A stretch of DNA of 57,872 nt from Gemmatimonadota bacterium. Lineage in GTDB: Bacteria; Gemmatimonadota; Gemmatimonadetes; Gemmatimonadales; GWC2-71-9. The position numbers and the translations under genes are program-made. The notes under the pieces were generated by a model. The model did not search any database, was not told the DNA's origin, and saw only the letters and a list, made by a program, of their open reading frames with translations. Location of the stretch: positions 1 through 57,872 of the forward strand of contig JADFIT010000005.1 of NCBI GenBank assembly GCA_022566515.1, given 5' to 3'. Below, piece by piece: positions 1 to 57,872 of this stretch. Each line of letters opens with the position of its first letter. Positions within the stretch are counted from its first letter, which is position 1.

Positions 1-532
1 CCTTTCTGGCGCGACCGGCCGTCGCGGCGGCTTTCTTCTTGGCGCGACCGACGGCCTTCTTGGCGCGTCGCGCAGTCTTGCCTGCCTTTTTCTTGGCGCG
101 CCCGGCCGCCTTGCGAGCCCGCTTCGCCGTCTTCTTTACCTTACGTGCCGCGCGCTTGGCAGATCTTCGCACCCGTTTGACTTGCATCAATCGTCTCCTC
201 TTGCTGGAAGGTCTGTGCGACGGCGCCATCCCCACCAGTAACACCAGTCGCGTGCTGCTGTTGTTGGTCACTCCGTGCTTGCTGCCGGCCGGCGCCCACA
301 CGACCATCCCCACTCCGGCGTCACGTGTTTCTTCGCCGACCACGAACTCGCCATGACCTTCGATGACGTAGTAAAACTTGTCCTGCCCGTCGTGCGTGTG
401 CTCGGGCTGGGATTGTCCGGGTTCCAGGCAACTCATGCCCAGCCGCAGAGTGGCGCCCTCGAAGATCGTGGACTTGAAGAACCCTTCAGGGTCGGCGCCG
501 ACGTGTGTGCGAAAGTGGGAAAAATTCGTCAT
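1..532 (-). CDS. Cupin domain protein running in frame into a histone H1-like basic tail (partial, runs off window)
   Basis: The frame is open from the ATG at 532 to the window edge, so the C-terminus is missing. Residues 1-103 are a small single-domain cupin: a Gly-rich approach, an HTH metal-ligand pair at 45-47, Asp51/Tyr54 and an EGHGEF turn near 58-63. From about residue 105 the composition changes completely. The remaining 70 or so residues visible are almost only Lys, Arg, Ala and Gly in repeats of the GRAKKKA type, with no acidic residue, as in bacterial histone H1-like DNA-binding tails. An internal ATG at 187 is preceded by GAGGAG at good spacing, so the tail may also be made as a separate protein. 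I read all codons between 532 and 187 and found no stop. Cupin and tail are each clear; whether they are one protein in the cell is uncertain. Confidence 0.7.
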   Translation of the reverse strand, partial: MTNFSHFRTHVGADPEGFFKSTIFEGATLRLGMSCLEPGQSQPEHTHDGQDKFYYVIEGHGEFVVGEETRDAGVGMVVWAPAGSKHGVTNNSSTRLVLLVGMAPSHRPSSKRRRLMQVKRVRRSAKRAARKVKKTAKRARKAAGRAKKKAGKTARRAKKAVGRAKKKAAATAGRARK

Positions 533-588
533 GGCTCTGGTTCGAACGATACGTCACGTTCCACGCGCTGGCCAGTCATCGACTGGGT

Positions 589-1444
589 CTAGTTGACATT
601 CACAAACCTTCCCCGCGCCATCTCACGCAATCGCTTGATGTCTTCGTGTCGTGAGACGGAGAGAGGCACGGTTTCCTCCAACTCTGCGAGAATCAACTCG
701 GTGTCCAGCGGCTGCTTTTGATACAGCGCGCGGTAGAGCGATGCAATCACCGCCTGCTCGATTTCGGCGCCGCTGAATCCGTCGGACTCGGTGCACAGTC
801 GATCGATGTCAAAATCGTCCGGCGACTGCTTCCTGAGTTTCAGGTGAATCCGAAAGATGGTGCGCCGCTCCGCGTCGGTCGGTAGATCGACGAAAAAGAT
901 CTCGTCGAATCGTCCTTTGCGAAGCAACTCGGGTGGGGTATTGAAGAGATCGTTGGCCGTCGCCACCACGAACACCGGGATGCGTCTTTTCCTGTAGCCA
1001 CGTGAGGAACGCTCCGAATAGGCGTCGACCCACGCCGCCATCCCGTGACTCGCCGGTCCCGCCGGACATCGCCTTTTCCAATTCGTCGATCCACAGGACG
1101 GCAGGCGCCATCGATTCGGCCATCGCGATCGCCTTGCGGAAGTTCTTCTCTGCATGCTTGAGATGCTGGGCAAAATCCTTCAGGTGAAAGACGCCCTTGA
1201 CGGTGAGATCTTCGATGTGTCGTACCACGCCGAGCGGCTCGCTCGTGCCGTGCATCGACTGGGTTCCGGGCAGCTTGATCAGGCCTTGCGTGATCGTCCA
1301 GTCGAACACCGGCATGTTCAACTCGGCGGCGACAGTCTTGACCAGGTTGGCCGCCCTGTCCTCCTCGACAGTCTCGATGGCGATGACGGGGTGGAAGGAG
1401 AGAATGAGGGTCTTGAGATCGTGGACGGCGGATCCGGTCGTCAT
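589..1444 (-). pseudogene. Ycf46-like AAA ATPase, internally deleted and frameshifted
   Basis: From the ATG at 1444 the first 93 codons resemble the N-terminus of Ycf46-type AAA proteins (DLKTLILSFHPVIAIE, then RHIEDLTVKGVFHLKDF). The frame then jumps straight to AEKNFRKAIAMAE, which in the family lies well after the Walker A loop. About 200 residues, including Walker A, are missing. Walker B survives (VLWIDELEKA). Near 976-990, after TWLQEKT, the reading frame is lost. The family sequence resumes in the neighbouring frame as [19 protein letters not shown], with sensor and arginine region ([11 protein letters not shown]), a GFSGAEIEQAV lid motif and a normal end at 589. Without Walker A this cannot be a normal ATPase. 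It may be a decayed gene or an assembly collapse. It lies just downstream of the kinase gene. Confidence 0.72.
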
Positions 1445-1466
1445 CGCAGATTCGTGGGAGAGGAGT

Positions 1467-4400
1467 TCAACCGCCGTCGCGCGGTTCTCCGGTGAGGCGC
1501 GCGATGCGGTTGCGTATGTCGCGGACGATGGGTTGCAGCTCCTCGTCCGCGTCCTGCCACAAATCTACGAACCTGTCGTAGTACTCAATGGCCTTGTCGG
1601 TCGCGCCGCGTTCCTCGTAGATCTCGCCGAGTCGTTTGTACGTCTGCGCTAGCGTCCGATACTCGTCGAGCAGCCGGAAAGCCCCTGGGTTACTTTCAGC
1701 ACGCTCGTACACAGCGAGGGCTGAATCCGTTTGACCGGCTGCATCGTAGGTCCGGGCGAGTTCGAAGAGACCGCAACTGGCACATCCGCTTTCGTCGTAG
1801 AACGTCCGATATCCCACGATCGCTTCGGCCACTCGGCCCTCTGCCAGGGCCACCGAGGCTCGCGCTGCGTGCCGGAAGAAATCGCCGGCCTTGAGTCCGT
1901 CATTTACCTCTTCCTCGTACTCAGCCAGCAACCGTCCGGCTACTCGAGGCCGCCCGGCGTTGGCGTAGAAGTGTACGAGGGCGAGATACGGGCGGTCCGA
2001 CGGATCTATTTCACCCAACGGGAATCGTTCCAGGGCCGCGGCGACTCTTTGCAGGCCATCCTCGGGCGCGTCGCGATAGAATACGTCCAACCACCCCCAA
2101 TTGGCGGCCTGGGAGATGTACGCGGCGTGGTTCTCCTCCTCTTCGCTGGCGTCCATGGAGTTTCGCAGCTGACGCTCCGCTCGTGCGAGCTGACCGCGTA
2201 TCTCGGCCACGTTGGCTCGTAAACCTGCCGCCCCTCTCCTCCAGGACGGGCTGGATCGTTGGGTTGCCTGGAGCGAGTCGTAATAGACGTCCGCGACCAC
2301 GTAATCACGCTCGCTGGACGCCAGCATGCCGTGAAAGAAGATCGTCCATGGACTGCTTGGCGCCCGCTCGGTCATTCGCTCCAGTGTCGCCCGTGCTTCC
2401 GCGATCTTTCCTTGTGCCAGCTGCGCACGGATGGCGTTGGTGTAGGCGACGAGGATGTCCTCGGTCTCGATTGCACGAACCGCCAGTTCCTCTCCCTCTT
2501 CCCATTGCCGCATCCCGTTGAGGTGCACCGCCAGATTGTTCAGCGCCGTCGCCTCGTAGGGGTCGATTTCCAGTATCGAGCGGTAGGCGCTGGTGACTTT
2601 CGCTCGATCATAGTTCACGTTGTCGTAGTAATAGGCTTCTGTCAGGTAGCGCTCCACGTCCGGCAACCGCATGCGGTTTTCAAACGCCTTTGCGGCTGCC
2701 GCATTGATGCGGGATCGGGGCGCGCCGGCGTTGCTCAAAACCACTGCGAGCTTGCGGTAGGCCATGGCGAACGTGGAGTCGATCGCGATTGTCTCTTCCA
2801 AGAGCCCGCTGGCACGTTCGAAATCACCGTGGTCTCCGGCCTTGACCGCGCGGGAGTATGTCTCGAGGGCCGCCAGCGAACTCGTCGTTACCTGCTCCAA
2901 GGGCTCACCTGCACGGATCGTCCTGAGGGATTCTCCGATACGCTCTCTCAGCTTCGCCGACAACCGGTCGACGGCATCGATGATCTTGGTGTCATCCTCT
3001 GCCGTTTCCCGGAGCCCCACGAGCACCGACCCGTCGGCGGTTGACAGCAATCGGGCCGAGACGACATAACCACGGCCGAGCGTGCCGATGTCGCCTGCGA
3101 GAACCGCCTTCACCCCTTCGCGTCGGGCGACCTCGGTTGCGAGGTCGACGTCCAGCGGCGTCATGGGATCGCGGCCCATGCGCCGCAGCACGTCGCCGGT
3201 GGCCGACGCGCCCATCAACCGCAAAACCGGTGATTGGGTGAGATCGATCCGCAACAGCTCGGTGACGGACGTGCCGAGGTTCGCCTCCGGCGTGCGATCC
3301 TCGAACTCGGCCACGATGATGCGATCCCGTTCCTCTAGTATGCCCGCCGCCACCAGCGTACCGACCGGGCCGATGCCCAGGTTGCGCATCGTCATGTAGC
3401 CGGTGGCCAACACCGCCAAACCTGCGAAAGCGACGCCGCCGCCGAGCAATGATTTCTGCCAGGTAAACCACCGTTGAATGCCGCTGGTGGGTGTGGGCAC
3501 GGCCACGCCGGTCGTGTAAGCCAGGGCGCGCTGACGTTCGTGATGCCCGGTGAAGAGCATGATCGGAAGACCGATTACGAGGAGACCGATCGCTCCGTAG
3601 AATACCCAATTCGGCAAACCTAGCTGGTAGACAAGCAGGTACACGATGGCGAGGGCGCCGACGGAGGCGAGCGCGAACAGGGCCCCGACACGGACGGGAT
3701 GCGCTCGACGTGCTGCCGCATCGTAATCCACGGCTGGGACGGGCGCGGTTCCCGTGGGCGTCATGCCGCCGCTGGGCGTGCTCATCGCCTCGAGTTGCGG
3801 CACCAACTCCGCCGCCGTCTGCCAACGGTCGGCCGGCCGCTTCTCCAAACATCGCATCACCAACGCGTTCAGCGCGGCCGACACCGCAGGTCGCCGTTGC
3901 GCCAACGGCTCCGCCGCCTGGTTCACGTGGGCCGCCATCACCGCCTGAGGCGTGGCACCGGTAAACGGCGGCTGTCCGCTCAACATCTCGTACGCCAATG
4001 CCCCCACGGCATATATGTCCGCCCGGTGGTCCGTGTGTGGATCCGCCGCCGCCTGCTCCGGCGCCATGTAGGCCGGCGTCCCCAACGCTACGCCAAGCGA
4101 TGTCAACGACGACGCGCCGGACGATGCCGTAACCGCCTTCGCCACGCCGAAGTCGGCAACTACCGCGTGGCCGTCGCTGAGCAGAATGTTGTCGGGCTTG
4201 ATGTCCCGGTGCACAACGCCGTTGCGGTGGGCATAGGAGAGGGCGTCCGCCACTTCCGTGAGAATCCGCACGGCTTCGCCCACTGGCAGCTCGCCCTCGC
4301 GGTTGAGCTTCGTGCGCAACGACTCCCCGTCGATGTAGGGCATCACGTAATAGAGCAGATCGTCTGCGGCGCCAGCGGTGAGAAGCGGGACGACGTGAGG

Positions 4401-4616
4401 GTGCTGCAGCCTGGCGGCGAGCTGGATCTCCCGGTGAAAGCGCTCCTGGTTAACGCCGGCGGTCATGTCGGGCGGCAGGACTTTGATGACCACTCGCCGG
4501 TCCAGTTCTACTTCCAGCGCGAGAAATACACGGCTCATGCCGCCGCCACCCAATTCCTCGATGAGGCGGTAGTTGTCGCCGACGGCTGCTTGAAGGCGAT
4601 CGAATAGTTCGGCCAA
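1467..4616 (-). CDS. Membrane Ser/Thr protein kinase with TolB/FlgO-like and TPR C-terminal region
   Basis: About 1,050 residues. The N-terminal domain is a eukaryotic-type Ser/Thr kinase: glycine loop GGGGMSRVF near residue 23, catalytic Lys in VVIKVLPP near 45, HRDIKPDN near 136, DFG near 156 and GTPAYMAPEQ near 179. A linker with three hydrophobic segments follows (about 310-330, 337-355 and 390-410). After it come a domain starting IIVAEFEDRTPEANLG, like the TolB/FlgO-type region often found behind such kinases, and a long TPR-rich sensor region to the end. An open frame extends back to an ATG at 4829, but those 71 extra residues look like translated promoter DNA. The TTG at 4616 gives the usual short N-terminus before the kinase fold, though without a clear SD. 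The signal sensed and the targets are unknown. Confidence 0.88.
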   Translation of the reverse strand: MAELFDRLQAAVGDNYRLIEELGGGGMSRVFLALEVELDRRVVIKVLPPDMTAGVNQERFHREIQLAARLQHPHVVPLLTAGAADDLLYYVMPYIDGESLRTKLNREGELPVGEAVRILTEVADALSYAHRNGVVHRDIKPDNILLSDGHAVVADFGVAKAVTASSGASSLTSLGVALGTPAYMAPEQAAADPHTDHRADIYAVGALAYEMLSGQPPFTGATPQAVMAAHVNQAAEPLAQRRPAVSAALNALVMRCLEKRPADRWQTAAELVPQLEAMSTPSGGMTPTGTAPVPAVDYDAAARRAHPVRVGALFALASVGALAIVYLLVYQLGLPNWVFYGAIGLLVIGLPIMLFTGHHERQRALAYTTGVAVPTPTSGIQRWFTWQKSLLGGGVAFAGLAVLATGYMTMRNLGIGPVGTLVAAGILEERDRIIVAEFEDRTPEANLGTSVTELLRIDLTQSPVLRLMGASATGDVLRRMGRDPMTPLDVDLATEVARREGVKAVLAGDIGTLGRGYVVSARLLSTADGSVLVGLRETAEDDTKIIDAVDRLSAKLRERIGESLRTIRAGEPLEQVTTSSLAALETYSRAVKAGDHGDFERASGLLEETIAIDSTFAMAYRKLAVVLSNAGAPRSRINAAAAKAFENRMRLPDVERYLTEAYYYDNVNYDRAKVTSAYRSILEIDPYEATALNNLAVHLNGMRQWEEGEELAVRAIETEDILVAYTNAIRAQLAQGKIAEARATLERMTERAPSSPWTIFFHGMLASSERDYVVADVYYDSLQATQRSSPSWRRGAAGLRANVAEIRGQLARAERQLRNSMDASEEEENHAAYISQAANWGWLDVFYRDAPEDGLQRVAAALERFPLGEIDPSDRPYLALVHFYANAGRPRVAGRLLAEYEEEVNDGLKAGDFFRHAARASVALAEGRVAEAIVGYRTFYDESGCASCGLFELARTYDAAGQTDSALAVYERAESNPGAFRLLDEYRTLAQTYKRLGEIYEERGATDKAIEYYDRFVDLWQDADEELQPIVRDIRNRIARLTGEPRDGG

Positions 4617-4850
4617 GAAGTGCTCTGAGCTTGAGGTTGCATAACAATACCGGTTGAACGGGGAGGTGGCCAGCGAAACGCCGCCATTATGGACGGCCTG
4701 TTTTCGCGATCCGCCGGACGGTTGACGTGTGTTGATTTGACGGACCGGTGATTCGGGCCCAACATTACCTAGCCCTGCTACGTGCTCAGGTATCGGATTG
4801 GCCCCGCGGCTCCGGTGTCGGCACGCCATCCCATTTGCGGAGGAAGTCCA

Positions 4851-6257
4851 ATGAGCACCGTTGCATCACTCCTGGCGGGTGCCGCCGGAGGCATGGTGCT
4901 GGGTGTGGTGGGATTCGGCTGGGCACGGAAACGCCGTCGATCCTCCGGGGATCTCGGATCCCTTCCGGCAGAAACAAGGCACGTGGTCGATCTGATCCGC
5001 AGAGTTCACGATGCGGATGCGGTGTGTGTGACGGCGCAGGACGGCGACCCCGTCTTTTCGAGAGCCGCGCTGCCTCCACCCCCCGAATTGATTGAGCGCA
5101 CGGTCATGCTTGCCTCACTGGCGCTTGCGGAGTGTCGCGAGCACGTCGTCAAGGAGGACAACGTGATCGTTGCTTTCGGTGATGGCCGCCTGGGCGCTGC
5201 AGCCCTGTTTGCCACGCCCGTGGAGGCCGATGTGGTGCGAGCGGCTTCCGCCGACCTGCGCCGGATGTTGGCAGAATTCGCGCTAGCCCGGACGAGTGGA
5301 GACGTGGAGTCGCAAGAGCCTCGGCCAACGCCGGAATGGCTCACCCCGGACACCATAGAGGGTATCGGGGGCGCCCTGTGCGAGGCGGCGCGTAGGATCA
5401 CGACACACCCTATCGCCGTCGTGACCATGGATTCCCTGACGCACGAGGCATCTGTGACCGCGGTGTCTGCGGGAGCCGACCGCCGGTTGATTAGGATAGC
5501 TATCGCTCCGGACTCCGTCGTGGGCCGCGCCTGCATGGGTGGCATAACCTCTGCCGGGGAGGGCAGAGAGATCTTCGGCACGCGGAGCCACAACCGTCGC
5601 CAGCGAGAGGCACGAGGAGCGGTTTTTTCGTTGAGCGACGGCAGCCAGGGCATTGGGGCGCTGGTCGTGTTTAACGGGGTAGAGGCCCTAGACCCACGGG
5701 TGAGCGTGCAGGTGAAGAAGTTGGCGGATGATGCGGCGCCGATCATGGGTCGCACGATGGATCTGTATGCGGCCAGGCACCGCTCGATGACGGATGAATT
5801 GACCGGGCAGCCGAACAAGCGGGCGCTGGTGCAAGCCATGCGAGACCACGCCACCGCGCCGTGTTCTCTCTTGCGCGTGAATGTTGACCAGCTCGATGAC
5901 CTGGCCCCACCGGCGGCCACGGCAGCCCTCAGACATGTGGCTCGGGTCTTCCGAAGGAGCCTCAGGGATTACGACGTTCCGGCGCGTGTGGGTGACGAGG
6001 ATTTCGCGTTGTTCTTGCCGGACACGCCGTTCCATCACGCGTTCGAGGTCGCCGACCGCGTCAGGATTGCCGTTAGCGAGCAGATCTTTGACTGGGCTGG
6101 GGGCGAACACCTCCTGACGTGCTCGTTTGGTGTCGCCTCCGTGCCAGAAGCCTCCGCTACTCCCGAGGGTTTGCTGGAGGCGGCGAGCCTAGCCCTCGTA
6201 TACGCGAGGCGAGAAGGTCGCAATCGCATCTCCGCGGCCCACTCCCGGTTGAATTGA
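4851..6257 (+). CDS. GGDEF-domain protein with degenerate active-site signature
   Basis: 468 residues. A GGAGGA ribosome site lies just before the ATG at 4851; an upstream in-frame ATG at 4782 lacks one. Residues 5-25 form a single hydrophobic anchor followed by a basic stop-transfer patch (RKRRR). A poorly conserved GAF-like middle region follows. From about residue 305 (MTDELTGQPNKRAL) the protein is a recognisable diguanylate cyclase fold. The signature normally reading GGDEF is here GDEDF (381-385), while the RxxD inhibitory-site motif (RDYD, 372-375) is kept at its normal distance. Family knowledge suggests weak or absent cyclase activity, with c-di-GMP binding still possible. Divergent from the kinase gene at 4616. 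Confidence 0.82.
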   Translation: MSTVASLLAGAAGGMVLGVVGFGWARKRRRSSGDLGSLPAETRHVVDLIRRVHDADAVCVTAQDGDPVFSRAALPPPPELIERTVMLASLALAECREHVVKEDNVIVAFGDGRLGAAALFATPVEADVVRAASADLRRMLAEFALARTSGDVESQEPRPTPEWLTPDTIEGIGGALCEAARRITTHPIAVVTMDSLTHEASVTAVSAGADRRLIRIAIAPDSVVGRACMGGITSAGEGREIFGTRSHNRRQREARGAVFSLSDGSQGIGALVVFNGVEALDPRVSVQVKKLADDAAPIMGRTMDLYAARHRSMTDELTGQPNKRALVQAMRDHATAPCSLLRVNVDQLDDLAPPAATAALRHVARVFRRSLRDYDVPARVGDEDFALFLPDTPFHHAFEVADRVRIAVSEQIFDWAGGEHLLTCSFGVASVPEASATPEGLLEAASLALVYARREGRNRISAAHSRLN

Positions 6258-6355
6258 GGTACTCGCTTGAGGTGATGCCTGGCTGCCGGCGGTCAGCTGC
6301 CATGATGGAAGAACCTGACGGTAGCGTGTCTTCGTGAAACCTGTGATAATTCAGC

Positions 6356-6811
6356 ATGCGAATTAAGCCTCTCATAGTGCTGCTGCCGCTCCTCGTGGGT
6401 TGCGTCATTTTCTCCAGCCGCGAGGAAGGCGTCCAGGAGGAGTTGGATATCAATCGGGCCCTGTGGGACGTCGCTGCGATCCACGATTACAGTATGAGTT
6501 TTCAGCGTCTCTGCATCTGTCGCGTCGAGTTCCTGATCCCCGTACGCATCACTGTCCGAGGGGACACCATTTACGAAGTGACGGACTTGGATACGGGGGC
6601 ACCTGTGGCAGAGCCTGCCCCGGGGGCATTCTTGACCATCGAAGGGGTGTTCGATGCCATTCAGGGCGCCATCAACCAAAATGCGGCGGAGATCGACGTC
6701 CGCTACAACAGCATGTTTGGGTACCCCACCGACGTCAGCATCGATCCCAGTCGGAGCCTGTTCAACGACGATACCCAGTTCCAAATTCGAGAGTTTGTGG
6801 AGCTGAACTAG
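6356..6811 (+). CDS. DUF6174-like lipoprotein
   Basis: 151 residues with a lipoprotein signal peptide: a short basic start, a leucine-rich core and the lipobox LVGC with Cys16 as the acylation site. The mature part has a YSMSFQRLCIC stretch, a mid-protein ITVRGDTIYEV strand pair, a LTIEGVFDAIQ segment and a GYPTDVSID segment, the pattern of the DUF6174 family of small secreted proteins of unknown role. The family call is from memory of its motif order. Stands alone between the GGDEF gene and a terminator-like hairpin. Confidence 0.72.
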   Translation: MRIKPLIVLLPLLVGCVIFSSREEGVQEELDINRALWDVAAIHDYSMSFQRLCICRVEFLIPVRITVRGDTIYEVTDLDTGAPVAEPAPGAFLTIEGVFDAIQGAINQNAAEIDVRYNSMFGYPTDVSIDPSRSLFNDDTQFQIREFVELN

Positions 6812-6862
6812 GGCCGTGCCGCCCTCCCTCACTCCTTCCATACCGTAAGCCGCGCGCTCGAC

Positions 6863-6880
6863 CCTTAGCCGGGGCTAAGG
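6863..6880 (+). terminator. Hairpin after the DUF6174-like gene
   Basis: CCTTAGCC at 6863-6870 and GGCTAAGG at 6873-6880 are perfect 8-base complements around a 2-base centre. Outer bases TACCG (6841) and CGGTA (6881) can extend it. No clear T tract follows, so its role as a terminator is an inference from position. Confidence 0.4.
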
Positions 6881-6935
6881 CGGTAGGGATTTGGCAGTGT
6901 GACGGTTTTGCTTCTTTCGTGAACGGAGTTCTGTT

Positions 6936-8960
6936 GTGAAACCCCTCTGGTTGTCTCTCTTTTTGGGATTGATTGGCGCTGCTAGTCCTCCAGGTCTATG
7001 GGCGGAGGTGGTACGGGTCGTGGTCGATCGGCGAACCGACGTGCTGGAGGGAAGGGCCTTTGGAACGGTAGGGGCGTACGAAAAACTCGTCGGTCGGATC
7101 TACTTCGTGTTTGACCCCTCCAACCCGATGAACGCCCGCATCGTGGACCTCGACAAGGCCCCGCGCAACGCCGACGGATTGGTTGAGGCGTGGGCAAACT
7201 TCATGGTGCTGCAGCCGAAGAATCTCGGGCGCAGCGCGCGTACGGCGTTGCTGGAGGTGAGCAACAGGGGCGGCAAGGCAATCATCTCCTATTTCAATGG
7301 GGCCCGGGGCTCTCGAGACCCTGAGCTGGAGGAGCATTTCGGCGACGGCCTGCTGATGCGGCAAGGCCTCACATTGATCTGGATAGGCTGGCAACATGAC
7401 CTGCCTGTCCAAGAAGACATGATGCGCGCGCACCTTCCTGTGGCGTCGGACAACGGCCAGGTCATTAAAGGGCTGGTTCGCAGCGATTGGACCGTCGATC
7501 GCGCGACGAATACGCTGGGCCTGGGTCACCGCGCCCAGATCGCGTACCGGGTAGGCGACCCCGCCCACTCCGACAACGTGCTCACCGTGCGTGACGGTCG
7601 TATGGCCGAGCGTCGTATCGTTCCGAGAAATGAGTGGCGTTTCGCTCGTGAAGAGAGCGGCCGGGTAGTGGACGATCTCACTCATATTTACATGGAGAAA
7701 GGCTTCGAAGCGGGAAAGATCTACGAAATGGTGTACGTTGCGGAGGAACCGACAGTGGTCGGTCTCGGCCTGGCAATCGTTCGCGATGTGATGTCGTATG
7801 CCAAGTACGGTAACGGTGTGGAGTTTCATGTAGATCGGGGTATCGCCATTGGCATTTCCCAAACCGGCCGGTTCCTACGTCACTTCCTCTATCAGGGGTT
7901 CAATACGGACGAACACGGTCGCAAAGTATACGACGGAATCATGGCGCACACCGCTGGTGCGGGCCGTGGCAGCTTCAACCATCGGTTCGCTCAGCCGTCG
8001 CGCGATGGGCACAGGTACTCCGCGTTTTTCTATCCGACCGACATCTTTCCCTTCACGAGCCGTGTCCAAACAGACCCCGAGACAGGGCGCACTGACGGCT
8101 TGCTCGCGCACCAACACAACGACGCTCACCTACCGAAGGTTTTCTACACGAACTCCGGGTACGAATATTGGGGTCGCGCAGCGTCGCTGATCCATACCAC
8201 GGTGGACGGGCGGGCGGACATCGACCCCTATCCCAACGAGCGAATTTACCATTTGGCGAGCGGGCAGCACTTCGTTGGTCGGTTCCCGCCGCCTGAGAGC
8301 AGTCGGCTGCCGAACTCGGCTGCGTACAGCGGAAATCCGCTCAACTTTCAGTATACGCTGCGGGCACTTCTCGTGCGCATGGTCGATTGGGTGTGGGACG
8401 TCAACAATCCACCGCCCAGCATGTACCCGAGGATTGATACAGGCACACTCGTTCCTATCAACGAGGTGAAGTTTCCCAAACTGGCCGGATTGAACTTTCC
8501 CAAGGTGACGCACGATGCGTATCGTTTGAACTATGGATCCAGGTGGAGTCAGGGAATCGTAGACATCCAACCCCCCGAGATAGGAGAGCGCTTCCCGGTC
8601 ATGGTGGCGCAGGTGGATAGGTTCGGGAACGAGCGCGGCGGGGTACCTTCGGTGGAGATTCTGGCACCTCTTGCCACCTACGCGCCGTGGAATCTCCGGA
8701 CCGGGTTCGCAGGGGGTACCGATGAGTTGACCAATTTCGTCGGCACGTACGTTCCGATGTCGAAAACGGAGGAGGAACGCCGGGGCGGCGGCGACCCGCG
8801 GCCGAGCATCGAGTCGCTCTACCGCGGCGAGACAGACTACTCCAGGGCCGCCAGAGAGGCCGCACGATCGCTCGCAGAGCGCGGGTTGTTGCTCGACGAG
8901 CACATAGACGCCGTCGTCGCTCGGGCGGAGGCGCATTGGGATTGGGTGATGAATAGGTAG
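6936..8960 (+). CDS. Secreted alpha/beta-hydrolase (Abhydrolase_10 type)
   Basis: 674 residues. An ATG after an ACGGAG-type ribosome site opens a Sec signal peptide (cleavage near WAEV, residues 22-25). The mature protein begins with the VVVDRRTDVLEGRAFGTVGAYE element typical of the large 'alpha/beta hydrolase domain-containing' family (PF20091). The nucleophile elbow GISQTG is near residue 308, within HVDRGIAIGISQTGRFLRHF, and HQHNDAHLPKVFYTNSGYEYWG follows. Substrate unknown; members are usually exported esterase-like enzymes. The length is normal for the family. It stands as its own unit, with a G/A-rich imperfect repeat between it and the malic enzyme gene. Confidence 0.82.
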   Translation: MKPLWLSLFLGLIGAASPPGLWAEVVRVVVDRRTDVLEGRAFGTVGAYEKLVGRIYFVFDPSNPMNARIVDLDKAPRNADGLVEAWANFMVLQPKNLGRSARTALLEVSNRGGKAIISYFNGARGSRDPELEEHFGDGLLMRQGLTLIWIGWQHDLPVQEDMMRAHLPVASDNGQVIKGLVRSDWTVDRATNTLGLGHRAQIAYRVGDPAHSDNVLTVRDGRMAERRIVPRNEWRFAREESGRVVDDLTHIYMEKGFEAGKIYEMVYVAEEPTVVGLGLAIVRDVMSYAKYGNGVEFHVDRGIAIGISQTGRFLRHFLYQGFNTDEHGRKVYDGIMAHTAGAGRGSFNHRFAQPSRDGHRYSAFFYPTDIFPFTSRVQTDPETGRTDGLLAHQHNDAHLPKVFYTNSGYEYWGRAASLIHTTVDGRADIDPYPNERIYHLASGQHFVGRFPPPESSRLPNSAAYSGNPLNFQYTLRALLVRMVDWVWDVNNPPPSMYPRIDTGTLVPINEVKFPKLAGLNFPKVTHDAYRLNYGSRWSQGIVDIQPPEIGERFPVMVAQVDRFGNERGGVPSVEILAPLATYAPWNLRTGFAGGTDELTNFVGTYVPMSKTEEERRGGGDPRPSIESLYRGETDYSRAAREAARSLAERGLLLDEHIDAVVARAEAHWDWVMNR

Positions 8961-9012
8961 GCAGGATGCATACCGCCTCCGCATGCCTACTGCCTAAATA
9001 GGGAACAGATAA

Positions 9013-10677
9013 ATGAATCGGCACCATTCAGAGGGCTCCGGCCAGCCGGCAGAAACGCCTCCCACAGGTGTGGATCTCCTGTACGATCCTCGGTGGAACA
9101 AGGGCACAGGGTTCACGGAACGCGAGCGAGACGAGCTACACATCCGGGGGCTCATCCCGCCCCGCATGTTTTCCCAGGAGGAGCAGGCGCGCCGCATTCT
9201 GGGCAATTTCCATCGCAAGGGCTCAGACCTCGACAAGTACATCTTCATGATCGGCCTGCAGGACCGAAATCAGACGCTGTTCTACAGTATCGTCATCGAC
9301 AACATCGAGGAGATGGCGCCCATCATTTACACGCCGACAGTGGGAGAGGCGTGCCAGAATTTCGCCCACATCTTTCGCCGTGCGAAAGGACTGTACGTGA
9401 CGGCCCACGACAGGGGCCGAGTTGCAGACCTGTTGCGCAATTGGCCTGAGCGCGACGTGGCCGTGATCGTGGTGTCCGACGGCGAGCGCATTCTCGGTCT
9501 CGGAGATCTCGGGGCGGGCGGTATGGGCATCCCCAACGGCAAGCTGTCACTCTACACTGCGTGCGCTGGAATTCATCCGTGGCGTTGTCTGCCGGTCCTG
9601 CTCGACGTCGGTACGGACAACGAAGCCATTCGAAACGACCCTCTTTATTTGGGCATCAATCAACCCCGGCTTCGAGGGCAGGAGTATGATGACTTGGTCG
9701 AAGAATTCATGATGGGAGTGCGGGAGGTCTTCCCGGGAGCCTTGATCCAATTCGAAGATTTTGCGACGCGAAACGCCGTTCGCCTGTTGGACAGATACCG
9801 AACCCGCATGTGCGCCTTCAACGATGATATCCAAGGGACGGCCGCCGTCACTCTCGCCGGCTTGCTCTCAGCGGCCAGAATCACCCAGCAGGGTTTGCTT
9901 GACCAGACGATCGTCTTTCTGGGTGCGGGAAGTGCGGCTACCGGCATCGGTCACCTCATCGTTTCCGCCATGCAGCGGGAGGGACTCTCCCGAGAAGAAG
10001 CCCTAGTGCATGTCTGGTTCGTCGATTCCAAGGGATTGGTGGTAAAGAGCCGGGACGATCTCGCGGAACACAAACGTCCCTTCGCACACGAGTGCGAGTT
10101 TTTGCCGGACCTGCTCTCAGTGGTTCGGGAACTTCACCCCACGACGTTGATCGGCGTTTCAGGACAACCTGGCACCTTTACCGAACCGGTGGTGAAAGCG
10201 ATGGCGGATGCGAATGAGCGGCCGGTCATCCTCGCACTGTCCAACCCCACCTCCAGGGCGGAGTGCACGGCAGAGCAGGCGTACCGTTGGACCGGCGGCC
10301 GGGCGGTGTTTGCCAGCGGTAGTCCGTTCGGCCCGGTAGAGGTGGACGGCAAGACCTGCGTTCCTGGCCAGGGCAACAATGTCTACATATTCCCGGGCCT
10401 CGGACTGGGTGTGGTGGCATCGGGTGCACGGTTTGTCACTGACGACATGTTTCTCACTGCCGCGAAGGTCCTTGCACAGCTTGTCACGGAGGAGTCGCTG
10501 GCGCAGGGATCGATCTACCCGCCGTTGACCCAGATTCGGGAAGTGTCGGCGGAGATCGCTGCTGCGGTGGCTCGCCTAGCACAAGAGCAGGGCCTGGCGA
10601 CGCGGGAAGTACCACGAGACGCCCTGGCGTTCGTGAAAGCACAGATGTATGAGCCGGTGTACGAGAGCTACGTTTGA
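9013..10677 (+). CDS. maeA: NAD-dependent malic enzyme (oxaloacetate-decarboxylating)
   Basis: 554 residues, the full length of the large malic enzyme family. It converts malate to pyruvate and CO2 with reduction of NAD(P). Visible motifs are the substrate tyrosine in YTPTVGEACQNF, the catalytic lysine in IPNGKLSLYTACAGI, the metal-binding EDF in IQFEDFATRNA with NDDIQGTAAV, and a Rossmann motif FLGAGSAATGIG. The large size and the N-terminal GTGFTERERDEL element match the NAD type; cofactor choice is not proven. Its stop overlaps the start of the next gene. Confidence 0.93.
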   Translation: MNRHHSEGSGQPAETPPTGVDLLYDPRWNKGTGFTERERDELHIRGLIPPRMFSQEEQARRILGNFHRKGSDLDKYIFMIGLQDRNQTLFYSIVIDNIEEMAPIIYTPTVGEACQNFAHIFRRAKGLYVTAHDRGRVADLLRNWPERDVAVIVVSDGERILGLGDLGAGGMGIPNGKLSLYTACAGIHPWRCLPVLLDVGTDNEAIRNDPLYLGINQPRLRGQEYDDLVEEFMMGVREVFPGALIQFEDFATRNAVRLLDRYRTRMCAFNDDIQGTAAVTLAGLLSAARITQQGLLDQTIVFLGAGSAATGIGHLIVSAMQREGLSREEALVHVWFVDSKGLVVKSRDDLAEHKRPFAHECEFLPDLLSVVRELHPTTLIGVSGQPGTFTEPVVKAMADANERPVILALSNPTSRAECTAEQAYRWTGGRAVFASGSPFGPVEVDGKTCVPGQGNNVYIFPGLGLGVVASGARFVTDDMFLTAAKVLAQLVTEESLAQGSIYPPLTQIREVSAEIAAAVARLAQEQGLATREVPRDALAFVKAQMYEPVYESYV

Positions 10678-11318
10678 CAAATCCTAGCGACCTCCGCCAC
10701 CTGTTCGGCAACATCGACATCTATCTCTTCGACCAGTTGTTGAAAGGCCAGCTCACACCCGACATGACGATCCTGGACGCAGGTTGCGGCGACGGTCGCA
10801 ATTTGGTGTACCTCATGCGGTGCGGCTGTCGGGCTTTTGGAATTGACGAGACTCCGGATGCCATTGAGGAGATTCGCCTGTTGGCGACGCGAATCGCACC
10901 CGATCTTCCGGCCGACAATTTTCAGGTTGGCAAAGTCGACGCACTGCCATTCCCCGATGAGAACTTCGACGCCGTGTTGTGTAACGCCGTCCTACACTTC
11001 GCGGCCGACGAGCACCACTTCAATCAAATGCTCCGTGAGTTGTGGCGTGTGCTCAAGCCGGGTGGCCTGTTTTTCTCCCGCCTGGCATCGTCCATCGGCA
11101 TAGCAGACAGGATCGAACACATCGGCGGCCAACGCTATCGCCTGCCGGACGGTACGGATCGTTTTCTAGTGGACGAGGAGATGCTACTGTCGTTGACGAA
11201 TCAACTGGGCGGCGAACTCGTCGATCCGATCAAGACGACCAACGTGCAGGGAAAGCGGTGTATGACTACGTGGGTTCTAAAGAAAGGCAGTCCTCCCTTG
11301 CTAACCTCCAGCCTTTAA
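10674..11318 (+). CDS. Class I SAM-dependent methyltransferase
   Basis: 214 residues. It starts at a TTG that overlaps the malic enzyme stop (TTGA, 10674-10677), which suggests coupled translation. Motif I, LDAGCGDGRNL, lies at residues 34-44. The acidic loop after strand 2 reads GIDETPDAIEEI, motif II is NFDAVLCNAVLHF, and a LWRVLKPGGLFFSRL strand follows. It is a Methyltransf_11-like small-molecule or lipid methyltransferase of unknown substrate. The 3' end overlaps that of the convergent PspB-like gene by 18 bases. Confidence 0.85.
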   Translation: MTNPSDLRHLFGNIDIYLFDQLLKGQLTPDMTILDAGCGDGRNLVYLMRCGCRAFGIDETPDAIEEIRLLATRIAPDLPADNFQVGKVDALPFPDENFDAVLCNAVLHFAADEHHFNQMLRELWRVLKPGGLFFSRLASSIGIADRIEHIGGQRYRLPDGTDRFLVDEEMLLSLTNQLGGELVDPIKTTNVQGKRCMTTWVLKKGSPPLLTSSL

Positions 11319-11537
11319 CCTCTCCCTCTCCTTCTGCTGCTGAACCAGTCGCTCGGTGTATTCGAGCCGCTCCTCGAGGTCCATCACCCGGTCTTCCAGT
11401 CGGTGGATGAGATCGATGTCCTCGTCCGACAGGCCGCGGGAGTCGGGAACTCGACCGGCCAGCCGGTCAGCCATGGCCCTGCCCAACGGACTCTTGATCA
11501 GGACAATAACTATGATGAGAAAGAAGATGGACGACAT
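11301..11537 (-). CDS. Small PspB-like membrane protein
   Basis: 78 residues: an N-terminal hydrophobic helix (residues 2-15), a short linker, then a charged heptad-like helix (about 36-75, LSDEDIDLIHRLEDRVMDL onward) predicted to coil. This is the layout of PspB, the small inner-membrane partner of PspC in the phage-shock response, and similar proteins are common next to unrelated genes. No pspA, pspC or pspF is nearby, so the call is by architecture only. Its 3' end overlaps the convergent methyltransferase gene. Confidence 0.6.
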   Translation of the reverse strand: MSSIFFLIIVIVLIKSPLGRAMADRLAGRVPDSRGLSDEDIDLIHRLEDRVMDLEERLEYTERLVQQQKERERLKAGG

Positions 11538-11706
11538 ACAGGAAAGCTAACGCGTGGTCGGGCGCGTGCCTACCACTCACCGGTCACTGTTCAATGACGC
11601 CGCTGACTGTGAGATGCATACCCCTCACGGGCGCCGTTGCTCCGACAAATGGTGGGGTGGATCCGCGTCCGACAATAACTATCCGTGGCCGAATCACCTG
11701 CTACCG

Positions 11707-12207
11707 CTACTCCAACACGGGCTCGAAATCGTCCTCGGGCTTCGGCCGAATGTGCTCCTCCTCCATGATGAAACGCGCGCACGTGTTCCATCGCAGGATC
11801 GCGTCATCGTTCCCGGAAGGCCTCGTCTTCTCGGCCCGCTCGTAGCAATCCATTGCCTCCCGGAGAAGGTCGTGTGCGATGAAACCGGAGCCCGGGTTGC
11901 GGCGGCCGAGTTGGGCGCTGGCCCGGCGCTCGCAAATGATGCCGGCGTAGTAAGCCTCCTCATATTCGTCTTGGAGACGGGAGAGCAGGGCACGCGCCTC
12001 ATCGGCGCACCGGCCGCTTTTGGTAGCGAGTTGGTCCGTTAATGCGAGGATCAACGTCACCAGTGCCTCGTGATTTGTGGGATCGACCTGAAGGATGTCA
12101 CGGCAGATGCTTTCGGCTTCGCGCGGTTCGTTGAGGAGTCGGTACCGCAGAGCTTTTTCCAAGGCGGCAGCGACCCCTTCGGGGGACAGTGATTTCAATT
12201 CGAACAT
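11707..12207 (-). CDS. TPR-like protein behind the succinate dehydrogenase genes
   Basis: 166 residues, no signal peptide. Two or three degenerate TPR-like helix pairs are visible: residues 10-45, with LNEPREAESICRDIL and LQVDPTNHEALVTLILAL, then an EAYYAGIICERRASAQLG stretch and a LLREAMDCYERAEKTRPSG stretch. The C-terminal tail is acidic. It lies 18 bases after sdhB on the same strand, so it is probably cotranscribed with the sdh operon. A role in assembly of the complex is possible but not shown by the sequence. Confidence 0.75.
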   Translation of the reverse strand: MFELKSLSPEGVAAALEKALRYRLLNEPREAESICRDILQVDPTNHEALVTLILALTDQLATKSGRCADEARALLSRLQDEYEEAYYAGIICERRASAQLGRRNPGSGFIAHDLLREAMDCYERAEKTRPSGNDDAILRWNTCARFIMEEEHIRPKPEDDFEPVLE

Positions 12208-12225
12208 GCTTCCTCCTGCGCCGTA

Positions 12226-12993
12226 CTACGATGCCAGGCCCACCGCCGATGCCTTGCGCCGGTATCTCGCCAAGAACCTGCGGATCGGGTCATACGAGAC
12301 GTCCACTACCCGCTCCTTGAGCGGGATGATGGCGTTGTCGGTAATGGTTATGTCCTCCGGACACACCTTCGTGCAACACTTCGTGATGTTGCAGTATCCT
12401 ATTCCATGCTCCTTCCGCAAGTCCTCGAGACGGTTCTCGGTGTCGAGCGGGTGCATCTCCAAAGCCGCGATGTGAACCAAGAAGCGCGGACCGATGAACT
12501 CATCGAGCAGCCTATGCTCCCGCAGCACGTGGCAAACGTCCTGACAGAGAAAACACTCGATGCACTTGCGGAACTCCATGGAGCGGTCCACATCCGACTG
12601 GGCCATGCGCCAGGTGCCGTCTTTTTCGTCGGGCTTCCTTGGCCGGAAGGGCTTGATCTTTTTCTTTACCCTGTAATTCCATGAAACGTCGGTCACCAGG
12701 TCCTTGATCAACGGGAAGGCCTTCATCGGTTGGACCGTGACCGGCTTCTCCAACGGCAAATCGCTCGTCCGCGACATGCACATCAGTTTCGGCATGCCGT
12801 TGACTTCGGCAGAACACGACCCGCACTTGCCGGCTTTGCAGTTCCAGCGAAGAGCCAAGTCGTGCGCCTGTTCGGCTTGGATCTGGCGCACGACGTCCAA
12901 TACGACCATCCCGCTCGTCACCTCGGTGGCGTAGTCGCGGAACTCGCCGCCCCCGGAGTCTCCTCTCCAGATCCTGAATATGGCCTGGGCCAT
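12226..12993 (-). CDS. sdhB: Succinate dehydrogenase/fumarate reductase iron-sulfur subunit
   Basis: 255 residues. It carries electrons from the flavoprotein to the membrane anchor through three Fe-S clusters. The plant-type [2Fe-2S] ligands are Cys52, Cys57, Cys60 and Cys72 (NCKAGKCGSC). The C-terminal ferredoxin-like half has CIECFLCQDVC and CNITKCCTKVCPEDI for the [4Fe-4S] and [3Fe-4S] clusters. The ATG overlaps the sdhA stop by one base (TAATG), as expected for a tightly coupled operon. The direction of the reaction in the cell is not visible from sequence; with a caa3 oxidase in the window, succinate oxidation is likely. Confidence 0.93.
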   Translation of the reverse strand: MAQAIFRIWRGDSGGGEFRDYATEVTSGMVVLDVVRQIQAEQAHDLALRWNCKAGKCGSCSAEVNGMPKLMCMSRTSDLPLEKPVTVQPMKAFPLIKDLVTDVSWNYRVKKKIKPFRPRKPDEKDGTWRMAQSDVDRSMEFRKCIECFLCQDVCHVLREHRLLDEFIGPRFLVHIAALEMHPLDTENRLEDLRKEHGIGYCNITKCCTKVCPEDITITDNAIIPLKERVVDVSYDPIRRFLARYRRKASAVGLAS

Positions 12994-14813
12994 TACTTCA
13001 TCTCCTCGACAATCGCCTGCAGCTCGGCGGGCATCGCGGGTATGGTCTCGCGCCGCGTCTCCATGGTCCCGTCAAACCCCTTCTTGATCACGATATTGAC
13101 GCTGGCGGCGGCCGGATCCTTGTCGGGATGATCGCTACGGGAATGGGCACCCCGACTCTCTCGTCGCTCTAGGGCCGCCCGAGTGATCGCTTCGCCGATC
13201 GTAAGCAGATGCCCGAGGTCCACAGCAGCGTGCCACCCCGGGTTGTACGCCCGATTACCGCTGACGACGACGCGGCGTGCTCGACCCCGAAGCCGCTCGA
13301 GACCGACCAATGCCCGCTCCATTTCCTCCTCCTCGCGCACGATTCCCACGAGATCTTGCATCATCGCTTGGAGATCTTCTTGAATTTGATAGGGTCCCTC
13401 TCCGCCGGCCTCATCGACGTCATCGAAAGGCTCCAATGTGCGCCGCACGGCCTCCTCAACGTGATCGTGATTTACCTGGCCGGCTTGGTTATCACGGGCG
13501 AATTGCGCTGCGAACTCGCCGGCGCGCTTGCCGAATACCAGAAGGTCTGAGAGTGAATTTCCACCCAAACGATTCGCGCCGTGGAGGCCGGCGGCGCATT
13601 CGCCGGCGGCGAACAAACCTGGTACGACCGACATCTGTGTATCAGCATCCACCCGCACCCCCCCCATTGCGTAATGAGTGGTGGGGCCCACTTCCATCGG
13701 TTCCTTCGTGATGTCGATGTCGGCAAGCCGCTTGAACTGATGATACATGGCCGGAAGCTTCCGTTTAATATGCTGCTCGGCGTCGGAGAGCTTTTCCTTG
13801 ATCCACGAGATGTCGAGAAACACCCCGCCGTGAGGGCTGCCACGCCCCTCCTTGATCTCCCGTACGATGCAGCGCGCAACGTGATCCCGGGTCAGCAGCT
13901 CGGGAGGACGCCGTGCCTCCTTGTCGCCCTGCGTGTAGCGCCATCCCTCCTCCTCGCTATCCGCCGTCTGGTCGGTGTAGAGAGGCGGGATGTCGTCGAA
14001 CATGAATCGGTGCCCGTCCTTGTTGCGAAGAATCCCGCCCTCTCCACGAACGCCCTCGGTTACGAGCAGGCCTCGCACGCTCGGCGGCCAGACCATTCCC
14101 GTAGGGTGAAACTGAACGAACTCCATGTCAATCAGCTCGGCGCCGGCGTGGTAGGCCAGCGAGGGACCGTCACCCGTGCAATCCCAGCTGTTGCTCGTGA
14201 TCTTGTACAACTTTCCGATGCCACCGGTAGCGATAATCACCGCCTTCGCGTGGAACACGGTGAACGCGCCCTTCTCGCGATCGTAACTGAGAGCGCCGAT
14301 GACCCGATCTCCGTCCTTCAAGAGTTCGATCACCGTGTATTCCATGTAGATGTCGACACCTAGGTGGACGCCGCTGTCTTGCAGTGCACGGAGCATTTCC
14401 AGGCCGGTCCTGTCGCCCACGTGCGCCAGACGCGGGTACGCGTGACCGCCGAAATTCCGTTGCAGAATACGACCATCCTTGGTTCGGTCGAAGAGCGCAC
14501 CCCATGCTTCCAATTCCCTCACCCGATCGGGGGCCTCTTTGGCGTGCAATTCCGCCATGCGCCAGTTGTTGAGGTATTGCCCGCCTCGCATCGTGTCCGC
14601 GAAGTGCGTTTTCCAGCCGTCTCGCTCGTCTACGTTGCCCAGGGCGGCGGCAATGCCCCCCTCCGCCATCACCGTATGGGCTTTGCCGAGAAGGCACTTG
14701 GTCACCAGGCCGACCGAGACACCGGCTGCCGACGCGGAGGTCGCGGCCCGCAGCCCCGCCCCGCCTGAGCCTATGATCAACACGTCGTGTTCCCGCGTCT
14801 CATGGACGGCCAT
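12993..14813 (-). CDS. sdhA: Succinate dehydrogenase/fumarate reductase flavoprotein subunit
   Basis: 606 residues. It holds the FAD and the dicarboxylate site. The Rossmann motif DVLIIGSGGAGLRAATSA starts at residue 10. His46 in GKAHTVMAEGG is the expected covalent FAD attachment. HPTGMVWP and RGEGGILRN mark the active site, and ELIDMEFVQ precedes it. The start is the ATG at 14813, which overlaps the preceding stop as TGATG. A longer open frame continues upstream to 15554 but only reads the membrane-subunit gene out of frame. Middle gene of an anchor-A-B operon. Confidence 0.94.
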   Translation of the reverse strand: MAVHETREHDVLIIGSGGAGLRAATSASAAGVSVGLVTKCLLGKAHTVMAEGGIAAALGNVDERDGWKTHFADTMRGGQYLNNWRMAELHAKEAPDRVRELEAWGALFDRTKDGRILQRNFGGHAYPRLAHVGDRTGLEMLRALQDSGVHLGVDIYMEYTVIELLKDGDRVIGALSYDREKGAFTVFHAKAVIIATGGIGKLYKITSNSWDCTGDGPSLAYHAGAELIDMEFVQFHPTGMVWPPSVRGLLVTEGVRGEGGILRNKDGHRFMFDDIPPLYTDQTADSEEEGWRYTQGDKEARRPPELLTRDHVARCIVREIKEGRGSPHGGVFLDISWIKEKLSDAEQHIKRKLPAMYHQFKRLADIDITKEPMEVGPTTHYAMGGVRVDADTQMSVVPGLFAAGECAAGLHGANRLGGNSLSDLLVFGKRAGEFAAQFARDNQAGQVNHDHVEEAVRRTLEPFDDVDEAGGEGPYQIQEDLQAMMQDLVGIVREEEEMERALVGLERLRGRARRVVVSGNRAYNPGWHAAVDLGHLLTIGEAITRAALERRESRGAHSRSDHPDKDPAAASVNIVIKKGFDGTMETRRETIPAMPAELQAIVEEMK

Positions 14814-15616
14814 CAAAAGATCCTCCAATCCGTCCACACGCCCATCGAGCAGAGCCGCACGTAGAGATCCGAAAAACCGACCCAGAACAAACTCAGCCAG
14901 GCAAACATCATGTGGCGCTGGTTGAGACAGCTGACGCATGAATAGGCGGTGCGCCGCACCGGTCTCTCGGAGAGGTGGTCGTGGCGGCCCCCGACCAGAT
15001 GCCGCAGCGAGTGACAGCCCAGCGTGTAGCCACCCAGTAACGTGACGTTCGTTGCCAGGACCAGCGTCCCCACACCGACTCCGAAGTGGACCTGGCCGGT
15101 GACAAGGTCCTCGAACCACAGCGCCTTCCACACGTCGTAGGTCAGAAATACCAGGAAGGCCAGTGCGACGTACAGGAAGTAGCGGTGGACGTTCTGGAGA
15201 ATCAGGGGAAAGGAACCCTCCCCCAGGTACCGCTTCCGCGGCTCGCCCACGGCACACGCCGGGGGATCGGCCCAGAATGCCTTGTAGTAGGCCCCGCGGT
15301 AGTAGTAACACGTCAGGCGAAATCCGCCCGGCGCCCACAGGATGAGAAACGCCGGCGACCACGGCAGCCAGCTGAACCACCAACTCGGCTTGGGGCCGAA
15401 CCAGCTGTGTGGCGACTCCCCCAACAACTCTGGGGAGTAAAACGGCGACACGTAGGGCCCGTAATAATAGTGCACGCCTTGAAAGGCTGCCCAGGTCGAA
15501 TAGACGATGAATGCGCTCAGACCAAAGAGGACCACGGCCGGTTGGAGCCACCATGCATCGGGACGGGTGGTACGGCCGAAGCCGCTGGGATTCAGCGCAT
15601 TGGTCGGGTGAGTCAT
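14813..15616 (-). CDS. sdhC: Succinate dehydrogenase cytochrome b-type membrane subunit (single-gene anchor)
   Basis: 267 residues with about five hydrophobic segments (near 27-45, 83-98, 140-160, 175-195 and 232-250). The FRLTCYYYRGAYYKAFW stretch, then ACAVGEPRKRYLGE and FPLILQNVHRYFLYVA, match the single-subunit anchors of actinobacterial-like succinate dehydrogenases, in which one protein replaces separate SdhC and SdhD. Histidines near 145, 203 and 206 are candidate heme ligands. First gene of the sdh operon; the stop overlaps the sdhA start. Confidence 0.85.
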   Translation of the reverse strand: MTHPTNALNPSGFGRTTRPDAWWLQPAVVLFGLSAFIVYSTWAAFQGVHYYYGPYVSPFYSPELLGESPHSWFGPKPSWWFSWLPWSPAFLILWAPGGFRLTCYYYRGAYYKAFWADPPACAVGEPRKRYLGEGSFPLILQNVHRYFLYVALAFLVFLTYDVWKALWFEDLVTGQVHFGVGVGTLVLATNVTLLGGYTLGCHSLRHLVGGRHDHLSERPVRRTAYSCVSCLNQRHMMFAWLSLFWVGFSDLYVRLCSMGVWTDWRIF

Positions 15617-15690
15617 GAGCCGGGGGGTTGAGGGATAGGACTCGATGGTTGCCAGTTAGAATACGGCTTGTGAGGATCGGGAGCCAGAGG

Positions 15691-15769
15691 CCTTCACAAA
15701 TTCTTCATCTCTGGCCGTCTAAGTCCAGCCGGGATAGTCACTTGTGAAGGGCGAAGGACCCGCTATCCT
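15691..15769. promoter_or_regulatory. Mirror-image promoter-like elements between sdh operon and gdhA
   Basis: On the plus strand TTGTGA at 15742-15747 and TATCCT at 15764-15769 are 16 bases apart, upstream of gdhA. On the minus strand TTGTGA at 15699-15694 and GATCCT at 15678-15673 are 15 apart, reading toward sdhC. The two TTGTGAAGG copies form an inverted repeat (15691-15699 and 15742-15750). A divergent promoter pair, or an operator overlapping both -35 regions, would explain it. Function is inferred. Confidence 0.35.
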
Positions 15770-15845
15770 TGTGGCTCGCCAGGGAAGGTCAATCCGTTTT
15801 GGCCTGCAGGCTCTGGCCATGAAGCAACATCATTAGGGAGTGATA

Positions 15846-17183
15846 ATGGCACTGGAACTGGACCGGTTCATGGCGGGACTCGTCCGCCGGAACCCGGGTG
15901 AAAGAGAATTCCACCAAGCCGTCCGCGAAGTCGCCGAGAAGGTTATCCCCTTCATCAACCAACACCCCGAGTACGAAAAGGCGCTCATCTTCGAGCGCAT
16001 GACGGAGCCCGATCGAGTCGTGATCTTCCGTGTGTCGTGGGAAGACGATGAGGGCAACTTTCGCGTCAATCGCGGTTATCGCGTCCAATACAACAACGCT
16101 ATAGGCCCGTACAAAGGCGGCTTGCGTTTTGACAAATCGGTGAACCTCAGCATTCTGAAGTTCTTGGGGTTCGAGCAAGTTTTCAAGAACAGCCTGACGA
16201 CCCTCCCCATGGGTGGCGCGAAGGGTGGTGCCGATTTCAATCCCAAAGGCAAGAGTGACGCCGAGGTCATGCGGTTCTGCCATTCCTTCATGACAGAGCT
16301 GTATCGTCACATCGGCGCAGATGTAGACGTGCCGGCGGGTGACATCGGTGTGGGGACCCGTGAAGTCAGCTACATGTTCGGCCAATACAAACGGTTGAGT
16401 AACAAGTTCACCGGTACGTTTACCGGAAAGGGCTTGGCCTTTGGAGGAAGTCAGATTCGGAAGGAGGCCACCGGCTACGGTGCCGTGTATTTCGCGCGTG
16501 AGATGCTTGCAACGTGTGGCGAAACGGTTGAGGGAAAATCGGCGGTGATCTCCGGATCGGGCAATGTGGCCACGTACGCTGCGCAAAAACTCATGGAGAT
16601 GGGTGCCAAGGTTGTCGCGCTGTCCGACCGCAGAGGGTTCATTCACGAACCTGACGGTCTCACCAACGAGCGGCTGGCGTATATCATCGAGATGAAGGAG
16701 AACCACCACGGTACGCTCGAGGATTACGCAAGAGAGTTCGGCTCGACGTTTTGTCCGGGCAAGAGACCGTGGATTCTCCCGTGCGACATGGCGTTTCCCT
16801 GCGCCACGCAGAACGAACTCGATAAGGAAGACGCTCAGACGCTGATCAACAACGGCTGCAAGCTCGTCTCGGAGGGTGCCAACATGCCTACGGCGTATGC
16901 CGCCTCTACAATGTTCGAGGAGGCGCACATGCTGTTCGCACCAGGCAAGGCGGCCAATGCAGGCGGCGTCTCTATCTCGGGCTTGGAGATGTCCCAAAAC
17001 TCCATGCGGATGTCGTGGTCCCGGGAAGAGGTCGACCGCCAGTTGCAGGAAATCATGCGACGGATTCACGAGCAGTGTGTTGAATACGGCACCGTCAACG
17101 GGCGCGTGAATTACGTGAAGGGCGCCAATATTGCGGGGTTCAAGAAGGTGGCCGACGCGATGTTGGCATTCGGAATTGTATAG
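15846..17183 (+). CDS. gdhA: NADP-type glutamate dehydrogenase
   Basis: 445 residues, the usual length of the hexameric class I enzyme. It interconverts 2-oxoglutarate plus ammonia with glutamate. The start is the ATG at 15846, five bases after a GGGAG ribosome site; a GTG two codons earlier is possible. Visible are IGPYKGGLRFDKSVNLSILK with the substrate lysine, PMGGAKGGADFNPKGKSD with the catalytic lysine, a DVPAGDIGVG stretch, and the dinucleotide fold ISGSGNVATYAA. The motif set matches the NADP-dependent biosynthetic GdhA; cofactor preference is from family resemblance only. Confidence 0.93.
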   Translation: MALELDRFMAGLVRRNPGEREFHQAVREVAEKVIPFINQHPEYEKALIFERMTEPDRVVIFRVSWEDDEGNFRVNRGYRVQYNNAIGPYKGGLRFDKSVNLSILKFLGFEQVFKNSLTTLPMGGAKGGADFNPKGKSDAEVMRFCHSFMTELYRHIGADVDVPAGDIGVGTREVSYMFGQYKRLSNKFTGTFTGKGLAFGGSQIRKEATGYGAVYFAREMLATCGETVEGKSAVISGSGNVATYAAQKLMEMGAKVVALSDRRGFIHEPDGLTNERLAYIIEMKENHHGTLEDYAREFGSTFCPGKRPWILPCDMAFPCATQNELDKEDAQTLINNGCKLVSEGANMPTAYAASTMFEEAHMLFAPGKAANAGGVSISGLEMSQNSMRMSWSREEVDRQLQEIMRRIHEQCVEYGTVNGRVNYVKGANIAGFKKVADAMLAFGIV

Positions 17184-17321
17184 CCGGTAGGTCGCATGGT
17201 AGCAGCTTTTAGCGCACCAGCTCGAAAAACGCTTGCCATGTGCGGGAATTTTGCTGATGAACGCGCACGCGCAAGCCGGAGCGCGGTGCCCCCATCCGGT
17301 TTTTGCGACCCGACTATCCGC

Positions 17322-17753
17322 TCACATCCCCAGCCCACCGCTCACTTTTACGTGTCCGACCATCCCCAGCCCCTCATGCAGGAAGCACAAATACGCGTAG
17401 TCGCCGGCGACCGTGAAAACGTGCTGAAAGCGCTCACCGCTCTGTAGCAACCCCGAATCAAACGGTTCCGCCCCCGGCGGCAAGACGTTGTGCTCCTCGA
17501 GCGCCGCGGTTCCAGGCTTGTCCGTGGCGGTGTGGGGCATAGCGCCCTCGTTGATCCACACGATAGTGTCGCCGGGGGCTATGGTGACGCTCTCTGGGTA
17601 GAACCGCATATCGTCCCTCATCCGCACGATGACGGTCTTGTTGGCATGTTGCCCAGGGTCCGAGCCCGTGAGTGCGGCTGACCCTGCTACTGTCATGGTG
17701 ACCAAGGCGAGCCATCTCAATCCCCGGGTCAAACGGTCTGATCTATTGTTCAT
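17322..17753 (-). CDS. Secreted type I copper protein (plastocyanin/azurin-like)
   Basis: 143 residues from the ATG at 17753; the longer frame to 17936 adds an unrelated N-terminus. A signal peptide covers about residues 1-32 (RWLALVTMTVAGSAALTGS). The cupredoxin core runs from VIVRMRDDMRFYPESVTI. Copper ligands visible are the His of MPHTATD, the Cys and His of YLCFLHEG and the Met of GMVGHV: the C-x(2)-H and Met order of mononuclear blue copper electron carriers. It may donate electrons to an oxidase such as the caa3 enzyme in this window, which is inference. Divergent from the next gene. Confidence 0.85.
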   Translation of the reverse strand: MNNRSDRLTRGLRWLALVTMTVAGSAALTGSDPGQHANKTVIVRMRDDMRFYPESVTIAPGDTIVWINEGAMPHTATDKPGTAALEEHNVLPPGAEPFDSGLLQSGERFQHVFTVAGDYAYLCFLHEGLGMVGHVKVSGGLGM

Positions 17754-17817
17754 TTCTCGATTTCCCTTGAATGTCCTGTAGGGGAACCGCGCCAGGGGCC
17801 TGGAGGTTTCCAGAGTC

Positions 17818-18285
17818 GTGAGAGTCTTACATCCGCTGTTTGTGCACCTGCACATTGCCTTTCTCATCATGGCCTTCGTGGCTATGTACACGTGGTTGGC
17901 ACGAGGGCTTGCGACGAGCGTTTTCGAGGATCGCATCTATCGCTTCGCCAGGGCCAACACCTGGGTAGGGGTCGTGACCGTTGCCCTGTCGATGGTCGCC
18001 GGATTGCGTGATGCCTTCATGGGAACCGTGGCGCGGTTCAGCGGGCCAATTGGGGGGTGGCTGCTGGTCAAAGTCGTGCTCTCCTCCGTGATGCTCGGAG
18101 TGTACGGGCTGTTTCTCTACCAAAGCGCGAAGAAGAAGACCTATTTGCAGGAAGACCAGGCCACGATGCTCTGGTGTCTGGGAACGCAGCTCGTCGGCAT
18201 CCTCCTCGTGCTCACCATTACCGTGATCGGGACGATGGTCGTGTTCTATCAGGACCGACTGCCTCGCTTCTCCTTGCCGTTCTGA
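17818..18285 (+). CDS. Four-helix small membrane protein
   Basis: 155 residues, GTG start. Four hydrophobic helices are visible (about 8-28, 45-62, 78-98 and 118-142). The first begins HPLFVHLHIAFL with three histidines, which could be heme or metal ligands as in some small DUF2231-like or copper-respiration membrane proteins. I do not recognise the family with certainty. It lies between the cupredoxin (divergent) and ndh, 4 bases before the latter, so a link to respiration is plausible. Confidence 0.72.
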   Translation: MRVLHPLFVHLHIAFLIMAFVAMYTWLARGLATSVFEDRIYRFARANTWVGVVTVALSMVAGLRDAFMGTVARFSGPIGGWLLVKVVLSSVMLGVYGLFLYQSAKKKTYLQEDQATMLWCLGTQLVGILLVLTITVIGTMVVFYQDRLPRFSLPF

Positions 18286-18289
18286 CGTT

Positions 18290-19573
18290 TTGAACACCAG
18301 GTCGCCGAAAGTAGTCATCGTCGGAGGGGGATTCGGAGGGTTGTACGCGGCCACGTATCTCTCCCGCTCAGAATTCGGGGAGAACGGAGGGCAGATCACT
18401 CTCATCGACCGTCAGAACTACTTCACGTTCACGCCCCTCCTGGCTGAAGTGGCCACGGGTGCCCTGGGTCGAGAGCACGTGACATATCCCTACCGCGTGT
18501 TGGCACACCGGTTCCGTTTTCGATTCGTGCAGGACACGGTCTGCGGGATCGACTTTGATCGCAAAGTTGTTCGTACGAATCGCTCGGAATTGCCGTACGA
18601 CTATTTGGTCCTTGCCACGGGTGCAGCACCGCAATTTTTCGGGAATGACGCCATCGAGCGATCGAGCGTTCCGCTCACCTCTGTCAACGACGCGCTGGCC
18701 GTCCGGGCACGAGTCATTGGAGCCCTGGAGCGCGCCGCTGTGGTTACGGACGCCTCCGAGCGAAAGCGTTTGCTGACGTTCGTCGTGGCTGGCGCGGGAC
18801 CGGCGGGAGTGGAGATCGCCAGCGGCATCCACCTGCTGGCTCGCGACGTGCTCAAACGGTACTACGAGCGTACCGATGAAGTGCGAGTGATACTTGCCGG
18901 AGCCGGGGACCGTATCCTAGCAGGCTTCGACGAGGATCTGGCACGGGAAGGCCTGGATCTACTCAGGGCACGGGGCATCGATGTGCGGCTCCACACGCGC
19001 ATCGTGGATGTCTCGCCCGGGGTGGTCACCGCCGAGGGTCCTGATGGCGAGACCGAGTCCATCCCGTCACACACGCTGGTGTGGACTGCCGGCACCGCGC
19101 CCGGCAGATGGCTCGCAGAGCAGGACCTCCAGCGGGATGGGAGTAGCATTCGGGTCGATGCGTTTCTTCGTGTCGCCGGTCGCGATTGCGTCTTTGGGGT
19201 GGGGGACGTTTGCGCGCTTCGTGACCAGCGAACGGGCGAGCCGTATCCCCGCGTTGCCCCGATTGCTATAAGCCAAGGTATTCGCGCCGCCGCCAACATC
19301 GAGAACCACTTTTTTCAGCGTCCGCTCGAACCATACCAAGCGTTTCACGCCGGCAAGATCGTATCTCTCGGCGGGTGCACGGCGTTAGTGGACGTTCTAG
19401 GCCTGCATCTCAGCGGCCGCCTCGCTTGGTGGATCTATCGGACAGCCTACTTGCTCAAGCTGGTCGGGACGCAAAACAAGATCCGCGTGATGGTGACGCT
19501 GTTGCTCAACAAGCTGTTCGAGCGGGATATCACTGCCGAGGTGGTGCCGGGGGATTGGTGCGGGGATCGATAG
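18290..19573 (+). CDS. ndh: Type II NADH dehydrogenase (NDH-2)
   Basis: 427 residues from a TTG start 4 bases after the preceding gene. It oxidises NADH and reduces quinone without pumping protons, as a peripheral inner-membrane flavoprotein. The FAD-binding motif VVIVGGGFGGLYAATYL is at residues 8-24, YDYLVLATGAAPQFFG is the ATG motif, the NADH Rossmann motif is FVVAGAGPAGVEIASG, and FGVGDVCAL marks the second FAD contact. A hydrophobic C-terminal segment near 365-390 fits membrane association. A sulfide:quinone or other pyridine nucleotide oxidoreductase is less likely because the cysteine pair is absent. Confidence 0.88.
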   Translation: MNTRSPKVVIVGGGFGGLYAATYLSRSEFGENGGQITLIDRQNYFTFTPLLAEVATGALGREHVTYPYRVLAHRFRFRFVQDTVCGIDFDRKVVRTNRSELPYDYLVLATGAAPQFFGNDAIERSSVPLTSVNDALAVRARVIGALERAAVVTDASERKRLLTFVVAGAGPAGVEIASGIHLLARDVLKRYYERTDEVRVILAGAGDRILAGFDEDLAREGLDLLRARGIDVRLHTRIVDVSPGVVTAEGPDGETESIPSHTLVWTAGTAPGRWLAEQDLQRDGSSIRVDAFLRVAGRDCVFGVGDVCALRDQRTGEPYPRVAPIAISQGIRAAANIENHFFQRPLEPYQAFHAGKIVSLGGCTALVDVLGLHLSGRLAWWIYRTAYLLKLVGTQNKIRVMVTLLLNKLFERDITAEVVPGDWCGDR

Positions 19574-19611
19574 GAAGGGGTGAGGAGGGACGACGGGCGA
19601 GTGCTGCCCTT

Positions 19612-20913
19612 TCACTTCTCGCTTCTCACTTCCTTCCATCGTCCACCGACGCATGTCTCTGAGATCGCCTCGTTCCCGCTTCCGAACAGGAAGCTGTCCA
19701 GCAAGGTTGTCTCATCGCACCCCCGGAGGGTGGGGGCGGTGAGATCTATCGCTACGAAGTCGGCCCATGCTCCCGGAGCGATGCGTCCCGTATCGACACC
19801 CAGTGAGGCCGCACCGTTTTCCGTTGCGATTTGCAGCAACGCTCGTCCGCTGCGGCCGTTGGCGTCGACGTAGATTCCCCGAGCCTCGTTGGCCAGGCGC
19901 TGACCGTACTCGAGCCAACGCATCTCCTCGGTCATGCAGATGCGGACGTTTGAGTCGGTACCGAGCGTGATCCGTTTGTCGACTGTATGGCGTCCGGGCA
20001 AGGCGGGAGTGCCATCGCCGAGGTTGCCTTCGGTGAGTGGACAAATGCAGACTGTGCCGCCGGACTCGAGGAATCTCTCCATGTCTCGCGGGTCGGTGTG
20101 TGTGCAATGGACGGCCGTGACGTTGGAGCAAGGGCTCAGCACACGTTGGAGCACGGCCATCGGCGGTCCGCCGTAGGACGTTATCGAGTCTTCGATTTCT
20201 TTTCTCTGCTCTTCCATGTGGATATGGAATGGCAGCGAACGGCTCATCGATTCGCTGTGCAAGGCAGCGATGTCGTCCGGCTTGGATGCACGGATGCTGT
20301 GCACTGCGGCGCCCAGAGTTTGTGTGTGCGGATCGACTTGGTCTTGCAGCGCATCCATTTGTTCCCAATAGGCTTCGCACGAATCGGTCCGGAAGCGCCG
20401 TTGCGTTGCATCGAGCGGCTGGCCGATGCCCCCGGTCTTGTAGAACACGTTGAGTAATACGATCCGTATGCCGATGGCCGCAGCAGCCCGTAGGATGAGC
20501 GCGTCGAACGCGTAGTCGGTGGCATCACTGGAATGGTGCAAGTAGTGGAACTCGCCTACAGTTGTGATGCCTGCAGCGCGCATCTCACGAAACGTTTGGA
20601 GACACAATCTGTAGAAAGCGTGCCCGTCGAGATCCTGGACGAGACGGTACATCGCTTCCCTCCATGTCCAGAAACTTCCTGCACCCTCGAGAAACTCTTC
20701 GCCGCGACCTCGGAGCCCCCGTTGGAACGCATGTGAGTGTGCGTTGACGAACCCGGGCAGCAAGGCTCGCTGGGACAGCGGTTTCGTGGGTTTGAGACCC
20801 AACCGACCAACATCCATGATCCGCCCCTCGTCGTCGACGGCAATCTGGACGTCGGGTTCGAAACGCTCTCCCGTCCATGTCCAATCGCCTTGGAATACGT
20901 GGTGCGGATTCAC
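19612..20913 (-). CDS. hutF: Formimidoylglutamate deiminase
   Basis: 433 residues, amidohydrolase family. HutF converts N-formimidoyl-glutamate to N-formyl-glutamate and ammonia in histidine breakdown. Motifs are the metal ligands in FVNAHSHAFQRGLRG, a TTVGEFHYLHH stretch, HIHMEEQRKEIED, VHCTHTDPRDM and the final aspartate in LGTDSNVRI. The GTG at 20913, seven bases after the upstream gene's stop, gives a normal N-terminus (NPHHVFQGDWTWTGERF); the open frame upstream of it only reads the neighbour. No hutH, hutU or hutI is in the window. The last codons lie in a purine-rich repeat-like stretch. Confidence 0.87.
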   Translation of the reverse strand: MNPHHVFQGDWTWTGERFEPDVQIAVDDEGRIMDVGRLGLKPTKPLSQRALLPGFVNAHSHAFQRGLRGRGEEFLEGAGSFWTWREAMYRLVQDLDGHAFYRLCLQTFREMRAAGITTVGEFHYLHHSSDATDYAFDALILRAAAAIGIRIVLLNVFYKTGGIGQPLDATQRRFRTDSCEAYWEQMDALQDQVDPHTQTLGAAVHSIRASKPDDIAALHSESMSRSLPFHIHMEEQRKEIEDSITSYGGPPMAVLQRVLSPCSNVTAVHCTHTDPRDMERFLESGGTVCICPLTEGNLGDGTPALPGRHTVDKRITLGTDSNVRICMTEEMRWLEYGQRLANEARGIYVDANGRSGRALLQIATENGAASLGVDTGRIAPGAWADFVAIDLTAPTLRGCDETTLLDSFLFGSGNEAISETCVGGRWKEVRSEK

Positions 20914-20920
20914 AGGAGTA

Positions 20921-22081
20921 TCAATCCGTCGGGAGGCAGTATTGTTGAATGAACTTGGCCACGAGTTCTGCTCCGTCCTCGAATTGGGCCATCGGCATTG
21001 CCTCATTCGGTTTGTGAGCTACTTCGATCGAACCCGGTCCCCAAATGACGCACTCCAACCCCATGGTCTGTAGCCAGCCGGCGTCCGTGGCGTACGAAAC
21101 ACTGTGGGTTTCCCGCTGTCCCATGTGATCGCACAGCGACCGGTAGATGTGTGCGTCTTCGGCGAGCAGCATCGGTGGACTTTCGTAGTTCACCTGCAAA
21201 TCATACGATGTGTCGCCCAGCGCTGCATCCAACGCGTTGTAGATGCGTGCCAGCAGCGGCTCGCTATCCATGTCCGGCAAGAGACGAAAACCGACGTCCA
21301 ACTCGCAGAGGTTTGGCACAACGTTGATGGCCGTGCCGCCGGACACTAGTCCAATGTTGAGGGGCACAAAGGGGACCTCCGGGAAATGGTCGCTGTGAGG
21401 GGGATGCTCTGTCGCAAGTTGCCGACGGAGATCGGCCAACGCGACGATCATCTTACCCACGGGCTCGATGGCGCTGTCTCCGAGATGTGGATACCCGCTG
21501 TGAGCCGGTGTTCCCTCAACGATGACCCGGAATGCCAGGTGCCCTTTGTGCATCCGAATCACGCGCAGCGAGGTCGGTTCGCCGATGATGGCACTCTTGG
21601 GCAGCGCCTCGGCGTCGGGCCAGCTGGCCGCAAGATGCCGAGCGCCGAGGGTGCCAACCTCCTCGTCGCAGGTGAAGATGAACACGAGCGGCTGAGTGAG
21701 TTTGGCCGGGTCGAGCCGGGCGGCGGCGTTGGTGGCTATCGCCAAAAAACCCTTCATGTCCGCCGCTCCACGGCCCACGTAGGTCTCGCCCGATTCGGTC
21801 AACCGAAACGGATCGGAATGCCAATCGTCCTCGTCGGCGGGAACGACGTCCATGTGCCCGGACAGCACCAGCCCTTTCCTATGCTCGCTTCCTTCCGGCC
21901 CAATCGAGATCACGAGGTTGGTCTTGCCACCGTCGGGAGACGGGTTGCGTTGCACTCGGACGCCGGGTCGGTCTAGGTAGTCGCAGATGAAGTCCGCAAG
22001 GGGAAGGTTGCTGTTGCGGCTGACCGAGTCGAAGGCTACCAGGCGCTCCAAGAGGTCGTGATCGCTGAGCAGGTGGGCCAA
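20921..22081 (-). CDS. M20 family amidohydrolase, ArgE-like (acetylornithine deacetylase-like)
   Basis: 386 residues, TTG start. It is a zinc-dependent N-acyl amino acid hydrolase of the ArgE/DapE type. Metal ligands are in LVLSGHMDVVPAD and GRGAADMKGFLA; the general base pair is in FTCDEEVGTLGA; HSGYPHLGDSAIEP belongs to the dimerisation domain, and a late His is in EVAHKPNEAMP. By similarity it is an acetylornithine deacetylase. It sits directly before hutF, which makes another N-acyl glutamate, so N-formylglutamate is an alternative substrate worth testing. Confidence 0.8.
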   Translation of the reverse strand: MAHLLSDHDLLERLVAFDSVSRNSNLPLADFICDYLDRPGVRVQRNPSPDGGKTNLVISIGPEGSEHRKGLVLSGHMDVVPADEDDWHSDPFRLTESGETYVGRGAADMKGFLAIATNAAARLDPAKLTQPLVFIFTCDEEVGTLGARHLAASWPDAEALPKSAIIGEPTSLRVIRMHKGHLAFRVIVEGTPAHSGYPHLGDSAIEPVGKMIVALADLRRQLATEHPPHSDHFPEVPFVPLNIGLVSGGTAINVVPNLCELDVGFRLLPDMDSEPLLARIYNALDAALGDTSYDLQVNYESPPMLLAEDAHIYRSLCDHMGQRETHSVSYATDAGWLQTMGLECVIWGPGSIEVAHKPNEAMPMAQFEDGAELVAKFIQQYCLPTD

Positions 22082-22134
22082 TAATTGATCTCTGGGCAGA
22101 GAGTGGGAAGTGGAAAGTAGGATGTCCGAAGTAG

Positions 22135-22959
22135 CTAGAGTTCCTCAGGTAGCATCTCAGGTTCGGTAGGTGGAGTATCGTCCACGTAGCAGGGATATTC
22201 CCGTTTGGCGTGAGCGGCAACCGACCGGTAGATGTCGGCAGCTACCACGGGTTCGTCAGCCGACGTCTCGGCAATTACCACGCCTGACGGGTCAACAATC
22301 CACCCCAGGCCTCCGAACGTCATATCTCCTTCCTCGCCTGCCCGGTTGGAGCTGGCGACGTAACAGCCGGACACCACAGCTGCCATCTGCACAGCCGTCT
22401 TCCAGCGGTGGAGTGTCTGCACGGGAGTGGCCCGGGGCACGACTATTACGTCCGCTCCCTCTTTTCCATAGTGGCGAGCCCACTCGTTGAACATGATGTC
22501 CGTGCAGATCAGGAAAGCCACATTGAGCCCTCCTACCTCCACGATCTGAAATGCCTGCGTGCCACGCTCGAACCACAGCGTTTCGTACCACCCTTCTTCG
22601 TTCGGGAAGTACTGCTTGGTGTGAGCGGTGGTGATGGCGCCTCCCCGCTCCCAGACAAAGCCTTCGATGATGCTGTTGCCTTCGTCGAATACGGGATGGT
22701 TGCCCAGCACAATCGGTATGCTGAGGTCACCGTAGTGCTTGAGCGCCTGCTCGTGTAAGCGTTGAACCGCAATGAGATCTTCGAATTGCGGTTCGCTGCT
22801 TGCTGCTATCCACGGACCGAACGGCATTTCGTTCAGGAGAAACATGTCGGCCTTGGTGTTCTGCGCATCGGTCGTGAGCGAGCGCCAATCGTCGTCACCG
22901 GGGGTCATGCACGCGGCGGCCTCGCAAACAGCGAGTCGAATGGGTCCGTCTGCATTCAC
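22135..22959 (-). CDS. Nitrilase-superfamily carbon-nitrogen hydrolase
   Basis: 274 residues. The Glu-Lys-Cys triad is visible: Glu44 in LLNEMPFGPW, Lys in AHTKQYFPNEEG near 114, and Cys in LICTDIMFNEWAR near 152. The second structural Glu is in the EEG stretch. The GTG start overlaps the threonine synthase stop (GTGA) and has GAGGTG upstream, so translation is likely coupled. Members cleave amides or nitriles of small molecules. The substrate cannot be read from sequence; gene order (threonine synthase, this, an M20 deacylase, HutF) suggests an N-acyl or amide intermediate of amino acid breakdown. Confidence 0.82.
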   Translation of the reverse strand: MNADGPIRLAVCEAAACMTPGDDDWRSLTTDAQNTKADMFLLNEMPFGPWIAASSEPQFEDLIAVQRLHEQALKHYGDLSIPIVLGNHPVFDEGNSIIEGFVWERGGAITTAHTKQYFPNEEGWYETLWFERGTQAFQIVEVGGLNVAFLICTDIMFNEWARHYGKEGADVIVVPRATPVQTLHRWKTAVQMAAVVSGCYVASSNRAGEEGDMTFGGLGWIVDPSGVVIAETSADEPVVAADIYRSVAAHAKREYPCYVDDTPPTEPEMLPEEL

Positions 22960-24011
22960 AGTTGTAGCACCTCACGAACAGCGTTGAGATCGGCGGCGGC
23001 TACGGCCGGTTCAGGATATGCATCTGTGGCAACAGATGGGTCCTTGAGGCCGTGTCCCGTAAGTGTACAAACAATAATAGATGAGGACGGCAGAGGGTTA
23101 GCGGCGTTGATCTTCTTGAGGCCTGCGACCGCCGCCGCCGAGGCCGGCTCAGCAAAGATGCCCTCGGTGGACGACAATGTGGCGTAGGCCTCGAGGATTT
23201 CTTCGTCGCTCACCGCGTCGATCACACCACCAGACTCGTCTCGAGCTACCAGAGCCGCCTTCCAGTTCGCCGGGTTGCCGATGCGGATGGCCGTTGCCAC
23301 AGTTTGGGGTGACTCGACCAGACACCCCAGCACGATTGGTGCCGCGCCGGACGCCTGGAACCCCATCATCTTCGGCCTCGTGTCGATCACTCCTGCGTCG
23401 CAGTACTCCCGATACCCCATCCAGTAAGCGGTGATGTTGCCGGCGTTTCCTACCGGCAAGAAATGATAATCGGGAGCCGCCCCCAGAGTATCGCAGACTT
23501 CAAATGCCGCCGTCTTCTGCCCGTGCAGCCTGTACGGGTTGATGGAGTTGACGATGGTCACCGGGTGGCTCCGAGCGAGCTCGGAGACCAGCGTGAGCGC
23601 CTGATCGAAATTGCCGTCGATCGCCGCAATCTTGGCGCCGTGGACGAGAGCTTGGGACAGCTTTCCCGAAGCGACTTTGCCCCGGGGAAGGAGGACGTAT
23701 GCGTCCAACCCGGCCCGCGCGGCGTACGCAGCGGCTGAGGCAGACGTGTTGCCAGTGGATGCACAGATGACTGCGGTGGATCCTTCCGCGGCCGCCTGTG
23801 ACACGGCAACCGTCATCCCCCGATCCTTGAAGGAGCCGGTCGGGTTTAGGCCTTCGAGTTTGAGCAACAGCCGGCCGCGAAAGCCGAGGGCGTCGGCGAG
23901 CCGAGGAGCTTCCAGGAGGGGGGTGTCACCCTCGTTGAGCGTGACGGCGCGAACGCTGTTGTCGAGGGGGAGATGGGTGCGGAATCTCGCGATGATGCCG
24001 CCCGCCATCAT
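22956..24011 (-). CDS. thrC: Threonine synthase
   Basis: 351 residues, PLP fold type II. It converts O-phosphohomoserine to threonine. The PLP lysine is in NPTGSFKDRGMTVAV; the serine/threonine loop reads CASTGNTSASAAAYAARAG; the phosphate-binding glycine stretch is PVGNAGNITAYWMGY. The short N-terminus beginning AGGIIARFRTHLPL is typical of this class of ThrC. The start is the tandem ATG at 24011/24008; an upstream TTG at 24062 adds 17 unlikely residues. First gene of a four-gene run ending with hutF. Confidence 0.88.
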   Translation of the reverse strand: MMAGGIIARFRTHLPLDNSVRAVTLNEGDTPLLEAPRLADALGFRGRLLLKLEGLNPTGSFKDRGMTVAVSQAAAEGSTAVICASTGNTSASAAAYAARAGLDAYVLLPRGKVASGKLSQALVHGAKIAAIDGNFDQALTLVSELARSHPVTIVNSINPYRLHGQKTAAFEVCDTLGAAPDYHFLPVGNAGNITAYWMGYREYCDAGVIDTRPKMMGFQASGAAPIVLGCLVESPQTVATAIRIGNPANWKAALVARDESGGVIDAVSDEEILEAYATLSSTEGIFAEPASAAAVAGLKKINAANPLPSSSIIVCTLTGHGLKDPSVATDAYPEPAVAAADLNAVREVLQL

Positions 24012-24115
24012 GTGCGGCCGGCCGGCGGATTTCCTATTTGCATGGGTCGAGGCATGTGGCAAGATACCGTGACACCAGGGTGGGGTGGGAGTCGGTCGGA
24101 TCCCCGACTATGACC

Positions 24116-25300
24116 TCACCTCGTGAGCCGTTCCACTCCCTCTTGCACCAATTCCTCCAGCAGTGCCACCGCACGACGAGCGAGGTTGGTGCTTCCTCGG
24201 TTGTAGTTGCGCAGCAAGACTACTCCCACGGTGGTCTCAGGGTCGAACACCAGGTGGGCGTTGTACCCCGCGACCGAGCCGCCGTGTCCCACAGTGCGCA
24301 GCCCGCTCTCGGTCGTGCGAATGCTGAAGCCGAGCCCGTAGCCGGCGGTCGAGCTGTCCGGTGTTTGAATTCGCATCGTTTCGACGCGCCACTCCGGTGG
24401 CAGGATCTCGACGGCTGAGGCCCCCGTGATGCCTGCGGCAAAACGCGCCAGGTCGCGCACGGTGGAGTAGATGCCGCCGTTTGGCACCTTGTAACCACGT
24501 CCCCAGTGCTCCCGAGCTGGCCTATCGGTGCTAACCGTTCCGTCTCGCCCCACCGAATATCCCACGGCCAGGCGTGGGTAAAGCTCGGGCGTCATGACAA
24601 ACACCGTCCGATCCATAGCAAGTGGGTCCAAGATCAGCTCTGTCACCATGGTCATGAACGACTGCCCGGCGGCTCGCGATATGGCCAACCCGAGGATTCC
24701 GAAACCGATGTTGGAATAGGAGTATGTCTCGCCCGGCGCCGCGAGAAATGACGTAGTAGGGATTGACGCGAGGATCTTTTCCTGCCAGACGGCGATGGGA
24801 CCGGCGGCGGCGTCCGGTAAGCGAGGTTCCCGGACGAGGCCCGCCGTGTGGCTCGCCAACCGCCGGAGCGTTACGCCGGCGATAGTGTCCGGCCCGCTGG
24901 CGAGACCGTCCAATTCGGGTAGCAACGAGCGGGCCGGCGCATCGATATCGAGCACGCCCTGCCCGGCCAGCTGCGCCATGACCACGGCTGTGAAAGACTT
25001 GGAAATCGATCCCACCCGGTAAATCGTCTCGTCGTCAGCTTCGAGGCGCCGCTCTCGATCGGCCCAGCCGAACCCCCGTGCCCACACAGTCTCACCTCCT
25101 ACGAAGACGCCCGCGGTGATGCCTCCAATGTCGTCGCGGGCAACGTCCTCGGCTATTTGCCCTGCGAAGCGTTCTATCGCTGTCGACTGGAGCTGCCCGC
25201 GCCCTCCGTCGGTCTGTTGTACTGGCGTGGCAAGGATCGCTGTCGGCAATGCCGCAGCAACGGCACTCATGGTTGCCAGCTGTCGGACCGATTTCCACAT
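24116..25300 (-). CDS. Secreted serine hydrolase, class C beta-lactamase / PBP4*-like family
   Basis: 394 residues from the ATG at 25300, which has GGAG seven bases upstream; the frame continues to 25468 without support. A signal peptide covers about residues 1-25. The SxxK active-site motif is SISK in YRVGSISKSFTAVVMAQL, the tyrosine motif YSN is in TYSYSNIGFGILGLA, and a C-terminal GHGGSVAGYNAH replaces KTG. The protein acts outside the cytoplasm as a peptidase, esterase or lactamase-like enzyme. Substrate unknown; not evidence of drug resistance by itself. Divergent from the M28 peptidase gene. Confidence 0.85.
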   Translation of the reverse strand: MWKSVRQLATMSAVAAALPTAILATPVQQTDGGRGQLQSTAIERFAGQIAEDVARDDIGGITAGVFVGGETVWARGFGWADRERRLEADDETIYRVGSISKSFTAVVMAQLAGQGVLDIDAPARSLLPELDGLASGPDTIAGVTLRRLASHTAGLVREPRLPDAAAGPIAVWQEKILASIPTTSFLAAPGETYSYSNIGFGILGLAISRAAGQSFMTMVTELILDPLAMDRTVFVMTPELYPRLAVGYSVGRDGTVSTDRPAREHWGRGYKVPNGGIYSTVRDLARFAAGITGASAVEILPPEWRVETMRIQTPDSSTAGYGLGFSIRTTESGLRTVGHGGSVAGYNAHLVFDPETTVGVVLLRNYNRGSTNLARRAVALLEELVQEGVERLTR

Positions 25301-25448
25301 GGCTTGGCTCCGGAACGTTGGTTGAAGAACGAAGTTATCGCGGATGGGGTGGGACAGCGAGCGAACGGTCTGGGGACGCCCCTTTCCTGCGCAAGGCGGT
25401 GTTGGCATCTTGCTGGGACATTTCCTGCCGCTGACGAAGGGGTATTCG

Positions 25449-27995
25449 ATGTCCCGTTCTCTGATCATTGGTCTGCTTGTAGCCGTGTCGTCGTCTTCTC
25501 TCGTCGCTCAAGAGGGTGGCCTGGAGCGGGCATTCGAGCGAGGCCGAGAAATGTGGGATCACGGCAACTATAGGGCGGCGTTGGAGACGTATCTCGAGCT
25601 TCTTAGGGGAAACGAGGCGGACCGGTTTCTGAAGCGGATTGCGCTGGCAACGGGCGAGTTGTATGAGGTCGAGGAGGTGGCGATCGATGGGCACGCGGTG
25701 CGCTTCAGTTCTGGTGGACGCCTCGCCGCATTTGAGACCGGCTCCGGGGGTTCGACTCGAACACACATAATCTCCATAGGAACAGCGGTGCAACAGATCG
25801 CCGAGTTTCCCGGACGAGGCTTCGTGTTTTCACCAAGCGGTGACCGCGGCGCGTACCTGACACTAGAGGAGAGCGAGGAATTGCTTCAGGTGCGGGCGGA
25901 AGTCGATCGGCTGATAGCGCAAAGGAATCGCCGGCAAGCGTTTCAACTACGACGAAGAGCGGCACTGATCGAGGCGCAGTTGGCTCAGGTCATGGTACGA
26001 GACCTGAGAACGCAATCCGAGAGTCCCCTGTCGTTGGACGGTATGCTCAAGTTGGAGATGTCCTTTAGCGACGATGGGAATACGCTCTACTTGATCGCTG
26101 GAGTCCAGGCCGGCAGCGACCCCGATGATGCCCCATTGGTTGACGTGTTCGGTTTGCCCGAACTTGCGGGTCCGCCCGTTCGGTTGACTTCGGACGGCCG
26201 TGCCAAGAGCGGGCTCGTGGCGTTGCCGGGAAACCGCTTCCTGATGTTCACGGTCGGCAACGCTCGAGTGGTGGTGTACGACCTGCTCTCCGGCGAGAGC
26301 CGGACGTTCGACGGCCATTCGCCGGCGTACGCCGCCGACGCATTGGCGATAGCCTTCCTTTCGGAGGACGGCGATTACACGACAGTGAATGTTGTAACAC
26401 CGGCCACGGGGAGCGCGCCTACGGTAGTGATGCGCAGTGATCGTCCGCTGCGGGCGCCTGCTATGTCACCCGATGGTAATTGGGTCACCGTTCAAGTAAT
26501 GCCCGACCATGATTGGGAAATCGCGGTTGTCCGGGCCGACGGCACGGGAGAGCGACTCGTCTCTTCGGAGATTCAGCACGACAGGTTTCCGCGCTTCTTG
26601 AGCAATGACCTGATATTGGCCCCTAAGGGCGAAGGCCGCCACCAGCGATCGTATCTGTACGACATCGGCACGTCGGAAACGATCAAGCTGTTCCACAACA
26701 ACACGGTTCGCACAATCGCCCCGGAATACGAATGGGCCGCAAGCCCGGACGCCACAAAGGTGCTGATCGTGTCCGAGCGGGACGGTGACACCATATCGCC
26801 GGAACGCGGCGTTTACCTCGTTCATCTGGACCGCACAGTCAGCCGGCAGGCCCTTGTGAAACGGCTCGAGGAGAGCCTCGCGGCTGAGCGAGACTTGCGG
26901 GCCCGAGGCGAGGCGATGTTTGCGCCGGTGCGGAGCGAGATCAGTGGGCTGACCGAATCGGTATCGGCCGAAAAACTCTACTCCTACCAAGCGGCCCTGT
27001 TCGATTTTGGCTCGAAGTTCATCACCCAGCCGGGCAATGCGCGTGCTGCGGAATACATCTTCAACATGCTCGAGAGTTTCGGCTACGAGCCTGAGTACCA
27101 GTGGTTCGAGCCGCGCCCCGGCGTCCGGAGTGCGAATGTGATCGTCACGTTGCTGGGAACCGAGCATCAAGAGCTCATCTACGTGGTGAGCAGTCACTTT
27201 GACAGTGTGGAGCGTGGTCCGGGAGCCGACGACAACACGTCCGGAACGGCGGTGCTCTTGGAGACGGCGCGGGTCCTCGCCGATCATCCGATGGCTGCCA
27301 CCGTCAAGTTCGCCTTCTTCACAGGAGAGGAGGCGGGCCTGTTGGGAAGCCGGGAGTTTGTGCGGCGCGCGGTGCGTGCCGGCGACCGAATCGTTGGCGC
27401 GCTGAACAACGACATGCTCGGGTGGGCGAATAGCCACCGTCTCGACAACACGATCAGGTATTCCAACGCAGGCATCCGAGACGTGCAGCACGCAGCAGCC
27501 TTTCTGTTTTCGCACCTGATCACATACGACGCGAAGTATTACAAGTCCACGGATGCCCACGCCTATTATGAGGAATACGGAGACATCGTCGGTGGGATCG
27601 GCTCATACCCGGTGTTGGGGAACCCTCATTACCACCAGGTCACCGATGAACTGGAGACGATCAATCAGGACCTCGTAACAGAGACCGCCAAGACCAACAT
27701 TGCGTCCATTGCACTGCTGGCTTCGAGTCCCTCGCGCTTGACGGGACTCGAGGCCCAGCGCGGCGCCGGTGGGACCGTCGCCGTCCGGTGGTCCCTCAGT
27801 CCGGAGGTGGGGATAGAGTCGTATGTAGTTACTTACGGCCCCCATCATGACCCGACCCGGTATACGATGGAGGTGAAGCAACCTCGCGCGACGATCAGCC
27901 TCACGGCCGAAACAGCTGTGGTGGCGGTCAAGGCGATGAATGCCCGCGGACTCTCCAGTTGGGATTGGGCGCGGACGATCGTCGTGGGCCGGTGA
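25449..27995 (+). CDS. Secreted M28 aminopeptidase with N-terminal beta-propeller and C-terminal fibronectin III-like domain
   Basis: 848 residues from the ATG at 25449 (AAGGGG six bases upstream). A signal peptide (about 1-20, ending LVAQ) is followed by a short TPR-like helix pair (22-45). Then comes a TolB/WD-like propeller, with SPSGDRGAYLT and SPDGNWVTVQV repeats, to about residue 470. The peptidase has zinc ligands in SSHFDSVERG (His near 582), GADDNTSGTA (Asp near 595), TGEEAGLLGS (Glu pair near 626), NNDMLGW (Asp near 654) and a late His in HYHQVTDE. A fibronectin III-like domain (about 762-848) ends the protein. It probably trims peptides in the periplasm or outside the cell. Confidence 0.87.
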   Translation: MSRSLIIGLLVAVSSSSLVAQEGGLERAFERGREMWDHGNYRAALETYLELLRGNEADRFLKRIALATGELYEVEEVAIDGHAVRFSSGGRLAAFETGSGGSTRTHIISIGTAVQQIAEFPGRGFVFSPSGDRGAYLTLEESEELLQVRAEVDRLIAQRNRRQAFQLRRRAALIEAQLAQVMVRDLRTQSESPLSLDGMLKLEMSFSDDGNTLYLIAGVQAGSDPDDAPLVDVFGLPELAGPPVRLTSDGRAKSGLVALPGNRFLMFTVGNARVVVYDLLSGESRTFDGHSPAYAADALAIAFLSEDGDYTTVNVVTPATGSAPTVVMRSDRPLRAPAMSPDGNWVTVQVMPDHDWEIAVVRADGTGERLVSSEIQHDRFPRFLSNDLILAPKGEGRHQRSYLYDIGTSETIKLFHNNTVRTIAPEYEWAASPDATKVLIVSERDGDTISPERGVYLVHLDRTVSRQALVKRLEESLAAERDLRARGEAMFAPVRSEISGLTESVSAEKLYSYQAALFDFGSKFITQPGNARAAEYIFNMLESFGYEPEYQWFEPRPGVRSANVIVTLLGTEHQELIYVVSSHFDSVERGPGADDNTSGTAVLLETARVLADHPMAATVKFAFFTGEEAGLLGSREFVRRAVRAGDRIVGALNNDMLGWANSHRLDNTIRYSNAGIRDVQHAAAFLFSHLITYDAKYYKSTDAHAYYEEYGDIVGGIGSYPVLGNPHYHQVTDELETINQDLVTETAKTNIASIALLASSPSRLTGLEAQRGAGGTVAVRWSLSPEVGIESYVVTYGPHHDPTRYTMEVKQPRATISLTAETAVVAVKAMNARGLSSWDWARTIVVGR

Positions 27996-28009
27996 CCCAC
28001 TCGAGACGA

Positions 28010-28897
28010 CTATTTGTCGGTCAGGTAGGCCAGTCTCGAGGCGAGGTCGAACTGGTTGATGGCCTTCAGCTCCGGGGAAAGCGATTCGAGTAACTGTGAG
28101 AGCGCGGCCGTCGCGAAGGAGAAGCCCTTCCGTTCGCCCGAAATGGGGGTTCGCTTGCTCACCATCGCTCTCGAGCGGGGTTGCATACCCACCAGCCGCC
28201 GGTCCACACGAGCCTCCGAGAACTTATCCTCAAATTCGGCGACGAACATCACCATGTTGTCGCCCGCCCGCGGTAGCTTCAAATCCCCCAAACCTGAGAA
28301 GTCCACCTGATCTTGCACCAGGGACACCCGCCGAGGGCGGGCACTGGGAGATTCTCCAGGAACATATATGTCGAAGAAGGGACTCTCGGCGCTCTCGGCC
28401 TCCCCGCCGGACAAGCTGGCCCTGGGGCCGGCCCCAAACCCCATCAGGCTGTCACGCGCCATGAACACGCCGCTGCGGCGCTGGCGCAAACCCTCCGTCA
28501 ACGGGTTCGCGGAGACACCGCTGGATTCTCCCGCAGCCGCGCGCGGCTGGCAGAATACTGCAATAAGCTTCTCGTCATGTGAGAGGTCGACCTGAGAATC
28601 CTCGAGATTCAGCGTCAGACCCGCGTCTGTAAACGCAAAAGACTTAACCATGGTCTGTTGGGGAATCTCGGCCAGGTCCTGCCCTGGCACCGAGACGATA
28701 TTCAAGCCTGCAGTGCGGAGGATATCCGCCGTAGGACCCACGTTGGCCCCCTCACCGTCCGTGAGCCAGACCTCCGGAATGGGGTAGTTGGCTTTCATCC
28801 TCACTTCGGCCGGGGAGAGTCCGAAACAGGGCGCTGCGAGGGCCGGGTCGATATCCTCGTGCGGTGGGTTCGATACTATGAGTGTTGGATTCTCCAT
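28010..28897 (-). CDS. Hypothetical protein, family not recognised
   Basis: 295 residues if it starts at the ATG at 28897, where a compact fold seems to begin (MENPTLIVSNPPHEDID). A second candidate start at 29029 has an AAGG ribosome site and would add 44 low-complexity residues. The protein opens with alternating strands and helices (VWLTDGEGANVGPTADIL and GLNIVSVPGQDLAEIP), then FCQPRAAAGESSG, and ends with a helical MVMFVAEFEDKFSEARVDR region. No signal peptide, membrane helix or known catalytic motif is seen. It is divergent from the pilin-like operon and convergent with the M28 gene. Confidence 0.65.
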   Translation of the reverse strand: MENPTLIVSNPPHEDIDPALAAPCFGLSPAEVRMKANYPIPEVWLTDGEGANVGPTADILRTAGLNIVSVPGQDLAEIPQQTMVKSFAFTDAGLTLNLEDSQVDLSHDEKLIAVFCQPRAAAGESSGVSANPLTEGLRQRRSGVFMARDSLMGFGAGPRASLSGGEAESAESPFFDIYVPGESPSARPRRVSLVQDQVDFSGLGDLKLPRAGDNMVMFVAEFEDKFSEARVDRRLVGMQPRSRAMVSKRTPISGERKGFSFATAALSQLLESLSPELKAINQFDLASRLAYLTDK

Positions 28898-29108
28898 CTG
28901 ACAGGCCAAGCTATGGTGCTCCACGAGATCTGTCCATGTCTCCTGACCCGCACGCGTAGTTGCTGGCGTGAGTGTGACGGCCGACACCGTGGAATGGGGC
29001 CCGCTGTCACAGTTTCTGACGGTCGTCATGTCTACCTTGCTGTTGTACATTGAGGCGCGCCATGTCACCTGACGGCTTGGCGCGCGCGTCTTTTTGGTGG
29101 GAGGAAGC

Positions 29109-29549
29109 TTGAATCGCGGATTCACGCTCCTTGAGATCCTCACCGCCCTGGTTATCGCGGGCGTCGTCATGGCTTTTGCCGCCCCCAGGTTTCGGGAAGT
29201 GATGACCCATGAGAATGTCCGGCAGGCGAGGGCGAACGTAACGGTGCGCCTGGCCGGCGCCCGTTCCATAGCGGTCCAGCGTGGCTGCGAAGCTGTGTTG
29301 CATTTCGATCAGGCGTCGTCGCGTGTGTGGGTCACAACGTGCAGTCCAGGGGGCGGTGACAAAGACACTTTGGGCATGATAGAAAACCTGTCTAGCAAGT
29401 TCGGCGTGGTGTTTCTATCTACTGGCGACTCGATCTTGTTCACGCCCCTGGGAATCGCCTTCAGCGCTTCGTGGATCACGCTGACCTTCTCCAAAGACGG
29501 ATACGACGCCATCCTGGAGATTTCGCCTGTGGGGAGGGCGCAATGGTGA
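29109..29549 (+). CDS. GspH/FimT-type minor pseudopilin
   Basis: 146 residues. The TTG at 29109 is preceded by GGGAGGAAGC, a near-perfect ribosome site, and gives a short basic leader ending in Gly before FTLLEILTALVIAGVVMAF. That is a class III signal cleaved by prepilin peptidase, with Glu at +5. The globular part has a Cys pair (GCEAVLHF and TTCSPGG) and a C-terminal SWITLTFSKDGYDA strand as in GspH/FimT/FimU proteins. First gene of a four-gene overlapping set for a type IV pilus or type II secretion tip. Confidence 0.84.
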   Translation: MNRGFTLLEILTALVIAGVVMAFAAPRFREVMTHENVRQARANVTVRLAGARSIAVQRGCEAVLHFDQASSRVWVTTCSPGGGDKDTLGMIENLSSKFGVVFLSTGDSILFTPLGIAFSASWITLTFSKDGYDAILEISPVGRAQW

Positions 29550-29905
29550 GCGGTGAGCGAGGCTTCACCCTCATCGAGCTCACTGTGGCGGTGACCATTT
29601 TCACCGTGGGAGTCCTGGGGATGCTGAAAGTCACCGCGGGCATCTCGCGGCTGTTGGGCATGAGCCGCCGGGTGGCGACGGCGAGCTTCTACGCTCAGGA
29701 ACGCTTGGAGACGCTCCGCGCCACCAGCTGTGTTGCCCTGGCATCGGGCTCGGAGACGCGCGGCGGAATTTACGCTGTGGTGTGGTGGGTGGTGCCGATC
29801 TTGGGTGGAAACGCGCGCCGAGTCCAAATCATCGTAACCTATCCTTCCCGCCCCGACGCTATCCGCGTTGACACGCTGGGGACGTCCGTGTCATGCGTCC
29901 TTTGA
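29543..29905 (+). CDS. PilV/GspI-type minor pilin
   Basis: 120 residues. The ATG at 29543 follows GGGGAGGG and overlaps the previous stop by seven bases. The leader ends in Gly before FTLIELTVAVTIFTVGVLGM, again with Glu at +5. The short globular domain has two cysteines (TSCVALASG and VSCVL). Size and position second in the operon match PilV or GspI. Substrate of the prepilin peptidase; not encoded here. Confidence 0.82.
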   Translation: MVSGERGFTLIELTVAVTIFTVGVLGMLKVTAGISRLLGMSRRVATASFYAQERLETLRATSCVALASGSETRGGIYAVVWWVVPILGGNARRVQIIVTYPSRPDAIRVDTLGTSVSCVL

Positions 29906-30759
29906 GAAACCGCGGTTTCACCCTGGTAGAAATGGTGGTCGTGCTGGGGCTGATGGGCATCGTCATGGGGGCGCTCTACCAATCGATCGTCGCCACCCAG
30001 CGCACGACCAGTGCCCAGTTCCAGCGCATAGACGTGCAACAGACCACTAGAGCGGCCGTCATGTACGTGAGCAACATGTTGCGCGAACTCGATGCCGCAG
30101 ATGGCGACATACTGGTCTCGCAGGCGACCTCCCTGCGGTTCCGGGCGATGCGGTGGACTGGAGTGCTGTGCACTGTGCCCTTCGAGGCTGCAGGTCAGGT
30201 GCAATTTACCGTTCGCAGCCAGCTCCTCTTTGGGATTCGCGCCCCGGATGTAGCACTCGATTCCATTCTGTTGTGGCGAGAAGGCGATCCGTCGATCCGA
30301 ACCGACGACCTCTGGTTGTATGGCGGACTTCACTCGTCGTCGGTCGGAGTGTGTCCCGATGACGGCAGTGCCGGCACTACTCTTCGCGTTGTCATCAGCG
30401 CCGGCTCGGGAGGCAACGCGGCGGCTGGTGCAGGAATGACACTGGGGGCTCCGGTGCGAGGGTTTCAAATCGAGGAGATCTCGCTGTATCCGCAAGGGGC
30501 CGAGTATTGGCTGGGACGCCGCACCGCGAACCGTGGGGGTGTGTGGGAGGTCGTCCGGCCGCTGGTCGGTCCACTCATGAACAACGGCCTGGCTTTTTCC
30601 TACTTCGATATCAACGGCGCGCCTCCCGCGCTCACCACTCAGATAGTTTCCATCGGCGTGACGGTGCGTGGCCGGTCTGCCCGTCGGGTGAGCGGGAGGG
30701 GTTTTTTGCAGGATTCCATCGTCACTCGCGTGACGCTGCGCAACAATGCACGCTTCTAA
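29893..30759 (+). CDS. PilW/GspJ-type minor pilin
   Basis: 288 residues; the start overlaps the previous gene by 13 bases. The N-terminus, leader RNRG before FTLVEMVVVLGLMGIVMGALY, is a prepilin signal with Glu at +5. The long helix (QFQRIDVQQTTRAAVMYVSNML) and larger beta-rich C-terminal domain match PilW or GspJ. Cysteines at VLCTVPF and GVCPDDG may form a disulfide. Third in the pilin-like operon. Confidence 0.82.
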   Translation: MRPLRNRGFTLVEMVVVLGLMGIVMGALYQSIVATQRTTSAQFQRIDVQQTTRAAVMYVSNMLRELDAADGDILVSQATSLRFRAMRWTGVLCTVPFEAAGQVQFTVRSQLLFGIRAPDVALDSILLWREGDPSIRTDDLWLYGGLHSSSVGVCPDDGSAGTTLRVVISAGSGGNAAAGAGMTLGAPVRGFQIEEISLYPQGAEYWLGRRTANRGGVWEVVRPLVGPLMNNGLAFSYFDINGAPPALTTQIVSIGVTVRGRSARRVSGRGFLQDSIVTRVTLRNNARF

Positions 30760-30778
30760 CCGCGGAGGTTTAGCGACA

Positions 30779-31912
30779 ATGACCAAACATATAGACAACG
30801 AGAGAGGGCTTGCGCTGTTGGTGTCGATCTTGGCCATCATCGTGGTGGGTGGCCTGTTGGTAGGCACCGTCACCGCCGCAAGATTGGAGAACAGGCAGGC
30901 TCACAACACCGGGGAAATGGTGCAAGCCTTCGCTGTCACCGAACTGGGACTCGCCGAGACGATGGCGAATTGGTATGGCGGGGACTGGAACTTCATGGAT
31001 GTCATGGAGGAGCTTCCGATATCGGGAAGCGCTCCCGAGGGCGCGGGCAGCTACTCCGGCAACGTCCGGCGCCTGAGCCAGGAGCTGTTTTTTGTCGACG
31101 TGACCGGGGTCAGCTCCCGTGGTGGGGCGCGCCAGCGGCTTGGTACCTTCGTCAAGCTGCAACCCTTGAACGTCGAGATCGAGGCCTCCCTTACCACTCG
31201 CGGCCCTATTCGACGGAACGGCAACGGGGCGATAAGCGGGATGGATGAGCCACCGGCGGGGTGGGGCGCGTGCACCGCCACGGTAAACAAAGCCGGATTA
31301 CGTGTACCGGACCTCGATCTGGTCGACGATGGTGGCTGTCCATCGTGCATCGAGGGGAATCCGCCGATCCAGGAAGATCCGTCCATTGACGACGACACAT
31401 TCCTCAGCTTTGGTGATCTCGACTGGGCCAGTCTCACGTCCATGGCAACGAAGACGGGCTTCACCCTCAACAACCCGCATGTCGAGCCGTCGTTCAACGG
31501 GGACGGTTCCTGCAACACCGGAGATGTGGAGAACTGGGGTGATCCGCTGAACCCCGGTTCCACCTGCGCCGGCTATTTCCCGATCATCTACGCACCGGGG
31601 GACCTGAATCTCAATTTCGGAGTGGGGCAAGGGATTCTCTTGGTGGAAGGGGACCTCAACGTCCAAAGCCAGTTTGAGTTCTACGGCATCGTAATCGTGC
31701 GGGGCAGGCTGAAGACGCAAGGCGGCGGTGGCGGCGCCATCCACTTCCGCGGCGCCGTGATGGCTGCCAACGTGGAACTGGAAGACAACCAGATCGCCGG
31801 GAATGCCCAGATTCAATACTCGAGTTGCGCGGTGGAACGCGCCGAAACGTCTGCGGGACTCGGAGCGCAACTCCGGTCGCGGGGATGGTTGCAGCTGTTC
31901 TCGACTTCCTAA
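30779..31912 (+). CDS. PilX-like pilus assembly protein
   Basis: 377 residues from the ATG at 30779 with GGAGG ten bases upstream; the open frame from 30746 overlaps the previous gene. The N-terminus ERGLALLVSILAIIVVGGLLVG has the PilX pattern: a hydrophobic anchor after ERG without the Phe-Thr-Leu signature or Glu at +5. The rest is Gly- and Asp-rich, with cysteines (CPSCIEG, CNTGDV, CAGYFP) and a repetitive beta stretch (DLNLNFGVGQGILLVEGDL, then LNVQSQFEFYGIVIVRGRL) that suggests a small beta-helix. Last gene of the operon; a strong hairpin follows. Confidence 0.78.
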   Translation: MTKHIDNERGLALLVSILAIIVVGGLLVGTVTAARLENRQAHNTGEMVQAFAVTELGLAETMANWYGGDWNFMDVMEELPISGSAPEGAGSYSGNVRRLSQELFFVDVTGVSSRGGARQRLGTFVKLQPLNVEIEASLTTRGPIRRNGNGAISGMDEPPAGWGACTATVNKAGLRVPDLDLVDDGGCPSCIEGNPPIQEDPSIDDDTFLSFGDLDWASLTSMATKTGFTLNNPHVEPSFNGDGSCNTGDVENWGDPLNPGSTCAGYFPIIYAPGDLNLNFGVGQGILLVEGDLNVQSQFEFYGIVIVRGRLKTQGGGGGAIHFRGAVMAANVELEDNQIAGNAQIQYSSCAVERAETSAGLGAQLRSRGWLQLFSTS

Positions 31913-31939
31913 ACAATCGGGCCTGATCGGAACCAGGGT

Positions 31940-31969
31940 GCCGGCCGCCGTTCTCCAACGGCGGCCGGC
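31940..31969 (+). terminator. Strong hairpin after the pilin operon
   Basis: GCCGGCCGCCGTT (31940-31952) and AACGGCGGCCGGC (31957-31969) form a perfect 13-bp stem with loop CTCC, 28 bases after the PilX-like stop. No T tract follows directly, so it may act with Rho or protect the 3' end of the message. Confidence 0.62.
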
Positions 31970-32144
31970 CCGTTCCCAGCCCCTCCCAACCCTGTTGTTT
32001 ACCCATAGAACCCGGAGGAGGGCGGACTACCCAGAGTCATGATCCTCAGATCCGGTAGCGGTGGGCCGGCGTTGACGCTATGGTAGAGCGTTAGCGCAGT
32101 CGGCCGCGGGCTGCCCTTCGATCTATTCCCGTGAGGTAGGTTTT

Positions 32145-34916
32145 ATGAAGGTTTCTTCGCGAACCGTATTGGCGCTGCTGAGCGCCTCCGTCGCAATCTC
32201 ACTCGTAGCGGCGCCGATCCAGGCCCAGCGAATCACGACTCCCAGGCAACAACTCGGCTTCAACATCGGAGATGACTATCACCTGGCGACCTACACGCAG
32301 CTCGCAGAGTATTGGAGAAAGCTTGCGCAAGAGTCGCCCCGGATGGTGCTGGAGGAGATCGGTCGTACCGCCGAAGGGCGGCCGCAGCTCATGGCGATCA
32401 TTACGTCCCCCGAGAACCACGCCAATCTCGGACGCTACCAAGACATCGCCAGAAGGCTTGCGCTGGCCGAAAGCACCTCAGAGGAGGAGGCCCGGGCGCT
32501 GGCGCGGGAAGGGAAGGCGGTGGTTTGGATCGACGGCGGGTTGCACGCGACGGAGGTTCTGGGCGCGCATCAGCTCATGGAGTGGGTGTACCAGATGGTC
32601 AGCCAGAGTGACGCGGAGACTCTGCGGTTTCTCGACGATGTCGTTCTCCTCGCCGTGCACGCCAATCCGGACGGCATGGAGTTGGTGTCGAACTGGTACA
32701 TGCGCAACCCCGTTCCGGAAGAGAGGTCTACCTCGGGCATCCCTCGCCTCTATCAGAAGTATGTAGGCCACGACAACAATCGGGATTTTTACATGTCGAC
32801 CCAGCCCGAGACGGAGAATATGAACCGGGTGGCATACAGGGAGTGGTTCCCGCAGATCGTATACAACCACCATCAGACGGGACCCGCGGGGACGGTCATG
32901 TTCGCACCGCCGTTTCGGGATCCGTTCAATTACAACTACGACCCGCTGATCCCGTTGGGGATCGAAATGGTGGGCGCGGCGATGCACAGCCGGTTCATAG
33001 CCGAGGGAAAACCAGGCACCACCATGCGCTCGGGGGCGAGTTACTCCACGTGGTGGAACGGCGGCCTCAGAACGACGCCGTACTTCCACAACATGATCGG
33101 GCTGCTCACAGAGACGATTGGCAACCCGACGCCTGTGGAGATTCCCTTTATCCTCGATAAACAACTCCCGAGGAACGATTTGGCGTATCCCATTGAGCCG
33201 CAAACGTGGCACTTCCGCCAGTCAATCGATTACTCGATGACGGCCAATCGTGCGGTGATGGACTACGCGTCTCGGTATCGGGAGACGCTGCTGTACAACA
33301 TCTATCGGATGGGGCGGAACTCGATTGAGCGGGGGAACCGCGACCACTGGACCGTCCATCCCAAAATGCTCGACGCTATCAAGGCGGCGGCACAGGGAGA
33401 GCAGCAAGACTCGCAACTTGGGGGCCGGGGAGGGAACCGCCTGCCAGTGCGGTACGTCGACATGATGCGTGACCCGGACAATCGTGACCCACGGGGGTAC
33501 ATCATGTCCTCGGTGCAGGCTGACTTTCCAACCGTCACGAAGTTCGTGAATACTCTGATCAAGAACGGTGTCACGGTGCACCGTGCGACGCGCCGGTTTG
33601 AGGTTGCGGGCAAGCAGTATCCGTCCGGATCGTACGTCGTCAAGGCCGCACAAGCCTTCCGTCCGTTTGTTCGCGACATGTTTGAACCCCAGGATCACCC
33701 CAACGACTTTGCCTACCCGGGAGGTCCGCCGATTGCACCGTACGACAACACGGGCTGGACGCTGGCGTTTCAGATGGGTGTGGAGTTCGACGGAGTGCTG
33801 GAGGGATTCGATGGCCCGTTCGAACGGATCGTGGGGCTCGCCGGCGTGAAGCCCGGTGAGGTAGCGTCGGCGAATGGAGCTGCCGGATTTCTCTTGAGTC
33901 ATCATCCCAATGACGGTTTCGTGGCGACCAACAGATTGCTCGCCGCCGGTCGTGAGGTGCATTGGCTGGCGACGCAGATCACCACCGGTGGTGAAACGTG
34001 GCCCGCGGGCACGATTTATATCCCCAACGCGTCGGGGGTAACCGACGAGCTTCGGACGTTTGCGTCGGAATTGGGCTTGAACTTCCAAGGAGTGGAAGCG
34101 GCGCCGACGCGCGAGATGCTGCGAATGCGGCAGGTGCGTGTTGGACTTTGGGATCAATACGGTGGTTCCATGCCATCAGGCTGGGCGCGATGGATCTTGG
34201 AACAGTTTGAGTTCCCGTTCGAAGTGGTCTATCCACAGGCGTTGGACGAAGAGAAGCTGCGCGATCGCTTCGACGTATTGGTGTTTCCCTCAGGTGGGAT
34301 TCCGGGAATCGGTGACGGAGGAGGTAGGAGGAGATCCCGCGGCCCCGTCGATCCATCTTCGATTCCGGCGGAATATAGGGACCGGCTCGGCCGGGTGAGC
34401 GTGGACACCACTGTGCCTCGGTTGCGGGAATTTCTGCAACAAGGCGGAACAATCGTTACGATCGGCACCTCGACGAGTCTGGGTTACCATATGGGACTGC
34501 CGGTGAGTGATCACAAGGTTGACGACAGCGGCCGGGCTCTCTCGAGAGACGTACACTACGTTCCGGGCTCCATACTGGAGATTCGCGTCGACAACACTCG
34601 TCCGGTGGCGTGGGGCATGGCCGAGAAAGTTGACGTCCACTTCAACAACAGTCCGGTATTCGATCTCGACGCCGGCGCGGCGGCCGAGGGAGTCATACGT
34701 CTCGGATGGTTTGACGACGGCAACCCGCTCAGGAGCGGGTGGGCCTGGGGTCAGGAATACCTGGAGAGCGGTGTGACGATGATAGAGGCGCAGGTCGGCA
34801 GCGGCCGCCTCTATATGTTCGGCCCGGAAATCATTAGGCGGGGACAGCCGCACGGTACCTTCAAGTTCCTGTTCAACGCCATCTATCTGGCCGGAGCCGA
34901 GCGGCCCATTTCGTAA
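32145..34916 (+). CDS. Secreted M14 zinc carboxypeptidase
   Basis: 923 residues with a signal peptide cleaved near IQAQ (residues 25-28). The M14 domain covers about 35-400. Zinc ligands are the HxxE of GGLHATEVLGA near residue 134 and the second His of IVYNHHQTGPAG near 247. HANPDGMELVSNWY and DNNRDFYM are substrate-binding elements. The C-terminal half (to 923) is a large accessory region with a VFPSGGIPGIGDGG turn and a glutamine-amidotransferase-like look, common in the long M14 proteins of this lineage. An AGG-type ribosome site precedes the ATG. It likely digests peptides outside the cytoplasm. Confidence 0.87.
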   Translation: MKVSSRTVLALLSASVAISLVAAPIQAQRITTPRQQLGFNIGDDYHLATYTQLAEYWRKLAQESPRMVLEEIGRTAEGRPQLMAIITSPENHANLGRYQDIARRLALAESTSEEEARALAREGKAVVWIDGGLHATEVLGAHQLMEWVYQMVSQSDAETLRFLDDVVLLAVHANPDGMELVSNWYMRNPVPEERSTSGIPRLYQKYVGHDNNRDFYMSTQPETENMNRVAYREWFPQIVYNHHQTGPAGTVMFAPPFRDPFNYNYDPLIPLGIEMVGAAMHSRFIAEGKPGTTMRSGASYSTWWNGGLRTTPYFHNMIGLLTETIGNPTPVEIPFILDKQLPRNDLAYPIEPQTWHFRQSIDYSMTANRAVMDYASRYRETLLYNIYRMGRNSIERGNRDHWTVHPKMLDAIKAAAQGEQQDSQLGGRGGNRLPVRYVDMMRDPDNRDPRGYIMSSVQADFPTVTKFVNTLIKNGVTVHRATRRFEVAGKQYPSGSYVVKAAQAFRPFVRDMFEPQDHPNDFAYPGGPPIAPYDNTGWTLAFQMGVEFDGVLEGFDGPFERIVGLAGVKPGEVASANGAAGFLLSHHPNDGFVATNRLLAAGREVHWLATQITTGGETWPAGTIYIPNASGVTDELRTFASELGLNFQGVEAAPTREMLRMRQVRVGLWDQYGGSMPSGWARWILEQFEFPFEVVYPQALDEEKLRDRFDVLVFPSGGIPGIGDGGGRRRSRGPVDPSSIPAEYRDRLGRVSVDTTVPRLREFLQQGGTIVTIGTSTSLGYHMGLPVSDHKVDDSGRALSRDVHYVPGSILEIRVDNTRPVAWGMAEKVDVHFNNSPVFDLDAGAAAEGVIRLGWFDDGNPLRSGWAWGQEYLESGVTMIEAQVGSGRLYMFGPEIIRRGQPHGTFKFLFNAIYLAGAERPIS

Positions 34917-34959
34917 ATTTGCGACGTTGGGCGCAGCAGGGGTGTACACCCTCTTTGTG

Positions 34960-34976
34960 CAGCCGTGCTTCGGCTG
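34960..34976. terminator. Bidirectional hairpin between convergent genes
   Basis: CAGCCG (34960-34965), loop TGCTT, CGGCTG (34971-34976) lie between the M14 stop (34916) and the esterase stop (34996). A second short palindrome with GGGTGTACACCC lies just before it at 34940-34951. Placement suits termination of both genes. Confidence 0.5.
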
Positions 34977-34995
34977 TACTTCGTTCTTGCTCGGC

Positions 34996-35676
34996 CTAGG
35001 ACTTGATCTGATCGGTTGCTTTTCGTCCGGTAGCAATCTCCAGTAGTGTCTCCCTGTCCAACCGATGACCGCCCTCAAATACCATTTCCCGGGCCGTTAC
35101 GCCGTGAAGTTCAAGATGCCTGCGCTGCTCGGCGAAATGCTCCGCGGAAACGGAGGCGTCGCGTGTTCCGCGGACGAGAGTCAACTGCAGCGCACGGAGA
35201 CGGCGGAAACCTTCACGCGACCGAAACTCCGGCGGCACCATTTGGGCCCACAGAACCAAATGGTCGGCGTGCACCGTACCGTGCGCAATCCACCGGGCGG
35301 CCGTCGCTACACCCTGGGAAAAACCGAGTACGACCACCTCGACGGTGTCGCGATCGACGCGTTCGAAGACGTGAGTGTACAGGGCCTCTAAGTACCTGAC
35401 ATAGTCGTCGATCTCGCTGGACCGGTCTTCACGCGTCATCCACGACGCGCCGATCTCACTATGCGTCCCGTCCCGGTAGAATCGTGAGAGTCCCTCCGGC
35501 GCGACCATGAGGCGGGAGCCGTCGTCTAAGATCTCGAAGTTTCGGATGAATTCCCGGGCGAGTTGCCCGTAACCGTGGCAGACGAACCAAACCTGAGTGA
35601 CGCCTTTGCGACCGTCCCCCAAAGTGGCGTATCGGGCAGACCGCTCGACCTTGAACCGGTGCTCCTCCAGGGCCAT
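34996..35676 (-). CDS. Alpha/beta-hydrolase, predicted esterase/phospholipase
   Basis: 226 residues if it starts at the ATG at 35676 (MALEEHRFKVERSARYATLG); another ATG at 35736 adds 20 residues. No signal peptide. WFVCHGYGQLAREFI carries the oxyanion region, VVVLGFSQGVATAARW the GxSxG nucleophile elbow, LVRGTRDASVS the aspartate region, and FEGGHRLDRETL the catalytic histidine. This is the carboxylesterase/phospholipase (Abhydrolase_2) layout. Substrate unknown. Confidence 0.82.
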   Translation of the reverse strand: MALEEHRFKVERSARYATLGDGRKGVTQVWFVCHGYGQLAREFIRNFEILDDGSRLMVAPEGLSRFYRDGTHSEIGASWMTREDRSSEIDDYVRYLEALYTHVFERVDRDTVEVVVLGFSQGVATAARWIAHGTVHADHLVLWAQMVPPEFRSREGFRRLRALQLTLVRGTRDASVSAEHFAEQRRHLELHGVTAREMVFEGGHRLDRETLLEIATGRKATDQIKS

Positions 35677-35936
35677 GGGCGAATCGTAACGATAGGTCCC
35701 AGCGTAGCCAAGGAGTGTCGTTGGGCAGCCCGTCACGGCTAGGTGACAGAGGAGGCAGGGGAGGCATCAGAGGGGATTGTGCGCGTTGGGCCCGCCTTTA
35801 TGTGACTTAGATCGCCGCGCAGGGCGGGTCCGAAAGCGAACAATGATGGAGTGGGAATGGGCCCGGCGCCGGCGCCGCCGGCCACGGGGCTTGATGATGG
35901 CGTAAGTTGTTTTACTGCAATAGATTAGGTTCGTCT

Positions 35937-37466
35937 ATGTGTATGCTTAGATCAGGCAGGACCCTCGGTCTTGGATTGGCCATCGGCATGGGAGCCACGT
36001 TGTCCTGTGTTTACCCCACTGAGCGGAGCGAGCAGCTCAGGGTTGTGATCGACTCGATCCCGGAGCTGTTGCGGGGCGAATTCTGGGGGCTCAGCGCCCA
36101 ACTGGTCGATGCCAGCGGGACGCCCCTCGAGAACGCTGAGATCTCGTTCTCTTCGAGTGTCCCTCTCGTGGCTACGATCAACCAGGAGGGGGAGATGGTG
36201 GCGGTCAGCGTCGGTACGGCCGAGATCACGGCGGTGGCCATTGAGTTTGCCGAGGCTGAGGTGGCCGCCCAGTTGGTGAGAGTCCACGATCTCATCGAAA
36301 TCGACAGCGTGCGACCGCGTATCGTCCGATTCGGCGACACGGTATCCATCTACGGCACGGGCTTGAATCCGGAGCCGTTCTTACTCGTGTCACTGGGTGG
36401 GGCAGAGGTGCCCATAAAGAACTATGTCCCCGTCGATCCCGCCGCACTGAATCGCTTCGGACGGCTCACCGTGTGGGTGCAACCGCCGGCCCCGTTCCTG
36501 ACGCAGGCTCTAGTGCTTGGTATCGAGGGGCTGGCCACGAGTATCGACACGATGAGGGTGCTCCAGCGGGACATCTACGAGCCCAACGACACGATTCCTT
36601 GGGATTTTGGGGTCCTGGACCGGCAGATACGGAATCCGGCACTGGCGTTCGAACATCGGCCCCGCGAGGACAAATTGCTCTTCGACTGGTACCGGTTCAC
36701 ACAGGCTGCGCCTGAGGATCGGACGATCATCATCCGGTCCAATCAGGTGGGGCCGGAAACGTATCAGGTGTTCTTCACCGATTCGTTGTTCTGGGACTCC
36801 ACCGCGGGCGATTTCGGTGTCGGGCCCCAGGCCTGGACCATCGGGCCGGGCATATACGCGTGCCAGGGCATTCCGTTCAAGCCCCCGCAGCTCTTGGCGG
36901 ATTCCGTTGTCATAGCTCTCAAGGACTTCCCGCAGGGTCAGTACGACCTCCTGGTCGCGTACGCCAAGCCCGGCGCGTACGAGCTTGCGATCCTGCGCCA
37001 ATACCGGTCTGCTCTTCCACCGGACGCATCCGAGGAAAACGACTTTTGCGACCTCGCGGCGCCTCTGCCGCTCAACGTGACCCGCAGCCTGACGATCGAC
37101 AACCCGCACGACATCGATTGGTACCGGTTCACCGTGGGGGCGGACGGGCGACAAGTCACGTTCGATGTCGATGCAACGGAACAGGACGCCGATCTCGACA
37201 TCTATGTCTTGCGCGATGACTTGCCGACAACGCTCACGCTCATGGGTTTGAGCAACATCGGCGGCGTCACCGACGAGGTCGTCGTACCGCTGGATGCCGG
37301 CGATTACTTCTTGGTAGTGGTCGATTTCGCCGGCGTCCCAACCGAATACACTTTGACATCGGTAGACGTCGTCGCCGTGCCCGATATGGTGCCGGCGCCG
37401 CTTCCGGAGATGCCGCTTGCGAAGCCGCAGCGGTCCGTTCCGGTTCTGTTCAAGGGCAACAGATAA
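35937..37466 (+). CDS. Lipoprotein with Big-like, IPT/TIG-like and pre-peptidase C-terminal-type domains
   Basis: 509 residues from the ATG at 35937; a TTG at 35907 is a weaker start. The signal peptide ends in a lipobox-like GATLSC. The mature protein has an Ig-like Big-type domain (about 30-120, AQLVDASGTPLENAEISFSS), a TIG-like domain (PRIVRFGDTVSIYGTGLNP), then two PPC-like beta domains with EPNDT and EENDF openings and DWYRFT repeats; the second ends ADLDIYVLRDD. These are extracellular binding modules without catalytic residues. It begins a tight four-gene run with a kinase, a TPR protein and a beta-barrel. Confidence 0.8.
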   Translation: MCMLRSGRTLGLGLAIGMGATLSCVYPTERSEQLRVVIDSIPELLRGEFWGLSAQLVDASGTPLENAEISFSSSVPLVATINQEGEMVAVSVGTAEITAVAIEFAEAEVAAQLVRVHDLIEIDSVRPRIVRFGDTVSIYGTGLNPEPFLLVSLGGAEVPIKNYVPVDPAALNRFGRLTVWVQPPAPFLTQALVLGIEGLATSIDTMRVLQRDIYEPNDTIPWDFGVLDRQIRNPALAFEHRPREDKLLFDWYRFTQAAPEDRTIIIRSNQVGPETYQVFFTDSLFWDSTAGDFGVGPQAWTIGPGIYACQGIPFKPPQLLADSVVIALKDFPQGQYDLLVAYAKPGAYELAILRQYRSALPPDASEENDFCDLAAPLPLNVTRSLTIDNPHDIDWYRFTVGADGRQVTFDVDATEQDADLDIYVLRDDLPTTLTLMGLSNIGGVTDEVVVPLDAGDYFLVVVDFAGVPTEYTLTSVDVVAVPDMVPAPLPEMPLAKPQRSVPVLFKGNR

Positions 37467-37473
37467 CGGATTG

Positions 37474-39105
37474 ATGAACTGCGCGAACTGCAACAGTCCG
37501 GTCCCCGAGGACAGCAAGTTCTGTCTGGAATGCGGTGCCGACCTGTCAGATCCGGGAAGCGGGCCTCGGACGGTTGAGAAACCCGATGAGCTGATCACCC
37601 GCTTGACCCGAACCCTCGAGGGGCGTTACCGAGTCGCCAAGATGGTGGGTCGTGGGGGGATGGGTGCGGTGTTTCTTGCCCAAGACCTCACGCTCGAGCG
37701 ACCTGTTGCCATCAAAGTGCTGCCGCCCGAAGTGTCGCATGACGAGACGCTCGTAGGACGTTTCGAGAGGGAAGCTCGCACGGCAGCCAAGCTGGACCAT
37801 CCCAACATCATCCCGATCTTTGCGGTCGAGAGTTCCGGCGACCTGCACTATTTCGTCATGAAGTTCGTCGATGGAGAGTCTTTGGAGCAGGTGTTGGCGA
37901 GCGGCTCGCTGTCCATGGAACAGATCCAGGAGTGTCTCTGGGAAGCTGCCCGCGCGCTAGGCCACGCTCATACGCGCAACGTAGTGCACCGCGACATCAA
38001 GCCGGGCAACATCATGTTCGATCACGACGGCCGGGTGATGCTGGCGGACTTCGGCATTTCCAAGGCGATGCAATCGTCCACCCAGTACACTCAAACCGGC
38101 CAGGTCATTGGAACGCCCTTCTACATGAGTCCGGAACAGGCCAAGGGGCAGGACGTCGATGGCCGGTCTGATCAGTATTCGCTAGCCGTGGTCGGGTTTC
38201 AAATGATCACCGGGCGATTGCCGTTCCAGGACCAAGCGGTTCACACGATCATCTACAAGCACATATTCGAAGAGCCACCCTCGATACGGGAGCTGCGTCC
38301 CGATTGTCCCGCCTATGTGGCAGCGGCGCTGCACAAGGCCCTCGCGAAAGAGCCAGACGGTCGTTTCCCCACGATGGACGAATTTGCAGCGGCGGTGATG
38401 CCCCATCGTCGTATTTCATCCACGTTGGGAGTGGGTAGCGGGGGCGCCGAGCGGGCGTCGCCCGATGCCCCAACCACCATCACGCCCACCACCGGCCCCA
38501 CGATAGTCACCCCGCAGAAGGAGCCGAGGAAGCGACGCGTTGGCGTAGCGACAGCGTTGGTGTCGGCGATGTTGTTGGTGACGGGTGGGAGCGGATACTG
38601 GGCGTGGCAGGAAGGCATGCTGGAACGGTTCGGGCTGCCGGTGTCCGGTGAAGACGGTTCGGCCGTCGACGATCCTCAGGATTCGCAGCTGGCGGCAGCG
38701 CCCGTGGCGATCGACTCAACTGAAATAAGGGACAGCATCGCCGGCGCCGAGAGAGATTCGCTCGCGCTTTTGGCGCAACGGAGACAAGACTCGCTCGACA
38801 ATGTGACTCGGCAACTCGTCGAGGCGAACCGCCGCAACCGGCGGCAACAGACGCAAACACCGCCGACACGACCGGCGCCGCGGCCTCAGTTCGGTGCCAT
38901 CTCCGTGAACGTGTTGGGTAATTTTGGGACCGTGTATATCGATGACGCGCGCATCAAAGGAACACCACTGATCGACCACCAGGTCCTGGCGGGAATGCAT
39001 GTCGTTCGTATCACCAACCCCCGGTGTCGGGATTGGGTGGACACCGTGCGGGTTGCTGTGAATGAGACTTATCGCGCCACTGTCACTCTCAATTGTGGAG
39101 CCTGA
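37474..39105 (+). CDS. Ser/Thr protein kinase with N-terminal zinc ribbon and C-terminal PEGA domain
   Basis: 543 residues from the ATG at 37474, seven bases after the lipoprotein stop. Cys3, Cys6, Cys17 and Cys20 make a zinc ribbon. The kinase has GRGGMGAVFLA (59-69), Lys81 in VAIKVLPPE, HRDIKPGN with Asp174, ADFGISKA and GTPFYMSPEQA. One membrane helix lies near 355-377. A Gln/Arg/Asp-rich extracytoplasmic linker (QRRQDSLDNVTRQLVEANR) leads to a PEGA-like domain (about 473-543, GTVYIDDARIKGTPLIDH). PEGA domains are thought to bind cell-wall or surface ligands. Probably an envelope-sensing kinase linked to its neighbours. Confidence 0.88.
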   Translation: MNCANCNSPVPEDSKFCLECGADLSDPGSGPRTVEKPDELITRLTRTLEGRYRVAKMVGRGGMGAVFLAQDLTLERPVAIKVLPPEVSHDETLVGRFEREARTAAKLDHPNIIPIFAVESSGDLHYFVMKFVDGESLEQVLASGSLSMEQIQECLWEAARALGHAHTRNVVHRDIKPGNIMFDHDGRVMLADFGISKAMQSSTQYTQTGQVIGTPFYMSPEQAKGQDVDGRSDQYSLAVVGFQMITGRLPFQDQAVHTIIYKHIFEEPPSIRELRPDCPAYVAAALHKALAKEPDGRFPTMDEFAAAVMPHRRISSTLGVGSGGAERASPDAPTTITPTTGPTIVTPQKEPRKRRVGVATALVSAMLLVTGGSGYWAWQEGMLERFGLPVSGEDGSAVDDPQDSQLAAAPVAIDSTEIRDSIAGAERDSLALLAQRRQDSLDNVTRQLVEANRRNRRQQTQTPPTRPAPRPQFGAISVNVLGNFGTVYIDDARIKGTPLIDHQVLAGMHVVRITNPRCRDWVDTVRVAVNETYRATVTLNCGA

Positions 39106-39107
39106 GA

Positions 39108-40130
39108 ATGCTGAGGAAACTCACGCTCTTGGCCGTGTTGTTGGGATTCCATCCCTGGCAAGCAGTAGCACAGGAAAACGCGGCTCTCCGGCGGGCGCGG
39201 GAAGCTTACGGCGCACTCGACTACCGTGCCGCGATCGCTGCGGCTCAGCGCGCCTTGGGCCAGCAGCTCTCTGGCGGCGAGCTGGTTGAAGTCTACGAAC
39301 TGCTAGGCTTCATGTACGGGGCACTGGATTCGTCAGGCCTCGCCGTCGAGGCATTCCGCAACCTGATCATCCTCGATCCGGATCGGGAGCCCGACCCGGG
39401 ACGCGTGTCTCCAGCGATTACTTCGCTGTACGCCTCGGCATTGGGACAGGTCCTCGTCGTTCGCAAGGTAGGTATAGACAGCGTGTCCTTTGTTCAGGGC
39501 AATGGCCGGGTTCCGTTGCGGTTCGACGTGAGCCAGCCGGCGGCGGTTCGGGTCCGAGCGGTTGGCAATGGCCTCGATCTCCTCATCGACTCACTGTCTG
39601 CCGCAGGTGCGGCTGGCGTTTTTTGGTCCCCTGTGCTGGAGGACGGCACGCCCGTCCCGCCGGGTCGGTATCAACTGGTGGTCGAGGCGTTCGCCCGTCC
39701 TGAGCAATACGCCTCTCAGGTTGTGGTAGAAGTGCGCCACGGAACGGTAGACACGCTCGAGCACATTTCGAGCCTGCCCGGATACGATTTCCAGGACGAG
39801 ATAGAGTTCCCGGGCCGCAACTGGCGACCCCTTGGCCTTGCAGCGCTCTACACAGCTGTGGCGTCTGCTGCGTCCCTGGCAATGGAGAGCTCAGGGCTCG
39901 GCAGCCCACCCCGGGAGGAGATCGCCGGCGTGGGAGCTGCCGTGTTGCTGACGGGGTTCATCATGAGCATCAAGAAGCCCGATGCACGGGCAGTCCCGGC
40001 GAATATTCGTTACAACGAGCTGCTGCGGGAACAGATCACCCAACGAAACGCGGATATCGCGCGCCAAAACGCGGTTCGGCGGCGGCAAGTGGAGCTTACG
40101 GTGGTGCCGGTGACAGGAGGCTCTCGATGA
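39108..40130 (+). CDS. TPR-like envelope protein with two C-terminal membrane segments
   Basis: 340 residues from the ATG at 39108, two bases after the kinase stop. A signal peptide or anchor covers residues 1-23 (cleavage near AVAQ). Helical repeats follow (ALRRAREAYGALDYRAAIAAAQRAL; VYELLGFMYGALDSSGLAVEAFRNLI), then an Ig-like strand region (PVPPGRYQLVVEAFA). Two hydrophobic segments near 245-262 and 280-296 are followed by an Arg/Gln-rich tail. Family not recognised. The gene overlaps the next by ATGA, so the set is translationally coupled. Confidence 0.77.
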   Translation: MLRKLTLLAVLLGFHPWQAVAQENAALRRAREAYGALDYRAAIAAAQRALGQQLSGGELVEVYELLGFMYGALDSSGLAVEAFRNLIILDPDREPDPGRVSPAITSLYASALGQVLVVRKVGIDSVSFVQGNGRVPLRFDVSQPAAVRVRAVGNGLDLLIDSLSAAGAAGVFWSPVLEDGTPVPPGRYQLVVEAFARPEQYASQVVVEVRHGTVDTLEHISSLPGYDFQDEIEFPGRNWRPLGLAALYTAVASAASLAMESSGLGSPPREEIAGVGAAVLLTGFIMSIKKPDARAVPANIRYNELLREQITQRNADIARQNAVRRRQVELTVVPVTGGSR

Positions 40131-40753
40131 AGCGCACCGGTCTAGCGGTCGTCGCCGTGGCGCTGTGTGCTCCCCAGGGGATCCTTGCGCAAACGATACG
40201 CTTCAATTTTGACGCCGTGAGCCTCACCTACCAGGAGGTGCGGGAGGGACGCTCCTCCACCGGTCAGGGCGGTGGGGGTGGCATCGAGCTGCGTGTGGGC
40301 CGATTCCGTCTCGATGCGCGCGCCTACACCGCTCGGCTAGAACCCGATTCAGGTGGCTCGGAGTACGATTTCAAGCAGGTCGATGTTCGAGTGAGCTACG
40401 CCGTGAATAAGCTGCTTGCACTCGAAGTTGGCGGTGGACGACGCTACGTCGACCCGGAAAACGCGACTCAAGAAGTGGGCCTTATTCGCATCGGTGTGTT
40501 GTCGGAGAACCAAATGACCCGTCTCGCCGATGTGTGGGTGCGGGGGGCCTATTTGGTGAACCCTCGCTTCTCCGGGGGGGGCAGTGCCGACTTAGCCTTC
40601 GAGTTCCAGCTCGGTGTCGGTCTCGGTACCGCAAACAAGCGATTCCGGTTTCATGCCGAATACGAATTTCAGAGGATCGACCGTGAGGTGGGTGCCAACG
40701 ACGTCCCGATTCAGTTGAGCCTGGCCCGGGTCGGCATTTCGTTCGGCTTCTAG
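40127..40753 (+). CDS. Outer-membrane beta-barrel-like protein
   Basis: 208 residues with a signal peptide (about 1-21, ending GILAQ). The mature part alternates hydrophobic and polar residues in about eight strands (IELRVGRFRLDARAYTARL; FKQVDVRVSYAVNKLLALEV and so on) and ends in aromatic GISFGF, the usual beta-barrel assembly signal. Last gene of the lipoprotein-kinase-TPR run. It may be a small porin-like partner of the lipoprotein; that is inference. Confidence 0.75.
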   Translation: MKRTGLAVVAVALCAPQGILAQTIRFNFDAVSLTYQEVREGRSSTGQGGGGGIELRVGRFRLDARAYTARLEPDSGGSEYDFKQVDVRVSYAVNKLLALEVGGGRRYVDPENATQEVGLIRIGVLSENQMTRLADVWVRGAYLVNPRFSGGGSADLAFEFQLGVGLGTANKRFRFHAEYEFQRIDREVGANDVPIQLSLARVGISFGF

Positions 40754-40772
40754 CGGTTCCTAGCCTGTTCTC

Positions 40773-41261
40773 TTACTGCTGCAAATCCCCGGCGGCCAGA
40801 TCATGTAGTGTCTGGAGCTTGAGGATCTTGAGTTTGCGCGTCCCGAATGGCAATCGTGCCTGCGCTATTTGGCCGACTTTCTTTTCCACTAGCGCGCTTC
40901 CCAGCGGCGAGGCCACAGAGATATGGCCTAGATCGAGGTCCATGGAGTCAGAAATCACGAGTTCGAAGGTCTCTTCCTCTTTCGTATCCATGTCGCGCAC
41001 CAGGACTTTGGACCCCAGGCCAACCCGATCGGCAGGGATCTTGCTGGTGTCGATCTGAGACAGCTTGGTCAGGCGGGATGTCAGGTGTGCTAGGCGAGCC
41101 TGGACGAACCGCTGGCGCTCGAGGGCGGCGTGATAATCGCCGTTTTCCTTCAAGTCGCCCATGGCTATGGCTTTTTCCAGCGCTGCCGGCAGTGTGACGT
41201 TCAACTCGTGGTGCAGCGTCTCCACTTCCGCCTGAAGCTTCTGCATGACCTCTTCAATCAT
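40773..41261 (-). CDS. greA: Transcription elongation factor GreA
   Basis: 162 residues, the normal GreA length. The N-terminal coiled-coil finger contains GDLKENGDYHAALERQ, with the acidic tip residues that enter the RNA polymerase secondary channel to rescue stalled complexes. The C-terminal FKBP-like domain contains VGLGSKVLVRDMDTKEEETFELV and ISVASPLGSALVEKKVG. Single gene, convergent with the beta-barrel gene. Confidence 0.92.
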   Translation of the reverse strand: MIEEVMQKLQAEVETLHHELNVTLPAALEKAIAMGDLKENGDYHAALERQRFVQARLAHLTSRLTKLSQIDTSKIPADRVGLGSKVLVRDMDTKEEETFELVISDSMDLDLGHISVASPLGSALVEKKVGQIAQARLPFGTRKLKILKLQTLHDLAAGDLQQ

Positions 41262-41327
41262 ACCTGAATCATATCAGTCGGTGCTGATGTTGACCAGATC
41301 CTTCATTCCCCACTTCGGCCGTCACAA

Positions 41328-42260
41328 TTATTTCATGAAGATGCTTCGCAATACGAATCCGACGTTGGCGGGCCGCTCTGCCAAGCGCCGCACGTACCAG
41401 GCGAACCATGCTTCGCCGTAGCTGACGAGCACCCGCATCGGTACTCCGGCATCTACCAGGCGGAGCTGGTCCAGCCGGCGGATGCCGTAGAGCATCAAGA
41501 CCTCGTAGGCGTCGCGGTCCCACTGTCTCTCAGCGCCGAGTCGGCTGAGTTCGCTGATGATCTTCATGTCGTGCGTCGCTATTCCGTGTCTTATACCGGG
41601 CCCTTTCGGGGGCTGCTCCGCGAGCCGCGTGGAGAGCTTGAGGAAAGCCGCGTCGACGTCCTGCTTTCGTGTGATGGCGATGCTCGCCGGCTCTTGATAC
41701 GCGCCCTTTACGAGCCGAATGGCCGATCGAGTCGACAGCAGCTGCTCTAGGTCGTCCGGTGTGCGGTGGAGGTACGCTTGCAGGCACAGGCCCACGTTGT
41801 CGTGCTTGGCACGTACTTTACGAAATGTGTCAATCGTGGCGTCTACGCAGTTGGACCCCTCCATGTCCACCCACACGACATTGGCTATCGAAGCCGCGTG
41901 CTCGGCTAGGGCTTCGAGATTGCGTGCGGTCTCACCTACATCGACATCGAGACCAAGCTGCGTAAGCTTGACGGAGATATGCGAGTCGATTTGCAAGGCG
42001 TGAGTCTTGTCCAGCAGCTCCTCGTACTGCCGTCTTGCCGCCCGCGCGTCGTCTATCGAGGAAACGTTCTCCCCTAGGTAGGTGAGAACCGTCGTGATAC
42101 CTCGGTCGTTGAGTCGCTTCGATTCGGCAAGTGCAGAGTTGGCGTCTTCTCCCGGTATGAATCGGGCAACCGCTTTCTTGGCGAACTGCCTCTGGCGAAA
42201 CTGATTCTCGATCCAGCGATTTCGTGAGGCCCACAAGAGTACGTTTCGTGCTATGCCCAT
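41328..42260 (-). CDS. Proline dehydrogenase
   Basis: 310 residues, a monofunctional PRODH of the short type. It oxidises proline to pyrroline-5-carboxylate with FAD and passes electrons to quinone. Barrel landmarks are ITTVLTYLGENVSS, HISVKLTQLGLDVD, NVVWVDMEGSN, VGLCLQAYLHRTPDDL, IRLVKGAYQEPA, HGIATHD, YEVLMLYGIR and the C-terminal YVRRLAERPANVGF that contacts proline. No pyrroline-5-carboxylate dehydrogenase lies beside it. Divergent from the MscS gene. Confidence 0.88.
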   Translation of the reverse strand: MGIARNVLLWASRNRWIENQFRQRQFAKKAVARFIPGEDANSALAESKRLNDRGITTVLTYLGENVSSIDDARAARRQYEELLDKTHALQIDSHISVKLTQLGLDVDVGETARNLEALAEHAASIANVVWVDMEGSNCVDATIDTFRKVRAKHDNVGLCLQAYLHRTPDDLEQLLSTRSAIRLVKGAYQEPASIAITRKQDVDAAFLKLSTRLAEQPPKGPGIRHGIATHDMKIISELSRLGAERQWDRDAYEVLMLYGIRRLDQLRLVDAGVPMRVLVSYGEAWFAWYVRRLAERPANVGFVLRSIFMK

Positions 42261-42438
42261 GTCCTCTCAGCCAGTCAATTTACACTTCGAAAACTCAAAA
42301 TAGCCGAAAGCCTCCAACGAGACCAGCGATGTGTTGCCTTGGACCACCGTTATTCAGTAGTTTGAAGTCGCCGCGGCTCACGGGGCGAAAGTATGAGGGC
42401 TAGCGGACGAGACGGACCTAGAGGAGAGAATCCGACAG

Positions 42439-43761
42439 ATGTTGCAGATCCAAGCACCCGCTGACACAACCGGCGTTGCTGCACTAGACGCAGCGCTGAA
42501 TTGGCTGGGGGCCCATCCGGTAACCGGAACGGTGCTGGGTGTCGTTGCTGTGCTGCTCGTTGCCTACCTCGCAGATGTAGTCACCAGGCGGCGCGTCCTG
42601 AAGCTGGTGTCGTTGCTCATCAAACGCAGTCAATACGATTGGGATGACGTCCTGCAGGAGCACCGGGTGTTCGAGCGACTCTCGCACGTAATTCCCGGAA
42701 TCGTCATGTATTTCGGCGTGCAGCTCGTACCTGGGTTAGCGGCTGATGTAGAAACTTTCGTTCAGCGCTTGGCTGCGGCATTCATCGTGGCCGTGGTGGC
42801 ACTGACGATCGGGGCTTTCCTCTCCGCGACCAACGACATCTACCGGCAGTTCGAGATTTCCAAGAGCCGCCCGATCAAAGGCTACCTCCAGGTCATCAAG
42901 ATCGTCGTGTACGTGTTGGGCACCGTGGTAGTCGTTGCCACGCTCATGGATCAGAACCCTTTGATTTTCGTCAGCGGCATCGGCGCCATGACGGCGGTCC
43001 TGATGTTGGTGTTCAAGGACACGATACTGTCCCTCGTTGCCAGTGTACAGATAGCCAGCAACGACATGGTTCGACTGGGCGACTGGGTGGAAATGCCGAA
43101 GCTCAATGCCGACGGCGACGTGATCGACATCGCCTTGCATACGGTGAAGATCAGGAACTTCGATAACACGATCACCACGGTACCCACATCGAAATTCATT
43201 GACGAGTCGTTCAAGAACTGGCGCGGGATGTCGGAATCCGGTGCGCGACGCATCAAGCGCTCTATTTACATAGACAAGAGCACCATTCGTTTCCTGACAG
43301 ACGAAGAAGTGAACCGGTTCAAACGTTTCAAACTGCTCGAGGACTACGTCGAGAAGAAACAAGAAGAGATTCGGGCATTCAACGAGTCGCTGGGTGGAAG
43401 CGGTGAGGATGTGAATTGGCGCCGGATGACGAATATCGGGACGCTGCGGGCGTACATCGTCAATTACCTGCGCAATCATCCGAAGATCGATCAGAGCCGG
43501 ACGTTGTTGGTGCGACAACTGGCGCCTACGCCACATGGGTTGCCGATCGAGCTTTACGTCTTCTGCAACGACACTAGGTGGGTGGCGTACGAGGGCGTCC
43601 AGGCCGACATCTTCGACCACATCATCGCGCTGCTGCCCGAGTTTGGCCTGCGGCTGTTCCAGCATCCAACTGGGGCGGACTGGATAGCGAGCAGGGAGCA
43701 GGGAGCAGGTCTTAAAGAGGACCGCTCCCCGCTCTCCGCTCCCCGCTCCCTCCGTCGTTGA
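42439..43761 (+). CDS. MscS-family mechanosensitive channel (YbdG-like)
   Basis: 440 residues. Five hydrophobic segments precede the pore-lining helix and beta domain (AVLMLVFKDTILSLVASVQIASNDMVRLGDWVE), the core signature of the MscS family. The long C-terminal cytoplasmic part with NFDNTITTVPTSKFIDESFKNWRGM resembles YbdG-type channels. It releases solutes on osmotic down-shock. The last 24 or so residues (from SREQGAG) are encoded by a purine/pyrimidine-rich inverted repeat and look foreign to the family, so the native stop may have been lost into the repeat. Confidence 0.86.
   Translation: MLQIQAPADTTGVAALDAALNWLGAHPVTGTVLGVVAVLLVAYLADVVTRRRVLKLVSLLIKRSQYDWDDVLQEHRVFERLSHVIPGIVMYFGVQLVPGLAADVETFVQRLAAAFIVAVVALTIGAFLSATNDIYRQFEISKSRPIKGYLQVIKIVVYVLGTVVVVATLMDQNPLIFVSGIGAMTAVLMLVFKDTILSLVASVQIASNDMVRLGDWVEMPKLNADGDVIDIALHTVKIRNFDNTITTVPTSKFIDESFKNWRGMSESGARRIKRSIYIDKSTIRFLTDEEVNRFKRFKLLEDYVEKKQEEIRAFNESLGGSGEDVNWRRMTNIGTLRAYIVNYLRNHPKIDQSRTLLVRQLAPTPHGLPIELYVFCNDTRWVAYEGVQADIFDHIIALLPEFGLRLFQHPTGADWIASREQGAGLKEDRSPLSAPRSLRR
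43701..43729 (+). repeat. G/A-rich imperfect inverted repeat at the end of the MscS gene
   Basis: GGGAGCAGGTC (43701-43711) faces GACCGCTCCC (43720-43729) across TTAAAGAG, with one unpaired base. Direct copies of GGGAGCA precede it and copies of GCTCCCC follow to 43757. Similar motifs recur at other gene ends in the window. Confidence 0.55.
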
Positions 43762-43867
43762 CCCCACCAGGACCACATGCTACCATTTGGGGGCGCTCCG
43801 GGGCCGATGCGGACTCGGAGCGCTGTTCGATATTGCATTTCTTCCTAATCAGGACCGCACCACGCAC

Positions 43868-44914
43868 ATGAACCTGGATCGGCGCAGCTTCCGACGGGCG
43901 AACCAACTTGCTGTGTTGGCCTCGGCAGCCCTGCTCCTCGGCCTTGCGGGCTGCCAGGGTCCGTTCCCGCAATCCACGTTTTCCGCCACCACCGAATTGG
44001 GCGAAGACCTCAGTGGCCTCTTCTGGATGATATTCTGGTGGGGGGTCGCCGTGTTTGCGGTCGTTCAGGTTGGCCTCATCTACGTCATGATCCGGTTCCG
44101 AGCCCGTCCGGATCAACCGGATCCTGCCCCGATTCACGGTCATACGGCGTTGGAGATCGCCTGGACGCTCGCCCCGGCGATGATCATCGTCTTCATTGCC
44201 GTGCCCACGATCCAGGTGATCTGGAAGGAGGCCGGAACCGACACCGCAAACGCCCTGCAAGTGCAGGTCATCGGTCATCAATGGTGGTGGGAGTATCGCT
44301 ATCCCGAATACGGCATCGTGACGGCGAATGACCTTCACCTCCCCCAGGGTCGTCCGGTGGAGCTACAGCTCACCTCTGCAGACGTCATTCACAGCTTTTG
44401 GCTCCCGCGACTCGCAGGCAAGCGAGACATGATCCTCGGGCGAACCAACCGCCTGGTATTCACGCCCGACTCAGTCGGTGAGTTCTGGGGGCAATGCGCA
44501 GAGTACTGCGGTACGTCTCACGCCAACATGCGGTTTCGGGCTTTCGTCCACACGGCGGCCGATTTCGATTCCTGGGTCGCCGAGCAAACGAGTGCCCCGG
44601 CGGCGGCAGAGACCCTCAACGATTTGGAGCGGAGGGGCCTCGCCGCCTACCGAGAGGTGCGTACGCCGGCATCCAACTCGTGCATCGCGTGCCACGCGAT
44701 CCAAGGAATCTCCGCGGGCGTGTTGGGGCCCGATCTGAACCACATGGGAAGCCGGTCTACGGTCGCGGGCGGAACGCTCGAGAACACTGCTGATAACCTC
44801 GCCGCCTGGCTGCGCGATCCGGCTGCGGTAAAGCCGGGCAGCCTCATGCCGAACACCGGGTTGACGGAAAGCGAAATCGCCGGGCTCGTCGCGTACCTCC
44901 ACAGCTTGAGATAG
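43868..44914 (+). CDS. ctaC: Cytochrome c oxidase subunit II with fused cytochrome c (caa3 type)
   Basis: 348 residues from the ATG at 43868. A lipoprotein-like signal (LLGLAGC) and two membrane helices are followed by a cupredoxin domain with the CuA site (ADVIHSFWLP and QCAEYCGTSHANM near residues 209-218) and an aromatic GHQWWWEYRYPEY region. The C-terminal extension holds a CxxCH heme site (SCIACHAIQG near 270) and a distal Met (SLMPNTG). This fusion defines caa3 oxidases, which take electrons from a soluble donor into CuA. First of four oxidase genes. Confidence 0.93.
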   Translation: MNLDRRSFRRANQLAVLASAALLLGLAGCQGPFPQSTFSATTELGEDLSGLFWMIFWWGVAVFAVVQVGLIYVMIRFRARPDQPDPAPIHGHTALEIAWTLAPAMIIVFIAVPTIQVIWKEAGTDTANALQVQVIGHQWWWEYRYPEYGIVTANDLHLPQGRPVELQLTSADVIHSFWLPRLAGKRDMILGRTNRLVFTPDSVGEFWGQCAEYCGTSHANMRFRAFVHTAADFDSWVAEQTSAPAAAETLNDLERRGLAAYREVRTPASNSCIACHAIQGISAGVLGPDLNHMGSRSTVAGGTLENTADNLAAWLRDPAAVKPGSLMPNTGLTESEIAGLVAYLHSLR

Positions 44915-44920
44915 CGATAG

Positions 44921-46723
44921 ATGGAAGCAACCGCTGCAACGCCCGACTCTTTGGAGTCCTCATCCCGGCTCTGGAGTTGGATCACCACTACGGACCACAA
45001 GCGCATCGGCATCCTGTACGGAGCGACGGCGTTTGTGTTCTTGTTGATAGGTGGTCTCGAGGCGATGCTGATTCGCTGGCAGCTCATGAAGCCTGACAAC
45101 GATTTCGTCAGTGCAGAGACGTTCAACGAGCTGTTCACGATGCACGGTACCACAATGATCTTCCTGGCCTTGATGCCGTTGTCGGCTGCCTTCTTCAATT
45201 TCATTATCCCGCTTCAGATTGGTGCTCGAGATGTGGCGTTCCCACGGCTGAACGCGTTCAGCTACTGGGTGTTCTTGTTGGGCGGCCTCTTCCTCAACGC
45301 GAGTTTCCTCTTTGGGGCGGCCCCCGATGCCGGGTGGTTCGGATACGCGAACCTGACCTCCATACAGTACTCGCCCGGCGTGAACATAGACTTTTGGGCT
45401 ATGGGGCTTCAGATCCTGGGGATCGCCTCGCTCGCCGCAGCGTTCAACTTCATCGCAACCATCATCAACATGCGGGCGCCGGGCATGAAGCTCATGCGCA
45501 TGCCGGTGTTCACGTGGATGGCGTTCATCACCCAGTTCATCATCGTGACGGCCTTCCCCGTCATTACGGTCGCCTTGGTGTTCTTGATGTTCGACCGCAT
45601 GTTCGGGGCCAATTTCTACAATCCGAATGCGGGCGGCGACCTCCTGTTGTGGCAGCACCTCTTTTGGCTTTTCGGCCATCCGGAGGTCTACATCCTCATC
45701 CTCCCTACGATGGGCATGGTATCGGAGATTCTCCCGACGTTTTCACGAAAGCCGCTGTTCGGGTACCCGGTGATCGTGTATTCGGGCATACTGATCGGCA
45801 CGATCGGGTGGGGCGTGTGGAGCCACCACATGTTTGCCTCCGGCATGGGTGCGGCGGCAGACACCTACTTTGGTGCAGCGTCGATGCTCATCGCAATCCC
45901 TACGGGCGTAAAGATCTTCAACTGGATAGCCACGATGTGGGGTGGCAAGATCCGCTTCACCACACCGATGCTGTTTTCCATCGCGTTCATCATGTTGTTT
46001 ACCATCGGTGGCATTTCAGGGGTGATGCATGCGTCCCCACCTACGGATCTACAGCAGACAGACACCTATTTCGTCGTTGCCCACCTACACTATGTGCTGT
46101 TTGGCGGCGCCTTCATGGGGATTTTCGGCGCCATCTATTATTGGTGGCCGAAGGTGTTCGGAAGATTATTGAACGAGCGCCTTGGCAAGCTGCACTTCTG
46201 GTTGGCCTTCATCGGTCTCAATGTGACCTTCTTCCCGATGCATCTCATCGGGATGCTGGGAATGCCGCGGCGGGTGTACACGTACTCCGCCGAGCTGGGT
46301 GTGGGCGGCATGAACCTCGCCGCTACCATCGGCGCGCTCACTCTCGGCTTTTCGACACTAGTTCTGGTTTACAACATCTGGCATACGGCGGCAAAAGGGG
46401 AAAAGGCCGGCAAGAATCCTTGGGGCGCAGCGACACTGGAATGGGCTATGTCGTCGCCACCTCCGGTGTACAACTTCTCCGTCATCCCCGAGGTGACAAG
46501 CCGACTGCCGCTGTGGACGGTAGGGGGAATGAATGAGATTCCGGACGTGCCGCCGGAACCCATTCACGTTCCGGGTGGATCCTATTGGCCGGTCTTGGCG
46601 GCGCTGGGGCTCGTAGGGTTCTTCACGGGGGCGCTAATGCACTCGCTGTGGGTGGCCCTTGCCGCCGCAGCCGTTCTTGTCGTTAGCGTGTTCAAATGGG
46701 CCTTCGAGCCCTTTGAGATGTGA
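44921..46723 (+). CDS. ctaD: Cytochrome c oxidase subunit I
   Basis: 600 residues, twelve or more membrane helices. Heme a/a3 and CuB ligands are in FTMHGTTMIFL, the HPEVYILILPTMG copper-site helix with its tyrosine cross-link partner, VWSHHMFASGMG and VAHLHYVLFGG. The HPEVY motif and K-channel lysine region place it in the A-type heme-copper oxidases. It reduces oxygen to water and pumps protons. Six bases after subunit II and two before subunit III. Confidence 0.95.
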   Translation: MEATAATPDSLESSSRLWSWITTTDHKRIGILYGATAFVFLLIGGLEAMLIRWQLMKPDNDFVSAETFNELFTMHGTTMIFLALMPLSAAFFNFIIPLQIGARDVAFPRLNAFSYWVFLLGGLFLNASFLFGAAPDAGWFGYANLTSIQYSPGVNIDFWAMGLQILGIASLAAAFNFIATIINMRAPGMKLMRMPVFTWMAFITQFIIVTAFPVITVALVFLMFDRMFGANFYNPNAGGDLLLWQHLFWLFGHPEVYILILPTMGMVSEILPTFSRKPLFGYPVIVYSGILIGTIGWGVWSHHMFASGMGAAADTYFGAASMLIAIPTGVKIFNWIATMWGGKIRFTTPMLFSIAFIMLFTIGGISGVMHASPPTDLQQTDTYFVVAHLHYVLFGGAFMGIFGAIYYWWPKVFGRLLNERLGKLHFWLAFIGLNVTFFPMHLIGMLGMPRRVYTYSAELGVGGMNLAATIGALTLGFSTLVLVYNIWHTAAKGEKAGKNPWGAATLEWAMSSPPPVYNFSVIPEVTSRLPLWTVGGMNEIPDVPPEPIHVPGGSYWPVLAALGLVGFFTGALMHSLWVALAAAAVLVVSVFKWAFEPFEM

Positions 46724-46724
46724 T

Positions 46725-47324
46725 ATGAGTACCGCGGCCATCGGTCACTATACCAGCACCGGACAGGATACCAGGAAAATAGCGTTCTGGACGTTCATAG
46801 GGTCTGAATGCATGCTGTTCGGTACGCTGATAGCGACATATCTCTCATACGAAGGCAAGAGCGTCGTAGGTCCGACGCCGCAAGAGATCCTCAATATCCC
46901 GCTCACATCGGTCAGCACCTTTGTGCTGCTCATGTCGAGCTTGGCCATGGTGCTGGCGCTTGCGGCTGTGATGCGTGGCGACACGCGGTACTCTAAAGTG
47001 TGGCTTGCCACGACGGCTGTCTTGGGTGCAGTTTTTCTCGTCTTTCAGGCGTTCGAGTTTACGCAGTTCGTAGATGAAGGACTCAAGATCTCAACCAACT
47101 TGTTCGGGTCGACGTTCTTCGTCCTGACAGGGTGCCACGGCCTTCACGTGCTCGTGGGCGTGATTTGGCTTGCGACGCTGTTGATTATGTCAGCTCGCGG
47201 CAAACTCGGCCCCGAGAAGGCGATGAACGTGGAGATCGCCGGTCTATATTGGCATTTCGTCGACGTGGTGTGGATCGTGATTTTTACGGTCGTCTACCTG
47301 ATTCAGAGAGGGCCGGCAGCATGA
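46725..47324 (+). CDS. ctaE: Cytochrome c oxidase subunit III
   Basis: 199 residues, about five membrane helices, from the ATG at 46725; the open frame further upstream only reads the end of subunit I. The typical KIAFWTFIGSECMLFGTLIATYL first helix, QAFEFTQFVDEGL, FFVLTGCHGLHVLVGVIWL and GLYWHFVDVVWIVIFTVVYL motifs are all present. Third gene of the caa3 operon; its stop overlaps the next start (ATGA). Confidence 0.92.
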   Translation: MSTAAIGHYTSTGQDTRKIAFWTFIGSECMLFGTLIATYLSYEGKSVVGPTPQEILNIPLTSVSTFVLLMSSLAMVLALAAVMRGDTRYSKVWLATTAVLGAVFLVFQAFEFTQFVDEGLKISTNLFGSTFFVLTGCHGLHVLVGVIWLATLLIMSARGKLGPEKAMNVEIAGLYWHFVDVVWIVIFTVVYLIQRGPAA

Positions 47325-47632
47325 GCCAAGAGGTTCTAGAGAAACCCAGCGCCCATCCGAGCGCTAGGGTTTACCTCTCGATCGCCGCGATTTTGACGGC
47401 GATCACTGTGGTCGAAGTGGCGATCTTCTACATACCAGCCATTCGGGGAACGATGGTCCTCGCCCCCGTCTTGCTTCTCCTATCGGCCGGCAAGTTCGCG
47501 CTCGTGGTGATGTTCTACATGCACCTCAAGCCGGACTCGAAGTTGTTCACTGCGATCTTCACCGCGCCGTTGGTTCTCGCGGCAGCGGTCATTCTCGCAC
47601 TGATGACGTTGCTGGGAGCGTGGGTGTATTAG
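47321..47632 (+). CDS. ctaF: Cytochrome c oxidase subunit IV (prokaryotic type)
   Basis: 103 residues with three hydrophobic helices. The ATG at 47321 overlaps the subunit III stop. The motif YLSIAAILTAITVVEVAIFY, then LLSAGKFALVVMFYMHLKPD, is the family hallmark. A short N-terminal cytosolic part precedes helix one. Last gene of the oxidase operon; a perfect 14-bp inverted repeat fills the gap to the convergent protease gene. Confidence 0.9.
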   Translation: MSQEVLEKPSAHPSARVYLSIAAILTAITVVEVAIFYIPAIRGTMVLAPVLLLLSAGKFALVVMFYMHLKPDSKLFTAIFTAPLVLAAAVILALMTLLGAWVY

Positions 47633-47634
47633 GG

Positions 47635-47710
47635 GAGAGGGGAGAGGGACGTCGGCGTCGTAAGAGCAATCCCGCTCGTGAACGATCCCGGAGCGGCCCT
47701 CTCCCCTCTC
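47635..47710. terminator. Long-arm inverted repeat between ctaF and the DegP-like gene
   Basis: GAGAGGGGAGAGGG at 47635-47648 and its exact complement at 47697-47710 form a 14-bp stem around a 48-base loop. The two stop codons (47630-47632 and 47713-47711) border it on each side, so it could end both transcripts. Confidence 0.55.
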
Positions 47711-49255
47711 CTATTCCTGCCCAACCCGGAGCCGCACGGTTCTCCTGCGAACGGCCCCGGATCCACTGAAAGAAACCGTACGGACGGAAATAATCTGATC
47801 CGGGCCGACGTTTTGGAGCACAGCTTCCAGCTCGTCCGTCGTCCGCACGCGTTCGCCTTCGATGTGTGTGATGATCTCGCCACGGATCAAGAAATCACGC
47901 GCCGGGCCGTCCGGGTCGATCTGCTCGATGCGGAGACCGGCATACTGCCGCGGGACTCCGTCTCTAGCCAACTGTTCGCCGGTTATCTCTTCGACGGTGA
48001 TGCCGAGTCTCTTGTCGAACACCGCTTCGCGTCGCCTCGCCGGCTCTTCGCTCCTCGCCACTTGGACCGGGCTGGCGGGTTCTTCCGCTTCGCCCAATGT
48101 GACCGTTACCGTGTCACGTACGCCGCCCCGCCGGGCCACAGTTATCCGAACTCGGTCGCCCGGCTTCCTGAAGCCGATGTTCTGCTGTAACTGGGCCACG
48201 TAGCTCACGTGCTCCCCGTCCAGTTCGATGATGACATCCCCGTACTGTAGACCGGCCCGCTGGGCCGGGCTATCGGCATCGGAAGAATAGTCCTGAATGG
48301 TGACACCGAAGATGGAATCGAGGCCAACGTATTCGGCGTCCTCGGCGGTGACCTCTCTGATCTGGATCCCCAAGATGGCTCGCGTCACCTTGCCGGTGGC
48401 GATGAGCTGCTCGCTGACTATCCGGGCGAGATTGATGGGGATGGCGAAGCCGTAGCCCGTGTAGGTTCCGGTGGGGCTGGCGATAGCCGAGTTGACGCCG
48501 ATGACTTGCCCTTGAATGTTCACCAGAGGGCCGCCGGAGTTGCCGGGGTTAATTACGGCGTCGGTCTGAATGAAGTCTTGGATGCGGTACAGTTGCTCCT
48601 GTTGCAGACCCTGGAGCCCGCGGCCGGTAGCGCTCACGATACCGGCGGTGACGGTAAAGGAAAACGCCTCGCCGAGCGGATTCCCAATGGCCAAGACCCA
48701 CTCTCCAATGCGCACGTCGTCTGAGTTGCCGAGTGACACCGCGGGAAGGCCGTCCGCGTCGATCTTGATGATGGCGACGTCGGTGTTGGGGTCGCGGCCG
48801 ATGATCTCTGCTTCGAACGACCGCCGATCTAAGAGACGCACCGTGAGTCGCGTGGCGTTCTCTACGACATGGTTGTTCGTGATGATGTAACCGTCTTCCG
48901 AAATGATGAAGCCGCTTCCCTGACCGCGGCGGGGTTGGGGGTCGGGGTTGATCGGGTCCCGGAAGAAGTTGTCAAACGGCGAACTCCGACGAGTCGCTCG
49001 AGGCGCCGATTCGGACCGGATGAATACCACGGCCGGCCTGACGGCTTCCACCACGGCAACAAACGCATCTCCCAGGTCCGCCGCCGGCTGGGCTGCCGGG
49101 ATCGACGGCGGGGCCACCGTGTTCAGAAGTACGGGGCGAAGCTGCTGCGCTTCGCTCACCCTTGGAGCGTTGACTGCCACCGCAAACGCTCCGGCAAGGA
49201 CTATGGTGATGGCGACGAGGAAAGCGAACTTCATCCAGTCTCTTGTGCGCGTCAT
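47711..49255 (-). CDS. DegP/HtrA-type serine protease with two PDZ domains
   Basis: 514 residues. One N-terminal hydrophobic segment (about 8-30) acts as signal or anchor. The trypsin-like domain has the triad His in IITNNHVVEN, Asp in DPNTDVAIIK and Ser in NPGNSGGPLV. The first PDZ domain starts near ILGIQIREVT, with YGDVIIELDGEHV; the second near LGITVEEITGEQL, with GEIITHIEGERV. The enzyme degrades or refolds damaged envelope proteins. It follows dnaK on the same strand after a hairpin. A TATAAT lies on the minus strand at 49319-49314 in the gap. Confidence 0.9.
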   Translation of the reverse strand: MTRTRDWMKFAFLVAITIVLAGAFAVAVNAPRVSEAQQLRPVLLNTVAPPSIPAAQPAADLGDAFVAVVEAVRPAVVFIRSESAPRATRRSSPFDNFFRDPINPDPQPRRGQGSGFIISEDGYIITNNHVVENATRLTVRLLDRRSFEAEIIGRDPNTDVAIIKIDADGLPAVSLGNSDDVRIGEWVLAIGNPLGEAFSFTVTAGIVSATGRGLQGLQQEQLYRIQDFIQTDAVINPGNSGGPLVNIQGQVIGVNSAIASPTGTYTGYGFAIPINLARIVSEQLIATGKVTRAILGIQIREVTAEDAEYVGLDSIFGVTIQDYSSDADSPAQRAGLQYGDVIIELDGEHVSYVAQLQQNIGFRKPGDRVRITVARRGGVRDTVTVTLGEAEEPASPVQVARSEEPARRREAVFDKRLGITVEEITGEQLARDGVPRQYAGLRIEQIDPDGPARDFLIRGEIITHIEGERVRTTDELEAVLQNVGPDQIISVRTVSFSGSGAVRRRTVRLRVGQE

Positions 49256-49313
49256 ACGTAACTCGAAGTCAGAAAAGGGTTACTGCCCGTTAATTCACTA
49301 CTCATTGATCCAA

Positions 49314-49319
49314 ATTATA
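49314..49319 (-). promoter_or_regulatory. Candidate -10 box for the DegP-type gene
   Basis: The minus strand reads TATAAT here, 59 bases upstream of the protease ATG at 49255. No convincing -35 element is seen at 16-18 bases, so the call rests on the consensus hexamer and position. Confidence 0.3.
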
Positions 49320-49322
49320 ACA

Positions 49323-49372
49323 CCGGAAGGGGGGCAGTGTTTCGACCGAGTTTGCCTGTCCCCACCTTCCGG
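49323..49372 (-). terminator. Hairpin after dnaK
   Basis: The arms CCGGAAGG-GGGG-CAG (49323-49337) and CTGTCCCC-ACCTTCCGG (49356-49372) pair with one or two interruptions, 19 bases after the dnaK stop. On the minus strand the stem is followed by TGTTATAATTT, partly T-rich. Confidence 0.55.
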
Positions 49373-49390
49373 CTCCGCTCCAGAATGCGA

Positions 49391-51307
49391 TTAGGATTTC
49401 GAGTCGTCGACGATCTCGTAATCCGCTTCCACCACGTCCTCCTCTGAACTCTGGGGCGACGCTGTGGCACCGGCCGCTTCTCCCGCGTCCTCGTCCACCG
49501 TCTCACTTGGGGACTCGTACATGGCAGCACCGGCCGCCGAGTAGGCCTGGGAAAGCTCTTCCAGGGCCTTCTCGATGGCGGCATCATCGCCCGACCGGAG
49601 AGCCTGCTTCGCTCCGTCACCAGCACCGGTCAACCGATCTCTCGCGGCCTGATCCAGGCGATCGCCCCACTCCTTGCTGTTTTTCTCTACCTCGTAGACC
49701 ATGGCGTCGAGCCGGTTGCGGCTCTCGATGCTGGCACGCCGCTTCTTGTCCTCTTCGGAGTGACCCTCGGCATCCTTCACCATCTGGTCGATCTCGCTGT
49801 CAGAGAGGCCGCTGGAAGCCTCGATCCGGATCTTCTGTTCCTTGCCGGTCGCCTTGTCCTTCGCCGACACGTGCAAGATGCCGTTGGCGTCGATGTCAAA
49901 AGCGACGTCGATTTGCGGCACACCTCGCGGTGCGGGCGGAATCCCGGTCAATTGGAACCGCCCAAGGGTGCGGTTGTCGACGGCCATCTCCCGCTCACCC
50001 TGCAAGACATGGATTTCCACGGTGGTCTGAGTGTCCTCGGCCGTCGAAAAGATTTCCGTTTTCTTAGTAGGAATCGTCGTGTTGCGTTGAATCAGCACGG
50101 TGGTCACACCGCCGAGTGTCTCAATACCCAGAGACAGCGGAGTCACGTCGAGCAACAGCACGTCCTTTACCTCTCCGGCAAGCACGCCACCCTGAATCGC
50201 GGCGCCAATGGCTACGACCTCGTCCGGGTTCACTCCCCGGTTTGGCTCCTGGCCGAAGAAACCCTTGACGATGTCCTGAATCTTCGGGATACGGGTCGAA
50301 CCACCCACCAGGATCACCTCGTCGATCTCAGATGTCTTGAGCTTGGCGTCGGCCAACGCCTTCTCCATGGGTGCCATCGTCCGCTGCACGAGATCGTCCA
50401 CCAGCTGCTCGAACTTCGCCCGGGTCAACGTCATGTTGAGGTGTTTGGGCCCCGATTGATCAGCCGTTACAAATGGGAGATTGATCTCCGTCTGTTGAGT
50501 GGTCGAAAGCTCCATCTTGGCCTTCTCGGCTGCTTCCTTGAGGCGCTGCAACGCCATCGGATCCTGTGAGAGGTCTATTCCCTGATCCTTCTTGAACTCG
50601 TCCACCAGCCAGTCGATGACCTTCTGGTCGAAATCGTCACCGCCCAAATGGGTGTCGCCGTTCGTGCTCTTGACCTCGAACACCCCTTCGGCCAGCTCGA
50701 GAATCGAGATGTCGTATGTCCCACCACCTAGATCGAAAACGGCGATCTTTTCCTCCTTCTTCTTCTCCATGCCGTATGCCAGCGCCGCCGCCGTCGGCTC
50801 GTTGATGATCCTAAGAACCTCGAGCCCAGCGATCTTGCCGGCATCCTTCGTGGCCTGACGCTGGGAGTCGTTGAAGTACGCAGGAACCGTAATCACCGCC
50901 TTTTCCACTGAATGGCCGAGGTAGTCCTCCGCCGTCTGCTTCATCTTCTGAAGCACCATGGCAGAGATTTCAGGAGGAGTGTACTTCTTGCCCTGAATCT
51001 CGACCACGGCCAAATCGTGTTGCCCCGACATTACCGGATACGGCACCCGCCCGGACTCCTCAGGAATTTCGTTCATCCGGCGGCCCATGAACCGCTTGAT
51101 GGAAAAGACCGTATTCTTGGGATTGGTGACGGCCTGCCGCTTCGCCACCTGCCCCACAAGACGCTCGCCGTCCTTGGTGAAGGCCACTACAGACGGCGTG
51201 GTCCGACCTCCCTCGGAGTTAGGGATCACCACCGGGTCCCCGCCCTCCATGACCGCCACAACCGAGTTGGTGGTACCTAAATCGATCCCGATCACCTTCT
51301 GTGACAT
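49391..51307 (-). CDS. dnaK: Chaperone DnaK (Hsp70)
   Basis: 638 residues from the ATG at 51307 ([19 protein letters not shown]); the open frame upstream of it is not supported. The nucleotide-binding domain carries [22 protein letters not shown] and [13 protein letters not shown]. The linker is [18 protein letters not shown], the substrate domain has an [15 protein letters not shown] stretch, and the C-terminal lid is helical with an acidic tail. No grpE or dnaJ adjoins it. Upstream lies a perfect palindrome that is not CIRCE. Confidence 0.96.
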
Positions 51308-51382
51308 CAGCCCGACTCCTTCACAAGTTGTTAGATGCGTAAAGTGCCCCACGGGTTGCAGAAGCAAGCTGCGTACCATAAA

Positions 51383-51403
51383 ATACTGCCAAATTGGCAG
51401 TAT
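51383..51403. promoter_or_regulatory. Perfect 21-bp palindrome upstream of dnaK, possible operator
   Basis: The left arm ATACTGCCAA and right arm TTGGCAGTAT flank a single central A. A further half-site TGGCAG lies at 51406-51411, in direct repeat with the right arm. It is 76 bases upstream of the dnaK start and 78 bases upstream of the divergent rhomboid gene. It does not match CIRCE or HAIR heat-shock operators. Confidence 0.55.
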
Positions 51404-51480
51404 GATGGCAGCTTCCTGATAGTGTAGAATCGGCCACTTTCATAATTGACTCGCATTTACGCGAGCCCTAGGTTGCCCTT

Positions 51481-52251
51481 GTGTTCCCCTACAAAGACGA
51501 TAATCCGACGCTTCTGACACCGGTGGTCACCCTGGGAATCATCGCCGTGACCTCTCTCGTCTGGCTGTTCGTCCAAGGAGGGGGCTCCGAACCTCGACTC
51601 ACGGAGTCGGTGTGTCAGCTCGGTGCCATCCCGGCCCGCCTGTTCGGGAACCTGGTCCAACCCGTCCTCACTCCGCGTGGTCCGTTGATGGTCTGCGCGG
51701 GTTCGGCCGACGCCGCGTGGCATACACTGGTTTCGTCGGTGTTTCTTCATGCCGGTTGGTTACACCTCATCGGCAACATGTGGTTCCTCTGGATTTTCGG
51801 AAATAACATCGAGGACGCCATGGGTCACGGTCGATTCGTTGCGTTTTATCTCGTGTGTGGAGTGCTCGCCGCGTTGGGTCATATGCTCACCGACCAAGCC
51901 TCGCCGTTGCCCCTCGTCGGTGCCTCCGGCGCCATCAGCGGCATCATGGGGGCCTATCTCGTTCTGTATCCGAAGGTTCGCGTTCATGTGCTCATCTTTC
52001 TCGGCTTTTTCGTCACCACGGTCAGGTTGCCGGCCTATTTCATGTTGATCTTCTGGGCGGTGTTGCAGCTTGCCGGGTCGTTGCCGGCCCTCGTGGGAGT
52101 GGAATCGGGTGGCGGTGTTGCATTCATGGCGCACATTGCCGGGTTTGTGATCGGTGCCCTGCTGATCAAGCTCTTCGCGAAGCCCGATCTGCTGGCGGCC
52201 ACACGGCGGTATAGCGCGGTGTTCTCGTCGCGTCAACCGTGGCGATACTAG
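51481..52251 (+). CDS. Rhomboid-family intramembrane serine protease
   Basis: 256 residues, GTG start. Six hydrophobic helices are visible. The catalytic Ser is in the loop-helix GASGAISGIMGAYL, the His in FMAHIAGFVIG, and the oxyanion-side Asn with conserved His in LHLIGNMWFLWIFG. The L1-loop region of the family follows that motif. It cleaves membrane-anchored substrates within the bilayer. The C-terminal tail is short and polar. It is divergent from dnaK across the palindrome. Confidence 0.9.
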   Translation: MFPYKDDNPTLLTPVVTLGIIAVTSLVWLFVQGGGSEPRLTESVCQLGAIPARLFGNLVQPVLTPRGPLMVCAGSADAAWHTLVSSVFLHAGWLHLIGNMWFLWIFGNNIEDAMGHGRFVAFYLVCGVLAALGHMLTDQASPLPLVGASGAISGIMGAYLVLYPKVRVHVLIFLGFFVTTVRLPAYFMLIFWAVLQLAGSLPALVGVESGGGVAFMAHIAGFVIGALLIKLFAKPDLLAATRRYSAVFSSRQPWRY

Positions 52252-52366
52252 TGGTTCCGTTCGATGGTCCGCCGCCAGGGCCGCCGGCCGGAGCGTCCCC
52301 TTGTTCCCGGCCGTTGGCGGCCTCGGGGGAGGAGAGAGGAGGGAGCGGGTGGGAGGGTGCTGCCAG

Positions 52367-53221
52367 GTGAGCGAGTACGAGATCGATGATGTCGCCCGTG
52401 CCGTGGTGGCAGATTTCCGGAAGCGCTCCAGGACCGGGGTGGGCTGCGTTGCGGGGCTGACTCACGGCAACCCGCTCCCGGCTCACGCGCGCTTCTCGCG
52501 CTGTATCGACCACACGTTGCTCCGGCCCGAAGCGACACGAGCTGACATCGCGCAGCTATGCGAGCAGGCCGTGGAGCACGAGTTTGCCGCTGTCTGTGTG
52601 AACGGTGCCTGGGTGTCGCTCTGCAAGGAACGGTTGTGTGACACCAAGGTGAGCGTAGCAGCAGTCGTCGCGTTTCCTCTTGGCGCCGCCACCTCGTCTG
52701 CCAAGGCCCGTGAAACCGAAGAGTTGGTGGATGCCGGAGCGGATGAACTCGATGTGGTGGCTGCCATAGGGCATGTGAGGGAAGGGAGCTGGAATTACGT
52801 CGAAGACGATGTCCGATCGGTTGTGGAATCCGCTGCGGGACGGATCGTAAAGGTGATCTTGGAGACTGCGGCGCTCGAACCGTTTCAAATCGTGAAGGGA
52901 GCGCTGCTGGCGAAGCGTGCCGGAGCGAGGTTCGTCAAGACATCCACCGGCTTTCATCCGTCGGGCGGAGCATCCCCAGAGGCAGTGGCGCTGCTGCGGT
53001 TGGCGGTGGGCGACGATGTGGGAGTCAAGGCTTCCGGTGGCATTCGCGACTGCACGTCCGCGTTGAGGATGCTGGCAGCCGGAGCCACCCGCATTGGCAC
53101 ATCGTCGGCGATAGGGTTGGCGAGGTGCCTCGGCCTGAGCACCACACCGTTGAGGGAGCTAGTCTCGGATCCGGAGCGACACGCTGCCGTGTGTGAGACT
53201 GCTCGACGCGAGCATGGCTGA
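52367..53221 (+). CDS. deoC: Deoxyribose-phosphate aldolase
   Basis: 284 residues from the GTG at 52367, preceded by a purine-rich stretch; upstream codons to 52301 are G-rich and unlikely. It cleaves 2-deoxyribose 5-phosphate to acetaldehyde and glyceraldehyde 3-phosphate. IDHTLLRPEATRADI is the N-terminal signature, VAAVVAFPLGAATS follows, and the Schiff-base lysine is in GARFVKTSTGFHPSGGAS. A second lysine is in DVGVKASGGIRD. The N-terminal 50 or so residues extend the usual family start. First gene of a nucleoside-use cluster. Confidence 0.92.
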   Translation: MSEYEIDDVARAVVADFRKRSRTGVGCVAGLTHGNPLPAHARFSRCIDHTLLRPEATRADIAQLCEQAVEHEFAAVCVNGAWVSLCKERLCDTKVSVAAVVAFPLGAATSSAKARETEELVDAGADELDVVAAIGHVREGSWNYVEDDVRSVVESAAGRIVKVILETAALEPFQIVKGALLAKRAGARFVKTSTGFHPSGGASPEAVALLRLAVGDDVGVKASGGIRDCTSALRMLAAGATRIGTSSAIGLARCLGLSTTPLRELVSDPERHAAVCETARREHG

Positions 53222-53438
53222 TCAGGTCAGAATCTTCATCAATGAGAAGACAGTGTATGTCGCTGCCGGAACCACGGTCCAGGCGGCCGTCCAGGCGTTT
53301 GATGAATCCCTGGGCGCAGCACTCACTACAGGAACCGGTTATCTCACCGACGGTGTCGGGCGGCGATTACTTACCGAGGCGGTCGTAGAAGAAGGGATGA
53401 TTGTCCGCGCCATCCCGAGCCGCCCACCCGCTGATTGA
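53214..53438 (+). CDS. Small beta-grasp-like protein
   Basis: 75 residues starting at an ATG that overlaps the deoC stop by eight bases. The pattern VRIFINEKTVYVAAGTTV, a helix AVQAFDESLGAAL, then YLTDGVGRRL and EEGMIVRAIPSR fits a ubiquitin/ThiS-like beta-grasp fold. It lacks the terminal Gly-Gly of sulfur carriers and has no cysteines for Fe-S. Function unknown; coupling to deoC suggests a role with the nucleoside genes. Confidence 0.7.
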   Translation: MADQVRIFINEKTVYVAAGTTVQAAVQAFDESLGAALTTGTGYLTDGVGRRLLTEAVVEEGMIVRAIPSRPPAD

Positions 53439-53472
53439 CAAACTTCGGATCCAAGGAGCTTCAGAAAGTTCG

Positions 53473-54858
53473 ATGACCGGATTCTGGCTCGTCCAACAGG
53501 CAGCCGCTCCCCTTGCGGCCGTGCAAGAAGGGCTCAACACATCGCTGGTCCAGAGATCTATGGGAGTGGTGGGCATGGCCGTGATGGTTGGGATTGCCTG
53601 GATGCTTTCTGCCGACCGCCGCAACGTCAATTGGAGGCTCGTGGGTTTCGGCGTAGGCCTGCAATTGGTGTTTGGCTTCTTCGTACTCAAGACAGGCATG
53701 GGGCAGCTGTTGTTCGATGGTGCCAACAGAGTCTTCGCTCAGTTGCTCGCATTCACCGAGGATGGAGCGCGTTTCATCTTCGGTAATCTGGTTCGCAACA
53801 ATGTGCCTGTCGGCGAGCCTGCCGCCGGAGGCCCCTCCGATATGGCCGTGTTGCAGACCGTCGAAACGTGGGCGAACACGGGCGCATATTTCGCGTTCTC
53901 TGTCCTGCCTACAATCATCTTCTTCTCGGCGCTCACGTCGGTGCTCTATTACCTCGGCATCATGCAGCGCCTGGTCCGTGGCATCGCCTGGATCATGCAA
54001 CGCACAATGCGCACGTCGGGCGCCGAAACCCTCTCGGTGGCGGGGAATATCTTCGTAGGCATGACGGAGGCGCCGCTCATGATCAAGCCGTTCATCGGTC
54101 GACTCACGAAGTCTGAGTTGAACACCGTGATGGTCGGCGGCTTTGCGACGATTGCCGGTGGCGTTATGGCAGCGTACGTCGGCATACTGTCGCCGTATTT
54201 TCCCGACATCGCCGGCCATCTTCTCACAGCGAGTGTAATGAATGCGCCGGCGGCCTTGGTGATTTCCAAGCTCCTCGTCCCTGAATCGGCAGTGCCGGAG
54301 ACGGGAGGCAACGTCACGGTCGACGTGGAACGCAACGAAGTCAATGTGATTGATGCGGCTGCGGCGGGCGCCTCACAAGGAATGCAACTGGCACTCAACG
54401 TGGGCGCGATGCTGCTTGCGTTCATCGCCCTGCTGGCGCTAGTCAACTTCGGGGTCGGAGCGCTGGGTAACGTGATCGGAATGGATGGCCTCACGCTGGA
54501 GAAGATCTTCGGCTGGTTTCTCGCGCCGTTGGTTTGGCTCATGGGTGTGTCGTGGGGGGACGCAGGGATAGTCGGGAGTCTGATAGGCGTGAAGATCGTC
54601 GCCACCGAATTCGTGGCATATCTGCAACTGGCCGGCATCCTCGAAACCGCCGGCACGCTGTCTCCTCGTGGTGCGGTCATCGCGACATATGCGCTGCTCG
54701 GCTTCGCGAACATTCCTTCCATCGCCATCCAAATCGGCGGCATTGGCGGAATCGCGCCCCAGCGCCGCGGCGATCTGTCACGACTCGGCTTCAAAGCGAT
54801 GGTGGGCGGCAACCTTGCGGCATTCATGTCGGCGAGCCTGGCGGGAATGCTGCTGTGA
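53473..54858 (+). CDS. Concentrative nucleoside transporter (NupC/CNT family)
   Basis: 461 residues from the ATG at 53473. About nine or ten hydrophobic helices are visible. Family motifs include VGFGVGLQLVFGFFVLKT, the binding-site segment TLSVAGNIFVGMTEAPLMI, TVMVGGFATIAGGVMAAY and LIGVKIVATEFVAYLQL. It imports nucleosides with Na+ or H+. Placed between deoC and purine nucleoside phosphorylase, it supplies their substrates. AAGGAG lies 15 bases before the ATG, further than usual. Confidence 0.92.
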   Translation: MTGFWLVQQAAAPLAAVQEGLNTSLVQRSMGVVGMAVMVGIAWMLSADRRNVNWRLVGFGVGLQLVFGFFVLKTGMGQLLFDGANRVFAQLLAFTEDGARFIFGNLVRNNVPVGEPAAGGPSDMAVLQTVETWANTGAYFAFSVLPTIIFFSALTSVLYYLGIMQRLVRGIAWIMQRTMRTSGAETLSVAGNIFVGMTEAPLMIKPFIGRLTKSELNTVMVGGFATIAGGVMAAYVGILSPYFPDIAGHLLTASVMNAPAALVISKLLVPESAVPETGGNVTVDVERNEVNVIDAAAAGASQGMQLALNVGAMLLAFIALLALVNFGVGALGNVIGMDGLTLEKIFGWFLAPLVWLMGVSWGDAGIVGSLIGVKIVATEFVAYLQLAGILETAGTLSPRGAVIATYALLGFANIPSIAIQIGGIGGIAPQRRGDLSRLGFKAMVGGNLAAFMSASLAGMLL

Positions 54859-55237
54859 GAGCAGGCAGTGAGCAGTGAGCCGCAGGTGGTCAAAAAAACA
54901 TTCTTCCGGGAATTTCGGGGCAAGTGATTGAAGGGACCGACCCTTCCACCCCACCCCAAATCAGCCACGGACTACACGGAAAGCACGGACCTCCGCAACC
55001 CCGCCCCGGAAGTTGTGTTCCCCCTTCCCTCCCCAAAGAGGTGTGGGGTGAAGGGGAAAAAAGAGTTTGGGGGGTTGGGTTGGGGTCCGTGTGTTCCGTG
55101 GTTTCCGTGGCCATTCACCCCGCGCGCGGCGTGTGTCGCCATGGCGGGGCCTTCTTCCTGACGGGAACGTCCTTCCCCTAAATTCCTGGGAGAACAGAGC
55201 GATCAGAGGTGAAGAAGTGAGAGGTAAGTCAAGCTCC
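54859..55237. other. 379-base gap with repeat element, no gene
   Basis: After the transporter stop come purine-rich GAGCAGGCAGTGAGCAGTG-type repeats, then a long inverted repeat with a nested stem (listed separately), then a short leader with AGAGGTGAAG before the nucleoside phosphorylase. Open frames in the gap read low-complexity repeat and are not credible genes. Confidence 0.7.
54964..55111. repeat. Large hairpin element with CACGGA units
   Basis: Arms 54964-54991 and 55084-55111 (28 bases each) match as inverted repeats at 23 of 28 positions, and each holds CACGGA or TCCGTG units in tandem. Inside, CAACCCC pairs with GGGGTTG near the arms, and a nested stem (CCTTCCCTCCCC region at 55022-55035 with GGGGTGAAGGGG at 55046-55057) fills the core. 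It looks like a mobile or processed intergenic repeat rather than a gene. Confidence 0.6.
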
Positions 55238-56035
55238 ATGATTGCTGCGGAACTGTTGCAGTCGAAAATTGGGAATGATGCGCCCAAGGTTGCTGTGATC
55301 CTGGGGTCGGGGTTACAGGGTCTTGCTGCGGCCCTGGACGACGCGGTGCGGGTGCCCTACGCCGACATCCCCGGTTTTCCCCAACCCACGGTTTCCGGGC
55401 ACGGTGGCGAGTTGGTGGTCGGGTTGCTGGAGCAGGTGCCGGTCCTGATGCAAAGCGGACGGTTTCACTCATACGAAGGTCATGCGCCGCAAACCGTGGC
55501 GTTGCCGGTGCGAACCTTCGCCGACATGGGCGTCGAAATTCTGATCGTCACCAATGCGGCCGGGGGCATTCGTCCCACGTTTAGACCTCCACTGCTGATG
55601 CTCATCGCTGACCATGTCAACTACATGTGGCGCAATCCATTGCTTGGGCCGAAGTTGGAGAGCGAGGAGAGATTTCCCGACATGTCCGAGCCGTACGACG
55701 CGAAACTGCGTGAGCTGGCGCGTGACGTCGCGCTTGAAGAGGGCGTCACCCTCGAGGAAGGCGTGTACGCTGCAGTGCTCGGGCCCAGTTACGAAACGCC
55801 GGCAGAGATCCGCATGCTGGCGATTATCGGGGCAGATGCCGTGGGCATGTCGACGGTGCCGGAGGTAGTTGTCGCCCGCGCCCGGGGCATGCGTGTCCTC
55901 GGCATTTCCGCGATCACCAACCTCGCGGCGGGGATTACCAACGTGAGATTGACCCATGAAGAAGTTCTGGCGGCGGGCGCGGCAATGAGCGAGAATCTTG
56001 AGGTGTTGGTGCGGGGAGTGGTGAGAGATCTGTAG
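55238..56035 (+). CDS. punA: Purine nucleoside phosphorylase
   Basis: 265 residues from the ATG at 55238; a GTG at 55217 with AGGTG upstream is an equally possible start. It splits purine (deoxy)nucleosides with phosphate. VAVILGSGLQGLAAAL holds the phosphate serine, MQSGRFHSYEGHAPQ the phosphate His/Glu, ILIVTNAAGGIRP the base-pocket Asn region, VLGPSYETPAEIRML the family signature and GMSTVPEVVVARARGM the sugar site. This is the trimeric class II type. It completes the path from imported nucleoside to deoC in part; no phosphopentomutase is in the window. Confidence 0.92.
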   Translation: MIAAELLQSKIGNDAPKVAVILGSGLQGLAAALDDAVRVPYADIPGFPQPTVSGHGGELVVGLLEQVPVLMQSGRFHSYEGHAPQTVALPVRTFADMGVEILIVTNAAGGIRPTFRPPLLMLIADHVNYMWRNPLLGPKLESEERFPDMSEPYDAKLRELARDVALEEGVTLEEGVYAAVLGPSYETPAEIRMLAIIGADAVGMSTVPEVVVARARGMRVLGISAITNLAAGITNVRLTHEEVLAAGAAMSENLEVLVRGVVRDL

Positions 56036-56097
56036 GTTCTCAGGGGAGGCAGGATCGGCATCAGGAAGTATCGGCGTACATGATCCAGGGAATCGCA

Positions 56098-57849
56098 ATG
56101 TCTGAATTGTTCAAGCTAATCGTCTCGTCTCGCTTTGTTCGCGTCGTGGCAATCACCACGATTGCGGCTGGCTGTCATGCAGCTACGCGCCCGGCAGGGG
56201 TTGAGGTTGAATTCGTCCCGGTCGTTTCGCCCTCGCCGGTTCGCGCCGAGCACGGCATGGTCGTGTCGACGGAGAGGCGCGCGAGCCAGGTTGGCCGCGC
56301 CGTTCTCCGGGCCGGCGGCAACGCGGTAGATGCCGCCATTGCCAGCGGCTTCGCCCTCGCAGTCACCCATCCTGCGGCAGGCAACGTCGGTGGTGGAGGT
56401 TTCATGGTAATCCGGTTTCCGGAAGGAGAAGCCACCGCCATCGATTTCCGTGAAAAGGCGCCGCTGAGTGCCCACGCCGAGATGTTCCTCGATGAAAACG
56501 GGGAATATTCACGGGAGATCCACCACAACAGTCATCGAGCCGTGGGCGTCCCCGGCACCGTCGCCGGCTTTGCGCTGGCACACCAGTTGTATGGCAAGCT
56601 CCCATGGGAGCAACTGGTGAGGCCGGCAGTGGACCTTGCGGAAGAGGGTTTTGTCCTGACGCAGGCACTCGCGCGCTCACTCGCCGCGCTGGTCGAGCGG
56701 CACCAGCAATATCCGGCGACCATCGAGGCCTTCTCGAGAAACGGAAAACCCTACGCTGCCGGTGAAACGTTGCGCCAACCTGATCTCGCGCGCACGCTGC
56801 GGCGAATCATGCGCCACGGTCGCGACGGGTTCTATCGTGGTGAGACTGCGCGCCTGATCGCAGCGGAGATGCGCCGCGGCGGCGGTGTGATCACAGAAGA
56901 AGACCTAGCTCGGTACGAAGCGCAGGAACGCACACCTATACGCGGCACGTATCGGGGATACGACATCATCAGCATGCCGCCGCCTAGTAGCGGCGGAGTG
57001 GCGCTGGTCGAGATGCTCAACGTTCTCGAAGGGTACGGGCTCGAGGCGATGGGTCACAACTCTGCTGCTTACATCCACCACCTCGCCGAAGCGATGCGCC
57101 TAGCATATCGCGATCGTGCCCTTCTCCTCGCCGACGTGGATTTCGTGGACGTGCCGATCGAGCGCCTCACCAGCAAGAGCTATGCGGCGGAGTTGCGTAG
57201 GCAGATCGACGAATCGGTTGCCGGTGTGTCGGCTCCCTCCGATCTCGGCCTCCCATATGAAAGCGAAGAGACCACTCACTATTCGGTTGTGGATGAGGAT
57301 GGGATGGCTGTCTCCGTCACCTACACGCTCGAACAGGGGTACGGCTCGAAGATCGTGGTGCCGGGTGCTGGGTTCTTGCTCAACAACGAGATGGGAGATT
57401 TCAATCCCAAAGGCGGCCTCACCACTCCCGAGGGTCTGATCGGCACCAGTCCCAACCTGGCCCGTCCGGAACAGCGCATGCTCTCGAGCATGACACCCAC
57501 GATCATCGCCAAAGACGGTGAATTGGTGGCGGTGGTGGGCAGTCCCGGAGGGCGTACCATCATCAACAGCGTCTTACAGGTGATTCTGAACATCGTCGAG
57601 TTCAACATGAACATTCAGCGAGCCGTGGATGCCCGCCGGCTCCATCACCAGTGGCTTCCTGACATAGTTCGGATCGAGGGGGGCGGTGTTACGGCTGAGA
57701 CCCTGCGTCGGCTGCGTGAGATGGGGCACGACGTCACAGTACGCGGCCGTCAGGGGCGAACCCACTCCATCATGATTGACCCGATCACCAAGGAGCGGCT
57801 GGGAGCCCCGGATTCCCGCGTTCCAGACGCGGGGGCGGCGGGGTATTAA
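56098..57849 (+). CDS. ggt: Gamma-glutamyltransferase, lipoprotein form
   Basis: 583 residues from the ATG at 56098 (CAGGGA upstream); an in-frame ATG at 56080 lacks support. The N-terminus ends in a lipobox-like IAAGC, so the enzyme is probably anchored outside the cytoplasm. The proenzyme shows GMVVSTERRASQVGRAVL, GGNAVDAAIASGFALAV, GGGGFMVIR, then the autocleavage and nucleophile Thr in EETTHYSVVDEDGMAVS, and MTPTIIAKDGELVAVVGSPGGRTI in the small subunit. It hydrolyses glutathione and gamma-glutamyl peptides. Ends 23 bases before the window edge, which is again G/A-rich repeat. Confidence 0.93.
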   Translation: MSELFKLIVSSRFVRVVAITTIAAGCHAATRPAGVEVEFVPVVSPSPVRAEHGMVVSTERRASQVGRAVLRAGGNAVDAAIASGFALAVTHPAAGNVGGGGFMVIRFPEGEATAIDFREKAPLSAHAEMFLDENGEYSREIHHNSHRAVGVPGTVAGFALAHQLYGKLPWEQLVRPAVDLAEEGFVLTQALARSLAALVERHQQYPATIEAFSRNGKPYAAGETLRQPDLARTLRRIMRHGRDGFYRGETARLIAAEMRRGGGVITEEDLARYEAQERTPIRGTYRGYDIISMPPPSSGGVALVEMLNVLEGYGLEAMGHNSAAYIHHLAEAMRLAYRDRALLLADVDFVDVPIERLTSKSYAAELRRQIDESVAGVSAPSDLGLPYESEETTHYSVVDEDGMAVSVTYTLEQGYGSKIVVPGAGFLLNNEMGDFNPKGGLTTPEGLIGTSPNLARPEQRMLSSMTPTIIAKDGELVAVVGSPGGRTIINSVLQVILNIVEFNMNIQRAVDARRLHHQWLPDIVRIEGGGVTAETLRRLREMGHDVTVRGRQGRTHSIMIDPITKERLGAPDSRVPDAGAAGY

Positions 57850-57872
57850 AGGGAGCAGGGAGAGGGGAGAGG

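Follow-up and report, generated by a model that had tools for sequence, protein, structure and literature searches.

Four adjacent genes in a 57,872-nucleotide stretch of Gemmatimonadota DNA (the whole of it is called the window here) very likely form one functional device, a reading that is well supported by their joint inheritance. On balance we favour the reading that this one operon encodes one trans-envelope module, in which information is relayed from a surface receptor to a Hanks-type kinase; sensing is our best inference for what the module serves. Gemmatimonadota are a phylum common in soil and, to our knowledge, surface-to-Hanks-kinase information transfer in Gram-negative bacteria has been worked out in very few cases. 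The module is a compact, recurrent four-part set with predicted places in the envelope, which makes the question testable by interaction and kinase assays, and it gives a probable role to three protein families that have scarcely been annotated, if at all.

Layout and joint inheritance of the four genes

The source assembly comprises 3.59 Mb and is 95% complete, and the window's closest homologues on named contigs all belong to Gemmatimonadota/Gemmatimonadales MAGs. The four genes (P1 to P4) share one strand, with junctions of 7 bases (P1/P2) and 2 bases (P2/P3) followed by a 4-base ATGA overlap (P3/P4). These spacings had been given in a preliminary description of the DNA, and the open reading frame (ORF) map reproduces them to the base.

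35737-35936, + strand: intergenic region 5' of P1, 200 bp, facing a divergent gene (ORF map)
35937-37466, + strand: P1, predicted lipoprotein, 509 aa (ORF map, domain searches)
37474-39105, + strand: P2, zinc ribbon, Hanks Ser/Thr kinase, transmembrane (TM) segment, linker and PEGA domain in that order, 543 aa (ORF map, domain searches)
39108-40130, + strand: P3, 340 aa, with signal peptide, TPR, a FlgD-type Ig domain, a pair of hydrophobic helices and a long helix at the C terminus
40127-40753, + strand: P4, predicted secreted 10-strand outer-membrane beta-barrel, 208 aa, starting inside the P3 overlap

Because the upstream neighbour is divergent (200 bp from P1) and the downstream neighbour convergent (19 bp from P4), no further gene is a candidate for membership of the unit, and inside it there is no conserved substrate or transcription factor gene. 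Judged from gene geometry, the 200-bp intergenic region probably holds the promoter. A consensus scan of that region returned no sigma-70-like promoter, and a promoter/terminator scan at both ends of the unit gave nothing convincing. We infer that the four genes are carried on a single transcript.

Across 36 loci in relatives all four genes kept the same order and strand in 27; contig ends cut the set in 8, and one locus (L108) was rearranged to P2-P3-P4-P1. Further loci beyond the 36, in which some P3 genes were located by tblastn, gave the same result, and the 4-base P3/P4 overlap recurs in most loci. A P3 orthologue was present in 36 of 201 genomes of the order, accompanied by P1 in all 36 and by P4 in 35. 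Co-occurrence tests covered P1, P3 and P4, with P1 found by single-sequence search, and the same genomes carry all three (Fisher p ~1e-36, n=201). All mismatches lie at contig ends, namely genomes with only P1 or only P4 (G095, G193, G173 and G151) and one with P3 but no P4 (G071). The preliminary description had proposed neighbourhood conservation as a check and had named a lack of co-occurrence in relatives as refuting; the module passes this refuting test. The distribution is patchy, and one congener (G127, 94% complete) gave no P1, P4 or P3 matches at the thresholds of the order search.

The five flanking genes are common, as a set, to one congener only, and the quartet is therefore a conserved unit that travels without its surroundings. 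In a genome from another family of the class (G229) the order is P3-P4-P1-P1'-P2, with the genes still adjacent and P3 falling inside the window's clade. That the genes stay linked through such rearrangement argues strongly that they function together. Elsewhere P1 can be divergent: at locus L050 (genome G005) two PD40 beta-propeller proteins precede the kinase (L050:5303-8397, +), apparently within its operon, and in a second copy of the module in G189 (L070) P1 is divergent yet adjacent. Mirror-tree correlations among the four proteins were 0.75-0.91, values that we do not count as evidence of contact because joint inheritance in one operon explains them. The claim that the set is one functional unit thus has strong support from co-occurrence, order and overlaps, and from linkage maintained through rearrangement and in different flanks; the set is conserved to a degree well above chance.

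Domain composition of the four proteins

The domains and segments located within the proteins were as follows.

36126-36239, + strand: P1 Big_2-like Ig domain, residues 64-101 (Pfam E 3.6e-4, below cut-off)
37113-37319, + strand: P1 C-terminal PPC domain, residues 393-461 (Pfam E 1.8e-6, over cut-off)
37480-37545, + strand: P2 N-terminal zinc ribbon, cytoplasmic side, C3, C6, C17 and C20 invariant
37627-38361, + strand: P2 kinase domain, residues 52-296 (Pkinase E 1.8e-47)
38539-38607, + strand: P2 single TM segment, residues 356-378 (family hydropathy peak 1.97)
38929-39093, + strand: P2 PEGA domain, C-terminal and on the periplasmic side, residues 486-540 (over the Pfam cut-off, E 2e-4)
39825-39971, + strand: P3 hydrophobic helices, residues 240-261 and 269-288 (AF2; mean hydropathy about 1.5, borderline)

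P1 has the signal peptide and lipobox cysteine that identify a bacterial lipoprotein at the level of sequence (ATLS followed by Cys24, which is invariant across 21 homologues), and presumably sits at the outer membrane. Big_2 was matched in 13 of these 21 homologues (best E 4.9e-8) and PPC in 10 (both Pfam), and the family profile run against the PDB touched Big_2 structures and, weakly, the collagen-binding PPC domain of collagenase. By eye, residues ~120-208 read as TIG-like and residues ~213-355 as a second PPC-like repeat. The assignment of P1 as a lipoprotein built of binding modules agrees with the invariant lipobox cysteine and the PPC and Big_2 matches. Cys309 (36861-36863) and Cys371 (37047-37049) are likewise invariant in 21/21 aligned homologues, and a disulfide between the two C-terminal domains of P1 is possible.

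P2 displays the full Hanks motif set (catalytic K, E, HRD, DFG and an APE-like motif). K81, E100, D174, N179 and D192, which include the VAIK lysine, HRD and DFG, are invariant in 18 homologues at about 45-62% identity, and catalysis is therefore under selection in the window's subfamily. As judged by its residues, P2 is a catalytically complete Hanks kinase. PEGA (PF08308) scored 21.6 bits in P2 against a curated cut-off of 20.8, and both it (best E 1.9e-14) and the zinc ribbon were found in all 18 homologues; the linker between the TM segment and PEGA is proline-rich. Together with the TM segment these matches confirm the transmembrane kinase with zinc ribbon and external PEGA that had been read from the letters of the sequence. 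FHA domains and PP2C phosphatases occur elsewhere in the genome and could serve as readers and erasers. The whole genome holds ~50 Pkinase-domain matches, and a second one inside the window lies at 3816-4571 (-) in a 1132-codon open frame.

The AF2 model of P3 (pLDDT 86) contains a helical TPR region, an Ig domain and a pair of hydrophobic helices, plus a long helix that ends in a strand. FlgD_ig was matched in 28 of 31 homologues, and the P3 profile matched TPR proteins and FlgD in the PDB. Foldseek and phmmer gave fragmentary Ig or TPR matches only, with no solved structural relative of full-length P3. The two helices probably form a membrane hairpin, which would make P3 a membrane protein; we grade this topology as probable rather than certain because the helices are only moderately hydrophobic. 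The signal peptide implies an orientation of the hairpin in which its flanking charges break the positive-inside rule. P3 had been described as a TPR protein with membrane segments: the TPR part stands at the level of the family, being weak in the window's copy, the membrane segments are only probable, and the FlgD-type Ig domain was absent from that reading. A genome-wide scan with short conserved patterns recovered P3 in Gemmatimonadota only, and no plasmid record encodes it.

P4 was modelled by AF2 with 10 strands (pLDDT 90.6, pTM 0.81), and Foldseek placed it nearest to the solved folds of OpcA, Pla and OmpT, all 10-strand outer-membrane barrels. OMP_b-brl was matched in 3 of 33 homologues. 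With its signal peptide and closed, even-stranded antiparallel barrel in the model, P4 is predicted to be an outer-membrane beta-barrel, in line with the small barrel originally proposed. The signal peptides, lipobox, TM segment and barrel model also uphold the view of the four proteins as an envelope-spanning set.

A wider superfamily with swapped partners

A P3 superfamily profile detected members in 63 of 395 genomes of the phylum, nearly all from the same order. We inspected 28 distant loci. In nearly all of them the gene immediately 5' of P3 encodes a relative of the zinc ribbon/PEGA kinase, and in most the P3 stop is overlapped by 4 bases by the gene for a secreted protein, about 215-235 residues long; this small protein is related to P4 by profile in some loci only. 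L157 departs from this pattern, as do L143 and L145, which retain PEGA or TM-PEGA alone. What stands 5' of the kinase differs widely between loci, and includes Big_2/Big_1/beta-helix proteins of 1081 and 1404 residues and a 133-residue lipoprotein. The window's quartet is one subfamily of an apparently undescribed, recurrent module with swapped surface partners. In one branch (L072:7882 +, L077:13452 +, L076:7642-8613 -) a protein with a conserved cysteine-rich 'CRACPRDC' motif follows kinase-P3 and replaces the small barrel-like protein.

Six related modules (L074, L149, L153, L158, L160 and L162) encode pseudokinases in which N, A or G stands in for the HRD aspartate; DFG too is altered in several, and the zinc ribbon and PEGA are kept. 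At two loci the kinase domain is absent, with no loss of PEGA, P3 or the small secreted protein:

L145:6967-7779 and 8037-9635, - strand: kinase-less form, in which TM-PEGA or only PEGA precedes P3 and the small secreted protein
L143:7410-7790, + strand: kinase-less form, in which TM-PEGA or only PEGA precedes P3 and the small secreted protein

At L145 the next gene upstream on the same strand encodes an NtrC-type response regulator. The pseudokinase and kinase-less modules share one supported P3 clade with some active kinases, and the P3 tree is compatible with one or several kinase losses. Their existence means that phosphorylation is dispensable in some branches, and they serve as natural experiments on the contribution of the kinase.

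A constant core with a variable surface protein fits interchangeable receptors on one relay. It fits a surface-anchoring device too, and for this reason anchoring is kept as an alternative below. One possibility, which we stop just short of favouring, is that these modules constitute a previously undescribed class of trans-envelope relay in Gemmatimonadota, in which a constant zinc ribbon-kinase-TM-PEGA protein, a TPR/FlgD-Ig adaptor and a 10-strand barrel accept pluggable receptors, and the output is swapped between active kinase, pseudokinase and none.

Proposed mechanism, alternatives and known systems

In the outside-to-inside relay that we favour, P1, with its Ig-like and PPC binding domains, would be a variable outer-membrane receptor that binds something or reports the state of the outer membrane, and the P4 barrel would be the outer-membrane platform that holds it. 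P3, through its TPR and FlgD-type Ig regions, would act as a periplasmic adaptor, probably held at the inner membrane. The PEGA domain and TM segment of P2 would relay the change to the cytoplasmic kinase, whose domains would alter their association state or activity, leading to the phosphorylation of cytoplasmic targets. Artificial dimerisation of the Hanks kinase PpkA induces its pathway (PMC11881912), and by analogy the relay would probably operate via altered association of the kinase domains. Contacts between the proteins, a ligand, substrates and the outside-to-inside direction all belong to this proposal. Counting against it are the moderate hydrophobicity and flanking charges of the P3 hairpin, the related modules that keep the core without catalysis, and the absence of a conserved substrate or transcription factor gene from the unit; the FHA and PP2C proteins elsewhere in the genome count in its favour.

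Information might instead run from the inside out, with a cytoplasmic signal (for example via the zinc ribbon) causing the kinase to control assembly, display or gating of P1, P3 and P4. Such control would suit a kinase whose constant encoded partners are envelope components and to which no substrate gene is linked, and the surface partners of related modules are large and adhesin-like (Big_2, Big_1, beta-helix). However, PEGA lies on the periplasmic side of P2, a usual place for an input domain, and neither export nor gating is a recognised function of P3 or P4. We consider inside-out control unlikely. Less probable still is a structural role, in which PEGA-TM, P3, P4 and the lipoprotein would together tether the two membranes across the envelope or anchor surface proteins, with the kinase as a regulatory add-on. 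The six pseudokinase and two kinase-less modules, none of which has lost PEGA, P3 or the small secreted protein, are what such a device would predict, whereas the window's subfamily retains every catalytic residue across its 18 homologues, at about 45-62% identity. An anti-phage defence kinase operon is very improbable: P2 matches PADLOC models of the PD-T4-6 kinase (E 6e-92), but these matches are confined to the generic kinase domain, PASTA kinases match about equally, and no defence model matches P1, P3 or P4; we rejected a defence identity as generic kinase similarity only. Chance juxtaposition of an ordinary kinase with unrelated envelope genes, conceivable in a genome whose ~50 kinase-domain matches put kinases near many genes, is contradicted by order, overlaps and co-occurrence at no fewer than 27 loci whose flanks are unrelated, and we give it almost no weight.

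Our open-access literature searches found no described system of this composition, as the preliminary description had claimed, although TagQRST-PpkA is functionally close; open-access text on PEGA kinases and on Gemmatimonadota kinases contained nothing describing the module. The outside-to-inside relay can be compared with known systems part by part. With the hook-capping protein FlgD, P3 shares its Ig domain only (FlgD_ig in 28/31 members, and profile matches to FlgD structures); P3 differs in its TPRs and helical hairpin, and there is no flagellar context in the unit. With the PASTA kinases PknB/Stk1, P2 shares the kinase domain family and the single-TM layout, PknA/PknB being its best PDB matches. 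The best NCBIfam model for P2, NF033483 (E 7e-94), matched over the kinase domain only and at 315.9 bits against a curated cut-off of 450 bits, and P2 gave no match to PASTA repeats; a PASTA kinase identity was rejected on both counts. In contrast to PknB/Stk1, P2 has PEGA outside, a zinc ribbon inside and envelope partners in its operon.

In the Rcs system (RcsF-OmpA/IgaA-RcsCDB) an outer-membrane lipoprotein and a barrel signal across the periplasm to an inner-membrane protein (PMC7553776), the same combination of parts as predicted here. Rcs uses a histidine-kinase phosphorelay, whereas the module has a Hanks kinase, and the two have no recognised homologous parts. We rejected membership of Rcs because the operon's kinase is Hanks-type and no Rcs or IgaA family was matched by any of the four proteins.

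In the H1-T6SS threonine phosphorylation pathway of Pseudomonas aeruginosa, which responds to outer-membrane damage, the outer-membrane lipoprotein TagQ and the periplasmic protein TagR act upstream of the inner-membrane kinase PpkA (PMC11881912). Our predictions likewise combine an outer-membrane lipoprotein and a periplasmic protein with an inner-membrane Hanks kinase. The T6SS sheath gene VipB/TssC (PF05943) gave no match in the genome, with a control genome positive, and on this ground and the lack of an ABC transporter in the unit we rejected membership of TagQRST-PpkA. The module differs in having neither a TagS/TagT ABC transporter nor TagR, its four proteins matching no such family, in its kinase ectodomain, which is PEGA, and in adding an outer-membrane barrel and a TPR/FlgD-Ig protein. 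There is no recognised homology in the non-kinase parts. By analogy, TagQ-TagR-PpkA would be the functionally nearest known case, and the likeness is one of composition.
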